From Pacificibacter maritimus (GTDB lineage: Bacteria > Pseudomonadota > Alphaproteobacteria > Rhodobacterales > Rhodobacteraceae), in assembly GCF_003814915.1 (NCBI RefSeq), contig NZ_RKQK01000001.1, positions 1,318,031 to 1,382,030 on the forward strand: a stretch of 64,000 bases of DNA, in the 5' to 3' direction. The notes under the pieces are model-generated. The model saw only the letters and a program-made list of their open reading frames with translations, had not been told where the DNA came from and searched no databases. The position numbers were made by a program, and so were the translations under genes. Position 1 is the stretch's first letter. Every line of letters starts with the position of its first letter. This document shows positions 1-64,000 of this stretch, in pieces.

Positions 1-1
1 A

Positions 2-757
2 AACGCTGATGCGGCAGGCATCGAAGTCATCGCATATGATCGCCTCATCCGTGACAGCGCTCATGTTGATTACTACGCGACTTTCGACAATTTTAAGGTC
101 GGCGTCCAACAAGCATCCAGCCTTGTCTCAGGCCTAAAGGCGCGTTTTGGCGAAGGCCCCTACAACGTCGAATTGTTCGGCGGCTCACCTGACGACAACA
201 ACGCCTATTTCTTTTATAACGGCGCGATGTCAGTGCTTGATCCGCTCATCGAAGCGGGTGACGTAAACATCGTTTCTGGCCAAATGGGCATGGAAACTGT
301 GGGCACTTTGCGCTGGGATGGCGCAGTCGCACAAGCACGTATGGATAACCTGTTGTCAGCCCATTACACGCAAGACACCATCCACGGCGTACTCTCGCCA
401 TACGACGGGCTATCCATTGGTATTTTGTCGTCATTGAAGGGTGTCGGGTACGGATCTGGCGATCTCAAAATGCCGATCGTCTCGGGGCAAGATGCAGAAG
501 TGCCTTCTGTAAAATCCATGCTCGCGGGCGAACAATATTCAACAGTCTTTAAAGATACGCGCGAATTGGCGCGGGTCACAGTTGGAATGGTCGAAGCATT
601 GGTGAACGGCACAGAGCCTGAGATCAACGACACCGAAACCTACGATAACGGCGTCAAGGTGATCCCGTCATACTTGCTAGAACCCGTGTCGGTTGATGCA
701 AGCAATTGGAACGAAATCCTAGTCGATTCTGGCTATTATTCCGCTGACCAATTCTAA
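2..757 (+). CDS. chvE: Sugar ABC transporter substrate-binding protein, ChvE-like (5' partial)
   Basis: The reading frame is open from base 2, so the N-terminus and signal peptide lie outside the window. The visible 251 residues match the C-terminal two thirds of a periplasmic binding protein of the xylose/multiple-sugar family (ChvE/XylF type); recognisable pieces are AYDRLI near the left edge and the GSPDDNNA segment. It would deliver a monosaccharide such as arabinose, galactose or xylose to the ATPase and permease encoded 66 bases downstream. The following Weimberg genes make L-arabinose the likeliest ligand, which is inference. The internal ATG at 173 is not the true start, because conserved sequence continues upstream of it. 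Confidence 0.88.
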
Positions 758-822
758 GCATTTTCCCTGACAAAGCTGTTCGTGGTCCCATCCACGAACA
801 GCCCTAAAAACGAGTCCCCACC

Positions 823-2343
823 ATGTCCCTTTTGTTGGAAATGAAGTCCATCACCAAGGAATTTCCTGGAGTGAAGGCATTGGACAACGTCAGCCTGACC
901 GTTGAAACTGGCGAAATCCACGCAATTTGCGGTGAAAACGGGGCTGGGAAATCCACCCTGATGAAGGTTCTGTCTGGCGTTTACCCGACGGGTTCCTACG
1001 ACGGAGAAATCCATTTCGATGGCGCGCACAGTACGTTCAAAGCCACTTCCGACAGCGAAGCCAAAGGCATCATTATCATCCACCAAGAGCTTGCGCTTGT
1101 GCCGTTATTATCGGTCGCGGAAAATATTTTCCTAGGCAATGAACGCGCCAAAAATGGCGTGATGAATTGGCACGAAACTTTTGATCGCACCAAGGGCCTA
1201 CTGGCCAAAGTCGGGCTGTCAGAAAACCCCGCCACCTTGGTCGACACCTTGGGTGTGGGCAAACAGCAACTGGTCGAAATCGCCAAAGCGCTGTCCAAAG
1301 ATGTGCGTCTTTTGATCCTTGATGAACCGACTGCGGCTTTGTCAGAAGCAGACAGCACTACACTTTTGGACCTGATGCTTGAATTGAAACGCCAAGGTGT
1401 CACTCAAATCATCATCAGCCATAAACTGAATGAAATCAAACGTGTGGCCGACAAAATCACGGTTATTCGTGATGGTGCCAGCGTGTCGACTCTTGATCTT
1501 GTGCAAGGCGAAGTGTCTGAAGATGACATCGTGCGCGACATGGTTGGTCGCGATATGTCGCAGCGCTACCCCACCCGCAGCCCGCGCGCAGGCGATATGC
1601 TGATGGAAGTCAGCGATTGGAACGTCTGGCACCCAGATCACGGCGATCGTCAAGTCATCGAAGGTGCAGGTTTCAATGTGCGTGCGGGCGAAGTCGTGGG
1701 TATCGCAGGCCTGATGGGCGCAGGGCGCACGGAACTTGCCATGAGCCTTTTCGGGCGCTCATACGGACAAAAAATTTCGGGGCAGATCAAAATTAGAGGC
1801 AAGGATACAGTTTTGAAAGACGTGCCAGCAGCAATTGATGCAGGCTTGGCTTACGTCACCGAGGATCGCAAATCTTTGGGCCTGCTTTTAGATGATACCA
1901 TTCAGCGCAATACCACCCTTGCGAACCTGCCAAAGATTGCGACGCGCGGTATTTTGGATGAAGGCAAAGAGGCCGACATCGCAGAAGGCTACCGTAAATC
2001 TTTACAAATCCGCACCCCATCCGTGCAGCAAATCGTTGGCAATCTGTCTGGAGGCAATCAGCAAAAGGTCGTGTTGGCCAAATGGCTGTTCACCGAACCC
2101 GATGTGTTGATCTTGGATGAACCGACCCGTGGCATTGATGTGGGCGCGAAATATGAAATTTACGGTCTCATAAATGATCTATCTGCCCACGATAAAGGGG
2201 TTGTGATGATTTCATCTGAGCTGCCCGAACTTTTGGGCATGTGTGATCGCATTTACGTCATGAACGAAGGCAAAATCGTGGGCGAATTATCAGCGCAAGA
2301 TGCCAGCCAAGAGCGCATCATGTCGATGATCGTGACCAATTGA
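823..2343 (+). CDS. gguA: Sugar ABC transporter ATP-binding protein, GguA/XylG type
   Basis: A double-length ATPase of 506 residues with two nucleotide-binding domains, as in RbsA/XylG/GguA. The first domain has Walker [10 protein letters not shown] at residues 37-45 and Walker [12 protein letters not shown]. The second has the degenerate P-loop typical of these proteins (GLMGAGRTE), an intact signature LSGGNQQK and Walker [10 protein letters not shown]. It energises import of the sugar bound by the upstream protein. The gene lies 9 bases before the permease gene, so the two are surely co-transcribed. Family and role are secure; the exact sugar is inferred from the catabolic genes that follow. 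Confidence 0.95.
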
Positions 2344-2352
2344 GGAAAAGAA

Positions 2353-3543
2353 ATGACAGATAAAACTGCACAACCCGCCCAGATGGATGTGAAATCCTAT
2401 TTGGCCAAACACCTTCGTGAATACGGTCTACTGGTTGCTCTGATCGCCATCATGGGGTTCTTTCAAATCATGACAGACGGCACCATGTTGCGCGCCGTAA
2501 ATATCACTAACCTGTTCTTACAAAACAGCTATATCATCATCATGGCGCTTGGCATGTTGGTGGTCATTGTCGCGGGGCATATCGACCTTTCGGTGGGATC
2601 GGTTATGGGGTTTGTCGGCGCTTTGGCGGCTGTTTTGATCGTTAATTGGGACATGAGCGTTTGGACAACAATTCCCATCTGTCTCGTCGTTGGCGGATTG
2701 ATTGGGGCCGCCCAAGGCTATTGGGTCGCCTATTGGAAAATCCCAAGTTTTATCGTGACGCTTGCAGGTATGTTGGTGTTTCGCGGCATGTCTTTGTGGC
2801 TGCTTGAAGGCCAATCTGTTGGCCCCTTCCCGAAAGAGTTTCAGATCCTGTCCACAGGGTTTGTGCCTGATGTCTTTGGCATTGGTCGCCCGAATGGCAC
2901 AGCGCTTGCAGCAGGCGCAATCGCGATCAGCGTGATCTTATGGCTGGGCTTGCGCGGACGCGCTCGCAACCGTCAATATGGGGTACCTGATGAACCCATG
3001 GCGTTCTTTGTGATACGCAATGCCATCGTGATGGGCGCATTGATGTTTGTGGCGTATAAATTATCCACATTCCGCGGCCTGCCAAACGTGTTGATTTCGA
3101 TGGCGCTTTTAACCGTGGTCTATGCCTTTATCACAGAAAACACAGTGATCGGTCGCCGCATTTACGCGCTTGGAGGCAATGAAAAAGCCGCCAAACTGTC
3201 AGGTACACGCACCGAACGGTTAACATTTTTGGCCTTTGTCAACATGGGCGTTCTGGCGGCCTTCGCGGGATTAATCTTTGCGGCGCGTCTCAACACAGCC
3301 ACGCCCAAAGCGGGCTTTGCTGTAGAGCTTGATGTGATCGCAGCCGTGTTTATCGGCGGGGCATCCATGTCTGGTGGATCAGGTAAAATTATCGGCGCAG
3401 TCGTCGGCGCCTTCATCATGGGCGTGCTGAACAACGGCATGTCGATCATGGGCATCGGCATCGACTATCAACAGATCATCAAAGGGCTGGTGTTGCTCGC
3501 AGCTGTGATTTTCGACGTCTACAACAAACGCAAACAAAGCTGA
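2353..3543 (+). CDS. gguB: Sugar ABC transporter permease, GguB/XylH type
   Basis: A 396-residue polytopic membrane protein of the BPD_transp_2 family. It has about ten hydrophobic segments, the LSVGSVMGFVGA segment and the ALGGNEKAAKLSG cytoplasmic loop that contacts the ATPase in ribose/xylose/multiple-sugar permeases. It forms the channel of the importer with the GguA-like ATPase. It starts 9 bases after the ATPase gene and ends 8 bases before the dehydratase gene, which ties transport to catabolism in one operon. Its length is usual for XylH/GguB and larger than RbsC. Confidence 0.94.
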   Translation: MTDKTAQPAQMDVKSYLAKHLREYGLLVALIAIMGFFQIMTDGTMLRAVNITNLFLQNSYIIIMALGMLVVIVAGHIDLSVGSVMGFVGALAAVLIVNWDMSVWTTIPICLVVGGLIGAAQGYWVAYWKIPSFIVTLAGMLVFRGMSLWLLEGQSVGPFPKEFQILSTGFVPDVFGIGRPNGTALAAGAIAISVILWLGLRGRARNRQYGVPDEPMAFFVIRNAIVMGALMFVAYKLSTFRGLPNVLISMALLTVVYAFITENTVIGRRIYALGGNEKAAKLSGTRTERLTFLAFVNMGVLAAFAGLIFAARLNTATPKAGFAVELDVIAAVFIGGASMSGGSGKIIGAVVGAFIMGVLNNGMSIMGIGIDYQQIIKGLVLLAAVIFDVYNKRKQS

Positions 3544-3551
3544 GGCAGAAC

Positions 3552-5294
3552 ATGACTTTTACTCCCGCAAAATGGCCTCGCACGCTTCGCAGTCAACATT
3601 GGTACGGCGGCACATCACGCGATGCGATTTACCACCGTGGTTGGATGAAAAACCAAGGCTACCCAAGTGATGTCTTCGATGGGCGTCCTATCATCGGCAT
3701 CATGAACACATGGTCTGATTTGACCCCCTGCAATGGCCACCTGCGCGAGCTGGCAGAAAAAGTCAAAGCTGGCATTTGGGAGGCAGGCGGATTTCCTGTC
3801 GAAGTGCCTGTGTTTTCGGCTTCAGAAAACACATTTCGCCCAACGGCGATGATGTTTCGCAATCTTGCGGCGATGGCAATAGAAGAACAATTGAGCGCTC
3901 AGCCCATTGATGGGGCTGTGTTGCTGGTGGGCTGCGATAAAACCACACCAAGCCTTATCATGGCAGCGGCCTCCACAGATATTCCATCTATCGTGGTCAC
4001 AGGTGGGCCAATGCTCAACGGTTCTTTTCGCGGCGAACGCGTTGGCTCTGGCACGCATCTGTGGAAATTCTCGGAAGCCGTGAAAGCAGGCGAGATGTCG
4101 CAAGAAGATTTCCTTGAGGCCGAACAATCTATGAGCCGCTCTAGCGGGACATGCAACACAATGGGCACGGCATCGTCGATGGCATCCATGGCCGAAGCTT
4201 TGGGCATGGCTTTGTCTGGCAATGCGGCCATCCCAGCCGTGGACAGCCGCCGCCGCGTTATGGCGCAAATATCAGGACGCCGCATTGTGCAAATGGTCAA
4301 GGACGACCTGAAACCATCAGACATTTTGACAAAGGACGCCTTTGAAAACGCGATCCGCACCAATGCCGCTATCGGCGGATCGACCAATGCTGTGATCCAT
4401 CTTTTGGCGATCGCAGGGCGTGTGGGTATTGATTTAACATTAGATGATTGGGATCGCTGCGGGCGCGATGTGGCGACAATTGTGAACCTTATGCCATCGG
4501 GAAAATACCTGATGGAAGAATTTTTCTACGCAGGCGGCTTGCCTGTGGTGCTGCGCAATCTTGGCGAAGCAGGTCAGCTGCATAAAGACGCACTGACCGT
4601 ATCTGGCGATACCATTTGGTCGGATGTCAAAGATGTACAAAACCACAACGAAGACGTAATTCGCCCCGCCCAAAACGCATTGACGCAACAAGGTGGGATC
4701 GTCGTGCTTAAGGGCAATCTTGCCCCCAAAGGCGCGGTTCTGAAACCTTCAGCCGCTTCACCGCATTTGTTGAAACACCGTGGTCGTGCGGTCGTCTTTG
4801 AAGACATCGATGATTACAAAGCCAAAATCGAAGATGATGATTTGGACATCGACGAGACCTGCATCATGGTGCTGAAAAACTGTGGCCCCAAAGGCTATCC
4901 TGGCATGTCCGAGGTCGGCAATATGGGTTTACCCCCCAAGGTTTTGAAAAAGGGTATCACAGATATGGTGCGTATTTCTGATGCGCGCATGTCAGGCACA
5001 GCCTACGGCACAGTTATCTTGCATACAGCCCCAGAAGCCGCAGCAGGCGGGCCTTTGGCCGTCGTGCAAAACGGCGATATGATTGAAGTGGATGTCGACG
5101 CGCGCAAGTTGCAACTTGATATTTCACAAGCCGAACTTGACGCACGCTTGCAAAACTGGTCACCGCCAAAAGACGTGGCAAAAACGGGCTATGGCTGGCT
5201 GCACCACGCCCATGTCGAAGGTGCTGATACAGGCGCGGATCTTGATTTCTTAAAAGGATGTCGCGGCGCCCCAATTCCAAAGGAATCTCATTAA
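3552..5294 (+). CDS. araD: L-arabonate dehydratase (IlvD/Edd family)
   Basis: A 580-residue IlvD/Edd-family dehydratase converting L-arabonate to 2-keto-3-deoxy-L-arabonate. The sequence follows the rhizobial L-arabonate dehydratase nearly throughout: WYGGTSRDAIYHRGW near the N-terminus, the Fe-S cysteine motifs TPCNGH, VGCDKTTPS and SGTCNTMGT, and the C-terminal DLDFLKGCRG. Dihydroxy-acid dehydratases (IlvD) lack this N-terminus, so a sugar-acid substrate is well supported. It belongs to the Weimberg-type oxidative pentose pathway, in the cytoplasm. The stop codon overlaps the start of the next gene by one base. A related acid such as D-fuconate could also be used. The symbol follows rhizobial usage and is not the E. 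coli epimerase araD. Confidence 0.93.
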   Translation: MTFTPAKWPRTLRSQHWYGGTSRDAIYHRGWMKNQGYPSDVFDGRPIIGIMNTWSDLTPCNGHLRELAEKVKAGIWEAGGFPVEVPVFSASENTFRPTAMMFRNLAAMAIEEQLSAQPIDGAVLLVGCDKTTPSLIMAAASTDIPSIVVTGGPMLNGSFRGERVGSGTHLWKFSEAVKAGEMSQEDFLEAEQSMSRSSGTCNTMGTASSMASMAEALGMALSGNAAIPAVDSRRRVMAQISGRRIVQMVKDDLKPSDILTKDAFENAIRTNAAIGGSTNAVIHLLAIAGRVGIDLTLDDWDRCGRDVATIVNLMPSGKYLMEEFFYAGGLPVVLRNLGEAGQLHKDALTVSGDTIWSDVKDVQNHNEDVIRPAQNALTQQGGIVVLKGNLAPKGAVLKPSAASPHLLKHRGRAVVFEDIDDYKAKIEDDDLDIDETCIMVLKNCGPKGYPGMSEVGNMGLPPKVLKKGITDMVRISDARMSGTAYGTVILHTAPEAAAGGPLAVVQNGDMIEVDVDARKLQLDISQAELDARLQNWSPPKDVAKTGYGWLHHAHVEGADTGADLDFLKGCRGAPIPKESH

Positions 5295-6214
5295 TGGAAA
5301 TCGCATTGGTCGGCATTGGTGAAATCGCTAAGGCACAACATATCCCTTCTATCGCGGCCTCGCCCAATTGGAAATTGGCCGCCACAGTATCGCGCTTTGC
5401 AAACTTACACGACGTGCCTAACTTTACGGATTTTGACGAGATGCTCAGCGCTTGCCCAAATATCCGTGTTGTATCTTTGTGCACACCGCCTGTGCCCCGT
5501 TTCAACTATGCTTTGGCGGCGCTGAAAGCGGGGCGTCATGTGATGTTAGAAAAGCCCCCAGGCGCGACCTTGAGCGAATGCCAAACATTGCTGGATGTTG
5601 CGAAAGACCAAGGTGTGACGCTGTTTTCGACATGGCACTCACGCGAGGCTGTGATGGTACAATCCGCCAAAGAGTGGCTGGCAGGTGCAATAGTGCACGA
5701 CCTGCAAATCATTTGGAAAGAAGACGTGCGCCGCTGGCACCCCGATCAGGAATGGATATGGGAACCGGGCGGAATGGGAGTGCTTGATCCAGGCATCAAT
5801 GCCTTGTCGATCTTGACTGAAATCCTGCCTGATCCAATCCATATTCGCGCTGCGCGTCTTGACGTGCCTGAAGGCCGGCAAACGCCAATCGCTGCCTTTT
5901 TGGAGTTCGCGCATCCACATGGTGCGACAGTCACAGCGGATTTGGATTGGCGTCAAACTGGACCGCAGACTTGGGATATAAAAGCGCAAACAGACAAAGG
6001 CACATTGCATCTTAGCCAAGGCGGTGCGGTCCTTGAAATCAACGGAGCCCCCGTGAATGCACCGCATAATCACGGCGAATACCTCTGCCTTTACACCAAG
6101 ATGGCCAACCTTGTGGCCAAAGGGGAATGCGATGTCGATCTCGCGCCACTCCGCCATGTGGCGGATGCATTCATGCTGGGACATCGCGCGACGACAGACC
6201 CCTTCGACTGGTAA
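5294..6214 (+). CDS. L-arabinose/D-galactose 1-dehydrogenase (Gfo/Idh/MocA family)
   Basis: A 306-residue NAD(P)-dependent aldose 1-dehydrogenase catalysing the first pathway step, aldose to aldonolactone. The N-terminal Rossmann motif is GIGEIAKAQH. EKPPGA (the conserved EKP lysine), the WKEDVRRWHP stretch and WEPGGMGVLDPGIN closely resemble Azospirillum L-arabinose 1-dehydrogenase and galactose 1-dehydrogenases. The start is set at the ATG overlapping the dehydratase stop (TAATG); a longer reading from 5258 adds 12 residues that do not look like family sequence. Translational coupling with the dehydratase is likely. Confidence 0.88.
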   Translation: MEIALVGIGEIAKAQHIPSIAASPNWKLAATVSRFANLHDVPNFTDFDEMLSACPNIRVVSLCTPPVPRFNYALAALKAGRHVMLEKPPGATLSECQTLLDVAKDQGVTLFSTWHSREAVMVQSAKEWLAGAIVHDLQIIWKEDVRRWHPDQEWIWEPGGMGVLDPGINALSILTEILPDPIHIRAARLDVPEGRQTPIAAFLEFAHPHGATVTADLDWRQTGPQTWDIKAQTDKGTLHLSQGGAVLEINGAPVNAPHNHGEYLCLYTKMANLVAKGECDVDLAPLRHVADAFMLGHRATTDPFDW

Positions 6215-6240
6215 ATCTCTTTTCCGAAAAGGACATCTCT

Positions 6241-7155
6241 ATGACCGCAACCTATTCTGGCATTTGGCCCGTTGCGCCCACGCCCTTTCACCCTGACGGC
6301 ACCCTAGATCTTGACGGAATGAAACGCGCCCTTGATTGCTTGATCGACCAAGGTGCTGACGGCATTTGCATTCTCGCGAATTTTTCGGAACAGTTTTTGA
6401 TCTCGGATGACGAGCGCGAAATCCTGACCCGTTTGTGCATGGACCATGTCGACGGACGCGTGCCTGTCATTGTCACGATCAGCCATTTTGCAACCCCGAT
6501 TGTTATTGCGCGCGCGCAGCTCGCAAAGGATTTGGGCGCTCATAGCGTGATGATGATGCCGCCTTACCACGGGGCTTTGCTGAAAGGCACAGCGCAACAA
6601 ACCTATGAGCAATTCGCAGCCGTGGGCAAAGTCGGCATCCCGATTATGGTGCAAGATGCACCTTTGTCTGGCGTTGATTTACCCACCTCTTTATTGGTGA
6701 AGATGGCGCAAGAAATTGAAATGGTAAAACTGTTCAAAATCGAATGCCCACGCGCAGCAAATAAGCTGCGTGATCTTATTGCGATGGGCGGCGATGCCAT
6801 CGAAGGCCCGTTTGACGGCGAAGAAGGCATTACCCTGCTTGCCGATCTTGATGCGGGTGCGACGGGTTCTATGACCTCGGGCATGATTGTCGATCAAATC
6901 AAACCTGTACTGACGGCCCATCGCGAAGGCCGCTTTGATGATGCCACAGCGGCCTACGGTCGTGTTGCGATGGTCATAAACCACGAAAACCGTCAATGCG
7001 GCTGGCAATCTTGCAAGGTCGCGATGGTTGCTGGTGGTGTCATCAAATCCGACTTCTGTCGTCACCCGATCCCTCAGCTCCACCCTGATATCAAGGCGCG
7101 CCTTATCTCGCTGCTGACACCGCTGGACCCTTTGGTTCTGCGTTGGGGTCGCTGA
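6241..7155 (+). CDS. 2-keto-3-deoxy-L-arabonate dehydratase (DapA superfamily)
   Basis: A 304-residue member of the dihydrodipicolinate synthase/N-acetylneuraminate lyase superfamily. It aligns with Azospirillum 2-keto-3-deoxy-L-arabonate dehydratase (EC 4.2.1.43): ADGICILANFSEQF, the Schiff-base lysine in VKLFKIECP, GGDAIEGPFDGEE and the C-terminal LDPLVLRWG. It would dehydrate 2-keto-3-deoxyarabonate to 2-oxoglutarate semialdehyde. This makes the route the Weimberg branch and not the aldolase (Dahms) branch. It starts 26 bases after the dehydrogenase, with a purine-rich AAAAGGA upstream. The frame can be read upstream to 6127, but that overlaps the dehydrogenase and is not homologous. Confidence 0.92.
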   Translation: MTATYSGIWPVAPTPFHPDGTLDLDGMKRALDCLIDQGADGICILANFSEQFLISDDEREILTRLCMDHVDGRVPVIVTISHFATPIVIARAQLAKDLGAHSVMMMPPYHGALLKGTAQQTYEQFAAVGKVGIPIMVQDAPLSGVDLPTSLLVKMAQEIEMVKLFKIECPRAANKLRDLIAMGGDAIEGPFDGEEGITLLADLDAGATGSMTSGMIVDQIKPVLTAHREGRFDDATAAYGRVAMVINHENRQCGWQSCKVAMVAGGVIKSDFCRHPIPQLHPDIKARLISLLTPLDPLVLRWGR

Positions 7156-7178
7156 AACACATATTTTAGGAACATGCT

Positions 7179-8687
7179 ATGACTTTTACACCACACGGAA
7201 AATCCCTGATCGCAGGACAGTGGATCGCAAGCAGCAGCCACTTCACAAGCGCGCCAAGCCACGGTGCTGCCCATGTTTTTTCCAACGGCACATCAGAGAT
7301 GGTGAATGAAGCTGTCGAAGCCGCAGAAGACGCATTTTGGAGCTACGGCTACAGCTCCGCTCAAGAACGCGCCACATTTCTGAATGCGATCGCCGATGAA
7401 ATCGACGCACGCGCCGATCAGATCACCGACATTGGCACCCGCGAGACAGGCCTGCCTGAGGGACGTTTGCAAGGCGAACGTGGACGTACTGTTGGCCAGT
7501 TGCGCATGTTTGCGACGCATATTTTGTCAGACGACTATCTGGATTTGCGTCACGACAAAGCATTGCCTGATCGCACACCTTTGCCGCGTTCAGATTTGCA
7601 AATGATCCAACGCCCTATCGGCCCTGTTGCCGTTTTCGGTGCCTCTAATTTCCCACTCGCATTTTCCACCGCGGGCGGTGACACAGCAGCAGCCTTGGCT
7701 GCGGGTTGTCCTGTGGTTGTCAAAGGCCACCAAGCCCACCCTGGCACAGGCGAAATCATTGCCGAAGCCATCCATGCGGCCATTCAGTCTTGTGGTGTGC
7801 ACCAAGGCGTTTTCAGCTTGGTTCAAGGTGACACAATCGAGGTCGGCCAGACCTTGGTGCAACATCCCTTGATCACTGCGGTGGGCTTTACGGGGTCACT
7901 GCGCGGCGGGCGCGCTTTGTTCGATCTTTGCGCCGCGCGTCCCAATCCCATCCCGTTCTTCGGTGAACTTGGATCAATCAATCCGATGTTCTTGTTGCCC
8001 CACGCGGTTGCAGCACGCGGGAGTGAAATTGCGGCGGGCTGGGCTGGGTCACTCACCATGGGCGCGGGGCAGTTTTGCACCAATCCTGGCGTTGCGATTG
8101 TGACCGAAGGTCCAGAGGCCGATGCGCTTGCCGAAACGATGAAAACCGCATTGGCCGAAACTACGCCCCAAACCATGCTGACCTCAGGAATCGCAAAGGC
8201 ATATGTGAGCGGGCGCGATACCGTGAAAGAAGCAGCACACATTGAAACCCTGTTGACGTCAAAATGCGAAGCGCGCAGCGCAACCCCCAGTTTTTTCAAA
8301 ACGGATGCGCAGACATGGCTTTCAACCCCTGCAATACAAGAAGAGGTTTTTGGTCCGCTGGCCATCATGGTTACCGTCAAAGATACGTCTGAAATGCAAA
8401 CAGTCGCCAAGGCGCTACAGGGCCAACTTACTTGCACATTGCATATGGACAGCGGTGACCTTGAAATGGCGACAAAACTGTTGCCAATTTTGGAACGCAA
8501 AGCAGGGCGCTTGCTTGCCAACGGGTTCCCGACGGGCGTCGAAGTCTGCGATGCAATGGTACATGGTGGGCCCTACCCCGCATCGACAAACTTTGGCGCA
8601 ACATCAGTTGGCACATTGGCTATCCGCCGCTTTCTGCGGCCTGTATGTTACCAAGACATGGGTGCGCTCAGTCCGATTACACAGTAA
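7179..8687 (+). CDS. 2-oxoglutarate semialdehyde (2,5-dioxovalerate) dehydrogenase
   Basis: A 502-residue aldehyde dehydrogenase with the expected catalytic residues: Asn in GASNFP near 157, Glu263 in FFGELG and the nucleophile Cys300 in GAGQFCTNPG. The FPLAFSTAGGDTAAALAAG and FGELGSINP segments are typical of alpha-ketoglutaric semialdehyde dehydrogenases of the arabinose/glucarate pathways. It oxidises 2-oxoglutarate semialdehyde to 2-oxoglutarate with NAD(P), the last Weimberg step, feeding the TCA cycle. It is the last clear member of the operon, 23 bases after the KDA dehydratase gene. Confidence 0.93.
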   Translation: MTFTPHGKSLIAGQWIASSSHFTSAPSHGAAHVFSNGTSEMVNEAVEAAEDAFWSYGYSSAQERATFLNAIADEIDARADQITDIGTRETGLPEGRLQGERGRTVGQLRMFATHILSDDYLDLRHDKALPDRTPLPRSDLQMIQRPIGPVAVFGASNFPLAFSTAGGDTAAALAAGCPVVVKGHQAHPGTGEIIAEAIHAAIQSCGVHQGVFSLVQGDTIEVGQTLVQHPLITAVGFTGSLRGGRALFDLCAARPNPIPFFGELGSINPMFLLPHAVAARGSEIAAGWAGSLTMGAGQFCTNPGVAIVTEGPEADALAETMKTALAETTPQTMLTSGIAKAYVSGRDTVKEAAHIETLLTSKCEARSATPSFFKTDAQTWLSTPAIQEEVFGPLAIMVTVKDTSEMQTVAKALQGQLTCTLHMDSGDLEMATKLLPILERKAGRLLANGFPTGVEVCDAMVHGGPYPASTNFGATSVGTLAIRRFLRPVCYQDMGALSPITQ

Positions 8688-8831
8688 AGGCACAAAGGGC
8701 AGCAATGACACCAATAGGCAATTGATCCGTAATGTTCACAAAATCAATCTTAGACATTATATCAATCAATTTCTATGATAGGTATTCGCACTTTAGTCTG
8801 CTGCGAAGAACTTTATTGTAAAGGAAATACC

Positions 8832-9728
8832 ATGCCAGCTCCGTCCTCCGTTATCACCCTTGGTACAGCAGGTGGCCCGATGCAGAACCCAGCACGTGCA
8901 CAGCCTGCACATGTTCTGATGAATGGCCAGAACCCTATCCTAATTGACTGCGGTGAAGCTGCAATGGGGCAGTTGAAACGCGCAGGTATTGAATACCGCG
9001 ACGTGAATCACATTTTTCTAACGCACCACCATTTCGACCATATCGGCAGCCTTTTCGCCTGCCTTGGCTTGAACATGATGACACAGCGCCGCCAACCGCT
9101 TTGCATCTACGGGCCTGCAGGCACGCAGTCTATTGTTGATGGTTTATGCGCGGCTTGTGATGTGCCAAACGCCATTGGTTTCGGAATTCCGGGGCAACAG
9201 CTTCCACACCCACGTGACTTTGTGAAAGTGACAGAGATTGCGCCAGGCGATGAGATCACGCTGGACGATCTAAAAATGACATGCTGTGAAAACACACATT
9301 ACCGCACCGAAGATCAATTCGGCCAAGAAGGTCACGTGTCGCTGTCTTTGCGTTTTGATCTGGCGGATCGTAGTGTCGTGTTTACGGGCGACACCGGCCC
9401 TTGCGAGGCACTTATCACGCTCAGTCAAGGCGCGGATCTGATCGTTGGCGAAATGATGGACCTTGATATCACTTTGGGGCGCATTCGCGGCTTGAACAAG
9501 GACATGCCTGAAGATCGCATTCAGATGATCAAATCCCATTTGTCAAAGCACCACATCAATGCAGAAGATCTTGCGAATATTGCAAAATCATCAGGCGCAA
9601 AAGAAGTTGTCGCTGTGCATTTCCCTCCTGGAATCGCGACTCCAGATACAGCGCAAGGCTATGTTGACCGCGTTGCCGCTATTTTTGATGGGAAGTTCTC
9701 AATCGGGCAGGATCTCGCAGAATACTAA
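8832..9728 (+). CDS. MBL-fold metallo-hydrolase (RNase Z/lactonase-like)
   Basis: A 298-residue metallo-beta-lactamase-fold protein with the metal motif THHHFDH (His65, His67, Asp69, His70) and a later FTGDTGPCE segment. The start is the ATG behind AAGGAAATACC; an upstream reading from 8775 adds unrelated residues. The family includes RNase Z-like phosphodiesterases, arylsulfatases and lactonases, so the substrate cannot be read off. It follows the arabinose operon after 144 bases and ends at a strong hairpin terminator. A role as the missing arabinonolactonase is possible but unproven. No signal peptide is visible. Confidence 0.82.
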   Translation: MPAPSSVITLGTAGGPMQNPARAQPAHVLMNGQNPILIDCGEAAMGQLKRAGIEYRDVNHIFLTHHHFDHIGSLFACLGLNMMTQRRQPLCIYGPAGTQSIVDGLCAACDVPNAIGFGIPGQQLPHPRDFVKVTEIAPGDEITLDDLKMTCCENTHYRTEDQFGQEGHVSLSLRFDLADRSVVFTGDTGPCEALITLSQGADLIVGEMMDLDITLGRIRGLNKDMPEDRIQMIKSHLSKHHINAEDLANIAKSSGAKEVVAVHFPPGIATPDTAQGYVDRVAAIFDGKFSIGQDLAEY

Positions 9729-9760
9729 GCCCTTCGTGCGAATTTAGTGACCAACGAAAA

Positions 9761-9792
9761 ACACCCGCTCTTTTGGAGCGGGTGTTTCTTTG
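9761..9792. terminator. Bidirectional hairpin terminator
   Basis: A perfect 10-bp stem (acacccgctc and its complement) with loop ttttg is flanked by an A-run on the left and a T-rich run on the right. It can therefore stop transcription in both directions. It lies between the convergent MBL hydrolase and spondin-like genes. Confidence 0.85.
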
Positions 9793-9809
9793 TGTAATGT
9801 CAGGGCGAT

Positions 9810-10331
9810 TTAATTCGCCGTGATAACAACCTCAACCACACCTTCGTCTACAAGCGTGATTTCATTGGTGCCTTCGGTGTGACCGATATCGTAACGGTTC
9901 AGCAAAACAGTGCCGCCACCCATTGAGATGTCGTAAACACCAGAAATCACAGAATCACCGTCAGTGTAGTCGCCTTTGGCGTAAAAGCGGATGACGTCAC
10001 CGAATAGGAACATGTCTGCAGAAGCTGTTTCGCCAGCCGCAATCAGAACACCGGGAGGGCCCGATTTACCAAGAACAGGGCCTGCAACTGCGTCTGGCAT
10101 TGTGCCATTCATTGGGCGGGGGTCACCTTCAAGGATTGTTGTGACAAACGCCTCGGACAGGCCGCCCTCTGGTGTGAACATGACGGGTGATGCTTTAACT
10201 GCGTCAACAACGATCAAGGGCGCAATTACGCCTTCGGCCATATTGTTGGTGACGGAAATATTGTAATCGTTTGCAGTTGCCGCTGAGGCCGCGCAAACAG
10301 CCAATGTTGCTGCTGTGATTAACGTCTTCAT
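9810..10331 (-). CDS. Secreted spondin-domain-like protein
   Basis: A 173-residue protein with a clear signal peptide (MKTLITAATLAVCAASAATA, cleavage after the last Ala). The mature part opens with NISVTNNMAEG and APLIVVD, resembling bacterial spondin-N-domain exported proteins, and ends in a beta-rich tail. Function is unknown; it should be periplasmic or exported. A Shine-Dalgarno GGGAGGAG lies just upstream on the minus strand. It is divergent from a TRAP substrate-binding gene across a 280-base AT-rich spacer. The domain call is from memory of sequence style and is only moderately sure. Confidence 0.6.
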   Translation of the reverse strand: MKTLITAATLAVCAASAATANDYNISVTNNMAEGVIAPLIVVDAVKASPVMFTPEGGLSEAFVTTILEGDPRPMNGTMPDAVAGPVLGKSGPPGVLIAAGETASADMFLFGDVIRFYAKGDYTDGDSVISGVYDISMGGGTVLLNRYDIGHTEGTNEITLVDEGVVEVVITAN

Positions 10332-10436
10332 GATGGTCTCCTCCCATTAGTGAAACTCCTGAGCCAGATTGAATTCTGACCATGAGTTTCTTGAACGCTG
10401 CTTGGACGTTATGCCAAGGACAATGCATTTAAAAAA

Positions 10437-10536
10437 CGGAATTGAAAAATACTATTCATTGACATTATCAATAAATAAGAAAGGATAGATATGCATTTAC
10501 AATACCAATACTATACATTCAATGAATTCAATTCCG
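10437..10536. promoter_or_regulatory. Nested dyad in AT-rich divergent promoter region
   Basis: The 280-base spacer between the spondin-like gene and the TRAP gene is markedly AT-rich and symmetric. The arm cggaattgaa (10437-10446) is inverted as ttcaattccg (10527-10536). Nested inside, attcattga (10454-10462) is inverted as tcaatgaat (10519-10527). This looks like operator half-sites around divergent promoters; which regulator binds is not shown. Confidence 0.45.
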
Positions 10537-10612
10537 AAACATGTGATATGGACGTAGGCTAAAATTCAAAAGGGCGACCCGTGGTCGTTTCAATTATTTC
10601 TGGGAGGAAAAT

Positions 10613-11632
10613 ATGCGCAAGAATCTAACTGCACTCTGTCTGGCCGCAGCAACGGCACTGACACCACTGGCAACATCAGCTGAGCGCCTTGTGTTTGGCA
10701 CAGGCAATGTTGTGATCCATCCGCTCAACGAACGCATTATGACCCCGTGGGCAGAGCGCGTGAACGCCGAAGCGAACGGCGCCGTTGACATCAATGTGCG
10801 TCACGGTCAGATGCTGGTAAACGGGGGGAACTACGTTGACCGTGTGCAAGACGATGTTGTCCAGATCGCCTTTGGGATGCTGGTTTTCAATCCTGGACGC
10901 TTCCCGCGGTCACTCGTTTCAACTGTGCCATTTATCGAAGGGTCAGCCGAAGCCAGCTCATTGGCCTACTGTAATCTATACGAGGCAGGTGCCTTTGATG
11001 ACGAATTGGACGATTTCCAGCCCCTTATGTTCGTCCCCTTCCCGCAGTCTTCAGCACATACCAATGGCGGCCCCTTGACGACAATGTCCGATCTTGATGG
11101 CAAAAAGATCATGGTTGGTAGCCCGATCGCCTCTGAAATCGTTTCAGCCTATGGCGGTGCGCCTTTGTCCATCATCCTGCCCGAGCAATATCAAGCTTTG
11201 CAGCGCAGCACTGCGGATGGCAACTTTATGACCTTCACCGCCTTCCCTGCGTTCAATCTTGATGAGGTGACTTCAGATCACCTTTTGGTGCCACTGGGTG
11301 GCGCAACTGGAATGGTCTTCATGGATCGTGAACGATTCGATGCCCTTTCAGATGAAGCAAAAACTGCACTTGGCGCGGATTCAGTCTGTGAGAGATCACG
11401 CGAAGCTGGGGCGGAAGTTGACCTTTGGGAAGCAGAATCGATGGCCTATGTGAAAGCTCAAGGGCACACAGTCAACGAAATTGATCCTGAAGAATTTGCA
11501 GCAATGCGTGACAATCTAGGCGAACGCATTTTCAAAACCTTTGCAGATCGCGCGCCTGATGGCGAAAATTTGCTCGCGGAGTGGATCGATGCAATTGACG
11601 CTGCACGTCGTGAGATCGGTGAAATCGAATAG
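10613..11632 (+). CDS. TRAP transporter substrate-binding protein (DctP family)
   Basis: A 339-residue periplasmic binding protein with a signal peptide (cleavage after TSA near residue 23) and a TRAP DctP fold: ERLVFGTG at the mature N-terminus, RVQDDVVQIAFG and the LDGKKIMVGSP region. In most DctP proteins this last region reads KIRVP and its Arg grips a substrate carboxylate; here Met167 stands in that place, so the ligand may be atypical. A good GGGAGGAAA ribosome site precedes the ATG. It lacks adjacent permease genes on its own strand; the fused TRAP permease gene at 12005-13954 is convergent with it and is the probable partner. Confidence 0.85.
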   Translation: MRKNLTALCLAAATALTPLATSAERLVFGTGNVVIHPLNERIMTPWAERVNAEANGAVDINVRHGQMLVNGGNYVDRVQDDVVQIAFGMLVFNPGRFPRSLVSTVPFIEGSAEASSLAYCNLYEAGAFDDELDDFQPLMFVPFPQSSAHTNGGPLTTMSDLDGKKIMVGSPIASEIVSAYGGAPLSIILPEQYQALQRSTADGNFMTFTAFPAFNLDEVTSDHLLVPLGGATGMVFMDRERFDALSDEAKTALGADSVCERSREAGAEVDLWEAESMAYVKAQGHTVNEIDPEEFAAMRDNLGERIFKTFADRAPDGENLLAEWIDAIDAARREIGEIE

Positions 11633-11662
11633 CATCACCTTCAATACATAAACGAGCAAGGC

Positions 11663-11690
11663 AAGGGCGTTCGAGCAATCGAGCGCCCTT
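11663..11690 (+). terminator. Hairpin terminator after TRAP binding-protein gene
   Basis: A 12-bp stem (aagggcgttcga against tcgagcgccctt, one G-U pair) with loop gcaa lies 30 bases after the stop codon. Only a short T-rich stretch follows. Confidence 0.6.
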
Positions 11691-11910
11691 ACTTTATGAA
11701 ACGCGGAGTTGAGAACTCTGAACTGCCCGCCCCGCGCCTGCGGCAGGGCCACTGCCTGAGAACGACGTCTACAAGCGCCAGCCAAGCATAGCACCCCTAA
11801 CGAGCCCCCCAATCAGCACAGTCCCTTTCGTCAACGCATTGCGCTACCTCCATCGAGGCAAGCACAGGTAAAGACCGCTAAAGGACGACCGCACAGACAA
11901 CGGGTGGTGT

Positions 11911-11940
11911 AAAAAAGAAAGGCGCCCCGAAAGGGACGCC
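11911..11940 (-). terminator. Terminator of the minus-strand TRAP/ring-cleavage operon
   Basis: Read on the minus strand, a GC-rich stem (ggcgtccc against ggggcgcc, imperfect) is followed by a long T-run (complement of aaaaaagaaa). It lies 65 bases beyond the stop of the fused TRAP permease gene. The remaining 11691-11910 stretch shows no gene. Confidence 0.7.
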
Positions 11941-12004
11941 AATCAAAGATCCAAGCGGCTAGCAGCCAAGGATCATATTTTACCAAGCTTTTACATGTGC
12001 TCAG

Positions 12005-13954
12005 CTACATCGTTGAAGGCAGCCACAGCGCAAGTGCAGGAAACGCCACAAGCAGAATGATCTTGATGAAATCCGCAACGATAAACGGGACAACGCCTTT
12101 CATCACAGTGCCAAGACGCACAGTCGGATCAATGCTTTTTATGATGAACAAGTTCATTCCAAACGGCGGTGTGATCATACCAATCTCGACCACAACCAGC
12201 ATCAAAATGCCCCAGAACAGCATGTCATAGCCCAGATCTAGAATGATCGGCGTGACGACTGGCAAGGTGATAATCATCACGCCAAAGCTGTCCATGATCG
12301 ACCCAAGCAACAGATAGATCACAATCAACAAGCCCAGAATAAAGATCGGCCGCGCGTCAATGCTGGCGATCCAAGCGCTGACCATATCAGGCGCGCCCCC
12401 GAGGTTGATAAAGAACGCGAACATCAGGCCACCAAAGATCAAGGCATAGATCATCGCAGTGGTTGCTGTGGTTTCCGAAAACACTTGAAGAATTGAATTG
12501 CGGTTCAACTTCCCGCGCATGAACGCAAGTGCAAAGGCACTGACAGCGCCAACGGCCGCACTTTCGGTCGCGGTGAACAAGCCCCCGTAGAGACCACCGA
12601 TGACGATGCCGAACATGGCAACAACAGGGAACGACCCTTTTAGGGCAGGCAATAGATCTGACAGGCTGCCAGAGTCTGCTTCTGGCGCGGAGCCAGGGTT
12701 GAGACGCACGACAGCGAAGACAGCAGCGAAATACAAAAACACAGCCAAAATCGCAGGAATCATCGCTGCAACGAAAAGGTCACCGATGGATGATTCAGTG
12801 AGCAAAGCGAACAAGATGATCACACCAGATGGAGGCACCAAAGCGCCCAAAGTGCCCCCAGCCGCGACGCTGGCTGTAGACAAAGTCGGCGCATATCCAG
12901 ACTTTTTCATAGCAGGCAATGCCATGCGGCCAAAGGTGGCAGAGGTTGCGATTGAATTCCCCGAAACGGCACCAAAGCCCGCGCAGCCTGCGATTGTGGC
13001 ATAGGCTAGGCCTCCACGAAAACGGCCCAGCATCGCGTTGCCAAGGCGGAAAAGGTCATCAGACACGCCCGCCACGACCGAGAAGGCGCCCATAATCAAG
13101 AACATCGGTAAAGTTGCTACTTGTTCGTTGCGCAAGAAATCAGCCGCGTCACCTGCGAAGGTATTCATCGACGCAGCTCCACCGACAAAGGCAACTGTAC
13201 CAGAAACCCCAATCATCGCGGTCACTGTGGCCAAGGGCAGCTGAAGAAGCACAGCCAACCAAAGCAGCACAAAGCCGATAATCGCAGCCAAGCCAGGGTG
13301 TGCGAAAACAAAGTCAGAAAACGCAGCAAAATCTAACACAGCCCATAGCGCTGTGCCGCCAGCCAACACGCCAAAGGCGACGACCAGAAACCAAACAATC
13401 AGCGAAGAACGCTGTGTTCCTTTTACGACCAAAGCGTCTTCTACATCTTGGATGATGTTGAAAACTTGAACAACAGCAGCTGCCCCCATGGCGAAACAGA
13501 TGCCAAAATATGTTGGTGCAAGCGGGAGTTGCAGCAAAGATGACGCTCGCCCTTGGTCATGATACCGCAACGCCAACCCGAAAAGTCGCCACGCCAGCAT
13601 GGCAAAAAAGGTAAACAACATAATCGAGCCTGCGACCTTGAGCCAAGCCGTCAGACGGGCCCCTGTCAAATGCGCCAACAGATCAATTTTAAGGTTCACA
13701 CGGCTTGCAGCACCAGCAGGCAGGGTCAATGCAATGGCGATTGCGAAAACAGCCGACATGATTTCGTTCAGGGCAAAGACTGAAACGCCGAACAACCAGC
13801 GGCCCAAAACATCGGCGACGATTGTCAGCGCGCCAAGCATAGCAACTGTGATGGAAATGATTGAAATCACGCCCGTTATTTTGTGCAACCATGCAAAACG
13901 CTTAGGCATATTTTGTTGCGCTTGTTTCATCTGTGATTCTCTTTCTGCAGACAT
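12005..13954 (-). CDS. TRAP transporter fused permease (DctQ-DctM)
   Basis: A 649-residue membrane protein in which a small DctQ-type domain (about residues 20-175, four hydrophobic segments, FALNEIMSAVFA) is fused to a large DctM-type domain (about 190-645, twelve or more segments). DctM marks are FGAVSGNSIATSATFG, ALVPPSGVIILFA, LLLGSIMDSFGVMIITLPVV and MITPPFGMNLF. It should import an organic or aromatic acid with a DctP protein. The start chosen (MSAERE) has GGAAGG upstream; a longer reading from 13990 overlaps the cyclase gene. It is the last gene of a four-gene minus-strand operon. Confidence 0.92.
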   Translation of the reverse strand: MSAERESQMKQAQQNMPKRFAWLHKITGVISIISITVAMLGALTIVADVLGRWLFGVSVFALNEIMSAVFAIAIALTLPAGAASRVNLKIDLLAHLTGARLTAWLKVAGSIMLFTFFAMLAWRLFGLALRYHDQGRASSLLQLPLAPTYFGICFAMGAAAVVQVFNIIQDVEDALVVKGTQRSSLIVWFLVVAFGVLAGGTALWAVLDFAAFSDFVFAHPGLAAIIGFVLLWLAVLLQLPLATVTAMIGVSGTVAFVGGAASMNTFAGDAADFLRNEQVATLPMFLIMGAFSVVAGVSDDLFRLGNAMLGRFRGGLAYATIAGCAGFGAVSGNSIATSATFGRMALPAMKKSGYAPTLSTASVAAGGTLGALVPPSGVIILFALLTESSIGDLFVAAMIPAILAVFLYFAAVFAVVRLNPGSAPEADSGSLSDLLPALKGSFPVVAMFGIVIGGLYGGLFTATESAAVGAVSAFALAFMRGKLNRNSILQVFSETTATTAMIYALIFGGLMFAFFINLGGAPDMVSAWIASIDARPIFILGLLIVIYLLLGSIMDSFGVMIITLPVVTPIILDLGYDMLFWGILMLVVVEIGMITPPFGMNLFIIKSIDPTVRLGTVMKGVVPFIVADFIKIILLVAFPALALWLPSTM

Positions 13955-13959
13955 GATCG

Positions 13960-14733
13960 TTAGCCTTCCAAAATAGCAACGGGTCGGCACCAGCCAGCAG
14001 AGCCTTTGGCGACCTTGACAGGTAGGGCGATGACCTCAAATCCAGTAGATGGCAATTGATCAAGATTTGCCAGTTTTTCCATATGGCAATAGATCGCGTC
14101 GGCGCCGGCTTTATGGCCTTCCCAAAAGATCGACCAATCGCCCGTTTCACGCGCACGCGCCGCCTGCCCCATCAAGGGCGGATCCCAACTCCATGCGTCA
14201 GTGCCGCAAACTTTGACACCGCGATCTGTGAGATAAAGTGTGGCTTCGCGTCCCATGCCGCAGCCTGTAGCAACATAGTCAGGATGCCCGTATCGCGCAC
14301 CAGCGGCTGTATTGATCAAAACGATATCGCCAGCTTCCAAGGTGTGGCCGATCCGCGCCAGTTCCGCTTCGACTTCGTCTGCTGAAATAGTATGGCCATT
14401 GGGGCGATCGCGAAAATCAAATTTCACACCACGACCAAAGCACCACTCTAACGGAACTTCGTCGATTGTGATGGCGCGTTCACCGCCATTCATTGTTGGA
14501 TGATAATGCCATGGCGCATCCATGTGGGTGCCGTTATGCGTTGTGATAACGCAGCGCTCGACTGCAGCGCCTGCGCCATCGCGCAAAGCCCCATCGGGTA
14601 GGCCGAACATCTCACTGAACTCAGCTGCGCCAGCTGCATGATCAACATAGGTGAGTTGCGGCGCCAAGGGTGGTGGATCAGATTGCACCTGATCCGTTAG
14701 GCTTACCGCCAAGTCAATAATCTTGCGTGGCAT
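13960..14733 (-). CDS. Cyclase family metal-dependent hydrolase
   Basis: A 257-residue member of the cyclase/kynurenine formamidase-like family (PF04199). The metal motif H-x-G-T-H-x-D is intact at residues 66-72 (HNGTHMD), followed by APWHYHP. Family members hydrolyse amides or lactones, including N-formylkynurenine and isatin. In this operon it lies between the Rieske protein and the TRAP permease genes, suggesting hydrolysis of a ring-derived amide or lactone. The substrate is not deducible. It ends 5 bases before the TRAP permease start. Confidence 0.85.
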   Translation of the reverse strand: MPRKIIDLAVSLTDQVQSDPPPLAPQLTYVDHAAGAAEFSEMFGLPDGALRDGAGAAVERCVITTHNGTHMDAPWHYHPTMNGGERAITIDEVPLEWCFGRGVKFDFRDRPNGHTISADEVEAELARIGHTLEAGDIVLINTAAGARYGHPDYVATGCGMGREATLYLTDRGVKVCGTDAWSWDPPLMGQAARARETGDWSIFWEGHKAGADAIYCHMEKLANLDQLPSTGFEVIALPVKVAKGSAGWCRPVAILEG

Positions 14734-14769
14734 TTTTTCTCCCCCGTAGTCCGCTGTGGCAGACTACTT

Positions 14770-15102
14770 TTATGCTCTTTCACCAAAGACCTGACCATCC
14801 TCCACAGTGATCAGCAGCGGCGTTAGCGCTTGTCCCAAACATGGTCCGATAACGCAAACGCCATCTTCAATCTGAAACAAGGCGCCATGGGCTGCACACA
14901 TGATGCGGTCCTTGGTGCCATTTAGAAATTCGTCTTTTTTCCAGCCCAGCGGTGCACGGTCGTAATGGGGGCAGTTATTGACATAGCCAAAAACTGTATC
15001 CCCCCGCCGTACAAGCAGCCCTTGATCGCGCCCTCGCGGCCCCGGCAAAACACCCTTGGAGCCGCCGTCTGGAATATCCGTCAAGGCGCACAAAAGCTGC
15101 AT
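14770..15102 (-). CDS. Rieske [2Fe-2S] ferredoxin-like protein
   Basis: A stand-alone 110-residue Rieske domain. The cluster ligands are Cys44-Pro-His46 and Cys69-x2-His72, the first pair separated from the second by 22 residues. It matches the ferredoxin components of ring-hydroxylating or related oxygenases, but no oxygenase large subunit or reductase is encoded in the window. The gene starts 10 bases after the extradiol dioxygenase gene, so it may feed electrons to, or reactivate, that enzyme or the FAD/P450 enzymes nearby. That role is inference. Confidence 0.88.
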   Translation of the reverse strand: MQLLCALTDIPDGGSKGVLPGPRGRDQGLLVRRGDTVFGYVNNCPHYDRAPLGWKKDEFLNGTKDRIMCAAHGALFQIEDGVCVIGPCLGQALTPLLITVEDGQVFGERA

Positions 15103-15111
15103 TGCTGCACC

Positions 15112-16044
15112 TTAACCTTTGCCGGGGGGCGGACCACCTGTTGGGGCCCACTTTTCGACATTTTCAAACAAGAACAACTGAGCGGCTTCTTTGCTCATGG
15201 GTACTTCGCGTTCGACCCACTCACCGTCATGTTTATCCATGTCTGCGTCATATTCAACATGTGTGCCCAAAGGCGAGTTGAAGTACCAGAACCAGTTTGA
15301 CCCGAATTTGTGACGCCCCGGCCCCCAAAAGCTTGCATAGCCTTTTTCGACCATACGCGAGCCTGCCAACATCAATTCTGTTGGGCCTTGCATGTGGAAC
15401 GCCAAGTGTTCGATGCCTTGCATGAAGGGCGGCGTTTGGATCATGAACAACACGTGGTGGTCGTCATTGGCCTGTGGGCGCAAGAACGGGCCTGTGTTGG
15501 TGAATTTATCGGTTACGACAAACCCCAAACGATCCGTATAGAAGCTGGCCATAACATCGATATCAGGCACGAAATACACGATGTGACTTAGGGTGCGTGG
15601 TCTTGCCTCTGCATCCTGATTAGATCCGATGACATTCGGAGCACGTCCAGGTGTTGCACCAGGCGAATTGATCAATTCTGCAGGCAGATCCAATTTGATA
15701 CGCTTCGTTATACGAAACGCGATTTCAAAACCCGCGTCGTCTTTCGTGCGCAACGTGCCGTCTTCGGCCTTTGCAACATCGCGGTCTTTGGACAGCTCTG
15801 CCTCGATTTCGTCAAGCGTTGCTTGATCTTCAACACCCCAGATCGTCAAGCGCAACAGGCTGGACGTTTTCAATGGAGCTGGCAAAGACGCGTCGTTTAC
15901 ATCGCGCACTGTCACTGCCGTTTTGTCGAGCGCTTCAAAGCGCCCCTCGCCTGCGTCAATCAAGCCGTAGTCGGCCAAAAACGTTGCGCAAGCGTCGATA
16001 TTGTCGACTCCAAATACCAATTCATCTGGACCAATTATACGCAT
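15112..16044 (-). CDS. Extradiol ring-cleavage dioxygenase (VOC superfamily)
   Basis: A 310-residue two-module VOC protein. The C-terminal module has a complete 2-His-1-carboxylate iron triad: His154 (TLSHIVYF), His213 (GIEHLAFH) and Glu264 (THVEYDAD). This predicts an active type I extradiol dioxygenase cleaving a catechol-like or hydroxyquinol-like ring. The start MRIIGP is preceded by GGGGAGG; the longer reading from 16122 has no ribosome site. It heads a minus-strand operon (dioxygenase, Rieske protein, cyclase, TRAP permease) divergent from a LysR gene. The aromatic substrate is unknown. Confidence 0.87.
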   Translation of the reverse strand: MRIIGPDELVFGVDNIDACATFLADYGLIDAGEGRFEALDKTAVTVRDVNDASLPAPLKTSSLLRLTIWGVEDQATLDEIEAELSKDRDVAKAEDGTLRTKDDAGFEIAFRITKRIKLDLPAELINSPGATPGRAPNVIGSNQDAEARPRTLSHIVYFVPDIDVMASFYTDRLGFVVTDKFTNTGPFLRPQANDDHHVLFMIQTPPFMQGIEHLAFHMQGPTELMLAGSRMVEKGYASFWGPGRHKFGSNWFWYFNSPLGTHVEYDADMDKHDGEWVEREVPMSKEAAQLFLFENVEKWAPTGGPPPGKG

Positions 16045-16190
16045 TAAGACCTCCCCTGTCGGCTTTTGTAGAAAGATGTATCGAAAGCTAACCCATCCAT
16101 AAAATTGTAAGATTTGATGCAATGCATTGATTGTTGAAATACATAAACTTTACGCTATTGTCTATATAGCTCACTTGGGAGGACGCAAGA
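16045..16190. promoter_or_regulatory. Divergent promoter region of the ring-cleavage operon and its LysR gene
   Basis: A 146-base AT-rich spacer containing the palindrome caatgcattg (16120-16129) and repeated ttga/tcaa-like half-sites. This is a typical place for the adjacent LysR regulator to bind. No experimental site is implied. Confidence 0.4.
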
Positions 16191-17096
16191 ATGAGATTTA
16201 AGAAACTCGATTTGAACCTATTGGTCGCCTTGGACCACATGATCGAATTACGGTCAGTATCCGCGGCAGCCGACAAAATGTTCATGAGCCAATCGGCCAT
16301 GTCCAATGCTTTAACGCGTCTGAGGGATTATTTTGATGACCCGCTATTGGTGCAAGTGGGACGTCGAATGGAAGTCACGCCGCGCGCAGAATCCATGCGC
16401 CTTGCGATTCGTGACATTCTTGTACGCATAGAGGCCACGATCGATTCTCAACCTGAATTTCGCCCAGAAGAATCCACACGCACCTTTAACCTGTTGCTGT
16501 CTGACTACAGCCTACGGGTTTTGATGCCGACTGTCTTTCGATTGATCGACTCACAAAGTTCGACCATCAAGTTGAATCTGCGCGCCCAAACAGAACTGCC
16601 GCAGGTTTTACTCGAGCGCGGCGAAATTGATCTTCTGATCTCTCCCGAGATGTTCATTTCTGATGATCACCCTGCCTCACTGTTATACCAAGACAACTAC
16701 GTTGTGGCGGCTTGGGCTGGCGGAAAATACGGCAACGTCACGATGGATCAAAAGATGTATGAAACGGCATCCCATGCGGTCATGGTGCCACCGAATGCGG
16801 CAAAGTCCTATGAATCCGCCCTTTTGGCGCTGGCTGGGATTGAACGGCAGATCGACGTTAAAACCTTTTCATTCACAAACCTACCGCATCTCATCACCGG
16901 CACAGATCGCGTTGCCACCATCCACGCACGCTTGGCCAAACTTGTCGCGCAACAAGCTGAACTGGTTACCTATCCCATCCCTGCCGATCTTCCGCCATTG
17001 CGACAAATGCTTCAGTGGCACGCTTACCGCGAGAATGATCCAGGTATCATTTGGTTGCGCGGCCTGTTGGAGCAAGCCGTCGCGGAGCTTGATTAG
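16191..17096 (+). CDS. LysR-family transcriptional regulator
   Basis: A 301-residue LysR protein. The N-terminal winged helix-turn-helix covers about residues 5-65 (LDLNLLVALDHM, SVSAAADKMFMSQSAMSNAL, RLRDYFDDPLLV) and resembles the NodD/PcpR/LinR branch. The rest is the effector-binding domain. It lies between two divergent catabolic gene sets and probably activates both in response to an aromatic substrate or intermediate. A GGGAGGA ribosome site precedes the ATG. Confidence 0.9.
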   Translation: MRFKKLDLNLLVALDHMIELRSVSAAADKMFMSQSAMSNALTRLRDYFDDPLLVQVGRRMEVTPRAESMRLAIRDILVRIEATIDSQPEFRPEESTRTFNLLLSDYSLRVLMPTVFRLIDSQSSTIKLNLRAQTELPQVLLERGEIDLLISPEMFISDDHPASLLYQDNYVVAAWAGGKYGNVTMDQKMYETASHAVMVPPNAAKSYESALLALAGIERQIDVKTFSFTNLPHLITGTDRVATIHARLAKLVAQQAELVTYPIPADLPPLRQMLQWHAYRENDPGIIWLRGLLEQAVAELD

Positions 17097-17189
17097 GTAT
17101 TCACAGGGTCGATAGTCGGGATTGCACCTTTCAATTTTCAAAATGCATCGCCAACTTCTATTTACCAGTAAAACGGGGAGGAATATTAC

Positions 17190-18311
17190 ATGACTGTAAC
17201 TTCGGCATTGATTATTGGCGGCGGTATTGGCGGCCTAACAGCAGGAATCGCTCTGCGACAAAAGGGGATTGCTGTCGACATCATCGAACGTGACCCCACT
17301 TGGTCCGTCTATGGCGTTGGTATTATCCAGCAGATGAACGTTGTTCGCGCCATGAATGATCTCGGTGTTCTTGAGAACTACCTGTCGCATTCCTACGGGT
17401 TCGATAGCACCACGCTTTTTGTTGGACCCGCTGGTGTTCAAGAGGCGAAATTCGACACGCCCAAGCTTGCTGGCCCAAACAACCCGTCAAACGCAGGCAT
17501 CCGCCGCCCAGATTTGCAAAAGGTTTTGGGCGAAGGCGCTAAAGCCAACGGGTGTAATGTGCGACTAGGCTTGACCGTCACAAATATGGATGACGATGGT
17601 GCTGGCGTTGACGTGACATTTTCGGATGGCACTACAGGGCGTTATGATATTGTTGTTGGCGCTGATGGTGTCTTTTCAAGCACACGCCAAGCGATCTTAC
17701 CCGATGCACCAAAACCGAATTACACAGGGCAGTGGGTATGGCGCTACAACCTGCCGCGCCCTGCAGAGGTCGATGGTATTCACATCTTCGCAGGCCCCTT
17801 CAACGGTGGTTTCGTTCCCATGCAAGAAGATCTGATGTATGTCTTCTTGCTCAGCGAAGAGCCTGACTCAAAACCCATCCCTGTCGAGGGATCCGCCGCA
17901 GCTATGGTTGCGCGCGCAAAAATGCCGCCGCCTCAATTTGCTGCGATTTTGGACCAGATCACGGATGACGCAGGCGTTGTTGCGCGTCCACTTGAAACCA
18001 TCTTCCTTGAAGGCGATTGGTCCAAAGGCCGTATCGTACTGATCGGCGACGCCGTTCACGCGTCTACACCTCAGCTTGCCCAAGGCGCTGGCATGGCCAT
18101 CGAAGACGGCCTTGTGCTTGCGGATGAATTGGCAAAAGCCGCAACACCAGAAGAAGCTTTTGCTGCTTACCGCACCCGTCGCATGCCGCGCGTTGCGCAT
18201 GTCGCTAAGAACTCTATTCGTATCGGCGATATGCAGATGGGCAAGATCGAGCCCTTCAATGTGGGTGAACTGACAGGCCAGACGATCGGCTTGATGGTTC
18301 AACCTATTTAA
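17190..18311 (+). CDS. FAD-dependent aromatic-ring hydroxylase
   Basis: A 373-residue class A flavoprotein monooxygenase. It has the Rossmann FAD motif GGGIGGLTAG at 9-18, the GADGVFSSTR (DG) motif and the second FAD motif LIGDAVHASTPQLAQGAGMAIED. Such single-component NAD(P)H enzymes hydroxylate phenolic acids, for example salicylate, 3-hydroxybenzoate or 6-hydroxynicotinate. It would prepare a substrate for the extradiol dioxygenase encoded across the LysR gene. The substrate is unassigned. It starts the plus-strand arm of the cluster with a GGGGAGGAA ribosome site. Confidence 0.88.
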   Translation: MTVTSALIIGGGIGGLTAGIALRQKGIAVDIIERDPTWSVYGVGIIQQMNVVRAMNDLGVLENYLSHSYGFDSTTLFVGPAGVQEAKFDTPKLAGPNNPSNAGIRRPDLQKVLGEGAKANGCNVRLGLTVTNMDDDGAGVDVTFSDGTTGRYDIVVGADGVFSSTRQAILPDAPKPNYTGQWVWRYNLPRPAEVDGIHIFAGPFNGGFVPMQEDLMYVFLLSEEPDSKPIPVEGSAAAMVARAKMPPPQFAAILDQITDDAGVVARPLETIFLEGDWSKGRIVLIGDAVHASTPQLAQGAGMAIEDGLVLADELAKAATPEEAFAAYRTRRMPRVAHVAKNSIRIGDMQMGKIEPFNVGELTGQTIGLMVQPI

Positions 18312-18343
18312 TTTTAAGACACATCTGAAAAGGACCAGTTGAT

Positions 18344-19504
18344 ATGGCTCTGTTTGAATATTTTCCCAACTATGTTTGGAATCTCTCTGTTTCCATCGCA
18401 ATGGCCAGTGGCGCAGAGCTGGGGGAAATCATGGACATGTGCCAGCCCCTGCTGGCCAAAGCCGAAGCTGGTGAAGACGCTGGCACCGTTGAGTTCATGC
18501 AAGAATGGATGAAAATGGCGGACAAGCTGGTCGCACTGGCCGAAGAAGATGAAGCCAAAGGTCGGATGCTGTCCGCGGGTCCAAAGCGCCAGCGTGCAGC
18601 ACTTTACTACCTGACCGCAGAGCGGATGCAGGCCCATGGCAGCGAAAACCGCCTTGCGACCTTCAAAAAGGGTATCGCAAATTTCAAACAGGGCACTGAG
18701 CAAGCTGGTGAAACTGTGCGCCGCGTCGAAGTTCCCTACGGCGACACAACATTGGCCGCGCTCTTTACCCCTGCTGAGGGTGTCGAAGGTCCGCAGCCTT
18801 GTGTGGTTTACCTCAACGGTTTGGACAGCAACAAAGAACTGCTTTACTGGTCCCGCCTGCCCCAAGAATTGGCAAAACGCGGCATCGCATCGCTTTGTGT
18901 AGATCAACCTGGCACAGGTGAAAGCCTGCGTTTGCAAGGCCTTCCTGCAATGTGGAAATCCGAAGACTGGGGAACACCAGTTTATGAATACCTTGCAGCG
19001 CGCGACGATATCGACAGCGCACGCATTGGTATCACAGGTATTTCCTTGGGTGGCTATTACGCGCCGCGCGTCTGTGCCAACGAGCCACGCTATGCCTCTG
19101 GCGCAGTTTGGGGTGCAAACCACAACTGGGCTGAAGTCCAACAGCGCCGGATCAACCGCGAAGGCGAAAACCCTGTACCGCATTACTGGAAGCACGTGCA
19201 TTGGGTATTTGGGGCGGACGGCCAAGAGGACTTCATCGAAAAGTCCAAGGGCATGAACCTAAACGGTCAAATGGAGAAAATCAAAGTGCCGTTCCTTGTG
19301 ACGCACGGAGAATTTGACCGTCAGATCAGCCTTGATTACGCGCACCAAAGCTACGACCAACTGGTCAACTCTCCACGCCGCGAGCTTAAGATCTTCACTC
19401 CGCGTGAAGGCGGTGTCGAACACGTTGGTGCTGACAACATGAGCTTTGGTCGCCACTACATCGCGGATTGGTTTGCCGAAACTCTTGGTGGACGCTTGGC
19501 ATGA
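18344..19504 (+). CDS. Alpha/beta hydrolase of the 2,6-dihydroxypseudooxynicotine hydrolase/FrsA group
   Basis: A 386-residue alpha/beta hydrolase with a helical N-terminal extension (about 1-125) and nucleophile Ser234 in GISLGG. A later Asp (GEFDRQ) and His (VEHVGAD) complete the likely triad. The extended N-terminus and length recall carbon-carbon hydrolases of the 2,6-dihydroxypseudooxynicotine hydrolase type. It may cleave a ring-fission product. It ends overlapping the next gene (ATGA). The substrate is inferred only from context. Confidence 0.8.
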   Translation: MALFEYFPNYVWNLSVSIAMASGAELGEIMDMCQPLLAKAEAGEDAGTVEFMQEWMKMADKLVALAEEDEAKGRMLSAGPKRQRAALYYLTAERMQAHGSENRLATFKKGIANFKQGTEQAGETVRRVEVPYGDTTLAALFTPAEGVEGPQPCVVYLNGLDSNKELLYWSRLPQELAKRGIASLCVDQPGTGESLRLQGLPAMWKSEDWGTPVYEYLAARDDIDSARIGITGISLGGYYAPRVCANEPRYASGAVWGANHNWAEVQQRRINREGENPVPHYWKHVHWVFGADGQEDFIEKSKGMNLNGQMEKIKVPFLVTHGEFDRQISLDYAHQSYDQLVNSPRRELKIFTPREGGVEHVGADNMSFGRHYIADWFAETLGGRLA

Positions 19505-20166
19505 GCCTAACGTTATATGCAGCACCGGGCGCCTGTTCACGCGTCCCTATGATGACGCTTGAAGAGGCGGGTGCTGACTATGACGTCAAGCTTGTTCGCT
19601 TTATGAAAGGCGAACACAAACGGCCTGACTATCTGGCGATGCATCCTGCGGGCAAAGTCCCGCTTTTGATGACAAACGATGGCCCTGTGACGCAGAACGT
19701 CGCGATTGCGCGCTATTTGGCAGCGCAATTCGATGGCCTGCTGCCCAAGGCTGCGACAGCTTTTGAAGACGCACAAATCACTGCTGATCTCGCGTTTTGC
19801 GCCGATACCGTTCATCCCGTCGTCACGCGGATGCGTATGCCGATGTTTATGGTGGAGGGCGACGAAGCGATGGCCTCTGTGCGCGCCAAAGCGATGGATG
19901 CGATGGCACCTTTGGCCCAGCTCATCAACACGCGGCTTGGTAAGGGCAACTGGTGGTACGGTGACGCATGGTCCGTGATGGATGCCTATGTTTACTGGAT
20001 CTGGTTTCGGATCACAGGCGCAGGCTTTTCTGGCGCAGAGTTTTCCCATTGGGCCGCGCATGCCGCCGCAATGGAGTTGCGCCCAGCGATCCAGCGCGCG
20101 CTGGCAAAAGATGCTGAATTGCAAGCGACCCTCGAAGCCGAAGGCCTTGCCCCAAAATTCAAATAA
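19501..20166 (+). CDS. Glutathione S-transferase family protein, possible maleylpyruvate-type isomerase
   Basis: A 221-residue GST. The N-terminal thioredoxin-like domain starts LTLYAAPGACSRVP, with Ser13 or Cys12 as the possible catalytic residue, and contains GKVPLL and the gamma-motif-like GPVTQNVAIARYL. The C-terminal helical domain follows. Beside an FAH-family hydrolase gene, a GST suggests cis-trans isomerisation of a maleyl-type ring-fission product, as in gentisate pathways; GSH conjugation is an alternative. It overlaps the hydrolase gene by 4 bases (ATGA), so the two are translationally coupled. Confidence 0.8.
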   Translation: MSLTLYAAPGACSRVPMMTLEEAGADYDVKLVRFMKGEHKRPDYLAMHPAGKVPLLMTNDGPVTQNVAIARYLAAQFDGLLPKAATAFEDAQITADLAFCADTVHPVVTRMRMPMFMVEGDEAMASVRAKAMDAMAPLAQLINTRLGKGNWWYGDAWSVMDAYVYWIWFRITGAGFSGAEFSHWAAHAAAMELRPAIQRALAKDAELQATLEAEGLAPKFK

Positions 20167-20171
20167 ACAAA

Positions 20172-20199
20172 AGGGCAGCAACGATATCGTCGCTGCCCT
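20172..20199 (+). repeat. Intercistronic hairpin between GST and FAH genes
   Basis: A stem of agggcagc against gctgccct encloses a second palindrome, acgatatcgt. It sits between two co-oriented genes just before the ribosome site of the FAH gene. It may stabilise the upstream mRNA or tune the downstream gene. Confidence 0.6.
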
Positions 20200-20217
20200 C
20201 TTCACAGGAGGAATACC

Positions 20218-21177
20218 ATGAAATTCGCCACATTGCCGAACGGAACGCCTGATGGTGCTTTGCATGTTGTCAGCCGTGACCTGACCCGATCGACCCCCGC
20301 CAAAGGTGTCGCCACGCTGCAATCTTTGATCGAAAACTGGGAGGCACATGCGCCCGCACTGCAAGAGCAATACGCAGCCGTCAATGATGGCGAAGGCACG
20401 CCATTTGATCAGTCTGCGGCATTGGCCCCGTTGCCGCGTGCATGGCAGTGGCTCGACGGGTCTGTCTATGACAGCCATGGCGACCTGATGCAAAAAGTGT
20501 TCAAGATGGACCCTGTCCCAAAGGGCCGCCCTTTGATGTATCAGGGCATGTCCCACGAATTTTTGCCTGCGACCGCTGATGTGCCATTTCCCTCGACCGA
20601 TGACGGTATTGATTTTGAAGGCGAATTCGGGATCATCTGTGACGCAGTGCCAATGGGCGTGACGGCGCAAAATGCCAAAAGCCATATTCGACTTTTGGTA
20701 CAAATCAACGATTGGTCTTTGCGTACAGTTGCCCCTATCGAAATGAAAACGGGCTTTGGTTGGGTACAAGCCAAACCAGCCTGTTCTGTGGCCCCTGTTG
20801 CTGTCACCCCTGATGAATTGGGGGATGCATGGCGTGACGCGCGTGTCGATCTGCCCTTGATGGTAGAACTGAACGGCAATCAGTTTGGCGCGGCAGAAGG
20901 CTATCACATGTCATTCGGTTTCGATGATTTGATCGCGCACGCGGCACGCACGCGTAATCTCGCGGCAGGGACAATCATCGGATCAGGCACCGTGTCCAAC
21001 GAAAACTTCCGCGAGGTCGGGTCATCTTGCCTTGCAGAGCGCCGTGGCATCGAAATGTTGGACACAGGGGCGCCTCAAACGCCTTACATGTCGTTCGGAG
21101 ACCACGTTAAAATGGAATGTCGCACACGCGATGGACAGCCCATTTTTGGAGAGATTTCTCAAAAAGTGGTACAATAA
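20218..21177 (+). CDS. Fumarylacetoacetate hydrolase (FAH) family protein
   Basis: A 319-residue FAH-fold hydrolase. The metal-binding EGEFGII segment (FEGEFG, about residue 134) and the downstream IGSGTVSNEN motif are typical of FAH and acylpyruvase enzymes. The family hydrolyses a carbon-carbon bond in fumarylacetoacetate, fumarylpyruvate and related diketo acids. With the GST it would complete a gentisate- or homogentisate-like lower pathway. The actual intermediate is not established. AGGAGGAA lies just before the ATG. Confidence 0.88.
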   Translation: MKFATLPNGTPDGALHVVSRDLTRSTPAKGVATLQSLIENWEAHAPALQEQYAAVNDGEGTPFDQSAALAPLPRAWQWLDGSVYDSHGDLMQKVFKMDPVPKGRPLMYQGMSHEFLPATADVPFPSTDDGIDFEGEFGIICDAVPMGVTAQNAKSHIRLLVQINDWSLRTVAPIEMKTGFGWVQAKPACSVAPVAVTPDELGDAWRDARVDLPLMVELNGNQFGAAEGYHMSFGFDDLIAHAARTRNLAAGTIIGSGTVSNENFREVGSSCLAERRGIEMLDTGAPQTPYMSFGDHVKMECRTRDGQPIFGEISQKVVQ

Positions 21178-21183
21178 TACAGT

Positions 21184-21222
21184 CGCCTGCACGCGACGTT
21201 TCAATCACGTTGCGTGCAGGCG
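21184..21222 (+). terminator. Strong hairpin after the FAH gene
   Basis: A 16-bp stem (cgcctgcacgcgacgt against its complement, one G-U pair) with loop ttcaatc begins 7 bases after the stop codon. The following bases are T-rich only for a short stretch. It probably ends the LysR-adjacent plus-strand operon. Confidence 0.65.
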
Positions 21223-21422
21223 GTTCTCTTAAACCTGCCTCATGTCTCACGGCTGCGTTGCCGCCGCGCTCTATCAGGTGAAAGACCCGTCGAGACCCAA
21301 GGTCAACAGTGCAGGCGCATGTCTTTATTTCTCTGCGCTGCGAATTATTTTTCCCTTTGTTTACAATAAAAAGTGGCGTTTTTTCTATGACGGTCAACGC
21401 CGAAGCGGGTGCGTTTCAAGCA

Positions 21423-21457
21423 TTTAGTTGCTAACACAAGTTGCTATAGCAACTAAA
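21423..21457. promoter_or_regulatory. Palindromic operator upstream of the TRAP-P450 operon
   Basis: A perfect 16-bp palindrome, agttgctatagcaact (21439-21454), is preceded by a third half-site (tttagttgct, 21423-21432). It lies 40 bases before the first gene of the TRAP-P450-ferredoxin-MarR operon. The size and symmetry fit a MarR dimer, so autoregulation by the operon's own MarR protein is a reasonable guess. Confidence 0.55.
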
Positions 21458-21494
21458 TTGAGTAAGATGGAGCTTAGTATGGGAGGATACTAAT

Positions 21495-22487
21495 ATGAAA
21501 AATTGTCTAAAACGCGCAGCTTATGCTGCTGTATTTGCAGCTCTTTCTGGAACGAATCTGGCATCAGCTCAGGAAATGAAACTCGCTGACTTCTTGCCAC
21601 CACAGCATGCGTATCAAGAACAGGTTTATGGCGTTCTTGCAGAAAAAGTGGCGGAGGCAACGGGGGGAGATGTCACTATCAAAGTCTTTCCTGGCGGTGC
21701 CCTTGGCGGCAACCCTGTGGAACAATACGACCGCGCCTTGAATGGTGTTGCCGAGATTGCATTTTCTTTGCAAGGCTACACAGCGTCCAAATTCCCTATG
21801 ACCTTGATGGTTGAATTGCCTGGCGTTGTGAATGAACAAAACGCGACAGACGCACTTTGGGATAATTTCGAATACATTAAAGACGAATACAAACGGGTGC
21901 ACTTGTTGTCACTTTGGACCAATGGCGAAAACGTGCTTTATACCCGCGATAAAGCAGTACGCAGCCTTGCCGATGTCAAAGGTTTGAAAATTCGCGTGCC
22001 CTCAAAAAATGCGGGTCTGGTGGTGGAAAGCTGGGGTGGCGTTCCGCTGTCGATGCCAATGCCAGAGATTTACAACGCATTGCAAACGGGCGTGATTGAT
22101 GGCGTTTTGATCGACAGCACTGCGACCTATGCCTTCCGTTTTGGTGAAGTGGCCAAATATGTGACGGCGGGTATGAATGCGTCGATTTCACCATTTGCCT
22201 TGTTTATGAACCGCGATGCTTACCGTGATCTGACCGATGAACAACAAGCGGCGTTTGACGAAATTGGCCGCGAAATTTCGACCATCGCCAACAAAGTCCA
22301 GCTGGAGGGTGTCGCGTATGGGCGCAAGCTGTTTATCGATATGGAAGATAACGAATGGATCGACCTTTCGCCTGAAGCTGCTGCGGAATTTAATGCGGCT
22401 TCTGCACAGGTGATCGAAGATGTGGTCAGCGAAGCCGAAGCCAAAGGGCTAAACGCCCGCGCATTTGTTGCAGCGCTGCAAGAGTAA
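21495..22487 (+). CDS. TRAP transporter substrate-binding protein (DctP family)
   Basis: A 330-residue periplasmic protein with a signal peptide (cleavage after NLASA near residue 25). It carries the family motif GLKIRVPSKNAG with the carboxylate-binding Arg167, VESWGGVPLSMP and YNALQTGVIDG. It probably binds an aromatic or organic acid that is then oxidised by the P450 of the same operon. A GGGAGGA ribosome site precedes the ATG. DctQ and DctM genes follow at once. Confidence 0.93.
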   Translation: MKNCLKRAAYAAVFAALSGTNLASAQEMKLADFLPPQHAYQEQVYGVLAEKVAEATGGDVTIKVFPGGALGGNPVEQYDRALNGVAEIAFSLQGYTASKFPMTLMVELPGVVNEQNATDALWDNFEYIKDEYKRVHLLSLWTNGENVLYTRDKAVRSLADVKGLKIRVPSKNAGLVVESWGGVPLSMPMPEIYNALQTGVIDGVLIDSTATYAFRFGEVAKYVTAGMNASISPFALFMNRDAYRDLTDEQQAAFDEIGREISTIANKVQLEGVAYGRKLFIDMEDNEWIDLSPEAAAEFNAASAQVIEDVVSEAEAKGLNARAFVAALQE

Positions 22488-22493
22488 CTGACC

Positions 22494-22997
22494 ATGACAC
22501 ACAAACTTGGTGCTCGGCTGAAATGGATCAGCCGAGCGGATATTTGGTTGGCAACCATCGCTTGTATGGTCTTGGCAGGGATGATGGTTTTTGTCTTTGC
22601 TGGAGCCATCATGCGCTACGCATTTAATGCGCCTATTCACGGCGGAAATGAGGTGCTTGAATTGGCATCCGTCGCTGCCGTGATGTTTTCTGTTCCATAT
22701 TGCACCACACAAGATGCACATGTTCGGATCGATTTACTGGACGGCGCTTTGGGGCGCATTGGTCGCGCATTGACGGACTTTATGTACCGCGCCATCGGTG
22801 TTGTCGTGCTGTGGTTTTTGACGAAATCCTACATTGACCGCACGCTTGATGCCTACGAATTCGAAGATGTCACCAATATGCTTGATATCCAGATCTGGCC
22901 TTTTTACGCGCTTATCGTTTTTGGCATGGGCCTTTATGGCGTGATCCTTGCGGCGCAAATTGTTTGGTCACTGTTTCCGAAAGGAACCCCATCATGA
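22494..22997 (+). CDS. TRAP transporter small permease (DctQ)
   Basis: A 167-residue protein with four hydrophobic segments, including the GGNEVLELASVAAVM region typical of DctQ (E-L motif). It forms the membrane complex with the DctM subunit, whose gene overlaps it by 4 bases (ATGA). It starts 6 bases after the binding-protein gene. Confidence 0.9.
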   Translation: MTHKLGARLKWISRADIWLATIACMVLAGMMVFVFAGAIMRYAFNAPIHGGNEVLELASVAAVMFSVPYCTTQDAHVRIDLLDGALGRIGRALTDFMYRAIGVVVLWFLTKSYIDRTLDAYEFEDVTNMLDIQIWPFYALIVFGMGLYGVILAAQIVWSLFPKGTPS

Positions 22998-24298
22998 GCG
23001 AAGTCACAATCGGACTGTTTGGCATTGCGGGCATGTTTGTGCTGCTTGCGCTGCGCGTTCCTGTCGCAATGTCGATGCTGGCGGCTGGGTTCTTTGGCAC
23101 ATGGGCTTTGCACGGAGAACGCTCAGCTGTTGCTGTCTTGTCATCTGAGACCTTTTCAGCGGTGTCATCCTATTCCTTGATCGTCATTCCATTGTTTATT
23201 TTGATGGGCAACATTGCCTCTGCCGCTGGATTTAGCCGTGGATTGTACGAACTTGCCTATGCATGGGTTGGTCGTTTTCGTGGTGGACTTGCCTCCGCGT
23301 CGATCCTCGGCTGTGCAGCATTTTCCGCAGTAAGCGGATCATCGGTCGCAACTGCCGTCACCATTGGCCGCGTCGCGATCCCAGAAATGAACCGCTACAA
23401 ATATTCCAGCAGCATGGCCACTGGCGCAGTTGCAGCGGGCGGCACGCTGGGCTTTTTGATCCCCCCATCGACTGGGTTCGTGCTTTATTCCATCTTGACC
23501 GAGCAATCCTTGGGTCGGTTGTTTATGGCGGGTATTTTGCCGGGTATTCTTTTGACCTTGCTCTTTGTTGGGGCCATTCTTGTGACCACCACATTGGACC
23601 CAAAAGCAGGCCCGCACGGTGAAGTCGTGCCGATGAGGCAACGCTTTGAGCGCTTGATTGGTGCCTCGCCCTTGATCTCTGTGATCTTTATCTCAATTGG
23701 CGGTATTTATGCGGGTGTGTTCACCCCTGTCGAAGCTGCGGGTGTCGGTGCCTTCCTTGTGCTTGTTTTCGCAGTTCTTGGCCGCAAGCTTGATCTCAAG
23801 GGTATTCACACAGCCTTTATGGACACGGTCAAAACCAGCACCATGCTCTACGTGATCGTAATCGGGGCTGGTATCTTTAGCCCGTTTCTTGCGCTTACAG
23901 GCATTCCGCAAAGTCTGTCCGATATGCTGTCAAACCTCGGTCTAGGCGCCTTGGGCACATTGATCGTAATCCTGCTCGCCTATGTGGTGCTTGGCATGTT
24001 TATGGATGCGCTTTCGATGATCGTGATCACCATCCCTATCGTATTTCCGATTATTGTCTCATTGGGCTATGACCCGATCTGGTTCGGCGTCATCGCCGTG
24101 ATCGTGATCGAAATGGGCATGATCACACCCCCTGTCGGCATCAACGTATTTGTCGTCAAAGCCATCGCACCAAACGTGCCAATGGGGACGATATTTCGCG
24201 GTGTTTTGCCGTTTTGGATCGCGATGCTTGTGGCACTTGTGTTGCTGATCGCCTTTCCAGAAATCGCACTTTTTATACCCAATTCAATGTTCGGCTAG
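22994..24298 (+). CDS. TRAP transporter large permease (DctM)
   Basis: A 434-residue membrane protein with about twelve hydrophobic segments. DctM family marks are FSAVSGSSVATAVTIGR, GTLGFLIPPS, VLGMFMDALSMIVITIPIVFP and GMITPPVGINVFV. It is the sodium-coupled transport subunit. The start at 22994 overlaps the dctQ stop; a longer reading from 22964 is not family sequence. Confidence 0.94.
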   Translation: MSEVTIGLFGIAGMFVLLALRVPVAMSMLAAGFFGTWALHGERSAVAVLSSETFSAVSSYSLIVIPLFILMGNIASAAGFSRGLYELAYAWVGRFRGGLASASILGCAAFSAVSGSSVATAVTIGRVAIPEMNRYKYSSSMATGAVAAGGTLGFLIPPSTGFVLYSILTEQSLGRLFMAGILPGILLTLLFVGAILVTTTLDPKAGPHGEVVPMRQRFERLIGASPLISVIFISIGGIYAGVFTPVEAAGVGAFLVLVFAVLGRKLDLKGIHTAFMDTVKTSTMLYVIVIGAGIFSPFLALTGIPQSLSDMLSNLGLGALGTLIVILLAYVVLGMFMDALSMIVITIPIVFPIIVSLGYDPIWFGVIAVIVIEMGMITPPVGINVFVVKAIAPNVPMGTIFRGVLPFWIAMLVALVLLIAFPEIALFIPNSMFG

Positions 24299-24327
24299 GG
24301 CCTTAACATGCAACAGGAGACCTTATC

Positions 24328-25557
24328 ATGGGACTAATTGAAGGCCATCTAGATGTCGGAGCGCCCGAAGGCGTTCCAATCTGGGACATCGATCCTTATG
24401 CCACAGATGTCTTGGAAAACCCGATTGAATTCTACCGCGAGATGCGCGCCAAAGGGCCCTTTGTCTACATCCCGCGATATGCCATTTTGGCCTGTGCGCG
24501 ATATGCACAAACCAAAGAAGTGTTCAGCGATCACGAACGTTTTGTGTCGTCGCGCGGCGTTGGTCTTGTGGATTTCAAGCAAACCACCCCGTGGCGCCCC
24601 CCTAGTATCATTTTAGAAGTTGATCCGCCCGAGCACACCCGTGTGCGGCGAATTATGGCGAAAACTTTGTCACCGAAAGTGATGCGCGAACAGGCCAGCC
24701 TGCTGCAAAGCATCGCGGATCAAATGGTTGCTGAAGTGGTCGCCATGGGCGAAATTGATGGCGTGGCCGATCTTGCAGAACGCTACCCTACAACCGTCTT
24801 TCCGCGTATTCTTGGTTTAAAGAAATCCAACGGTCGTCACTTGTTAGACTACGGCGCTATGGTGTTTGACGCTGTTGGACCTGACAATGAAATTCGTCGC
24901 GCCTCTTTGTCGAAAGGCGAAGACGTTGTTCCGTGGATCATGAAGCAATGCGAGCGCGATAACCTGATCGAAGGCGGGCTTGGCGCGGGGATTTATACCT
25001 ATGCCGACAGCGGTGACATCAGCGAAAAAGAGGCAGGCCTCTTGGTACGTTCCTTGCTGTCTGCGGGTGTCGATACGACTGTGACGGGCATCGGTAGCCT
25101 GCTGTATTGTCTGGCTGAGAACCCTGAACAGTTTGAACTGCTGAAAGACAATCCTAAACTGGCGCGCAGTGCATTTGAAGAAGTCCTACGCTACACCGCG
25201 CCGGTGCACTCCTTCTTCAGAACTTCGGCAGGCGATACAGAAGTGTCAGGCATTAAAATCCAAGAAAACACCAAGATTTTATGCATGCTGGGCGCCGCAA
25301 ATCGCGATGAAGATCATTGGCCGAATGCGGACAAATACGATGTGACCCGCGATGTTCAAGGCCACCTTGGCATGGGCGCGGGCATTCATGGTTGCGTCGG
25401 GCAAAATTTGGCCCGCGCCGAAGTCAGTGCGGTTTTGACCGCCATCTTGGCGCAAGTCGACAAAATTGAATTCACAGGCACAGCAAAATGGCGTCCTGGA
25501 AACTCCATTCGGGCCCTTGCGAGCCTGCCAATAAAACTGACGAAAAAAGAGGCCTAA
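24328..25557 (+). CDS. Cytochrome P450, CYP199-like (para-substituted benzoate oxidase)
   Basis: A 409-residue soluble P450. The I-helix motif is SAGVDTT (Thr251), the K-helix ExxR is Glu285-Arg288 and the heme cysteine is Cys356 in GIHGCVGQN. The stretch SSRGVGLVDFK...PWRPPS.ILE.DPPEHTR near 74-104 is very like CYP199A enzymes, which O-demethylate or hydroxylate para-substituted benzoates and cinnamates. A methoxy- or alkyl-benzoate is therefore the best guess. The partner ferredoxin gene starts 2 bases downstream and the TRAP importer is upstream. No ferredoxin reductase gene is in the window. Confidence 0.9.
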   Translation: MGLIEGHLDVGAPEGVPIWDIDPYATDVLENPIEFYREMRAKGPFVYIPRYAILACARYAQTKEVFSDHERFVSSRGVGLVDFKQTTPWRPPSIILEVDPPEHTRVRRIMAKTLSPKVMREQASLLQSIADQMVAEVVAMGEIDGVADLAERYPTTVFPRILGLKKSNGRHLLDYGAMVFDAVGPDNEIRRASLSKGEDVVPWIMKQCERDNLIEGGLGAGIYTYADSGDISEKEAGLLVRSLLSAGVDTTVTGIGSLLYCLAENPEQFELLKDNPKLARSAFEEVLRYTAPVHSFFRTSAGDTEVSGIKIQENTKILCMLGAANRDEDHWPNADKYDVTRDVQGHLGMGAGIHGCVGQNLARAEVSAVLTAILAQVDKIEFTGTAKWRPGNSIRALASLPIKLTKKEA

Positions 25558-25559
25558 AA

Positions 25560-25883
25560 ATGGTAAACATACGTATCACGAATACAAACGGAACAGAGCA
25601 AAGCATCGAAAGCAAGGCTGGCATGAGCTTGATGGAAGCCTTGCGCGGCGCAAACATAGACGGCATCGTGGCCGAATGTGGCGGGTCCATGTCTTGCGCG
25701 ACCTGTCATGTCGTTGTGGATACGGATTGGTTGACTGCAACGGGTGAAATATCCGATATGGAAGATGATATGCTTGATTGTACAGCGACAGATCGTGACC
25801 CGGGAAGTCGCCTATCCTGTCAGATCGAGTTGTCTGAAGCCTTGGACGGATTGCAGATCTCAATCCCTGACAACCAATTTTAA
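25560..25883 (+). CDS. [2Fe-2S] ferredoxin, P450 redox partner
   Basis: A 107-residue adrenodoxin/putidaredoxin-type ferredoxin. The cluster cysteines sit in ECGGSMSCATCH (C-x5-C-x2-C), with the fourth in SRLSCQIE. It passes electrons from a reductase encoded elsewhere to the P450 whose stop codon is 2 bases away. The start is set at the ATG overlapping the AAAA after the P450 stop. Confidence 0.92.
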   Translation: MVNIRITNTNGTEQSIESKAGMSLMEALRGANIDGIVAECGGSMSCATCHVVVDTDWLTATGEISDMEDDMLDCTATDRDPGSRLSCQIELSEALDGLQISIPDNQF

Positions 25884-25904
25884 TTTGACCTATGAATAGG
25901 GCAT

Positions 25905-26429
25905 GTGACTGAGCGAATGACAAAACCAAACAAAAGCAAACTCACATGTCCTGATGGTCGCATTTCACAGCCCTCAAAATCAGTGGGCGACCGAGAGGTC
26001 ATTGATCTCGGCACCTATATTCCTGGTTTTCTGAGTTCTATAAACAATGCTTTGTCTCGCGGTGCCTCACAAAGATACCGCGCGCAATTCGGTATTGGCA
26101 TTGTCGAATGGCGGGTCATGTCCATGTTGGCGATAGAGCCAAATATTCCAGCGGTTCACATCAGTGACGCTATCTCCACCGACAAAGGTCAAGTGAGCCG
26201 CGCCTTGCAAAAACTCTGTGATGCAAAGCTGGCCGAAAGCAAAGTGGTCAGTGCGGATGTGCGCAAAAAGAACTGGTGGCTGAATGACGCAGGCTACACG
26301 ATGCATGAACGTATCTTAAAAATTGCCCTAGAGCGCGAAAGACAATTGATCACTGGCTGCACGCCAGAGGACATCGAGGCATTTTTGCGTGTTGCACGAC
26401 TTATGGGGCAAAATTTATCAAAGATGTAA
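25905..26429 (+). CDS. MarR-family transcriptional regulator
   Basis: A 174-residue winged-helix protein of the MarR family: FGIGIVEWRVMSML, VHISDAISTDKGQVSRALQKL (recognition helix) and VRKKNWWLNDAG (wing). It closes the TRAP-P450-ferredoxin operon and likely represses it until an aromatic ligand binds. The N-terminal 35 residues are longer than usual. The start could be the GTG at 25905 or the ATG at 25917; neither has a strong ribosome site. Confidence 0.85.
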   Translation: MTERMTKPNKSKLTCPDGRISQPSKSVGDREVIDLGTYIPGFLSSINNALSRGASQRYRAQFGIGIVEWRVMSMLAIEPNIPAVHISDAISTDKGQVSRALQKLCDAKLAESKVVSADVRKKNWWLNDAGYTMHERILKIALERERQLITGCTPEDIEAFLRVARLMGQNLSKM

Positions 26430-26724
26430 GGTATGCATTGCTCGAGCTGGATTACTTTAGCCCTAAAACCTGTACAATTTTGACCAAACGTCTCCGATTA
26501 CGCCTCGTCTGGCTGGAAACTTAAACTCAGGCCCACGCCCCGCCAACCGAACGGTTAATTTTTCACAATCTTTTAGCACATACACGCACTGGATGTTTTG
26601 CGACCGGCTAGAATAAGCCCGTATCCACTGGACTTCCCGCAGGGGCAGTCTGCAATCGTGTTTTGAGCAGAAGTGATAGCGCATGGTATATTGGTCGCGA
26701 TGAGACGGATACTCACGCTGCCAC

Positions 26725-27660
26725 CTATTGCGCGGCCCGCCAAATTGTCTCCTCTGAGACCTCCTTCACGAGCTCACGTAGTAACTGGGTCACGGCAACG
26801 ACTGCGGGCGCAGTCTCGCGGATAGGAGATTGCACAAGAACCAAGCGCCTCTCAAGTGCGGGCGAAATAATTTGCCGTACCATAAGCTGATCTTTCAGAT
26901 CATCATCCATCACGGCTGCGCGTCCGATAATGGTATCCCCCAGACCTGCGACCACAGCCGATTTTAAGATCCACCCCCCCGCAAGTTCATACCGAATGTT
27001 CATCTTGAAATCTTGCTGCTGAGCGGCCCAGTCAACGATCTTACGCAATACGTGGTTGCGCGATGGTAAAATTAAGGGACGCATGAGCGCGTCGTGTAGT
27101 GTGATATCTCCAGTTTCGGCGCCGGCGGTTTTTTTAGACAATAAAACCAGACGTTCTGTGGCTAGAAATTTTGCCGAACTTTCAGCCGCTTCAGACAGGT
27201 TGATTGCCAAATCCAATTCTTGGCGCTGCATCCCCTCATTCAATGATTGGCTTGTACCTTCGGCGATGAACAGGCGAATATTGGGGTATTGTTTCGAGCA
27301 ACGCTGAAACAGCGGCACTGCCAAGCGCAACGCGACCGTATTAAGCAACCCAAGCGCGACAGAGCCTGCGGGCGTGTCAACGCCATGCCGAGCGGCCGTT
27401 TCTGCATCTTCAACGCTGCGCAGGATTGAGGATGCATGTGCAACAAGGATTTTTCCGACATCGGTGGTGATCATACCGCGCGGGGTGCGGTGAAATAGCT
27501 CGGTTTTAAAATACTCCTCTAGTGCAGAGATGTGATGACTTAACGCGGGTTGCGCTATGCCAATAGCCTCGGCGGCGCGCGTTAAAGAACCATGCTGATC
27601 AATGGCTTGGATATATTTCAGTCTGCGAAGATCAAGTGCGATATCGCGTCCTCCACACAT
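26725..27660 (-). CDS. LysR-family transcriptional regulator
   Basis: A 311-residue LysR protein. The helix-turn-helix lies at about 10-70 (LRRLKYIQAID, SLTRAAEAIGIAQPALSHHI, LEEYFKTELFHRTPRG), followed by an effector-binding domain. It is divergent from the tctCBA-aldolase genes and probably controls them. The 295-base stretch to its right end (26430-26724) shows no gene I can support. Confidence 0.9.
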   Translation of the reverse strand: MCGGRDIALDLRRLKYIQAIDQHGSLTRAAEAIGIAQPALSHHISALEEYFKTELFHRTPRGMITTDVGKILVAHASSILRSVEDAETAARHGVDTPAGSVALGLLNTVALRLAVPLFQRCSKQYPNIRLFIAEGTSQSLNEGMQRQELDLAINLSEAAESSAKFLATERLVLLSKKTAGAETGDITLHDALMRPLILPSRNHVLRKIVDWAAQQQDFKMNIRYELAGGWILKSAVVAGLGDTIIGRAAVMDDDLKDQLMVRQIISPALERRLVLVQSPIRETAPAVVAVTQLLRELVKEVSEETIWRAAQ

Positions 27661-27669
27661 TTTGGTATA

Positions 27670-27686
27670 AAGAAAACTTATTTCTT
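27670..27686. promoter_or_regulatory. Putative LysR/tct operator
   Basis: The inverted repeat aagaaa-actta-tttctt lies 10 bases upstream of the LysR start and about 95 bases before tctC. It sits in a very AT-rich divergent spacer, as expected for a LysR activation site. Confidence 0.4.
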
Positions 27687-27781
27687 AGATATATAATATG
27701 TATTTGCCTTATTCCATGCAAGCCCAATACGTTAAGCGTCAACGGCGAATAACAACCGTTTCAGATTTGGGAGGATCAACC

Positions 27782-28744
27782 ATGAAAAATGTAAAAGCGA
27801 TTTTGGGTCTAAGTGCAGGCATCGCGATTTTGGCGGGGGGGGCATTTGCGCAAGCTGAAATGTCTTGTGAAACAGCGCGTCTTGTTGTGCCATATGGCGC
27901 GGGGGGCGGCTCAGATTTGCAGGCGCGCATCATCGCCGAGAGCTACAACAAACTGGGGTATAAACCACAGCTGCAAGTGATCAATATTACGGGGCAAGGT
28001 GGTAGCAAAGGTGCGTCCGAGGTGCAAAAAGCTGATGCGGATGGTTGCACGATGTTGTTCCAACACGAGGCAATTCTCGCCAGCTATTTGACTGGCCGTG
28101 TTGATTTTTCGTGGGATGACTTCGCGCCGGCCGCAATGATAAATGTTGAGCCTGCAATTTTTGCGGCTTCACCTAATGCGCCTTTCAAGGATTTCGCGGG
28201 CATGGTCAGCTATGCAAAAGAGCATGAAGGCGAGGTGCTTGCTGCGGCGAGTATCGCATCCAATACGCATTTTATCCTATTGCAATTGCAAGATGATCTG
28301 GGGATCAACTTCAACATCATCGGATATGAGGGCGGGCGCGAACGGGTCACGGCTCTGCTGTCTGACACAGTGCATGTCGGTCAGGTTGGCGAGTCGGATG
28401 CGCGCCAGTATTTCCCCGATCAATTGACGGCTTTGGCAATCTTCTCAAAAGAGCGTTCAAAGACCTTGCCTGATGTTCCAACAGCGGTAGAGCAAGATTT
28501 CGACATCGAAATCAATGTGACGCGGGGCATTATGATGCCAAAAGGTACGCCTGATGACATCCTTGCAGCCTATAGCGAGCGGTTTGAACAGGTCGTTCAA
28601 GATCCTGCCGTTGTTGAAGCGATGACGAAAATGGGCGCATCTGTCCGCTACATGGGCAGTGAAGACTATTCCAGCTGGTGGGCTGAGCAAGGCGATCGTT
28701 GGGAAACTGTCGCAAAAGAGATCGGTATCTATCGCGCCAAATAA
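27782..28744 (+). CDS. tctC: Tripartite tricarboxylate transporter substrate-binding protein (TctC/Bug family)
   Basis: A 320-residue periplasmic protein with a signal peptide (cleavage after AGGAFA near 23). Bug-family marks are RLVVPYGAGGGSDLQAR, INITGQGGSKGASEVQ and the C-terminal YSSWWAEQ region. It binds a carboxylated metabolite for the TctAB membrane proteins. The start ATG follows GGGAGGATCAACC; the longer reading from 27698 is not family sequence. Confidence 0.92.
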   Translation: MKNVKAILGLSAGIAILAGGAFAQAEMSCETARLVVPYGAGGGSDLQARIIAESYNKLGYKPQLQVINITGQGGSKGASEVQKADADGCTMLFQHEAILASYLTGRVDFSWDDFAPAAMINVEPAIFAASPNAPFKDFAGMVSYAKEHEGEVLAAASIASNTHFILLQLQDDLGINFNIIGYEGGRERVTALLSDTVHVGQVGESDARQYFPDQLTALAIFSKERSKTLPDVPTAVEQDFDIEINVTRGIMMPKGTPDDILAAYSERFEQVVQDPAVVEAMTKMGASVRYMGSEDYSSWWAEQGDRWETVAKEIGIYRAK

Positions 28745-28755
28745 GGCACTTTCTC

Positions 28756-28777
28756 GGCGGCTCGCATGCGAGCCGCC
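28756..28777 (+). repeat. Perfect intercistronic palindrome between tctC and tctB
   Basis: A perfect 22-base palindrome (ggcggctcgca and its complement) lies 11 bases after the tctC stop and is followed by ctttattt. It may attenuate transcription so that the binding protein is made in excess over the membrane subunits. Confidence 0.7.
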
Positions 28778-28803
28778 CTTTATTTGATCTCGGAGTGAAT
28801 ACC

Positions 28804-29286
28804 ATGAGCAATCGCGGCACCGCTGTTTTGCTGGCAGCCTTTTTGTTGGGGCTATCTGCCTTACTTTTTCTTCAGACATTTCAGGTGCGAAACTTTCCCG
28901 GCACCCGCTTTGGTGCGGAAATTTGGCCTCGCGCCATTCTCATCTCAATGGGGCTTTTGTCGGTGATTTTACTGCTTCAAAGTCTGCGAAAATCTACTGT
29001 GCCTCTTACTCAGGAAGCCCTGAAAGCCGTCTTTGAGCGCGAAGGCATCGCATGGTCGGTCTTTGCCTGCTTTTTTGCGTTTCTCTGGCTGCTTCCGCGG
29101 CTCGGAGCCTATCCTGCCGGGGCATTATTCGTTTTTGCGACACTGACAATTCTCGGCCCCAAAACCCTGCGATCTTCGCTGCTGCATCTTGGTGTCGCAG
29201 TGGGATCATCAGTCGTGTTGTGGGTGCTATTTTCGCAAGTCCTCAAAGTCATCGCGCCTTCTGGGCGCTGGTGGGCATTGCTATAA
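28804..29286 (+). CDS. tctB: Tripartite tricarboxylate transporter small membrane protein (TctB)
   Basis: A 160-residue protein with four hydrophobic segments and the TctB pattern of a short first helix (AVLLAAFLLGLSALLFL) followed by FGAEIWPRAIL. It pairs with TctA, whose gene starts 13 bases downstream. TctB is poorly conserved, and the call rests partly on position. Confidence 0.85.
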   Translation: MSNRGTAVLLAAFLLGLSALLFLQTFQVRNFPGTRFGAEIWPRAILISMGLLSVILLLQSLRKSTVPLTQEALKAVFEREGIAWSVFACFFAFLWLLPRLGAYPAGALFVFATLTILGPKTLRSSLLHLGVAVGSSVVLWVLFSQVLKVIAPSGRWWALL

Positions 29287-29299
29287 GAAAGGCTAAACG

Positions 29300-30967
29300 A
29301 TGACTTTATTCGATGGCTTCCTATTGGCGCTGAGCCAAATGACCGAACCCTACAATCTTCTTTTACTTGGCGCGGGTGTTCTTGCAGGCCTGCTCGTTGG
29401 TGCAATTCCCGGATTTTCGATCACAATGGCTGTCGTGATTGTGCTGCCATTCACATATGGCATGGAAACGACACCGGGCCTTGCAATCATGTTGGGCGTT
29501 ATGGTGGGCGGAATTTCCGGCGGCCTCGTGTCCGCCATGTTACTGGGCATTCCTGGCACCCCTGCCTCGGTGGCGACAACCTTTGATGGTTTGCCCATGG
29601 TGCGCAAAGGCGAGCAAGGCTATGCACTTGGCCTTGGCCTTTGGGCATCCTGCATCGGCGGGTTTGTGAGTGGCGCCGTCCTCTTCGTGCTGGCCCCTCC
29701 CTTGGGGCAGATCGGTTTGGAAATCGGGCCGTGGGGGTATTTTTGCCTTATTCTCTTTGCTTTAACGATCACAGCAAGTCTTTCAGACGGGAATATGATC
29801 AAAGGTTTGATTGCTGCCTGCATCGGCCTTTTGGCAACGGCTGTGGGTGAAGATCAGGTCAATGGCATCACGCGACTGACCTTTGGCAATGGCGATCTGG
29901 ATGGCGGTTTTGCCTATCTTCCTATCTTGATCGGCGTTTTCGCATTCTCGCAATTGCTTTCTGATATGCCGACGCGTGCTGCGGCACGGCGCACCCTGAG
30001 CGCCGACGCTGCTACCAATGTCCGTATTCCGCACCTGCGGGTTCTCAAACAAATTGTAAAGCACTGGCTTTTGACATTGCGATCCATCGCAATAGGCGTG
30101 TTCGTTGGTGTTTTGCCTGCTGCAGGTGCGTCGATTTCTAATCTGATCTCTTACGATCAAGCGCGCAAAAATTCAAAAAACCCTGAAGCCTTTGGCACTG
30201 GCACCGAAGAAGGCATCATCGCACCAGAAAGCACAAACAACGCAACAATGGGGGGCGCTTTAATGGTACTCGTCGCCCTAGGAATCCCAGGGGACGCGGC
30301 GGCGGCGGCGGTGCTTGCAGCACTTCTTGTCCATGACGTAGCCCCTAGCCCGACCTTTATGACCGAGCGCCCAGACGTGGTTTACGTCATTTTACTCGCT
30401 TTTGTTATCGGGCATATTTTCGTGCTTTTACTGCAATCTGCCGCGCTAAAAATATTCATTCGGATCGTAGGCATTCCGATCTACATCCTTGCAGGTGTGA
30501 TTTTGCTCTACACTGGCATGGGCGTTTTTGCGATCAACAACACCACCTTTGACATCTGGACAATGTTCTTATTCGGCATGGTCGGATACCTGATGATGCG
30601 CTTTAACTTCCCGCTCGCGCCATTGATCCTTGGGACTGTGCTAGGCCCAATTGGCGAAGTGAACTTGATGCGCGCGATGCAAATCTCACCCGATTTGATG
30701 AACTTCATCACCCGTCCTTGGGCTTTGCTTTTTCTCACAATGGCAATTCTATCCTTGCTGTTCCCTTTTGCGAAAGCGCGGTCCAAATCCGGCTACTGGA
30801 AATACTTCGGCGCAGTGTCATTCCTGCTCATAGCCATTCCAATGTTCATGATGCAAGGCAGCCTGCGCCCCATTGTCGGCGCAGCGCTCATCGTCGCCGC
30901 AGTCTGGACAGCTTATCGTAAATTTTCAAACACATCCCACACTCATGAGGATCTTCGACATGGTTAA
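29300..30967 (+). CDS. tctA: Tripartite tricarboxylate transporter large membrane protein (TctA)
   Basis: A 555-residue membrane protein. TctA marks are GVLAGLLVGAIPGFSITMA, GGISGGLVSAMLLGIPGTPASVATTFDG and the second-half counterpart PAAGASISNLISYDQARKNSKNPEAFGTG followed by GIIAPESTNNATMGGAL. It moves the substrate across the inner membrane. Its 3' end overlaps the aldolase gene by 8 bases, which couples transport to substrate cleavage. Confidence 0.95.
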   Translation: MTLFDGFLLALSQMTEPYNLLLLGAGVLAGLLVGAIPGFSITMAVVIVLPFTYGMETTPGLAIMLGVMVGGISGGLVSAMLLGIPGTPASVATTFDGLPMVRKGEQGYALGLGLWASCIGGFVSGAVLFVLAPPLGQIGLEIGPWGYFCLILFALTITASLSDGNMIKGLIAACIGLLATAVGEDQVNGITRLTFGNGDLDGGFAYLPILIGVFAFSQLLSDMPTRAAARRTLSADAATNVRIPHLRVLKQIVKHWLLTLRSIAIGVFVGVLPAAGASISNLISYDQARKNSKNPEAFGTGTEEGIIAPESTNNATMGGALMVLVALGIPGDAAAAAVLAALLVHDVAPSPTFMTERPDVVYVILLAFVIGHIFVLLLQSAALKIFIRIVGIPIYILAGVILLYTGMGVFAINNTTFDIWTMFLFGMVGYLMMRFNFPLAPLILGTVLGPIGEVNLMRAMQISPDLMNFITRPWALLFLTMAILSLLFPFAKARSKSGYWKYFGAVSFLLIAIPMFMMQGSLRPIVGAALIVAAVWTAYRKFSNTSHTHEDLRHG

Positions 30968-31631
30968 CATTATTACTGAAATCACCCGCCCAACGGCAGC
31001 ACAGGTTGCTTTGGCGCAATCCGTCACCCCAGCGACAATTCACGAAGCTCAAGGACGCACAGGCGCAGTTGACCCCGCGATCCAGCCTATCAAGCCGGGC
31101 CTCTCAGTTTGCGGCCCCGCTGTGACCGTGAGCTGCACGCCCGGAGACAACATGATGCTGATCGCCGCGATCAATGTTGCAAAGCCCGGAGACGTTCTGG
31201 TCGTTTCCGCTGGCGGAAATCGCCTCCAAGGCGGTTTTGGTGAGGTTCTGTCGACAGCCTGCGCCTCGCGGGGAATTGCGGGTTTGGTTATTGATGCCTG
31301 CGTACGCGATGGTGCGGCCATTCGCGCTATGGGATGGCCCGTTTTTTCCACTGGGCTCGCCATGCAAGGCACAGTGAAAGAAACACTAGGCTCGGTAAAT
31401 AAGCCAATTATTGTTGGTGGCATTCTAATCAACCCCGGCGACATCGTGTCTGGCGACGATGATGGCGTTGTCTGCCTCAAACGTGAAGACATTGATCGCA
31501 TTGGCGCTATATCTGTCGAGAAAGAACAAAAAGAAGCTGAAATGATGGATGCGTTGCGCGCAGGTGCCGATATCCTTGAACTAAGCGGTATGGGTCAGCG
31601 CTTGAAAGATAAAGGCTGCATCTCTGTTTAA
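30960..31631 (+). CDS. RraA-fold aldolase: 4-hydroxy-4-methyl-2-oxoglutarate / 4-carboxy-4-hydroxy-2-oxoadipate aldolase-like
   Basis: A 223-residue RraA-like protein with the aldolase signatures TIHEAQGRTGAVDP, SCTPGDNMM, IDACVRDGAAIRAMGWPVF and NPGDIVSGDDDGVV. Enzymes with these motifs cleave 4-hydroxy-4-methyl-2-oxoglutarate or 4-carboxy-4-hydroxy-2-oxoadipate to pyruvate plus pyruvate or oxaloacetate, the last step of protocatechuate 4,5-cleavage and gallate pathways. Coupling to a tricarboxylate-type transporter gene suggests the substrate is imported directly. The ATG at 30960 overlaps tctA; longer readings are unlikely. A non-catalytic RNase E regulator role is unlikely given the motifs. 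Confidence 0.82.
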   Translation: MVNIITEITRPTAAQVALAQSVTPATIHEAQGRTGAVDPAIQPIKPGLSVCGPAVTVSCTPGDNMMLIAAINVAKPGDVLVVSAGGNRLQGGFGEVLSTACASRGIAGLVIDACVRDGAAIRAMGWPVFSTGLAMQGTVKETLGSVNKPIIVGGILINPGDIVSGDDDGVVCLKREDIDRIGAISVEKEQKEAEMMDALRAGADILELSGMGQRLKDKGCISV

Positions 31632-32586
31632 TCCCAGTCAGGCTTTTGCGCCCGTGAGCAATTGATTTCTGATGAGACCCTAAAAGACGGCCTGCGGACT
31701 TTGCCAAGAAGAATAAGTTTGCAGGCCACTTAGCAAAATCTGAACAGTGGACAGTATAGAGGCGGATCACTCCAGCAATTGATCTTGCATGCTAGAAAAC
31801 CGGTTGGGAGGCAGTTTTCGAGCTCAATCAAACTAGTCTACACGCCACGTCACAGTCAGTAGATATTGCGTTGCGGGATCGTGGTGTCCCCATGATCTTG
31901 ATCGAAGCCAAGCGTGCGGGCACAAAGCCCCAAGAAAACACAGGCCGCTTCTCGCAAGAGCTATGCCGTGGAGCAGATCGAAAATAGTGAGGCTCTGGTA
32001 GAATTTTTGCGAAAAACAGCCGGCTGACAGAGCATTCTTGGATAGTTTCTCTATGTTACTGAGTTCAGGAAGGCGGGCACAGGCGGAAATCTGACATTCG
32101 CTGCGTCTGCACGCATCTTGCTGCAGATCGAAGAAAGCGGTCATTCAAGACCGCGAAAGCCTAACCAACCATGCTGCGCCAGCCGTCATGGTCAGCTATG
32201 CGCAGTTGCGCCAAAGCCGCCATTCGGCAAAGATGCAGCGCAGGTCAGCAAAGAGCCCATTTTACCGATTTTCTGCAACGCAGCCAAAGTCTGCTTTCAG
32301 GAAACAGGAAAATATAAGCCTGAATTCACGGTTCATAACCGACCTTCAGCAACTTTCCATATGCTGCGATACAGCTTACCAAAATCGGACCTTCATGCCT
32401 CTCGGTGCGGTCGGTCCGACTGAGCCTCGCTTTGAATTCAACTTAGCTTCACGCGCACTGAAAATAGAACCACTTCGGTTTGCCGAAACACGGGAACAGG
32501 GCATCCTAAGGCTGGGTATTCATGGCGCGCAACTTTGATCACTTGGGCAGGTCGTATCCCATGAGATCAAAGGCTTTATCGGCTAT
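31632..32586. other. Gene-poor stretch with decayed coding sequence
   Basis: About 950 bases without an intact gene between the aldolase and dipeptidase genes. Apart from the nuclease-like fragment listed at 31823-31988, short open frames on both strands (for example 31999-32250 and 32188-32538) show no family I recognise and have no ribosome sites. It looks like the remains of one or more deleted genes. Confidence 0.5.
31823..31988 (+). pseudogene. Fragment of a PD-(D/E)XK-type (HsdR-N-like) protein
   Basis: One frame reads SVDIALRDRGVPMILIEAKR before a stop at 31986-31988. The D-x(n)-I-E-A-K pattern is that of PD-(D/E)XK nuclease domains found at the N-terminus of type I restriction subunits and related proteins. 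There is no start and no continuation in the same frame. A possible continuation (EQIENSEALVEFL) lies in another frame. The call is tentative. Confidence 0.3.
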
Positions 32587-33573
32587 TTACCAAGTCTGAT
32601 CGAACAGACGCATCCAATTTCCGCCCAGAATTTTGACAATGCGCTCCTTACTCCAACCTCGGTTGTGCATTTCCTCAGTGAGGTTGCCGAATTCACGATT
32701 ATGGCGAATGCCTTCGGGTTTTGAAATCTTAGCAGACCCGAAATCGGCGAGCGTGCTTCCGGTTCCTTTGTCTTTGTTGGCCCAAAGCAACCAAGGGCCC
32801 GGACGCGCGCGGTTGTGGTTGAAATCGGTGCCGATGGCCACGTGATCTTCCCCAACAAGATCCAAGGTGTGTTCCATCGCATCAATCACATGCGCAACCG
32901 TGGCATCATTACCGGCAGCCAGTCCGGGCGCGAACAATGATGTTCCAATAACACCGCCTTTGGCCGCACAGGCCTGAAACACCTCGTCGGGTTTATTGCG
33001 TGGTACATCGTAAAGCGCGCTTGGCAGACAATGGGTGATTGCGACCGGTTTTTTCGAATATTCTATGGTATCCAATGACGTCTGAATACCAACGTGGCTC
33101 AGGTCGATCAAAATGCCGGCCTCATCCATTGCATCAACAGCTTCATGGCCGAAACGGGTCAACCCGCTGTCTCTCGTTTCCAGATACCCAGCGCCAAAGA
33201 AGTTCTGTGTATTGTAGGTCAACTGCATGATGTTCACACCGAGGTCCTTGAAAAGCGCGAAGTTATCAAGGCGATCTTCGATGGGGGATGTGTTTTGCCA
33301 GCCCATTATGATCCCGACCTTGCCCTCTGCTTTCGCACGTCGAATGTCGTCCGTTGTACGAATGAGCATGGCGATGTCGGCGTTTTCTGCCAGCTTCTCG
33401 CGCCACATTGTCACGTAATCCATACCACCACGAAAATTCTCCCAGAGCACGGAGGACGCGTTGATTGCGCTGACACCTCCTTGTTGCGCATCGAGGAGGA
33501 TTTCGCGGTTGAAATCGGAACTTTGCAAAGCATCGACAATGATGGAACTGGAGTGGAGATCTTGAGAGGTCAT
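32587..33573 (-). CDS. Peptidase M19 (membrane dipeptidase-like) family protein
   Basis: A 328-residue TIM-barrel protein of the renal dipeptidase family: VGIIMGWQNTSPIED, GVNIMQLTYNTQN, GILIDLSHVG, THCLPSALYDVPRNKP and IGTDFNHN. The usual N-terminal metal motif (H-x-D in DGHxD) is absent; the equivalent stretch reads VDALQSSDF. It belongs to a divergent subgroup whose substrate is not known. It follows the flavin monooxygenase gene on the minus strand, 23 bases apart, in a cluster divergent from a TRAP transporter. Confidence 0.85.
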   Translation of the reverse strand: MTSQDLHSSSIIVDALQSSDFNREILLDAQQGGVSAINASSVLWENFRGGMDYVTMWREKLAENADIAMLIRTTDDIRRAKAEGKVGIIMGWQNTSPIEDRLDNFALFKDLGVNIMQLTYNTQNFFGAGYLETRDSGLTRFGHEAVDAMDEAGILIDLSHVGIQTSLDTIEYSKKPVAITHCLPSALYDVPRNKPDEVFQACAAKGGVIGTSLFAPGLAAGNDATVAHVIDAMEHTLDLVGEDHVAIGTDFNHNRARPGPWLLWANKDKGTGSTLADFGSAKISKPEGIRHNREFGNLTEEMHNRGWSKERIVKILGGNWMRLFDQTW

Positions 33574-33596
33574 AAAGGAGCCTTTTGAAAGAGGGT

Positions 33597-35027
33597 CTAG
33601 TTGGCCGCAGCTAATTCAGAAGCGGGCCAGATATCAGGTTCGAAATCTGGGGTGTCATAGGTCGCAAAACGATCAAGATGGAACGCCGCGTCTTCAGCAA
33701 AGAATGACCGCACCAAACCGCTCGAAAGCCTCCGTGCGCCCTCCGTTGCAGATGGAATGCCCGATGTGACTTTACCCTGACTTGGCACAGCCGCGTAAGC
33801 AAAGCAGCACAGCCGCGCGAGGGCGGGGCATGTCCCTGCCGTGCGCTCCGCGAAGGTGAAGTCAGCGTTTAGATACGGGTGCGCGGCAAGAACTGGGTTC
33901 TTTGCAGCCTTGTCCGCCCCAACAACATCGGCCCAGGTGCGCCAGTGCCCAAAGAATTGAGAGAGTTCGGGGCGGCTCTGTTCTGAGATACCAAACCCTG
34001 TTGCAAAGATGGCGACATCGGCCTCGATAACGCCTTTCGGTGTTTCGACGGATAGACCGTTTGCACCATGTGACATTGCATTGATTGGTGCGCCAAGGTG
34101 CAGGTGGGCATTTTTATGCCGCGCGACGCGTGCAACGGAATGGGCAGGGGGCGGCACAGGGAACTTGTCGCCAAGGTCCATGATCTCCCATTTTTGGGCA
34201 TCCGTCAGCGCCATATAGCCCGCAGTCATGCCGCGTGACCCTGTGCCAGTGAATTTGTCGATGGCAGGAAGTGCTGGGCGGCGAATGAGGAGATCAAGCC
34301 GCGCGCATCCCGCTTCAAGGGCGGCAGCGGCATTGTCCATTGCAGAGGCCCCTGCCCCAACCACAATCACGCGTTTGCCTTTTAGGCTATCGACATCAAA
34401 AACATCGGCGGAATGGTACACGCTCCCCTGTGGCAATCCTTGGGCGACAGGTGGCAGTTTGGGGGCGCCTAATGCGTCCAAACCCGTCGCCAAAACCACG
34501 CGACGCGCCCAGATTTCGCCTGTGCTGGTCGAGAGGCGAAACAACGCGCCCTCGGGAACGATCTCTGTCACGTCGCAGTCGTTAATGATGTCTGGTTTGG
34601 TCATCTTGCGATACCATTTCAGGTAATCCATCCACATTGTGCGCGGAGCGAGGGTCATGTCGTCCCAAGCGGCGACACCCCATTGCGCTTCGAACCAAGC
34701 CCTAAATGTTAACGCAGGTATGCCCAAAGCCGGCCCTGCGGCTTCTTTAATAGTCCGCAGCGTTTCCATGCGCGCAAAAGTAATCCAAGGGCCTTCTTGG
34801 CCGGCAGGGGCGCGATCCAAGAGGCGAACATTGCTAATGCCGTCCATCCCTAGGGCCGCATTCGCCACCAAACCGCAAAGCCCTGCGCCGATAATTGCCA
34901 CATCCAGTACGGGGTCTCCGCTTGGGCCCTTGGTGACGGGCATCCAAGGCTTCGGTGGTAGGTTTAGAAGGGTGCGCTGGCGGGTGAAGTCGGCCTCCAA
35001 CTCTGTCAGGTTCGTCGCGTCTGTCAT
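33597..35027 (-). CDS. FAD/NADPH-dependent monooxygenase (FMO-like)
   Basis: A 476-residue flavoprotein with an FAD Rossmann motif near residue 47 (AIIGAGLCGLVANA), an NADPH motif (VVVGAGASAMDNAAAAL) and the late ATGFG segment (FATGFGIS). This is the layout of flavin-containing/Baeyer-Villiger-like monooxygenases and YUCCA-type proteins. It may oxygenate the compound imported by the adjacent TRAP system. The start overlaps the LysR gene stop by 4 bases (ATGA). The longer reading from 35099 lies inside the LysR gene and is rejected. Confidence 0.85.
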   Translation of the reverse strand: MTDATNLTELEADFTRQRTLLNLPPKPWMPVTKGPSGDPVLDVAIIGAGLCGLVANAALGMDGISNVRLLDRAPAGQEGPWITFARMETLRTIKEAAGPALGIPALTFRAWFEAQWGVAAWDDMTLAPRTMWMDYLKWYRKMTKPDIINDCDVTEIVPEGALFRLSTSTGEIWARRVVLATGLDALGAPKLPPVAQGLPQGSVYHSADVFDVDSLKGKRVIVVGAGASAMDNAAAALEAGCARLDLLIRRPALPAIDKFTGTGSRGMTAGYMALTDAQKWEIMDLGDKFPVPPPAHSVARVARHKNAHLHLGAPINAMSHGANGLSVETPKGVIEADVAIFATGFGISEQSRPELSQFFGHWRTWADVVGADKAAKNPVLAAHPYLNADFTFAERTAGTCPALARLCCFAYAAVPSQGKVTSGIPSATEGARRLSSGLVRSFFAEDAAFHLDRFATYDTPDFEPDIWPASELAAAN

Positions 35028-35800
35028 GGTGCAGTCCCCAGTAAGGTTTTTTGACTTTGTGGAAAGGATGTCACGCCCTCGGCCATTTTCACGGCGCAAT
35101 CGCGCACAGTTGCCAAGCAGGCTTTGTAAAAGGCATCAACGAAGGCGCTGGAATGTTGTGCCAATGTATGGCGTATGCGAAACGCACTCCTCACTGTTAT
35201 GAAGCGTTGGTTTGCGAAGACCGACAGCGGCAGAGCTACGCGTGATTGCGCCAGTGGTGATACGTCTGACACCACACCTACAAGACGGGATTCACGGACG
35301 ACACGGCGCACCATGCCCGCGTGATCAATTGGACTGGCAGCTATACCAAAGTCCGCAGTTCGGCTGCGCAGAGCCCCGATAACGTGCTCAGCATTCATGG
35401 TTTGGACATTGATCTGCTGTGGAAGCTGTTCACCTAACGCTGTCAATGTCGCACCAGTCAAGCCTGCGGCCATAGCGGGTGTCGCGGCGATGTCGATAGA
35501 CGCAACTTTTTTCGTGCGAATTGTTTCGGCGCGCTGCCCGATTTGGCGCAGGCCAGCAACACCACGTTCAACTTTATCATGAAACCGCATGCCGCGATCT
35601 GTAGGGGAAATGCGAGGGCCGTTGCGATGGAACAACTGAAAACCGACAGACAGCTCCAATTCTTTGATCATGCGAGTCACCGCAGGCTGCCCAATGCCTA
35701 AATAAACAGCGGCTCCCGTCATGGACCCGCAAGACATGGCCGCCAGAAAGGCTTCCAACACCTTGAGGTCAAACTTTTTATTGTTTTCTATTGACATCAT
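35024..35800 (-). CDS. LysR-family regulator, short C-terminus
   Basis: A 258-residue LysR protein: N-terminal helix-turn-helix at about 10-70 (LKVLEAFLAAMSCGSMTGAAVYLGIGQPAVTRMI) and most of the effector domain. LysR proteins are usually near 300 residues; here the last part of the second effector subdomain is missing and the reading ends by overlapping the monooxygenase start. It may be truncated or a naturally short version. It is divergent from TRAP genes with a palindrome between them. Confidence 0.82.
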   Translation of the reverse strand: MMSIENNKKFDLKVLEAFLAAMSCGSMTGAAVYLGIGQPAVTRMIKELELSVGFQLFHRNGPRISPTDRGMRFHDKVERGVAGLRQIGQRAETIRTKKVASIDIAATPAMAAGLTGATLTALGEQLPQQINVQTMNAEHVIGALRSRTADFGIAASPIDHAGMVRRVVRESRLVGVVSDVSPLAQSRVALPLSVFANQRFITVRSAFRIRHTLAQHSSAFVDAFYKACLATVRDCAVKMAEGVTSFPQSQKTLLGTAP

Positions 35801-35809
35801 AGGCTCATC

Positions 35810-35830
35810 ATTATGCTATGTTTGCATAAT
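35810..35830. promoter_or_regulatory. Putative LysR operator (attatgc-N7-gcataat)
   Basis: A perfect 7-bp inverted repeat with a 7-base spacer lies in the 68-base gap between the LysR gene and the third TRAP operon. It fits the T-N11-A type of LysR site and could serve both divergent promoters. Confidence 0.55.
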
Positions 35831-35868
35831 TGCAAGTCCATAAAGTAAAAAACCAACGGGAGTCTCTA

Positions 35869-36870
35869 ATGAATCGTTTTACTCGCTTAGCTGTTACCGC
35901 CCTTTTGAGCGCAGCCGCGCTTCCGGTTGCCGCCGAAACATGGCGCCTTAGTTCCATGGTGTCGCCTGACAGCATCGAAGGTCAGGCCTATGAAATCCTC
36001 GCCGAGAAGACTGCGGAATATTCGAACGGCGATCTGACCATCCGAATTTTCCCGAACTCGCAAATTGGTGAAATGGACGCGGTCGTCGAGCAGCTTAGCG
36101 CGGGTGTCATCCAGCTCGCGCCGTCCGCCATGACGTTCCTTGCACGCTGGGAAGATAACATTCGTTATGCCTCTGCACCCTTTCTGTTTGACGATTATGA
36201 CCATTGGGCCGAATTCATACGTGGCGATATGGTGCAAGGCTGGCTTGGTAAAGTAACTGATGCATCCGGCATTTCTGTTTTGGGCGATGCACCTGCCTTC
36301 CCACGTGGTTCGTTCCGCACGCTGCTGTCTGTCGATCCAATCACCAGCGCAGAAGACATCGCTGAACTTCGCATTCGTCAGTTCAACAGCCAGCTGGTGA
36401 TTGATGTGTGGGAAAACCAAGGCGCCGAAGTTGTCGTGCTTTCATGGGGCGAAGTCTACGATGCAATCAACCGCAATATCGTAAATGCCGTGACATCGCC
36501 GCTGGAACTGATTGAAAGCACGCGTTTCTACGAGGTTGCGCCCAATATCGTGCGTACAGATGAATACCCACAGGCAATCGCTTTCATGATGAACCAAGAG
36601 GCATTCGACGACCTTTCCCCCGAAAATCAGGATGCCTTGCTGCGCGCCCATGCAGATGCGTCCGCCTTCGCTTGGGAAACCGTTTTCTCAGGCGCCGATG
36701 AAACTGTTGAACGGATCAAAGCCCTCGAAGGCGTGACATATTCTGACAGTTTCGACACCTCTGCGATTTTGGCGACAACGTCCGAATTTTACGCGGCGCG
36801 TGAGGCGGCTGGAGAATTGCCAGAAGGCCTGATGGACGCCGTCGAAGCCGCACGGGAAAGCGCGAAGTAA
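35869..36870 (+). CDS. TRAP transporter substrate-binding protein (DctP family)
   Basis: A 333-residue periplasmic protein with a signal peptide (cleavage after PVAA near 22). DctP features include FPNSQIGEMDAVVEQLSAGVIQLA and ELRIRQFNSQ, with the carboxylate-contact Arg170, and YDAINRNIVNAV. The start is the ATG behind CGGGAG; a reading from 35830 adds 13 residues ahead of an obvious signal peptide. It is the first gene of a dctPQM operon. Confidence 0.92.
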   Translation: MNRFTRLAVTALLSAAALPVAAETWRLSSMVSPDSIEGQAYEILAEKTAEYSNGDLTIRIFPNSQIGEMDAVVEQLSAGVIQLAPSAMTFLARWEDNIRYASAPFLFDDYDHWAEFIRGDMVQGWLGKVTDASGISVLGDAPAFPRGSFRTLLSVDPITSAEDIAELRIRQFNSQLVIDVWENQGAEVVVLSWGEVYDAINRNIVNAVTSPLELIESTRFYEVAPNIVRTDEYPQAIAFMMNQEAFDDLSPENQDALLRAHADASAFAWETVFSGADETVERIKALEGVTYSDSFDTSAILATTSEFYAAREAAGELPEGLMDAVEAARESAK

Positions 36871-37409
36871 TGAAAAGCACGTTCTCCGTTCTCGGAACGA
36901 GTTTGGACGCTATCGCGGCTGCCTTCAAAGCCGCGATAGCTCTATTATTGCTCATCATGTTGGCGATCAATGCCTTTAACATCGCAAGTCGGTCTATTAT
37001 CGGCGAGGCTTATGACGGAGTTTTCCATTGGACAATGTTGATGTTCATTTGGGCGACTTGCTTGGGTGTTTTCGTTTACATGCGAGAAAACCGAGATGTG
37101 GTTGTTGACCTGATTGCGGCGCGTATGCCGTTGCCTATCCGCAAAGTGCTTGGCGTTTTTGCGGACATGATCGGTGTATTATTTATGTACATGGTTCTGT
37201 CGCCAGCGATTGAATTGATTGGCTTACAGACGGGTCATATGGAGACAATCGCGCTCCCCATATACGTCAATAGCCTGCCATTGTTCTTGTCTGCGCTGTG
37301 CCTTGTGGCTCATTTTGCCTTGCATGCCTTGCAGGTTTTGACCGGCGACATTGAGCCTTTTCCAAAGTCCGATCCACTTGAACATCTTGATAAAGGAGCC
37401 GCAAAATGA
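36870..37409 (+). CDS. TRAP transporter small permease (DctQ)
   Basis: A 179-residue membrane protein with four hydrophobic segments. It shows the DctQ pattern FHWTMLMFIWATCLGVFVYMRENRDVVVDL. Its ATG overlaps the binding-protein stop by one base (TAATG) and its end overlaps dctM by 4 bases. Confidence 0.9.
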   Translation: MKSTFSVLGTSLDAIAAAFKAAIALLLLIMLAINAFNIASRSIIGEAYDGVFHWTMLMFIWATCLGVFVYMRENRDVVVDLIAARMPLPIRKVLGVFADMIGVLFMYMVLSPAIELIGLQTGHMETIALPIYVNSLPLFLSALCLVAHFALHALQVLTGDIEPFPKSDPLEHLDKGAAK

Positions 37410-38701
37410 CGCTTGGCTTTGTTGTAATCGGCTCTTTTATGCTGCTGATGATGATTGGTGTTCCCGTTACAATCGCCATTGGCGCGGGAACTGTTGCTGG
37501 CTTGTATTGGGCAGGCTTGATGGATTTTGCCCTCGTCTTCCCGCAGCAAATTATCGAAGGCGCGAGCAAGCCTGCCCTGCTTGCGATTCCGTTTTTCATC
37601 CTTGCGGGTAATTTGATGAATGCTGTCGGGATGACGGATAAAATATTCAATTTCGCGCTGGCGTTGATCGGCAGTGTGCGTGCTGGTTTGGCTTATGTGA
37701 ACGTGATTGCCTCGCTCATTTTTGCCGGTGTTTCTGGCGCCGCGACTGCTGATATTGCGGGTCTTGGACAGATCGAGGTGCGCGCGATGCGCGAACGTGG
37801 ATATTCCCATGAATTCGCAGCGGCTTTGACCGTGGCGACATCTCTGGTTGGTCCCATCGTACCACCGTCAATCAGCCTGATCGTCTATGCCTGGCTGGCG
37901 AATGAGTCCGTCGCCCGTCTTTTCCTGGCGGGGATCGTGCCCGGCCTTCTCGTGGCGGCCTCCTTCATCGCCTACATCCGCGTGATGTGCGAATTCCAAG
38001 ACATGCCGCGCGAAGAACCAAAAAATCTGACGCAGATCAGGCACGCCATCCTTGATGGCATCCCAGCGCTTATTGCGCCTTGTATCATTTTGGGGGCGAT
38101 CATTTTCGGGTTCGCGACGGCGACAGAGGCCGGCGTGATTGCCTGTGTTTACACGCTTATCGTCGGGGTATTTTACCGCGCCGTTAGTTTCAGTATGCTT
38201 TGGACCGCACTGAAGGAAAGCGCATTGCTGTCCGCGCTCATCATGATGATTATCGGCGCTTCGCAGACGATGGGGTGGTTGTTTGCCTTTGAACAAGTAC
38301 CCCAAGCCTTTGCGACCGGATTCTTGGACGCCATCGACAGCCGCGCAATGTTCCTCGTATTTGTCGTGGTTCTGCTGATCGTGATTGGCTGCTTCATGGA
38401 GGCGACACCGGCCAAGATCATTCTTTTGCCGTTGCTTTTGCCCGTTGCAGATGCCTTTGGCGTCGACCGCGTGCAATTCGGCATGATCATCACACTGGCA
38501 CTTCTGATCGGGATCGCGACACCGCCGATGGGCGTCGGACTGTACCTGATGTCTGCAGTGTCCGGTGTGAAATTCGAACGGCTTTCGATCGCTATTCTCC
38601 CGCTGTTAATCCCGCCTTTCGTTGCCTTGATCTTGATCTCTGTATTTCCGGCAATAACGCTCTGGCTGCCCGATCTGGTGATGGGGCCTGCAGCCCCATG
38701 A
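37406..38701 (+). CDS. TRAP transporter large permease (DctM)
   Basis: A 431-residue membrane protein: FAGVSGAATADIAGLGQIE, VGPIVPPSISLIVYAW, LLIVIGCFMEATPAKIILLPLLLP and GIATPPMGVGLYL. It transports the ligand of the DctP protein encoded two genes upstream. The stop codon lies inside a small palindrome (atggggc-ctgca-gccccat, 38681-38699) that may act in termination. Confidence 0.94.
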   Translation: MTLGFVVIGSFMLLMMIGVPVTIAIGAGTVAGLYWAGLMDFALVFPQQIIEGASKPALLAIPFFILAGNLMNAVGMTDKIFNFALALIGSVRAGLAYVNVIASLIFAGVSGAATADIAGLGQIEVRAMRERGYSHEFAAALTVATSLVGPIVPPSISLIVYAWLANESVARLFLAGIVPGLLVAASFIAYIRVMCEFQDMPREEPKNLTQIRHAILDGIPALIAPCIILGAIIFGFATATEAGVIACVYTLIVGVFYRAVSFSMLWTALKESALLSALIMMIIGASQTMGWLFAFEQVPQAFATGFLDAIDSRAMFLVFVVVLLIVIGCFMEATPAKIILLPLLLPVADAFGVDRVQFGMIITLALLIGIATPPMGVGLYLMSAVSGVKFERLSIAILPLLIPPFVALILISVFPAITLWLPDLVMGPAAP

Positions 38702-39155
38702 TCCGAAGAATGTTCATCCCCGTTCAGGACAGCATCCGTGCTGGCTGTAAACCACCGAAGGTCTGACATGAAAACGAACAACGTCATACACACAACACTT
38801 GGGATTTCTCCGAACGAGCTTTGTACGTGCTAAGAGCGTTTCGGCCGAATTTCGTTGACGGTGCGTTGACGGTGCGGAGGTTTGCCGTGCGGCTGTTCTG
38901 CATCCAGATGACACTCGTGGCTTGTCCGACCTTTCGCCGACTGCGCGCCGATATCTTCGTGGTCAGGATGGTGCCAGGATCATCGCTCCAAACTGGCTCT
39001 GGCAATGCATACCGCCACTGGTGAGTTGTTCGAAGATGCGATCTCGGGCTGCCACAGGCTGTGATCGAAGTCGCGTTCTTTGAGAACACAACACCAAAGC
39101 TCACCAAAACGCTGGCTTGGACCTGCCGCGCTTTAGTGTCGCCCCAAGTGCTCAT
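38702..39155. other. Gene-free left part of an accessory island
   Basis: About 450 bases with no coding sequence I can support; open frames on either strand lack ribosome sites and recognisable motifs. A small tandem repeat (cgttgacggtg twice) lies near 38858-38880. The right end runs into the 3' end of an IS3-family transposase remnant. Confidence 0.5.
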
Positions 39156-39480
39156 TTAAGCCAGCTTGCATTCGAAAGCGACTGGGCTTTTCCAACCCAA
39201 TGCTGAGTGGCGGCTGCGCGGAGTGTAAAAGCCGTTTATGTATTTCGCTGCACGGCAATCGTTTGTTTGCAAATGATGTGAGTGGAGGATTGCCGTCTCA
39301 GCCTTCCTGCGGGTGTCCCATGAATTGCGCCAGATCGGCTATAGCTTGATCTCTTACCGGCAAGTGAAGCTTGCATCCCCGAGAGACATTTCTGGTTCGG
39401 CGCGGTGAAGTCACGCTCCAGCAGGTTCGGCGCAATGTTGAACTTGTGATCGCTACCCCTCTCGGCAGATTGCTTTGCCA
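39156..39480 (-). mobile_element. IS3-family transposase (orfB) remnant
   Basis: Read on the minus strand, broken frames give HKFNIAPNLLERDFTA, then SWDTRRKAETAI, then YINGFYTPRSRHSALGWKSP ending in a stop at 39156. These are the N-terminal, late and extreme C-terminal parts of an IS3-family orfB, with the DDE core deleted and several frameshifts. No terminal repeats could be paired. It is unrelated at this level to the two IS3 copies further right. Confidence 0.75.
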
Positions 39481-39513
39481 CCGCCTGCCGTGACGCCAAC
39501 TTTCGTCTGCTTT

Positions 39514-39960
39514 GTTGCAGTAAATGCTATCAACGGAGCGGCATCAAACCGCGACGGGTCTAGGGCATATCAGCGCGCGTCTCTTGAACGCGACCTCAAA
39601 AAGGTCAGCGCTCAGATTAACAAAATCGTAGAAGCGATCACGGCGGGATGTTTCACGCGTCGATGACGACAAGGATGGAGGAATCGGAGGCGCACAAGGC
39701 GGAGCTGGAAGCCCAACGCGCCGCTCTGCCCGATCAGGGCCCGATTGTTCTGCATCCTACTCTTGCAAAGACCTACCGTGGGAAGATCGCCGCTTTGTCT
39801 GATAACCTCAATGACGAAGCCTGCCGTTTTGAGGCTTCAGAGCTTTTGCGGGGGCTGATTTCTGCGATACGGATGCTGCCCGACGAGACCGCACTAAACG
39901 GGCAACGCATTAAACTCGTTGGTGAATTGGCTGCAATCTTGGAATTATCGCCCCCCCAGA
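39514..39960 (+). pseudogene. 3' remnant of a large serine recombinase
   Basis: Two frames joined by a frameshift near 39650 give AASNRDGSRAY...LERDLKKVSAQINKIVEAITAG and then MFHASMTTRMEESEAHKAELEAQ, LHPTLAKTYRGKIAAL and LVGELAAILEL. This is the coiled-coil C-terminal part of zinc-ribbon-type site-specific serine recombinases. The catalytic resolvase domain is gone. It marks an old phage or element integration at this locus. Confidence 0.7.
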
Positions 39961-40395
39961 AACGAGAACACCCGCTGTTTTACGGGCGGGGTGTCGGTTA
40001 CGTTGTTTTGGGGGTTATGTTTAGACCCTCCGACCCTAGCGTATGCTTGGATGCGTGTTGGTCTGCGATTGGCAGAGTTCAGTCGCCGGCTTGAGAGTTT
40101 TAGGATTTGGTTGCGGGATTATGATTTGCCTGGACGCCCCCGAGTGCATGATTTTCATGCACGGGGCATTGCGTTAGCAATGTTCAGTAATCAAGAAGTT
40201 TTTATAGTGAAGTTGGTTGCGGGAGCTCGACTTGGACACTGTTTCACAGGCTTAAGCGACATTAAGATTGAACGATAACACGCATATGCATTCAAGGGCA
40301 AAATTCGTCGGTCGTGTCGAACGGCCCTTATGTATTTACTAGCTGTTGAAGTCGGCCGTGGAGTGATCCGAATGTAAGCAGACAAACCGCAGGCC
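39961..40395. other. Gene-free spacer with hairpins
   Basis: About 435 bases between the recombinase remnant and the ATPase gene. It contains a terminator-like imperfect hairpin near 39969-39997 and a neat one, gtgcatga-ttt-tcatgcac, at 40144-40162. No gene is supported. Confidence 0.45.
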
Positions 40396-42696
40396 CTACT
40401 CACAAAGCTTCAACTGCCCCTCAGCAAACTTTTCAACGACGCTAAGCGCCTCCACAGCTGCTTCTATGATTTCGGCTTCTTGGTGGGGTGGATCGCTGAA
40501 CTTACCTCCGTGGCAAAGATCATTAAGTAAAACGCTTTTGATCTCGATCTTGTGGTCGCTGATCAAAATTTTTACAAACGCTTCGAAGTCTTGGATGTCT
40601 GGTCGGCAAAACTTCCACATACCCTCAATCACTGATCTGATCGAGTTCGGCGTAGTGTGGTCTGGGGGTTTATTACCTTTGCTTACTTCATAGATGTCGC
40701 GCAACTGAAGAACGTGCGGAGTTGCAAACGCTTTTTGATTGCTCAGTTGGTGCTTTGGATTTCCAGCGAGCAGTTGGAAAAGTCCATTGCTCTTGACGAC
40801 GTTGTTGGTGCTGATCACGTTGTAGAAATAGTTGTTATGGGTCAAGATCAGCATCTTCGGACGTGACAGCTGCGGCTCCAAGCTCATCAAAACTTGTCCA
40901 TCGTCAGCGAGACGAAGGTATTTCAAGCATTGAGCGATGCTGTAAATGTAATCAAAGGACAAAGACGATACCGGGTCATCGACGATAAGGAACAACTTTT
41001 TGTAGTCTTCAATGCTTTCAACCCGAAGGTGAATGCGGGCGATGTAATAACAAAATGCAATGACTGACTTTTCGCCATCACTCAGTGTTCGATCTGGACC
41101 GCGTGCAATCTCAGTGTCTTTCCGACGAACAGAAAATGAGGTTTCATCGAAAGTATAAGTATCAGCGAAAAAATTTCTGAGCAAAAGCTTGAATGTTTCA
41201 ATCACTCTCGCCTTCGCTGACCCACTATCACCGTGCGTTTTTTGGAGAATTTCAATTTCAAAGAAGAGCGACGTTACTTCAACATTTAATTGCCGGATTT
41301 CCTGAATAGCTGCGTCATTTTTTTCCGCAAAATCGGATGTAAATGCCGCACAGCTACCATTTTGGATCAAAAGGCGTTCTGAGTTTGAGTTAGACACAAG
41401 CGAAGATATTGATCTGTAAAGCTTGGCATTTTCTTCTACGGCTTTGGTAAGAACTGCCTCCAGCATCGTGAAATTTGATGGTGGAAGGTCAACTTCGACG
41501 CCGAGGCCCGTAAGCTTTGTTTCGACAACCGCTTTAACACACTTCAAAGTTTCGATTAGTTGGTCCAGCAGGGTGGACAAGTCCACTGATGTTTCGTCCG
41601 AAACCGAAGAAAAGAACTTTTTAAGTTCGTTGAACCGTAATTTCTCTTTCAGCGTCGCAGAGCGCTTTTGCTGAATGATGTCTGTTATTTGGTCCAGCTG
41701 TTTCCTGATGCGGTTTAATTGATTCGTGTGCTTAGCTTCCTCGTCATTGAAAAACTGGGTGTAGGCATCAATGGCCTGCAACGCAGTTTCATTGATGCCT
41801 TGCGTGCAAAATGGGCAACTTGTGTCCTCAGTTTTTAACAATTCAAGGCCACTTTGAAAAAAATTAGGATTGTGTTGAATACGTTTTTTGAACTGTGCTG
41901 CAACACTGGACGGAGAGGTTACTCGATGTAGAGCCTCGCCGATCTCTGCCAGGTCAGGAAATATTCCTGTTACCTCGATTTCCTGAGGAAGTTCAGGATC
42001 AGTAGGCAAGGATTTATAGAGATTGTATTGCTTTAGAAGTCCCGATAGGTCTTTCGCGTTTTCCGACCCAACGTATTTATTTTCAGAGAAGTAAACCTCA
42101 GAGTTAAGTTGTTTGAATGAACCAAGAGAACCTGTGATATTGAAATCAGATTTGAGTTTGGCCTTGCCCGCATCAAACTTTGCAACAAGATTGGTTCGCT
42201 TTTTTTCCACTTCTTCCTGCAGTTCACTAAGGTCTTTGTTTTTAGCGTCTATCTCTGTATTTTCCTTACCAACGATAATCTCGTGCGTGATGTTTCCATC
42301 CAAGCCGTGTAACCGATTGCGGACATGGGCTTCGATAAAGTCTTCAGAGAAAACATGATAAATGTATGATGGCTTAGATCGATTAACCGATCCAGCGTGA
42401 GCGTTTAGCCCAATGCTCCCGATACACTCATTTCCTTCAAAAAGCGCAAAGGTTCCTTGATGATCTACTGCTTCCTCTGATACCAGAATGGATGGGATTT
42501 CAGCCTCATCTTCACTTTCGTTCTTAACTGGATCGAGCAGCCGAAGTGCTCGCGCCATGAAAGATTTCCCCGTCCCGTTGCGTGCAAAAATTAGATGTTG
42601 AGGGCGGTCGGAAAGCTCTGCCTCAAGCTCCATAATAGGGCCAATATATTTTGCGCTAACGCGTAGCTTCGGCTTTGCTGCCTTAATAGTGCTCAT
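40396..42696 (-). CDS. RloC-like zinc-hook ATPase, candidate anticodon nuclease
   Basis: A 766-residue AAA_13/SMC-like protein. The split ABC ATPase head has Walker A ARNGTGKS at 38-45, signature LSDGEKS at 538-544, Walker B LFLIVDDP at 568-575 and an H-loop THN near 619. Between the head halves is a long coiled-coil-rich arm with a zinc-hook CPFC at 294-297. The C-terminal part carries Arg687-x3-Glu691 and His729, the order of the Arg-Glu-His triad known from PrrC/RloC tRNA anticodon nucleases. A phage-defence role is therefore plausible, but other AAA_13 proteins share parts of this pattern. The start MSTIKA is chosen; an upstream reading to 42774 adds 26 odd residues. It follows the relaxase gene in an AT-richer mobile segment. 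Confidence 0.8.
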   Translation of the reverse strand: MSTIKAAKPKLRVSAKYIGPIMELEAELSDRPQHLIFARNGTGKSFMARALRLLDPVKNESEDEAEIPSILVSEEAVDHQGTFALFEGNECIGSIGLNAHAGSVNRSKPSYIYHVFSEDFIEAHVRNRLHGLDGNITHEIIVGKENTEIDAKNKDLSELQEEVEKKRTNLVAKFDAGKAKLKSDFNITGSLGSFKQLNSEVYFSENKYVGSENAKDLSGLLKQYNLYKSLPTDPELPQEIEVTGIFPDLAEIGEALHRVTSPSSVAAQFKKRIQHNPNFFQSGLELLKTEDTSCPFCTQGINETALQAIDAYTQFFNDEEAKHTNQLNRIRKQLDQITDIIQQKRSATLKEKLRFNELKKFFSSVSDETSVDLSTLLDQLIETLKCVKAVVETKLTGLGVEVDLPPSNFTMLEAVLTKAVEENAKLYRSISSLVSNSNSERLLIQNGSCAAFTSDFAEKNDAAIQEIRQLNVEVTSLFFEIEILQKTHGDSGSAKARVIETFKLLLRNFFADTYTFDETSFSVRRKDTEIARGPDRTLSDGEKSVIAFCYYIARIHLRVESIEDYKKLFLIVDDPVSSLSFDYIYSIAQCLKYLRLADDGQVLMSLEPQLSRPKMLILTHNNYFYNVISTNNVVKSNGLFQLLAGNPKHQLSNQKAFATPHVLQLRDIYEVSKGNKPPDHTTPNSIRSVIEGMWKFCRPDIQDFEAFVKILISDHKIEIKSVLLNDLCHGGKFSDPPHQEAEIIEAAVEALSVVEKFAEGQLKLCE

Positions 42697-42777
42697 TCTG
42701 AAATACTCTAAAAATATCTTAACTATATTCAGAATGTGAGCCGAGTGGCATTGACCTGTCAAGTGGCAGTCCAATCC

Positions 42778-44280
42778 TTAGCCACCGAACCCCGGCGCAT
42801 CATCATCGTCTTGCAGTTCTGGCGCGTCACTGTCCTGCTGGCGCTTTGACAAGCGCAGCACAAGGCCGACAAAGCCGTTGATCAGTTTGCGGATTGGCGC
42901 GGAGACGTCATCGCGATCTGCCCCCTTCATGCGCGCGATGATATCGGGCCAGCGCGGCAGAAAGATATCGCCGTTTTCAACCACAGCCTCGCCCGCTTCA
43001 ACGGCTTCAAAAATCTCACTCATGGCGTCAACGGCCTCGGTCAGCTCTGCTTCACGATGGGTGATGCTTGCTTCTTTGTCAGCAAGCTCTGCAGCTTTGT
43101 CCTCACGTGCCTTCCTGTCTGCAAGTTTAGCACGGCGGATGGCGGCATGCTCACGCTCCAAGACCTGCGCTGCGTCAGCGACGTCAGCCGCATGAGCCTC
43201 CTCCCGCTTGGCGATGTCGGCTTCAGCCGCCGCCAATTCACTGGCCCGTGCGACAAGGTCTGCATCGATCACGGCATGCTCTGCACTCTGGGCTTCCAGC
43301 TGCGCCATGTCATCGGCCATGCGCTTGGCTTGCTTCTTTTCTGCCGTGTGTTGTTTGGTCGATTTGCGCGCCAAACGCGGCCCGTGGCGCAACAACCCGC
43401 AGGGTTTGCCAACCGCTTCAAAATAATCATCCTGCATCTTAATGAGGGCCGCGCCATAGACTTTTTGAACCGTTGAACGGCCACGTTTGCGGCGCTTCTC
43501 TTTCAAATGCTCCTTATTTCCCTCTTCCCACTCAAGCAGCAGTTTCGCATTTTCAGCCTCAACTTCTGCGCAATCTGTCTCCCAAGCGCTCAACGCCTTG
43601 CCATGCTTTTCATCATGCTTCTTTTGGGTGACGCGGTTTTTGGATGGGCGCGGTTTTTTAGGCTTACGAGGGCGCTTTGCCAGTTCAGGCTTGTCCAGCG
43701 ACACAATCACATCAGATTCATGTGTCTCCCTGAAGGCTGCAGCCGCGGCTTTTGCCGCATGAAGCTTGTTTGCGTCGAGTTTAGGGTCCGGCGTATTCAT
43801 CGCCAAAATGTGGATGTGAACATGCCCTTCATCGAGGTGAAGCACCGACGTATAATCGATGCCCTCAGGCATGCGCGCTTTAAAATCAGCCAGCGCACGC
43901 CTCACCCAATTCACAATTGTAGGAAAATGCTCGTCCATATTGGCAAGGTATTCTGCCGACGTCAAAGGATGGGAATGGATCTCAGTATAAAGCGTGGCGG
44001 CATCTTTGCGTAGCGCGCGTGTATAAGTGGTGCCAGTTTTACTGGTCACAGTCTCACGAATCTCAGCCAACATTTTCGCGCGCTTTGCCCTAAAATCTGC
44101 GATCGTAAGGGTGCCTGACAATTGTTGCGGAGGGCGGGGCATATCCACATGCTCAGAATAATACGGATCACGCTCAGCCTCGGCCTCAACTTGCGCCGCA
44201 CTGTTGAATTGATGAGGTGCGCCTTTCACTGGCTTTGGTTGCTCGCTGTATGTCTCAGCATGGAAAAATTGATAGCTCAT
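42778..44280 (-). CDS. MobV/Pre-type relaxase (plasmid mobilisation protein)
   Basis: A 500-residue protein. The HUH-type metal motif of the MobV/Pre family is at 148-157 (HLDEGHVHIH). An N-terminal relaxase domain covers about 60-290, a basic linker follows (RPRKPKKPRPSKNRV), and a long alanine/glutamate-rich coiled coil spans about 315-430. It would nick one strand at an origin of transfer to mobilise a plasmid or integrative element. The region upstream (44306-44861) is full of stem-loops, one of which could be the oriT. It lies just upstream of the RloC-like gene on the same strand. Confidence 0.82.
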   Translation of the reverse strand: MSYQFFHAETYSEQPKPVKGAPHQFNSAAQVEAEAERDPYYSEHVDMPRPPQQLSGTLTIADFRAKRAKMLAEIRETVTSKTGTTYTRALRKDAATLYTEIHSHPLTSAEYLANMDEHFPTIVNWVRRALADFKARMPEGIDYTSVLHLDEGHVHIHILAMNTPDPKLDANKLHAAKAAAAAFRETHESDVIVSLDKPELAKRPRKPKKPRPSKNRVTQKKHDEKHGKALSAWETDCAEVEAENAKLLLEWEEGNKEHLKEKRRKRGRSTVQKVYGAALIKMQDDYFEAVGKPCGLLRHGPRLARKSTKQHTAEKKQAKRMADDMAQLEAQSAEHAVIDADLVARASELAAAEADIAKREEAHAADVADAAQVLEREHAAIRRAKLADRKAREDKAAELADKEASITHREAELTEAVDAMSEIFEAVEAGEAVVENGDIFLPRWPDIIARMKGADRDDVSAPIRKLINGFVGLVLRLSKRQQDSDAPELQDDDDAPGFGG

Positions 44281-44305
44281 AGTAAATTCCCTTGATGTTA
44301 ATCTT

Positions 44306-44861
44306 TAGGAGTCTCCTATGTTTGGATTTTGCCAAATCCAGTGTTTGGCCGATGTGCCACGTCGTTTTCTGGGGATTACTCATTTTTTTACCCCCTGCCC
44401 CAAGGCAACCACGCGTCGCCACCACCCTCTTCATGCCGTGTCAACACACCAGCCGCCTTCTTTGAGTCCCTACAGTCCCCACCAAACTGCCGCTTATTTT
44501 TTGATGATTTTCTGTGACAGACCTTGCTTGCAAGGTTTGTCAATTTTCATGCGCAGACCAAAGCTCTGCGCTCAAACTGGGCGTGGCAACACGCCGTAAA
44601 ACCGTGCTTGTGGCACGGCAAAAACGCCAATCAAATGTATTGAACCGCGTGGCTCTAAGAACAGAGTTTTGGGATTTGTTTGGCGCATTATCATGCGCCT
44701 CGACCCCAAAAATGGTAGCTGGGAGGCTACCTATAAAGACAGACTGTAGGTAACTTAAGCTACCTCATCTGCCCCTTGCGCCGGGGAGGCGCTCCGTCTG
44801 ATCGTAAAACCATGCGTGGCATGTGTTTTGCGATCAAACTGCGCGGTTGGCGTTGCCAACC
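44306..44861. repeat. Dense array of non-identical stem-loops (possible oriT/regulatory RNA region)
   Basis: No gene is supported here, but many short, high-quality inverted repeats stand side by side. They are 44323-44340 (tggattt, loop tgcc), 44515-44542 (12-bp stem, loop cttg, one G-U), 44551-44571 (gcgcaga, 7), 44581-44594 (gcgtg, loop gcaa), 44602-44618 (ccgtgc), 44682-44699 (ggcgcat, loop tatc), 44714-44731 (ggtagc), 44748-44765 (aggta...tacct), 44778-44792 (gcgcc), 44799-44836 (about 17 bp with one bulge) and 44845-44861 (ggttggc, loop gtt). Arms differ in sequence, so this is neither a CRISPR nor a tandem repeat. It lies directly upstream of the relaxase gene. Confidence 0.7.
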
Positions 44862-44905
44862 TTGCATGACACCCTTGAGGGCGGAAGGGAAGAGCTTCAC
44901 GATGC

Positions 44906-45600
44906 TCAAACGGTCAGGCGTGACAGCCGTTGATCTGGCCGCATCACGGGCGGCCACGGCAATCGACTGATCGCCTCTGCCTTTGTCGCAAGCGGAGTCG
45001 TCTCGCTGTAGCGCTCCGCTGTGATCGATCCACCGGCATGACCCATAATGTCCTTCCGGACGGCCTCCGGCAGTTCAGCGTTACGGCCAAGCTGCGTCGC
45101 CACTTAGTGCCGAAAGCTGTGGAAGACCTTGCCCTCTGGACTACCGTCGAGCTGGGTCTGAACCAACTTCCGGAAGCGATAATCGACCTGACCTCCGAAC
45201 CCCGTTCGCTTACGGGGGCGAAGGTCGGGAAGGAGGTCCGCTTGCGGTCCGTGGCGGTCGATCTGGCGGGCGGCGTGGTCATTCAGGCCAAGCTCCACCA
45301 GCTGTGGATGCAGGGGCAGGTCGCGTTTGGCCGTGAGCAACTTGAGCCCGCGATTGGCGTTCGGCGTGATGATCAGGGCGGGCAGGCCGTCCATCACCGT
45401 GATCTCGGCGGCTTTGAGGGCCGCGATTTCCTCGCGCCGTGCCCCCGTCAGCGCGGCGATCAGCGGCACCCAATAGAACCCGTCTTGCACCAGCCGCGTT
45501 CCCGGCTCCTGCAAGTGGGTTTTGCTCTTCCAGCCATGCCAAACGGGATGGGCGAAGAGATTTTGCACATCATCGGCGGTAGCCTTTCGTCTTGATGGAT
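44906..45600 (-). pseudogene. Tyrosine integrase, N-terminally truncated with in-frame stop
   Basis: One minus-strand frame carries the catalytic core of a phage-type integrase: LTGARREEIAAL (first Arg), HSFRH (His-x2-Arg) and, after a TAA codon at 45104-45106, MGHAGGSITAERYSE (last His and the nucleophile Tyr). The frame is continuous through the stop, so a single nonsense change separates the two halves. The N-terminal core-binding domain is missing; a stop lies just upstream, near 45601. It is probably the defunct integrase of the neighbouring element. The next 300 bases (45601-45899) hold no gene I recognise. Confidence 0.8.
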
Positions 45601-45899
45601 CTCATACGGCTTTCACTGCTTGTTGCAATCCCTGTGCTTTCTATAGGATTTGTTTGAACGCTTTCGGGCCATTCTGGAGTTTGTCGACCAAAAGACCAAG
45701 CGCCATGCAAAAACGCGTTAGATCGTTTTGCCAGAACTATCGTGGTCTCACGCGCACCGATAGCCGTTTTCCAGTCAATGCCGACGAATCGACTTTCGCG
45801 CAGGCGCAGCGCATTCACGCTTGCGCCCCAATGCTGTCGTTCAGGAGCATCGGAATGCTGCACGAAGCACCAATGACAGCACTCGCCCGCTGCCCCACT

Positions 45900-46877
45900 T
45901 TATGTCAGACAGGATTGTTGCACAAAGGTCGTTATCTGCCTCAAGGCGCGCTCAATTTCTGTCCATGGTTTTCCGTATGTCATGAAGCCATGAATAGTGC
46001 CCGGACATTCAAGAAAATGCGTTTCAACCCCCGCAGAAATGAGCTTTTCGGCATATTCGCGCCCGCCATCCCGTATTGGGTCGTGTTCGGCGGTGATGAC
46101 GAGCGCAGGGGGGAGACCTGAGAAATCCTCGAAAAGCAACGGGCTGACCCTTGGATCCGTGAGATCAGCTTCGTTGCGCAAGTAATGTTCAATGGTGCGT
46201 GCCAAAGACGCTTCGCCGATGAGATACCCCGTTGGATAGGTCTTCCATGAGGGATAGTCTCGATGCTTTGACAATGCTACGCTGGGGTAAATCAATACTT
46301 GGCCTATGGGCATGTCCCCATGACGGCCTTTTAATTCATGCGACAGAACTGTGACCAAATTTGCGCCAGAACTATCGCCGCAAAGTATGATCTTTTCCGG
46401 TTTGATGCCGAAGTCCGCGGCCTTAGACAGCACCCAGTCGTAGATGCAAATGCAGTCTTGCGTTTGATGCGGGAAGGGATTTTCTGGCGCCATTCCATAA
46501 TCTGCACTGATGACTTTTACCCCAGTAGCGGCACAGATTTGACGACACAGGTTGTCGTGACTCTCGACATTTCCGACGACCCAAGCCCCCCCGTGGGCAA
46601 AAAAAATAGCCGCGCCATCACCACCAGTACAGGTTTCAACAGGGTCGTAAATCCGAATTGAGGCGGGTTGGCGGGTGTTCGGAACCGTATGATCCGTCGT
46701 GCTGGCAACATGCGCGGGAACAACATCGAAAACGGCAGCCATTTCAGTATGACGCCTGCGCAGCTCTGCGACGCTTGCATTGTGGGGAGCCGCATTCTGC
46801 GCGTTCCATTCCAGTATTTCGCGGACGTCAGGATCGAGTGTGGCATAGTGGTCTCGCAGATGGCTTGGCAGCTTCAT
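45900..46877 (-). CDS. Alpha/beta hydrolase, hormone-sensitive-lipase-type esterase
   Basis: A 325-residue HSL-family esterase with the oxyanion-hole motif FAHGGAW and nucleophile motif GDSSGAN, plus a likely acid in EHDPIRD and a His in GTIHGF. It should hydrolyse short acyl esters in the cytoplasm. Its ATG overlaps the stop of the upstream ABC ATPase gene by 4 bases. It therefore belongs to the Dpp/Opp-type operon and may deacylate the imported compound. Confidence 0.88.
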   Translation of the reverse strand: MKLPSHLRDHYATLDPDVREILEWNAQNAAPHNASVAELRRRHTEMAAVFDVVPAHVASTTDHTVPNTRQPASIRIYDPVETCTGGDGAAIFFAHGGAWVVGNVESHDNLCRQICAATGVKVISADYGMAPENPFPHQTQDCICIYDWVLSKAADFGIKPEKIILCGDSSGANLVTVLSHELKGRHGDMPIGQVLIYPSVALSKHRDYPSWKTYPTGYLIGEASLARTIEHYLRNEADLTDPRVSPLLFEDFSGLPPALVITAEHDPIRDGGREYAEKLISAGVETHFLECPGTIHGFMTYGKPWTEIERALRQITTFVQQSCLT

Positions 46878-47830
46878 TTTGACTCCAACAAGATACAGGC
46901 AGCAGAGACCTTTGGGCCCACGCTGCGAAGTTTAGGGATGGTCTGCGCGCATTGATCTGTCGCAACGGGGCAACGTGTTCTAAACGCACATCCGCTTGGC
47001 GGATTAAGCGGGCTTGCGACTTCGCCTGACAAAAGCGTTTTGCTGCGGCGTTTGGATGGGTGGTCAATCGGAACGGAATCCAACAAGGCCTTGGTGTATG
47101 GATGCGAAGGGGTGTCGAGCACGATGTCAGCGGGGCCTTCTTCGACGATACGACCCAGATACATCACAATAACACGGTCGCTGATATGTCGGACCACAGA
47201 CAGATCATGCGAGACAAACACGATAGATATTCCAAGATCGGCTTGTAGGTCCATCATGAGATTCAAAACCTGCGCTTGAATTGAAACATCCAAAGCGGAC
47301 ACAGGTTCATCAGCGACCAGTACCTTAGGGTTCAAGGCCAACGCGCGCGCAATCCCAAGCCGCTGACACTGCCCACCTGACAGTTCATGCGGATACCGCT
47401 GGCCAAAGTCAACGTTCAGCCCGACACGATGCAACAGATCGTGGGCCTTTTGGTTGCGTTCTTGTTTGGTACCCTCAGCGTAATTATCCAGTGGTTCACG
47501 GATCGCATCATGCGCGATCATCCGAGGATTTAACGACGTATATGGATCCTGAAAAACCATTTGCACATTGCGCCGCCACTGCTTTTCGACCGCGCCTGAG
47601 ATTTCGGAAATGTCGTTTCCATCAAATTCTATGCCGCCAGATGTCGCTTGTTCGAGACGCAACAAAAGTCGCGCCAATGTCGACTTTCCGCAACCGCTTT
47701 CCCCAACGATGGCAAGCGTTTCTCCCTTATTGAGCGTCAAAGATACATCGCTCACCGCTTTCAGAGATTTCCCTTTGCCTATATTGAACGTTTTTGAAAG
47801 TTCTTTTGTTTCCAACAATGCTTCAGACAT
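46874..47830 (-). CDS. Dipeptide/oligopeptide-type ABC transporter ATPase (DppF/OppF family)
   Basis: A 318-residue ATPase with Walker A GESGCGKST, signature LSGGQCQR, Walker B VLVADEPVSALD and the C-terminal oligopeptide-transporter tail GCAFRTRCPVATDQC. It pairs with the DppD-like ATPase. It overlaps that gene by 8 bases and the esterase gene by 4. The substrate class (peptide, glycoside, opine or oligosaccharide) cannot be read from the sequence. Confidence 0.93.
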   Translation of the reverse strand: MSEALLETKELSKTFNIGKGKSLKAVSDVSLTLNKGETLAIVGESGCGKSTLARLLLRLEQATSGGIEFDGNDISEISGAVEKQWRRNVQMVFQDPYTSLNPRMIAHDAIREPLDNYAEGTKQERNQKAHDLLHRVGLNVDFGQRYPHELSGGQCQRLGIARALALNPKVLVADEPVSALDVSIQAQVLNLMMDLQADLGISIVFVSHDLSVVRHISDRVIVMYLGRIVEEGPADIVLDTPSHPYTKALLDSVPIDHPSKRRSKTLLSGEVASPLNPPSGCAFRTRCPVATDQCAQTIPKLRSVGPKVSAACILLESK

Positions 47831-48824
47831 GTGTCTCTCCTAGCAAAGTGCCCAATTCATCACGCCGAATGCAGCGACTTAAATGCGTGCCAACCTGCAC
47901 TGTTTTTTCAGCGCCCAATTCTTGGCAGGCGGGGGTCATAAATGCGCAACGTGGCGCGAAGGTGCATCCGAGCGGGCGATCACGCAGCTCAGGCACAGAA
48001 CCCGGAATATCATTCAAACGTCGTTGCCTTGCCGCCGTGCGAGGGCTCGCACGCATCAACCCGACTGTATAAGCGTGCTGAGGATTATCGAACACTTCGG
48101 CCACTTGGCCAGCTTCGACCATGCGCCCTGCATACATAACAGCAACGCGATCGGCTGTTTCCGCGACAACACCCAGATCATGGGTGATGAACAAAACAGC
48201 TGTGCCCAGTTCCGTCTTGATGTCATCAATCAAAGCTAAGATTTGGGCTTGGATCGTAACATCAAGCGCTGTGGTCGGTTCATCCGCGATCAACACTTTG
48301 GGATTGCGAGACAAGGCCATCGCGATCATCACGCGTTGACGCATCCCCCCCGAAAGTTGATGGGGGTAGCCATCCATCCGCTTGGCGGCATCTGCAATGC
48401 GGACCAATTCAAGATAGTGGATCGCCTTCTGTCTCGCCTCTTGTTTGCTAATGTTTGGCGCAAGCCGTATTGCTTCGATCATCTGGTAACCGATGGTAAA
48501 GGCAGGATTCAGCGACGACATGGGATCTTGAAAAATCATCGCAACACCTTCACCGCGCAATGCCTTCAAAGACTTTGTGTCTTTAGGGTCAATTTCGACC
48601 CCGTCAAACATGAACTGGTCCGCTGTGGCATGAGCGCTTTCAGGCAAAAGACCTAATAAGCTTAGGGCGCTGATTGACTTTCCAGATCCCGATTCTCCGA
48701 CAAGACACAGGGTTTCCCCTGCCCTTAAATCAAATGACAGATCTTCAACTGTGGGGGCCGCCGCAGCAGATCCGAACCGGATGTTTAGCCCCTTCACCTC
48801 TAGAATTTTCTTATTCACACTCAT
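47823..48824 (-). CDS. Dipeptide/oligopeptide-type ABC transporter ATPase (DppD/OppD family)
   Basis: A 333-residue ATPase with Walker A GESGSGKS, signature LSGGMRQR, Walker [13 protein letters not shown] and the C-terminal Cys-rich tail [10 protein letters not shown]. The start MSVNKK is chosen because GGAGGT lies 7 bases upstream; the reading from 48848 runs into the permease gene. It forms a heterodimer with the following ATPase. Confidence 0.93.
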
Positions 48825-48825
48825 C

Positions 48826-49716
48826 TCAAGACCTCCGACGCGCAACACGGGGGTCTAGGACTTCTCGCAGCCTGTCTCCCAGAATGTTCACAGACAAAAC
48901 AAGCAACGACAGCATCAAACCCGGAAATCCAATGGCCCAAGGCGCAATTTGAAAAAAGACTCTGCTTTCGGCAATAATGCCCCCCCAGCTTGGAATATTG
49001 GGCGGCGTGCCAGCGCCAAGAAAACTTAAGATTGCTTCGGTCATAATGGCAGATGCACAGGTTGCCGTTGCCTGCACAGACAAGGCGCCAACAGTGTTTG
49101 GCAGCAAATGACGTAGCAAGATTTTCCATTGCGGTGTGCCCATCGTCACGGCGGCATCAATGAATGGCATTTCTTTAAGCGACACCACAACGCTGCGCAC
49201 AATCCGCGCCATGCGTGGGATTTCAGGCACGGAAATGGCAATGATAATTGTCAGCAGGCTGGACCCCATCAAAGCCACAAGAGCAATGGCCAGTAACACG
49301 TTTGGAATGGCCATAAAGCCGTCCATCAAGCGCATGATGATCTTGTCACCGAAGCTGATAAAGCCTGACACCAATCCAAGAATACAACCGATTATCGTGG
49401 TTGCGATGGCAACACTGAAACCGATGATCAGCGAGTTTCTTGTGCCGACCATCGTGCGTTCAAATACATCACGACCAAGATGGTCTGTGCCGAAAAAATG
49501 GTCAGCACTTGGCGGTTTCATCCTGTCCAAGGGGTTGATGTCAGAATAGCTGTGGTAAACCATCGGAGCGATAACTGAGATTAAGAGCGCCGCAATCAAA
49601 ATCAGAACGGCGGATTTTTCGACGCGGCCATCTGTAAATTCACTTAGAAACCGTCGAAAATCCACCATGCGGGATCTTTGAACGTGTTGGCGTGGTACGG
49701 TTTGAGACGTATTCAT
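48826..49716 (-). CDS. ABC transporter permease (DppC/OppC family)
   Basis: A 296-residue membrane protein with the OppC N-terminal domain and FGTDHLGRDVFERTM, followed by five hydrophobic segments and the EAA loop (EMPFIDAAVTMGTPQWKIL). It is the second permease of the operon, 9 bases after the DppB-like gene. It ends one base before the DppD-like start. Confidence 0.94.
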   Translation of the reverse strand: MNTSQTVPRQHVQRSRMVDFRRFLSEFTDGRVEKSAVLILIAALLISVIAPMVYHSYSDINPLDRMKPPSADHFFGTDHLGRDVFERTMVGTRNSLIIGFSVAIATTIIGCILGLVSGFISFGDKIIMRLMDGFMAIPNVLLAIALVALMGSSLLTIIIAISVPEIPRMARIVRSVVVSLKEMPFIDAAVTMGTPQWKILLRHLLPNTVGALSVQATATCASAIMTEAILSFLGAGTPPNIPSWGGIIAESRVFFQIAPWAIGFPGLMLSLLVLSVNILGDRLREVLDPRVARRRS

Positions 49717-49725
49717 GATGTAACC

Positions 49726-50667
49726 CTAGTACCGGATCCGTGGATCAAAGAGCACGTAACTCAGATCCACAAGAAGATTGACGACGATCAAAACCACTGA
49801 GAAAAAAATCATAGTGCCTTGGACGACGGGGAAATCGCGCTGGGTGATTGCATCGACCACAAGCCGACCAATTCCAGGGATGTTGAAAACGGACTCGGTG
49901 ACAACGACGCCTGAAATCAGGATCGCGATCCCGACACCTATGACAGTCGAAATCGGCACCCCTGCATTTTTGAGCGCATGGACAAATAGAACTTTTCCTT
50001 CGCTCAGCCCTTTTGCACGGGCGGTTCGTGTATAGCCTTCTTGCAAGATCTCGATCATCGCGGCACGCGTGATGCGCGCGACGAGAGCCCAAAACACCAA
50101 GGTTATTGTGAATGCGGGAAGTGCAACAGAGCGCAATGTGCCCAAAACACCATCACTCAGGTTGGCGTAGCCTTGCACAGGAAACCACCCCAGTTTGAGC
50201 GCAAAGACATACATATTGGCATAGCCGATCAAAAAGGCAGGCACAGAAAACCCAAGCACTGATAGGATCATGATCGAACGATCTGACGTGGAATTGACCT
50301 TCCACGCGGCAATCACCCCTGCGGGAACAGCCAGAAAGATTGTCAGTACAATCGTCAAGCTGGTCAGCACCAAGGTTGGTTCCAAACGCGCGGCAATTAA
50401 TTCAGTGACCGGCCTGTTTGAAAAGATAGAGTTGCCTAGATCAAAGCGCAGGATATCGGAAAACCAATATCCGAATTGCGTCACAAGCGGTTCATCCAAA
50501 TGCAACCTGTCTCTGATTTGCGCGATTTGCTCAGGCGTGGCGTTTTCACCTGCAATCAGGGCAGCAGGATCGCCTGGGGCAAGATGGCTCAGCAGGAACA
50601 CAAAAATGGCAACAAACAAAACGATCGGAACTGAAGCCAAAAGTCTACTTGAGATATACTTAAACAT
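49726..50667 (-). CDS. ABC transporter permease (DppB/OppB family)
   Basis: A 313-residue membrane protein with the OppB start FKYISSRLLASVPIVLFVAIFVFLL, the HLAPGDPAA motif, the EAA loop (YTRTARAKGLSEGKVLFVHALKNA) and the C-terminal YVLFDPRIRY. It forms the transport channel with the DppC-like protein. Confidence 0.95.
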   Translation of the reverse strand: MFKYISSRLLASVPIVLFVAIFVFLLSHLAPGDPAALIAGENATPEQIAQIRDRLHLDEPLVTQFGYWFSDILRFDLGNSIFSNRPVTELIAARLEPTLVLTSLTIVLTIFLAVPAGVIAAWKVNSTSDRSIMILSVLGFSVPAFLIGYANMYVFALKLGWFPVQGYANLSDGVLGTLRSVALPAFTITLVFWALVARITRAAMIEILQEGYTRTARAKGLSEGKVLFVHALKNAGVPISTVIGVGIAILISGVVVTESVFNIPGIGRLVVDAITQRDFPVVQGTMIFFSVVLIVVNLLVDLSYVLFDPRIRY

Positions 50668-50755
50668 AAGTGTCTTCTTTTTCTGTGGGGATTATCGGGG
50701 CACGAGATTGTGGACCCAGCCAAATATGAAAACGGCTGGGTCAAAGCGCTTGTGT

Positions 50756-52339
50756 CTACTCCGCCTTCGAGACACCCCAAAGGTTCGTTGTGACTGTCGC
50801 TTGCCGCATCCCTTCAAGGTTCGCAGACCACGCACTGGCCTGAGTGTATTGTCCCATCATAATCACTGAAACAATCTCATAGGCCTCTTGCTGCATGGCC
50901 TCTCCGATTGTTTTTTGTTCATCGACCGAAGTGGCATTAATATAATCTTGCTTCAGTCTTTGTAATGTTTCGGAACAGTTCCAGCCGTACCATGCATCAT
51001 CACAAGCGCCGCTCACATAGACGTTTGTCAGTGGGCTCTGCAGCGCCATGCCATCCCAACCCGTTTGAAAAATATTCCAGCCGCCTTCAGCAATGGGCGC
51101 CTTATTTGCACGACGTTGGGCAATGGTTGCCCAATCCGAAACGACATCATCCACCACAAACCCAGCTTCACGAAGACGCTGCGCTGTGACAGAACCGCCA
51201 GTGCGTTGATCGCTAACGTCGGTAGCGTGCAGCAAAGTGAGGGGCGTTCCGTCATAGCCGGCCTCAGCAAGCAAAGCCTTCGCAGCCTCGACATCTTGCG
51301 ACATCTGCCGTTCGCTGTTTGCGTCGTTTTCCAGCGCCGTTCCACACATAAATATCGATGGGCAATAGCTGTACAATTCGTCATATGACCCCAGAATAGC
51401 GGTCATGTAATCTTCTTGCCCCAACGCCAACTGCATGGCCTGACGGATCCGCACATCATCGGTTGGCGGCTGCAAAAAGTTCGGGATAATCTGGATGGTC
51501 TGACCAAGTGGATTGTGCGGCTGCACCACCACATCGCTTGCCCCGGAAAGAATAGGGATCAGGTCTGGTTGAAACTGCGGGATATAGTCTATTTCACCCG
51601 TTGCAAGCGCATTTACGGCAGTGATGTCATCAGGAAAGAACACACGTTCGATCCGATCAACCATTGCAACCTTACCGCCAGCCAAGCCCGAAGGCGCCTC
51701 GTCGCGGGGCACATATGCCTCGAATTTCTCGTAGACGGCTTTGACGCCAGGCTGCCAATCGTCCAATATGAACTTAAATGGCCCCGATCCAACAGGATCA
51801 GAAATTTGATCATCGACCGCACCACTGGCGATCCGCGCAGGCATGATAAATGGAACATTAGAGGCCGTTTTTCCAAACGCGTCTACAACCAATCCAAAAG
51901 GCTCTGTCAGCGACAGGGTGAAGATTTTGTCATCCACCACATCCATCGAAGAAAGTCTGTTTTTGATCTCGACGCCAAACGTATCCTTGTGCATCCAGCG
52001 TTCCAGTGACGCCACGACGTCTTGACTGGTGACGGGGGCACCATCATGGAACATTAGCCCATCGCGCAGTGAAAACCTGTAGGCCATTCGATCCTCACTG
52101 ACTGTCCACGTATCAATCATTTGAGGTTTTATATTGCCCTCAGCATCTTGGGCAAACAATGTATCGTAAATTAGGTATCCGTGATCGCGCACGCCGTAAT
52201 TGGTTGTCCAAATCGGATCCAACATGTCCAATTTCGACAGTCCCATATAACGTATAGTGGTTTCTGCTTGCGCTGCAGGCGCAACCAACGCCATCCCAAC
52301 GATGGCCGCGCAAAGGCTCTGCTTAGTATAGAAAAACAT
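50756..52339 (-). CDS. ABC transporter substrate-binding protein, family 5 (DppA/OppA type)
   Basis: A 527-residue periplasmic protein with a signal peptide (cleavage after APAAQA near residue 25) and the SBP_bac_5 pattern: AYRFSLRDGLMFHDGAPVTSQDVVASLERW and ALATGEIDYIPQ. It binds the ligand of the DppBCDF-like system. Of two adjacent ATGs the second is chosen, since it has better spacing from GGGAGG. It is first in a six-gene operon divergent from a LacI regulator gene. Confidence 0.92.
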   Translation of the reverse strand: MFFYTKQSLCAAIVGMALVAPAAQAETTIRYMGLSKLDMLDPIWTTNYGVRDHGYLIYDTLFAQDAEGNIKPQMIDTWTVSEDRMAYRFSLRDGLMFHDGAPVTSQDVVASLERWMHKDTFGVEIKNRLSSMDVVDDKIFTLSLTEPFGLVVDAFGKTASNVPFIMPARIASGAVDDQISDPVGSGPFKFILDDWQPGVKAVYEKFEAYVPRDEAPSGLAGGKVAMVDRIERVFFPDDITAVNALATGEIDYIPQFQPDLIPILSGASDVVVQPHNPLGQTIQIIPNFLQPPTDDVRIRQAMQLALGQEDYMTAILGSYDELYSYCPSIFMCGTALENDANSERQMSQDVEAAKALLAEAGYDGTPLTLLHATDVSDQRTGGSVTAQRLREAGFVVDDVVSDWATIAQRRANKAPIAEGGWNIFQTGWDGMALQSPLTNVYVSGACDDAWYGWNCSETLQRLKQDYINATSVDEQKTIGEAMQQEAYEIVSVIMMGQYTQASAWSANLEGMRQATVTTNLWGVSKAE

Positions 52340-52428
52340 CATTTCCTCCCATGTGTTCGCTATCCTCACATAAACAGCTGTCACTGAAAGACATATTAAT
52401 CTACAAAAATATTCAAAAAAAACCTCAT

Positions 52429-52449
52429 TTGATGTATCATTTACATCAA
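52429..52449. promoter_or_regulatory. LacI-type operator between the ABC operon and its regulator
   Basis: A perfect inverted repeat, ttgatgta-tcatt-tacatcaa, lies 40 bases upstream of the LacI-family gene in the divergent spacer. A second, wider symmetry (catttgat at 52427 and atcaaatg at 52465) overlaps it. This is a strong candidate binding site for the adjacent regulator. Confidence 0.65.
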
Positions 52450-52488
52450 GATAGAAATATGCCTATCAAATGAACGAAAGGACATAGC

Positions 52489-53523
52489 GTGAAACACAAA
52501 CTCACAACGCCTGCGATCAAGCAAATTGCCTTTACTGCAGATGTCAGCACGGCAACTGTTGATCGGGTTTTAAACAAACGTCCTGGCGTTCGTGACAAGA
52601 CACGGCAAAAAGTCGAAGCCGCAATCGAGATGCTAAATGAAGGTGCCCGCAAAACTGGTCCAATCGATATCACAGACCTACGCGTCGGCTTTGTTCTAAA
52701 CTCAACAGAAATGCTGAACAAAGCGTATCAAGACCTCGTCCCGCGTTTTGCAGCTCGCTTTGGGCTAAAACACACACCGAAAGTTATGCAGTTCAATTCG
52801 GAAAGCGTTCTCGAAGCCGCCAGCGAAATGCGTGATGTTGCGCAAGGACTAGACGGAATCATTTTGGTTGCGCGCACAAGTGCTGCAATGGTCGGGCAAA
52901 TTAATGAAACTGTTGGCGCAGGAACCGAAGTCGTTTGTGTCACCACCGACTTTCCCGGTTCTCGGCGGCTCGGCTATGTTGGCATGGACCAAGTCGCAGC
53001 AGGACGGCTGGCGGCACGCTTGGTCGCCTTAAGGTCAAACAGCGCGGATCAACTGGTTGCGCTGCACATCGGGCGAAACTGGCGCTGTGAGGGCGAGCGC
53101 GAGATGGGGTTTCGGTCGACATTGCGTGACTTGAACTTCAAAGGGCGCATTGTAGAGCTGCCGACAATGTCAGGTCGCAACGAAGAAGCACAGGCGCTGC
53201 TTAACGGCCTATTGAAACAAGGCCACCACGTCGACGCTGTCTACTCCCCCTCCTCAGGTGTGGTCGGCCTGACGAACGCAATCAAAGACCAAGACCCCGA
53301 GAACCGAACGTTCATTATCGGTCACGAACTTTTCAATCCACTTAAAGATCTGCTGCAACGTGACCTTGTTGGGGCGCAGATCGGAACGAATAGTTATGAT
53401 GTGCTCTCCGAGGGGTTAAAGGTGATAGCCCTGAAACGCGCTGGCCGTTCGGTGCCGTCATCTGTATTTCTTCCCGCTCATATCATCATGAAAGAAAACG
53501 TTTCTGAACTCGATTGGTATTAA
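52489..53523 (+). CDS. LacI-family transcriptional regulator
   Basis: A 344-residue regulator. The N-terminal helix-turn-helix (about 9-55) reads IKQIAFTADVSTATVDRVLNKRPGVRDKT. The rest is a periplasmic-binding-like effector domain (LRVGFVLNS, LDGIILVART, YVGMDQVAAGRLAARLVA). It probably represses the divergent transporter-esterase operon; LacI control suggests a sugar-like ligand. No promoter or gene is clear in the 234 bases after it. Confidence 0.9.
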   Translation: MKHKLTTPAIKQIAFTADVSTATVDRVLNKRPGVRDKTRQKVEAAIEMLNEGARKTGPIDITDLRVGFVLNSTEMLNKAYQDLVPRFAARFGLKHTPKVMQFNSESVLEAASEMRDVAQGLDGIILVARTSAAMVGQINETVGAGTEVVCVTTDFPGSRRLGYVGMDQVAAGRLAARLVALRSNSADQLVALHIGRNWRCEGEREMGFRSTLRDLNFKGRIVELPTMSGRNEEAQALLNGLLKQGHHVDAVYSPSSGVVGLTNAIKDQDPENRTFIIGHELFNPLKDLLQRDLVGAQIGTNSYDVLSEGLKVIALKRAGRSVPSSVFLPAHIIMKENVSELDWY

Positions 53524-53757
53524 CGTGATTGATACAGGCGAAACAGCTGACATATCTGCACACCCTGATGGCGGCACCTAGACCCCCATTAAGAGAGCCC
53601 CAAGCAAAACACCTAGAGCACGCACGCTGTGCATCGCCAACACCCGCACAAAATGAACGGCTTTCCTCCGGTCACCCCCAAACGGCCACACCGTGGAAGC
53701 CAAATGAGCGTGTCTGTAAATCTCTTAAGGAATTTACACACAGAATGAAGCGTGCCC

Positions 53758-53915
53758 CTATCGATAGATGAGTTCTGGCAGCCACATCGACAACGCAGGC
53801 ACGAAGGTCTGCAAAAGCAACACCGAAACCAACGGAATGAGGAACGGCGCGGTTGCAGTCACACAGCGCTCAAACGGCACGTCCGAAACTTTGGCCAACA
53901 CATAGAGCACCAAAC
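53758..53915 (-). pseudogene. 3' stub of a TRAP dctM gene cut by an IS element
   Basis: On the minus strand a continuous frame reads VLYVLAKVSDVPFERCV, PFLIPLVSVLLLQTFVP and ALSMWLPELIYR before a TAG at 53758-53760. This is the extreme C-terminus of a DctM permease. It is cut off exactly at the left end of the IS3-family copy at 53916. A fourth TRAP system therefore once existed here, and everything upstream of this tail was lost. Confidence 0.75.
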
Positions 53916-53933
53916 TGAGGTGTCCCTAGTTTC

Positions 53934-54161
53934 CTAGACACCTAGCTTGTTCATTTTCCTTTGTTTGATTTCATAGTCAACTGGCGATAACATGCCATTG
54001 CTGGTGTGCTTGCGTGTTGGGTTGTAAAACATCTCAATGTAATCGAACACGTCCTGCCTTGCTGCGCCACGTGTCAGATATGTCCGCCGCCTGATCCGTT
54101 CTCGCTTTAGGGGGTGGAAGAAGCTCTCAGCAACGGCACTCGTCCATTGTTCTTTAACCAA
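53934..54161 (-). pseudogene. IS3 orfB C-terminal fragment (copy 1)
   Basis: The last part of the IS3-type transposase (VAESFFHPLKRERIRRRTYL, VFDYIEMFYNPTRKHTSNG, SPVDYEIKQRKMN). It keeps the Glu of the DDE triad but lacks both Asp residues. The N-terminal MVKEQWTSA comes from the deletion junction. Confidence 0.75.
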
Positions 54162-54430
54162 TGGCGGACAATGGCCACGCCCTTTTTTAAGATTGTGCGT
54201 TCCTCGGTGACGCGCGCCAGCTCTCGCTTCAACCGCCGGATCTCAGCAGCCTGATCGGCCACCTCTGATCTGGCGCGTGGCGACTTCGCAAACTGCGACT
54301 TCCACGTGTACAGCGACTTGGTGCTGATCCCCAGCCGTTCTGCCACCTCGCTGACCGCGTAACCACGCTCAACAACCTGCGCCACGGCGTCCTGCTTAAA
54401 CTCATCCGTAAACCGTATTCCCTTGTTCAT
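54107..54430 (-). pseudogene. IS3 orfA with altered C-terminus (copy 1)
   Basis: A helix-turn-helix orfA of IS3-family elements (MNKGIRFTDEFKQDAVAQVV, VSEVAERLGISTKSLYTWK, leucine-zipper-like EIRRLKRELARVTEERTILKK). After ILKK the frame runs into the deletion junction and ends in foreign sequence, overlapping the orfB fragment. The DNA-binding part is intact and might still bind the IS ends. Confidence 0.7.
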
Positions 54431-54492
54431 ATCAGTCTCTCCTTGGTTCCAAAATTACCAAGCAAACCGTCTACAAATCTAGGGCCACCTCA

Positions 54493-54575
54493 GTCTCGTT
54501 CTTCGTTGGTCATGGAAACCTCCTCCATCCCAAATCAGGAAGTTTTTAGGAAGTGTCCCGCGAGTCCGTACATAT
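54493..54575 (-). mobile_element. Left-end fragment of an IS481-family element
   Basis: Read on the minus strand this gives the terminal sequence tacggactcgcgggacactt, a leader and the start ATG of a transposase (MTNEERD). It is nearly the same as the left end of the intact IS481 element at 56629. The rest of the element is missing and the fragment abuts the right end of IS3 copy 1 directly. Its terminal repeat faces the esterase gene. Confidence 0.7.
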
Positions 54576-54691
54576 CTAAACCATAACCCGTGCAACAACT
54601 TGCTTTCACTGATATTCAAGGCGAGACCGTTGCCCCCGCAAGCCTGTGCCATCGATAGGGCTTCAGGTCGCGGGGGCAGGGCTCTTACGAT

Positions 54692-55630
54692 TTACTCGAT
54701 TGTGGTTACGAAGGTCATGACGGCATCCGACAAAGTTGTGTCGTTGGTGTTGATGGCATAGATTTCGGAAATGTGGCTGTGATCCCTCAGCTGCAAACGT
54801 GTCGCACATTTTCCGGCATCACAGAGTTCTTGCTCAAGTAGTGCCGTTTGGGCGCTGAACGTTGGTGGATCAAGCTCCGCATCAACCAGCAAAACCGGCA
54901 CGTCGCTCTCAATTAGTCCCGCAAGCGAAGAGACCTCTTCAGTGCCCGCCTTGTCGCCGAAATACGCAAGCTCGTTGGAGCTGTTTTCCATCTGCGTGAA
55001 GTCAAACAGACCTGAAACAAATACCGCTCCTGCAAGGCCCGATCCCTCGGCTGCGTGATGCTCGGGAAACGCAACGTAAGAGGCGACGTGGACTGCGCCA
55101 GCCGAGTGGCCCATCAACACAATCCGGTCGGGATCGCCGCCGTAATCTGCGATATTCTGGATCACCCAGTCGATGGCTTGACCGACGCTGCGCGGACCGG
55201 CGGGCCATTGGTGTTCAGGCGCCAGCGGATAGGTCATGTTTACGCCAATGGCCTCGTTGCGGGCGGCCATCAGCATGATATTGTCCAGAAATGGCGATCC
55301 AGGAGTGTATTTATTGCCGGCTTGGAAGGCACCGCCGTGGACAAAGACCAGAACAGGTAGATTTTCCGCGCCGTCCGTCGTGAACACATCCAGTAGGTTG
55401 CGTTCATGGGGGCCGTAGGCCACGTCACGCGTGATCGAGACATCCGTATAGGGTTCGGATTCGTGAAGGGGTTTGTAAATCTCCATGACCGGAGGCGGTG
55501 CGATCGTGCGCCCCATCGCACGGATCTGTTCTGCGATTTCTGAGGCCATTTGTGCCGAAGCATTCTGTGCGCCCAGCATCAGGACCGTCACAACACCGAA
55601 AGCGCGACAAGTTGTTGAAAGTAATTTCAT
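54692..55630 (-). CDS. Secreted alpha/beta hydrolase (esterase)
   Basis: A 312-residue hydrolase with a signal peptide (cleavage after QNASA near residue 26). The oxyanion motif is VFVHGGAF and the nucleophile motif GHSAGAVH; a likely acid is in VDAELDPPTF and a His in LRDHSHISE. It belongs to the carboxylesterase/BD-FAE-type group and acts outside the cytoplasm. The IclR regulator gene next to it is co-oriented upstream (88 bases apart). Both lie between two IS481 ends in inverted orientation. Confidence 0.85.
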   Translation of the reverse strand: MKLLSTTCRAFGVVTVLMLGAQNASAQMASEIAEQIRAMGRTIAPPPVMEIYKPLHESEPYTDVSITRDVAYGPHERNLLDVFTTDGAENLPVLVFVHGGAFQAGNKYTPGSPFLDNIMLMAARNEAIGVNMTYPLAPEHQWPAGPRSVGQAIDWVIQNIADYGGDPDRIVLMGHSAGAVHVASYVAFPEHHAAEGSGLAGAVFVSGLFDFTQMENSSNELAYFGDKAGTEEVSSLAGLIESDVPVLLVDAELDPPTFSAQTALLEQELCDAGKCATRLQLRDHSHISEIYAINTNDTTLSDAVMTFVTTIE

Positions 55631-55718
55631 TCTTCTCTCCCTTATTTGACCCGTAGGTCTTGCATTGCAGGCTTATAGCGCCCGCAAATTTCGTGCGGCC
55701 CGTCTTGGCCAAGCGCCG

Positions 55719-56459
55719 TCACGCGGGTGCTGTGCGGCGCGTTCCGGTCGCAATATCTGTGAGATTTTCTGCTGCCGCGAAGAGCGCGGGAAGGGTCGTC
55801 GAAACCATGTCGTCGGTGAAACGGCCCACCATACCAAAGGCGCTGAGGGTCAGGATGGTTTCCCCGCCCCCTGACAGGACCGGAACCGACACAGCACCAA
55901 CGCAAGTTTCGTTTTCACCGCGGTTGCGGGCGTAGCCATCTCTGCGAACCTGGTCGAGATTCAGCGCATCCAGCGTTCCTGGATCGTCTACCCAGTCAGT
56001 CAATTCGGGCGACGTCATACTGGCCAGCCACAGTTTTCCCTGGGCCGTCACTGTCATGGGTAAAACCGTCCCGATGTTCATCGTCACAGAAAAGGGCCGA
56101 TCCGAGGCCTCGACAGCAACGCAGGTCGGGCCTTTGCGGCTGAGGCGACAGATCATCACGGATTCGTTCAGGGTTGCGGCTAGGTCTGCGATGACGGGGC
56201 GCGCCTGCGTGATCAGCTGGTCGCTCTGTTCTGCCAGAGCACCTAGTTTCTGTAGGGACGGACCCAATGAAAAGTAGCCGCGACGGTAACAGACCAACGC
56301 GCCGGCCTCTTCAAGCGTCAACAACAGCCGATGCGCCGTTGCATGGTTAAGGCCAAGGTCGGCCGCGACGTTTGTGGCGGAAATTTCGGATCGTTTTGAC
56401 GTTAAAAGGCCGAGTATCGCAAAGCCTTTTAGAAGCGAACCGTTCAGAGGGGTGGTCAT
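55719..56459 (-). CDS. IclR-family transcriptional regulator
   Basis: A 246-residue IclR protein: N-terminal winged helix (LLKGFAILGLLTSKRSEISATNVAADLGLNHATAHRLLLTL) and C-terminal effector domain with VGAVSVPVLSGGG near residue 190. It probably regulates the following esterase gene. The 170 bases before it have no gene and lead into the IS481 end. Confidence 0.88.
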   Translation of the reverse strand: MTTPLNGSLLKGFAILGLLTSKRSEISATNVAADLGLNHATAHRLLLTLEEAGALVCYRRGYFSLGPSLQKLGALAEQSDQLITQARPVIADLAATLNESVMICRLSRKGPTCVAVEASDRPFSVTMNIGTVLPMTVTAQGKLWLASMTSPELTDWVDDPGTLDALNLDQVRRDGYARNRGENETCVGAVSVPVLSGGGETILTLSAFGMVGRFTDDMVSTTLPALFAAAENLTDIATGTRRTAPA

Positions 56460-56628
56460 GGCCGTTCTCTTTTCACTTAATTCTAGGCAACAGGGGAAAT
56501 GCAGATCGAAGAGTGGCCACAGCTTTCGAATCAGTCAAGATAGTCATCTCAATAATTAAGATTTGTGAAGTGGACGAACAGCGCGGCGCAGCGTCAAATC
56601 TGCGCTTGTGCAAAATTTTTAGGGCTGG

Positions 56629-57627
56629 TGTAGATATGTACGGCCTCTCGGGACACTTCCTGTAAATTACCCAATTTTGGGTGGAGGAAGTTTTTATGAC
56701 GAACGAAGAACGTGACATTCAACGCAAGCTGAGAGTGCTCCAGCATGCTGAGAAGATCGGCAATGTACGCAAAGCATGCCGGTATTTTGGGATTGGGAGC
56801 TCCAGCTTTTATAGATGGCGGGATGCCTATCAAAAGCATGGGGAGGCTGGCTTGAAGAATGCCAAATCAATTCCGAAGAACCCGGCCAATCAAACACCTG
56901 CTGAAATCGTCGAGAAGGTTCTGTATCTGCGCCGCAAGTATCACTTGGGGCCCATAAGGATCGTCTGGTATTTGGCACGTTACCACGGCATCAAAATCTC
57001 AGATGCCGGGGTCTACCGTATCCTCAGACGCAACGGTCTTAACCGGTTGCCCAGAGGCACACGAATGCGCAAGCTGCATACCAAGCGATATCAGAAGCAG
57101 GTTCCAGGTCACCACATCCAAGTAGACGTCAAGTTCTTGACCTTCAAAGGAAAATGCGGCGAAAAGGTCCGCCGGTTCCAATACACCGCGATCGACGATG
57201 CAACCAGAGTTCGCGCCCTCAAGGTCTACGATAAACATACGCAGGCAAACGCCATCGACTTCATTGACCACATCATCGAAAAGTTCCCGTTTCGCATTCG
57301 CGAAGTGCGCACGGATAATGGCCACGAGTTTCAGGCCAAGTTCCATTGGCATGTCGAAGATCTCGGGATCAGGCACGCCTACATCAAACGCGGCACACCG
57401 CAATTGAACGGCAAAGTCGAGCGATCCCACCGTTCCGATCAACAAGAGTTCTATCAACTTCTCAGCTACAAAGGTGACGTCGATCTGGAGGCTAAACTCG
57501 ACGAATGGGAACGGTTCTACAACTTCGCCAGGCCGCACGGTGCCCACAACGGACAAACCCCTTATGAGGCGCTCAGAGACAAGCTACAGTAACCCCACAA
57601 GTGTCCCGCGGGTCCGTCTAGGTTACA
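56629..57627 (+). mobile_element. IS481-family insertion sequence, apparently intact
   Basis: About 999 bp. Imperfect terminal inverted repeats start TGTA and include tacggcctctcgggacactt at the left and the complement of aagtgtcccgcgggtccgtc at the right. One transposase gene fills it. No clear target duplication could be seen, so the exact ends are uncertain by a few bases. Confidence 0.8.
56696..57592 (+). CDS. IS481-family transposase
   Basis: A 298-residue DDE transposase. The N-terminal helix-turn-helix (about 25-60) reads GNVRKACRYFGIGSSSFYRW. The catalytic residues are Asp in HHIQVDVKFL, Asp in VRTDNGHEF and Glu in NGKVERSHRSDQQE. It ends YNFARPHGAHNGQTPYEAL, typical of integrase-core transposases. 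The start MTNEER follows GGTGGAGGAAG. It appears full length and could be active. Confidence 0.9.
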   Translation: MTNEERDIQRKLRVLQHAEKIGNVRKACRYFGIGSSSFYRWRDAYQKHGEAGLKNAKSIPKNPANQTPAEIVEKVLYLRRKYHLGPIRIVWYLARYHGIKISDAGVYRILRRNGLNRLPRGTRMRKLHTKRYQKQVPGHHIQVDVKFLTFKGKCGEKVRRFQYTAIDDATRVRALKVYDKHTQANAIDFIDHIIEKFPFRIREVRTDNGHEFQAKFHWHVEDLGIRHAYIKRGTPQLNGKVERSHRSDQQEFYQLLSYKGDVDLEAKLDEWERFYNFARPHGAHNGQTPYEALRDKLQ

Positions 57628-57786
57628 CCCATATTGGGTCGCTCATTAATGTAAGTCCAGAGTCATTCTGTTTCTTGATCTTGTGCCTTCTCGATGGTTT
57701 CAAAGAAGTATTAGCTTAACCATTCGCTTCAAACAGTGAGCTAGCCACCCCACGAAAGTAGGTGTTCTAACAAAACTCTCGTTTTT

Positions 57787-60681
57787 TCAAACTTTAGCTT
57801 TTCCGTTGCATCGCGGGAATTTCACGCAGCTCATAAACTTCCCATACCGCCCTCTGCGCTCAACCAGCCAGCCATCAGCGCAACTTGGACAGGGACGATA
57901 AATCTCCCCGCAGGAACATGTTGCATCACCTTTGTCAGACTTTCTGGCCGGAAGTCCTGTGTCGCATGCTGCGCAAGCGGGAAGCGTGTTGCCGCAGAGC
58001 TCTGTGTGTTCACAACGAAAAAACGCGCCCCCTTTCTTTTTCGGTACCGAAAATAGGCTCCCCTGGCATTCGCCACACGTATGTACTTCCGCATCGCGGC
58101 CCACCTCTGAACTCAGCTCATAGGCGTCGTCATCGATGAGTTCCTTGACGAAGGAAGATTGTCGGGCCGAAGTTCCCATGATTGTCAGGCTTTTTCGCGC
58201 GCGTGTCATCGCGACATACATCACACGCCTTTCTTCGGCATGCTCAAAAGGTTCAGCTTCAGGCGAGACCATCGTCAGGAGTGGATCGTCTACAATTTCA
58301 GATGGAAATCCAATGCGCCCGCTGAAGACTTGGAGCAGAACGACATGATCTGCCTCAAGCCCTTTGGAGGCATGGATCGTTTTGAAATTGATCTCCAAAT
58401 CCGGATAGCTTGAGGACAACCTGCGCAGCCCCTCTGGCGCAGAGTGCCTGTAGCGGCCCAATAAAAGAACGGAACTGCGCTTATTCGCATTTTTGGCTTT
58501 TACGTTTAGATCATTCAGCACGGCTTTGAGCTTAACGTCTTCGTCGTGTTTAAATGTCGATACGATAGAGATCGCAGGCCCATCCGCGATCCCTGCTGGG
58601 ATGACGGTTTTCGCAAGCTGTGTTGGGTTCTGTAAAACGAAATATCGTGCGGCAAAGGCGATCTTATCAACCGACCTAAACGTACGTCCGAGATCGACCG
58701 TGCGATGGACATCATTCGCGCCATTGAACTCTCCTCCGAACTCTTGGCCAAAGTTCCGCATCAAATGGATGTCGGAACCAGCAAAACGATAGATGGATTG
58801 CCAATCATCACCGACTGCGAAAAGGCGTGCATCATGGTGTTGCGAGAGCAGCGCTTTCACGAGACGCGCGCGGCTTCTTGAAATATCTTGGAACTCGTCG
58901 ACGAGCACATGCTTGTAGGGGCTTTTGAAACGCCCAGTCTCAACGTATTTGGCGGCTCGCAACACCATGTCTTCGAAATCTATGCGTGTGTCGAGACTGT
59001 CTTCGTAAGCCCGAAATACCGGTGCGAAAACGGCGAGAAATGCGGATGCTCGTTTGCCAAGCTTGGCTTTCTTTGCCTTCACATTACAATCCGCCAACCT
59101 GTACCCACCGCTTTTGAAATTGCGCAAGAAGTTGGCAAGGAGTTGCACGAAGCTGTCGATCTGGTTCATCTCGACAACGCGGTCAAAAAGATCTTCTCGG
59201 GCGCGAGGTTTCAATTCCTCATACGGTTCGATCTTTTGGGCAAGAACTTCGAGAAGACGATCTTCAACACGGTCATAACTGAAGGTTTCTAATAAAACCG
59301 TATCGTTGTCTTTATGGACTTGACGCTTCCAGGCCATACCTTCGAGATATTCATCCTGATCGACCCACGGTGCCGTCACAAGGGTCACGTTTCCATCTCG
59401 GCCGCGTTTTTTTCTGACCCCAAAATGTTCAAGATAAACCCCACTTTCAGTCAGTCGAAAATCAGGACAATAGTTCTTTTTCGTTGGGTCTGAGGTGGCA
59501 AACTCATAGTCAGGTTCGTATTCGTATTCGACGCCATTCTCGTACAGCCAGTTGGCGATCATCAGCTCTTCGAAACTTTTGACTTTTTCACCTTGAAGCG
59601 TCCGAAGGTCTTCTTTTTCGAGGTATGTGTAGAAGTCGTGCTTTTGCTTGAAATCCCATTCAGATTTTTCTTCCAAACGAGCTGATTTAAACCAATCGAT
59701 AATTGCTTTTGATGCCTCAGGAACTGTCTTGGCAATGTGTATGAGGATATCACGGATGAGCACGAGAAAGGCTTTGTCGTCAGTCGCATGTGCGGCCAAG
59801 GCAGGTTTGCCGCCTTCGACCAAGCCGATGATATCGTATGCCAGAGCATGAAACGTTCGCGCTTCAACCGGCTCACCGCAGCGTTCTTGTATTCTGTCTG
59901 ACATCTCGGCTGCAGCATCACGTGCAAAGGCAAGAAGAAGCACTTCCTCTGGTTTGCGAATACCGGACTTGAGGAGGTAACCAGCTTTCGCGGTGATGAC
60001 ACTCGTTTTGCCTGATCCAGCGCCCGCCAAAACCAAAGTTGCGTCCTCGTCAGCAACGATAGAAAGGCGTTGCTCTGGCGTCAGCGGGTTTTGTTCGAAG
60101 GTGTCGAAGAAGTCGGCCCAGAGCGCGAGTTGCGCAGTTTCAAATTTCAAAATCGCTGTGTTTCTCACCTTTGCGGGGGTTGCGAAAAAGCTGCGAATTT
60201 CACTTATAGTCTCGAGACGATCCTGACCAATGGCAGCAACATTGAGTTTCGAAAGAATTTCTTTTTCAAGAATTTCTGCTTTTCGCAAAAGTGGCTGAAC
60301 ATAACAGGCAGAAGGATACCGTGTCGGTGACTTCAGGTCGGTGAGTGCAGAAAGGAGGCTTTTGATATCATCCGCGTGAGCTTCAAGCTGTTGGATGTTG
60401 AAGTCGCGCCAAGCTTTTTCGATCTTTGCAGCATCTCGTTCAAGGTATACTTTGTTTGCTCCGCGCACGCGCAATGGTAGGGGTAAGGACGCTATGCTCA
60501 AAGAAAGCTCGTTTCCCAACCAACTTTCATGGATTTCGGGTGCTGAGCGCATTTCGGCAAGAGATACCGATTGTGACAGACCTTTCGCGGAGATGCGAAA
60601 ATCATCAAACAAAAGCGAGGAGACATTGCCGCGCCATTTGTCATAAATGGAGAACAGGAATTGGTTTGAAGATATATGCAT
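57787..60681 (-). CDS. UvrD/helicase IV-like helicase with inserted nuclease-like domain and zinc ribbons
   Basis: A 964-residue superfamily 1 helicase. The N-terminal 200 residues resemble the helicase IV (HelD) leader (ADFFDTFEQNPLTPEQR). Walker A is AGAGSGKT at 219-226, Walker B is VDEFQDIS, and later motifs include VGDDWQSIYRF, TIHASKG and ERRVMYVAMTRA. Between motifs, at about 365-470, is a PD-(D/E)XK-like insertion: Glu371/372, CPDF (Asp407), YLEHFG (Glu418) and nearby Lys452/456. Residues 866-964 hold three Cys-rich topoisomerase-type zinc ribbons. It likely unwinds and possibly cuts DNA; a defence or repair role is inference. It lies between two IS copies. Confidence 0.85.
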   Translation of the reverse strand: MHISSNQFLFSIYDKWRGNVSSLLFDDFRISAKGLSQSVSLAEMRSAPEIHESWLGNELSLSIASLPLPLRVRGANKVYLERDAAKIEKAWRDFNIQQLEAHADDIKSLLSALTDLKSPTRYPSACYVQPLLRKAEILEKEILSKLNVAAIGQDRLETISEIRSFFATPAKVRNTAILKFETAQLALWADFFDTFEQNPLTPEQRLSIVADEDATLVLAGAGSGKTSVITAKAGYLLKSGIRKPEEVLLLAFARDAAAEMSDRIQERCGEPVEARTFHALAYDIIGLVEGGKPALAAHATDDKAFLVLIRDILIHIAKTVPEASKAIIDWFKSARLEEKSEWDFKQKHDFYTYLEKEDLRTLQGEKVKSFEELMIANWLYENGVEYEYEPDYEFATSDPTKKNYCPDFRLTESGVYLEHFGVRKKRGRDGNVTLVTAPWVDQDEYLEGMAWKRQVHKDNDTVLLETFSYDRVEDRLLEVLAQKIEPYEELKPRAREDLFDRVVEMNQIDSFVQLLANFLRNFKSGGYRLADCNVKAKKAKLGKRASAFLAVFAPVFRAYEDSLDTRIDFEDMVLRAAKYVETGRFKSPYKHVLVDEFQDISRSRARLVKALLSQHHDARLFAVGDDWQSIYRFAGSDIHLMRNFGQEFGGEFNGANDVHRTVDLGRTFRSVDKIAFAARYFVLQNPTQLAKTVIPAGIADGPAISIVSTFKHDEDVKLKAVLNDLNVKAKNANKRSSVLLLGRYRHSAPEGLRRLSSSYPDLEINFKTIHASKGLEADHVVLLQVFSGRIGFPSEIVDDPLLTMVSPEAEPFEHAEERRVMYVAMTRARKSLTIMGTSARQSSFVKELIDDDAYELSSEVGRDAEVHTCGECQGSLFSVPKKKGGAFFRCEHTELCGNTLPACAACDTGLPARKSDKGDATCSCGEIYRPCPSCADGWLVERRGRYGKFMSCVKFPRCNGKAKV

Positions 60682-60777
60682 TGGCTCAAATCATTTGAAA
60701 TACACGTTGGCGTACCAAACGAAATGCGTTGAGGCCAGTAAAAGCCACGAAGTGTAGCTGCCAATGCCTACAGTTAC

Positions 60778-61083
60778 TCACCGCCCCGCCCAAGACTGCA
60801 TCTGTTGCAAAACGTGTTGCGCAGCAGAACTTCGGGCGTCCTGATCTTCGATTACAACAGCTTTGAGAAACTGCGCCCTCAGCTGAGGGCCTTTTTCTAT
60901 TTTGGACGCCACAAAGCTCAGAGCTTCATTCAGTTCATCTGTGCGCACGTCGATTTCGGTGCAGGTCTCGGCTGCATTTACGATCACTTTCAGCGCTGTC
61001 TCCAATTCAGAAACGCGCAGAATTTCTTCTGTCCAGCTGCCGCCAAAAGCGACATTTTTCAATTGTGTTTTCAAATCGGCCAT
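60778..61083 (-). CDS. Small protein of unknown function upstream of the helicase
   Basis: A 101-residue acidic, helical protein (SWTEEILRVSELETALKVIV, DELNEALSFVASKIEKGPQL) with no domain I recognise, no signal peptide and no membrane segment. It precedes the helicase gene on the same strand with a 96-base gap, so the two may form one unit. Codon usage and frame look genuine, but there is no family evidence. Confidence 0.5.
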   Translation of the reverse strand: MADLKTQLKNVAFGGSWTEEILRVSELETALKVIVNAAETCTEIDVRTDELNEALSFVASKIEKGPQLRAQFLKAVVIEDQDARSSAAQHVLQQMQSWAGR

Positions 61084-61156
61084 GAGAACAAATGTAGAAC
61101 ATTAAGCGGTTTTTGGAAGATACAGGATTTAGGCTATGTGAGGTGCCCCTAGTTTC

Positions 61157-62035
61157 CTAGACACCTGCCCCGTTCATTTTCCTTTGTTTGATTTCATAGT
61201 CAACCGGCGACAGCATGCCATTGTTGGTGTGCTTGCGTGTTGGGTTGTAAAACATCTCGATGTAATCGAACACGTCCTGCCTTGCTGCGTCGCGTGTCAG
61301 ATATGTTCGTCGCCTGATCCGTTCTCGTTTTAGGAGCTGAAAGAAGCTCTCAACAACGGCGTTGTCATGGCAATTTCCACGACGGCTCATGCTGGCGACC
61401 AAGTTGTGTTTGCTAAGGAACGATTGCCACTCCCCACCGGTAAATTGGGAACCTTGGTCGGAGTGGATCGTGACCTTTTGCTTCGGTTTGCGTCGCCAAA
61501 CAGCAGCCAATAATGCCTGTAGAGCAAGGTCAGTTGTCATGCGCGATTGCATGGACCATCCAACAACCCGCCTTGAGAACAGGTCAATCACGACGGCCAG
61601 ATACGACCAACCTTCGTGCGTTCTGATGTAAGTTATGTCGGTCACCCAGACCCGATCAGGCGCATCGACCTCAAATTGACGATCCAGCGTATTGTCAGCG
61701 ACCACAGCAGGCTTGCCACCATATCGACCAGGGCGGCGTTTGTAGCCGATCTGTGCTGCGATGCCCGCGATACTAGCCAAACGTGCCACACGGTTCTCTG
61801 AGCAGGTCTCACCTGCATCCCGAAGGTCATCCGCTAACTTGCGATAGCCATAAACCTTGCCGCTGTCGGCCCATGCTCGCTGGATGAGCTCAGTCTGACG
61901 TGCATCTTCGAGCGCACGGGCACTCAACGGTTCTTTAAGCCATGGATAGAACCCGCTAAAATGAACCATCAGCACCCGACACATTGAGCGCACTGAAAAC
62001 TCTGCGCGGTGAGCCTCGATAAACGCGTACCTCAC
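61157..62035 (-). CDS. IS3-family transposase orfB
   Basis: A 292-residue DDE transposase. The triad is Asp in VWVTDITYI, Asp in IHSDQGSQF and Glu in NAVVESFF. HTH_21-like N-terminal sequence (SARALEDARQTELIQRAW, YGYRKLADDLRDAG) and the C-terminal YNPTRKHTNNGMLSP are typical of IS3 elements. The GTG start overlaps the orfA stop, where programmed frameshifting normally makes the OrfAB fusion. Confidence 0.9.
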   Translation of the reverse strand: MRYAFIEAHRAEFSVRSMCRVLMVHFSGFYPWLKEPLSARALEDARQTELIQRAWADSGKVYGYRKLADDLRDAGETCSENRVARLASIAGIAAQIGYKRRPGRYGGKPAVVADNTLDRQFEVDAPDRVWVTDITYIRTHEGWSYLAVVIDLFSRRVVGWSMQSRMTTDLALQALLAAVWRRKPKQKVTIHSDQGSQFTGGEWQSFLSKHNLVASMSRRGNCHDNAVVESFFQLLKRERIRRRTYLTRDAARQDVFDYIEMFYNPTRKHTNNGMLSPVDYEIKQRKMNGAGV

Positions 62036-62313
62036 TGAGACTCTCGCGCGAAGTACGCGGTCGCCTTTTTTAAGATTGTGCGTTCCTCGGTGACGCGCGC
62101 CAGCTCTCGCTTCAACCGTCGGATCTCAGCGGCCTGATCGGCCACCTCGGATCTGACACGTGGCGACTTCGCCCACCGGGCCTTCCAAGTGTACAGCGAT
62201 TTGGTGCTGATACCCAGCCGCTCAACTACTTCACTGACAGCATATCAACGCTCAACAACATGCGCCAAAGCGTCCTGTTTGAACTCGTCTGTAAACCGTA
62301 TTCCCTTGTTCAT
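62032..62313 (-). pseudogene. IS3 orfA with nonsense codon
   Basis: The frame reads MNKGIRFTDEFKQDALAHVVER, then a TGA (62245-62247) where copy 1 has Gly, and continues YAVSEVVERLGISTKSLYTWK to ATAYFARESQ. The single stop inactivates the DNA-binding subunit and therefore the OrfAB fusion. Confidence 0.82.
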
Positions 62314-62375
62314 ATCCGTCTCTCCTTGGTTCCAAAATTACCAAGCAAACCGTCTACAAATCTAGGGCCACCTCA

Positions 62376-62691
62376 CAAAGGGTCTTCACACACAGCTCAA
62401 CCCTTGGCCGATAAAGTGGCATTTGTGTTTGATGGCGTGTCAATCGCTTATTGGAAGTTTTGGCTGGAAGAGTGGTTTCCTGCGCGGTTACAGGGATGTG
62501 GTTCAAATTTTGCCGTGGCCACATGCTGTTCGGCTGATGATCTTGAAAAAATTTCGAATGCTGTAGGCAGTGACCTCTATTTAGTAGTGAGACTAAAAGT
62601 TTCTGGCCAACGGTTTACTTCTAGCAAAATCCAACAGGGAGAGTACTTTGCAACAAAAAAGATCTATGAGCGGCAAGCGCAAAAAAAATGA
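62376..62691 (+). pseudogene. Unrecognised gene tail interrupted by IS3 copy 2
   Basis: Directly right of the IS, a frame stays open for about 105 codons (DKVAFVFDGVSIAYWKFWLEEWF, SADDLEKISNAVG) to a TGA at 62689. There is no start outside the IS, so it may be the 3' part of a gene cut by the insertion. I do not recognise the family. The 227 bases after it (62692-62918) show nothing I can name. Confidence 0.3.
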
Positions 62692-62918
62692 GACGCCTAC
62701 CGCAACATTGACCTGCGTCGGCTTTAGGGAAGCTGCGTTGCGGCAATGCTCAATAGGATGAACGTCAGCTTTGGGCCGTTCTCTCCAATTCCTCACTACA
62801 TGAGCATTTCCTTGGTTGCCGACAAAAAATAATTTTTGTCTATAACCGTCCGGTCGAAAGCTCAGCTTGAATCCTTGGCACCCAAACATTCATGCTCGGC
62901 TGTTCCTCAGACGACACC

Positions 62919-64000
62919 CTAAAACGCCTGACCATCGTCCAAGCCGCGCTCTAGCTCTTCTCCTTCGGCGCGCGCATCGTCAGATAAATCTTGGCGCTTC
63001 AAGAAGCCCTTGAGAGCCGCAGACAAACGATTCAAGCGGTTCTCTTTGCGGACCAAGCGCTCTTGGCACCACAGCAAGCGCCGGGCCAAACGGAACAGGC
63101 GTTTGCGAATGCCTGCTGGTGCGGCAAGAACAGGGCTGGCATCTTTCATTTGGATTTTACCAGCATCATTTTGTTGAAGAGTTCCTTGCTCCAATTCTTC
63201 CGCAACGGCCTCAATTGCAACGAGGCTGGCCTTGGCGTCCTCCATCTTTTCGCGGGCACTTACCTCGTGCTCCTGGACTTCGGCTTCGCGGTTTTTGAGC
63301 GCATGCCGTGCTTTTTCAAGCTTAGTCATCATATCAAGCTGCCGGCGCTGGATTTCAGACTGCTCTGCCTCTTTCTTGGCCAAACGCCCCTCGTATGTTT
63401 TCAGCCGCTTCGCTTCCTTCTCATTGAGCTTGCCCTTGTCATACAGCCTTTGAAGGTGACCTTGGGTTTTCGTCATTGATGCATCCAGTTGGCGCTTTTC
63501 CTCTTCGAGCTTTTTCAAGTCTCCTTGTCGCGCGGCGATCTCATCCGGCAAATCTTTGTGCAGCTTCTTGACGGACCTGTTGAGCGTTTCAGCATAGTCA
63601 GCACCCACCTCGATCCGGTGGAATTTCTTATGCCCGCGCTCAATTCCCGGGCAGCGCTGTCCCAAAACATCAGCGGTCATGTCTTGAAGTTCAGACATGA
63701 CCTGGAATGTCGCAACCTTACTGACCGGCACGCCATCATCATTATAGGCACGAAGCTCAAAATGGGCGTGTAAGCTGGTTTCATCCAAATGCACGACCAT
63801 TGCTTCAATACGCGTGCCGAGCTTCTTCGCGATCTGTGACACCAACTCTTGTAACGCGGCATCTTGCTCCTCAGACGACAGCGTAGCGAACAAGTCTGCC
63901 GCCTTATGACCAAAGGTTGCAATGCCAGCCGTCACAACTGCAGCATCCGATTTCATCGCCCTCTGTGCCCCATTGGAGCGACGCAACCTTTCGATTTCTT
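62919..64000 (-). CDS. MobV/Pre-type relaxase (5' partial)
   Basis: The frame is open to the right edge, so the N-terminus is outside the window. About 360 residues are visible. The HUH-type motif VVHLDETSLHAHFEL marks a MobV/Pre relaxase, followed by a long charged coiled coil (KKLEEEKRQLDASM, RLAKKEAEQSEIQRR). It is a different protein from the relaxase at 42778-44280. It indicates a second mobilisable element beginning at this edge. Confidence 0.75.
   Translation of the reverse strand, partial: EIERLRRSNGAQRAMKSDAAVVTAGIATFGHKAADLFATLSSEEQDAALQELVSQIAKKLGTRIEAMVVHLDETSLHAHFELRAYNDDGVPVSKVATFQVMSELQDMTADVLGQRCPGIERGHKKFHRIEVGADYAETLNRSVKKLHKDLPDEIAARQGDLKKLEEEKRQLDASMTKTQGHLQRLYDKGKLNEKEAKRLKTYEGRLAKKEAEQSEIQRRQLDMMTKLEKARHALKNREAEVQEHEVSAREKMEDAKASLVAIEAVAEELEQGTLQQNDAGKIQMKDASPVLAAPAGIRKRLFRLARRLLWCQERLVRKENRLNRLSAALKGFLKRQDLSDDARAEGEELERGLDDGQAF

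Follow-up and report, generated by a model that had tools for sequence, protein, structure and literature searches.

Few parts of mobile elements are as poorly annotated as their transfer origins (oriT), and genomic islands are often judged non-mobile when no oriT is found in them. In plasmid pMV158, whose relaxase is MobM, 8 nt separate an inner inverted repeat from the nick downstream of it, an extended repeat whose right arm contains a 3-nt bulge reaches to the nick, and a third repeat encloses it, with a direct repeat common to two of the arms; the nicked strand is the mobM coding strand, cut at 5'-TGTG/TTATAC-3' (PMC5863519). According to the available excerpts of their descriptions, the Proteobacterial MOBV2 plasmids (pBBR1 and plasmids of Psychrobacter and Paracoccus) carry an oriT with a short inverted repeat upstream of mobA (PMC3632715, PMC3832669). 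Chromosomal representatives also exist, such as IMESag-rpsI, a MOBV1 integrative and mobilizable element (IME) of Streptococcus agalactiae (PMC5090054).

Here, we analyzed a stretch of 64,000 nucleotides from Pacificibacter maritimus (hereafter the window), in which a dense cluster of hairpins lies upstream of a gene encoding a putative relaxase. We consider it likely that a MobV-type IME has its origin of transfer in this region, one of the candidates named in the first-pass annotation. This reading is strongly supported by four features of the compared sequences, namely the anatomy of a predicted nick hairpin, the strand on which it folds, its co-occurrence with the relaxase and the presence of the same hairpin at distant MobV loci. 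The pMV158 origin was compared through its published description (PMC5863519).

Table 1. Features of the putative transfer origin and its surroundings, in window coordinates
Feature	Position	Strand	Basis
Probable large serine recombinase remnant	39648..40094	plus	BLASTP clustering with the 557-aa recombinase-like ORF of L045
Cargo gene, 792 aa, AAA_13	40396..42774	minus	Pfam, E=1.8e-35
MobV-like relaxase gene, 500 aa, HUH-type metal motif HLDEGHVHIH	42778..44280	minus	Pfam, profile, alignment A2
Hairpin cluster	12 hairpins in 44515-44861; two more at 44306-44318 and 44323-44340		
Distal hairpin array, between predicted nick and relaxase gene	44515..44712		Hairpin positions
First distal hairpin past the nick, GGTAGC...GCTACC	44714..44731	minus	Common to L035 and L004
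Conserved structured core (model R1): putative oriT and extended module	44725..44867	minus	Covariation, R1 match, co-occurrence with relaxase
IR2-like alternative hairpin, arms GTTACCT...AGGTAGC enclosing the predicted nick	44726..44754	minus	Pairing in cores
Predicted nick, 5'-AGTCTG/TC-3'	44740/44739	minus	8 nt after inner stem; by analogy with pMV158
Nick hairpin (IR3/IR1-like)	44740..44771	minus	Anatomy as pMV158 IR1/IR3 (PMC5863519)
Pseudoknot: stem GCGCC/GGCGC, loop TCCCC; loop CCCC pairs with downstream GGGG	44772..44792	minus	Covariation
Hairpin B, sequence-variable stem anchored by GTT/GAC	44796..44839	minus	Covariation
Hairpin A, GCAAG-variable stem-GCGCA	44840..44865	minus	Motif in 13/13 cores
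Tyrosine-type integrase fragment, left of core	45104..45568	minus	Region 65% identical to L038 integrase residues 402-611

Judged from its sequence, the relaxase is MobV-like and divergent. Its match to Pfam PF01076 (Mob_Pre) reached 20.9 bits (E=3.5e-4), under the cut-off of 25.5, and the NCBIfam MobV model NF041497 gave no match to the window protein and 18.1 bits to its homolog at L010, against a cut-off of 100. A profile built from ten relaxase homologs matched the MobM structure 4LVI (E=0.0047) over the HUH motif. Motif III of the MOBV family, HxDExxPHUH (PMC5090054), is present with its P replaced by V, and in alignment A2 motif I (HxxR) is absent, the relaxase reading HQFN (HxxN), and motif II (NYD/EL) is not recognisable. 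The plasmid carrying the Qingshengfaniella homolog was assigned to type MOBV by MOB-suite. The first-pass annotation had called this protein MobV, which stands as to its kind and needs the qualification that the protein is a divergent member. A relaxase match was found in 26 of 397 genomes of the family, and nine of these genomes contain the close subfamily, whole or in fragments (E 1e-87 or better).

The hairpins were located where the first-pass annotation had placed them, with unrelated stem sequences and small loops as described there; its count of ten plus one proved slightly low compared with the 12 plus two located here. The region 44500-44870 folds better than all of its shuffled versions on both strands with either RNA or DNA parameters (z between -7.55 and -9.99), which bears out the folding check that had been proposed. 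With RNA parameters, the minus strand reached -163.7 kcal/mol (z = -9.99, 0 of 100 shuffles as good) and the plus strand -159 kcal/mol (z = -7.76), and the DNA-parameter folds gave z = -7.55 (minus) and -8.22 (plus). Two distinct sets make up the cluster, a conserved core at 44725-44867 and a distal array at 44515-44731. Four terminator-like sites were detected against 0.9 expected, and they leave the conserved core unexplained. A housekeeping RNA gene was rejected likewise, as the core occurs in only nine of the 397 family genomes and its exact pattern is absent from the other class genomes searched; no tRNA or tmRNA was detected in the 64-kb window.

The core is shared upstream of most close relaxase homologs, on the relaxase-coding strand, and comparative analysis of these sequences supports both its folding and its strand. 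In alignment A1, from which model R1 was also built, nine cores exhibit 98.9% of cells paired and nine double-change pairs versus 3.6 in shuffles. Across 13 cores, 98.6% of cells are paired and nine helix positions bear double changes versus 5.0 in shuffles, counts that are optimistic given the relatedness of the sequences; sliding controls, which preserve this relatedness, yielded only 32-40% of paired cells. These are the compensatory changes in homologs that had been suggested as a check on the stems. On the relaxase-coding strand, the 13 cores comprise 21 G-T pairs distributed over six columns and no A-C pair in any column, which identifies that strand as the folded one and agrees with the G-U pairs claimed earlier. 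Model R1 scores the window core, one of its training sequences, at 117.9 bits, and its search of the 397 family genomes retrieved the core in nine, the same nine that carry the relaxase subfamily or its fragments, while the exact core pattern was found among 385 class genomes in the own genome only. R1 also matches the sense strand of five group-3 loci, though at weak E values (0.005 to 0.3) and with a few antisense matches intermixed. Two cores, L060 (G370:C1:75958-76085) and L047 near position 9835 (G032), have no adjacent relaxase gene and are candidate oriT-only islands for which mobilisation in trans is possible. By eye, a TOPRIM/OLD-like protein is apparently encoded downstream of the relaxase-less copy in G370.

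The 3' part of the core is the nick hairpin. In the window, it consists of an outer stem CAGAT/GTCTG and an inner stem AGGTAGC/GTTACCT, with a 3-nt ACA bulge in the right arm. Across the cores, the inner stem reads AGGTAGCT/AGCTACCT (the window right arm being AGTTACCT), the right-arm bulge is AYA (3 nt), and the outer stem CAGAY/GTCTG is followed by TC. The IR2-like helix, in which AGGTAGC is a direct repeat of the left arm of the inner stem, is paired in 89.7% of cells and exhibits no double changes. A strict hairpin-plus-nick pattern was detected upstream of 16 of 30 MobV-like genes in the sense orientation, in none in antisense and in none of 20 shuffle sets; since the motif was first seen partly in these same loci, the count of 16 is a description and not an independent test, and the shuffled and antisense controls stay valid. 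The 30 upstream regions include those of relaxases about 30% identical as well as small plasmids of Sulfitobacter, Sinorhizobium, Pseudomonas, Aeromonas, and Citrobacter; more distant MobV relaxases, including small-plasmid ones, have the same nick hairpin. Under looser inspection, other MobV loci replace the CAGAY/GTCTG outer stem of the window's group with CCGAC/GTCGG or CCGGC/GTCGG. The automated search misplaced the hairpin at L035, L033, L025, and L082, the placements at L079 and L080 are doubtful, and the true L035 site was taken from the alignment.

Upstream of the nick hairpin, hairpins A and B and a covarying pseudoknot constitute what is apparently an undescribed module. The GCAAG/GCGCA motif of hairpin A is invariant, double changes occur at two of its five counted pairs, and a similar motif is found in the L079 and L080 plasmids. 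Hairpin B bears double changes at six of seven counted pairs, its stem sequence being replaced wholesale between cores. The pseudoknot pairing becomes CCAC/GTGG in three related cores, a change within group 1 that is known from one related sequence set, and the L060 core holds a G-G mismatch in it. A scan of the group-1 loci recovered the pseudoknot in eight of eight sense sequences and in none in antisense (shuffle mean 0.38). At the same position, four group-3 loci have CCCC/GGGG or CCGC/GCGG, the latter in L024 and L025. In group 2, sense matches in seven of nine loci were accompanied by antisense matches in four, for which reason no pseudoknot is claimed there.

The distal array has a far narrower distribution, being confined to the two Pacificibacter genomes and, in part, one related locus (L004). 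The array of Pacificibacter marinus (L035) is near-identical and therefore uninformative for covariation. Over the whole nick-to-relaxase stretch of L004, 16 of 142 pairs are changed on both sides and still paired versus 59 that are broken, many of them in the diverged part. With this near-identity in the one relative and this balance in the other, the array stands as a lineage-specific addition, modestly supported.

Comparison of its copies outlines the element surrounding these structures. Between the window and P. marinus, identity is 95% over the span from core to relaxase stop codon, and the sequences immediately beyond are unrelated. In G263 and G369, the copies are about 93% identical over core and relaxase and carry different cargo, past which they have in common an AAA/peptidase-like gene and a large serine recombinase; they place the left end of the element near the core, homology among copies starting about 17 nt outside it. 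Serine recombinase and AAA genes are thus found in relatives of the element. The AAA_13 protein carried as cargo in the window is a candidate defence protein by its match to PADLOC PDC-S06 (E=3e-142), with a weaker match to PrrC, and another copy of the element (L046 4637-7099, G307) carries a type I restriction enzyme gene. On a Paracoccus plasmid (L088 3231-3720), a MobV-like relaxase gene is directly followed by a gene annotated as a reverse transcriptase. The recombinase remnant in the window has no Pfam match of its own. To the left of the core, the integrase fragment resembles the L038 integrase, which contains DUF6538 and a sub-threshold Phage_integrase match; in L038 itself (7702-9703, an IMG/VR contig), the DUF6538 tyrosine integrase ORF is full-length and extends into the core, where it terminates; the related fragment of the window lies on the same side. 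Integrase 3' ends may be a preferred insertion place. Farther out, at 46874-52384, the translations of the ORFs suggest a peptide ABC transporter operon next to an alpha/beta hydrolase-like gene. As the host genome yielded no VirB4 or VirD4 match, a helper would have to come in for transfer to occur; together with a recombinase that is only a probable remnant, this indicates that the putative oriT resides in what is probably a degraded element, immobilised or helper-dependent.

The hairpins admit other explanations, and we weighed each against the distribution and strand of the core. Serine-recombinase sites need no conserved multi-hairpin fold, and we regard it as very improbable that the region serves for attachment, whether by the element's recombinase or by the integrase next to it. 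The start of homology so close to the core and the integrase ORF ending within it in L038 would fit such a site, but the conserved fold exceeds what a serine recombinase needs, the stems covary on one strand and the copies differ in their left flanks; a search for an empty site was negative, as no relative with the flank of the G263 C5 insertion was retrieved. The integration-site cluster proposed in the first-pass annotation is unsupported as such, though the core does lie at the left end of the shared element. A structured RNA, either a relaxase mRNA leader or a small noncoding RNA controlling the element, is improbable too, if less so. The z of about -10 for the coding-strand RNA fold and the strict strand preference with a pseudoknot, usual in RNA, are what such a molecule would present. 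Yet the G370a core lies about 1.6 kb upstream of its relaxase gene with an opposing ORF in between, and the G032a and G370b cores adjoin no relaxase gene, which argues against a cis-acting leader and leaves aside a trans-acting RNA; moreover, no Rfam family matched at gathering score, no sigma-70-like promoter was detected in 44200-45100, and the nick hairpin is accounted for by an oriT. The multi-hairpin RNA of the first reading, taken as a cis leader, is disfavoured by these arrangements.

Less easily set aside, though still rather unlikely, is a single-strand origin (sso), in which the upstream hairpins or the distal array would let host RNA polymerase or primase start the second strand beside a simpler oriT. 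A multi-hairpin single-stranded DNA of about 200 nt would suit this function, and the window array sits between the predicted nick and the relaxase gene. In ICEBs1, a multi-hairpin sso adjoins the relaxase gene (PMC4595007), and the order in the MOBV element IMESag-rpsI is oriT-relaxase-ssoA (PMC5090054). Against this, the array is absent from most relatives.

Taken as a transfer origin, the region is very probably an oriT of much greater complexity than the described ones of its class, its conserved fold being specific to one strand and including a pseudoknot. The 44740-44771 hairpin would form in folded single-stranded or in supercoiled DNA and be bound by the relaxase at its inner stem. The outer stem would then be opened, as it is by MobM, and cleavage between 44740 and 44739 would follow, after which the enzyme would pilot the cut minus strand through the secretion system of a helper. 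The upstream module, being 5' of the nick, would enter the recipient last, and for this reason recognition at strand rejoining is its likeliest role, or else relaxosome assembly; hairpins A and B and the pseudoknot might alternatively serve as an sso. The distal array, 3' of the nick, would enter first and may help second-strand synthesis. The comparisons above show structure, strand, covariation, and co-occurrence, whereas nicking, transfer, and the role of the added parts are inferred. As a tentative generalisation, short of an even chance, alphaproteobacterial MobV elements might use an enlarged oriT whose strand-specific single-stranded fold, with a conserved pseudoknot and hairpins free in sequence, takes an active part in conjugation, an architecture not known to be described for any relaxase class, and their relaxase-less copies might be mobilised in trans. 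Model R1 together with the nick rule provides a searchable structural signature for such elements, whose cargo includes candidate defence genes and a type I restriction system, and the cores point to relaxase-less oriT islands. Should the pseudoknot module turn out to be required, this would show that an oriT can be a folded single-stranded structure extending well beyond the nick hairpin.

In comparison with known systems, the locus most closely recalls pMV158/MobM (MOBV1) in its three overlapping inverted repeats, 8-nt spacing, 3-nt bulge, direct repeat, and G/T nick, and the folded strand is the relaxase-coding strand, the one nicked in pMV158, the nick here being predicted. The pMV158 oriT measures about 43 nt, whereas hairpins A and B, the pseudoknot and, in some copies, the distal array are added here. 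With the MOBV2 plasmids, the locus and its putative oriT share the position upstream of the relaxase gene and a short inverted repeat; the excerpts of their descriptions available to us present single short inverted repeats, with no pseudoknot or conserved upstream module (PMC3632715, PMC3832669). ICEBs1 sso1 is similarly a multi-stem-loop region near a relaxase gene, but it lies downstream of that gene and resembles plasmid sso sequences (PMC4595007). Like the putative one here, the oriT of IMESag-rpsI, a chromosomal element, directly precedes the gene for that element's own MOBV relaxase (PMC5090054). That element possesses a 42-bp oriT and a recognisable ssoA, whereas the one described here is alphaproteobacterial, has a serine recombinase in its relatives, and carries candidate defence cargo.
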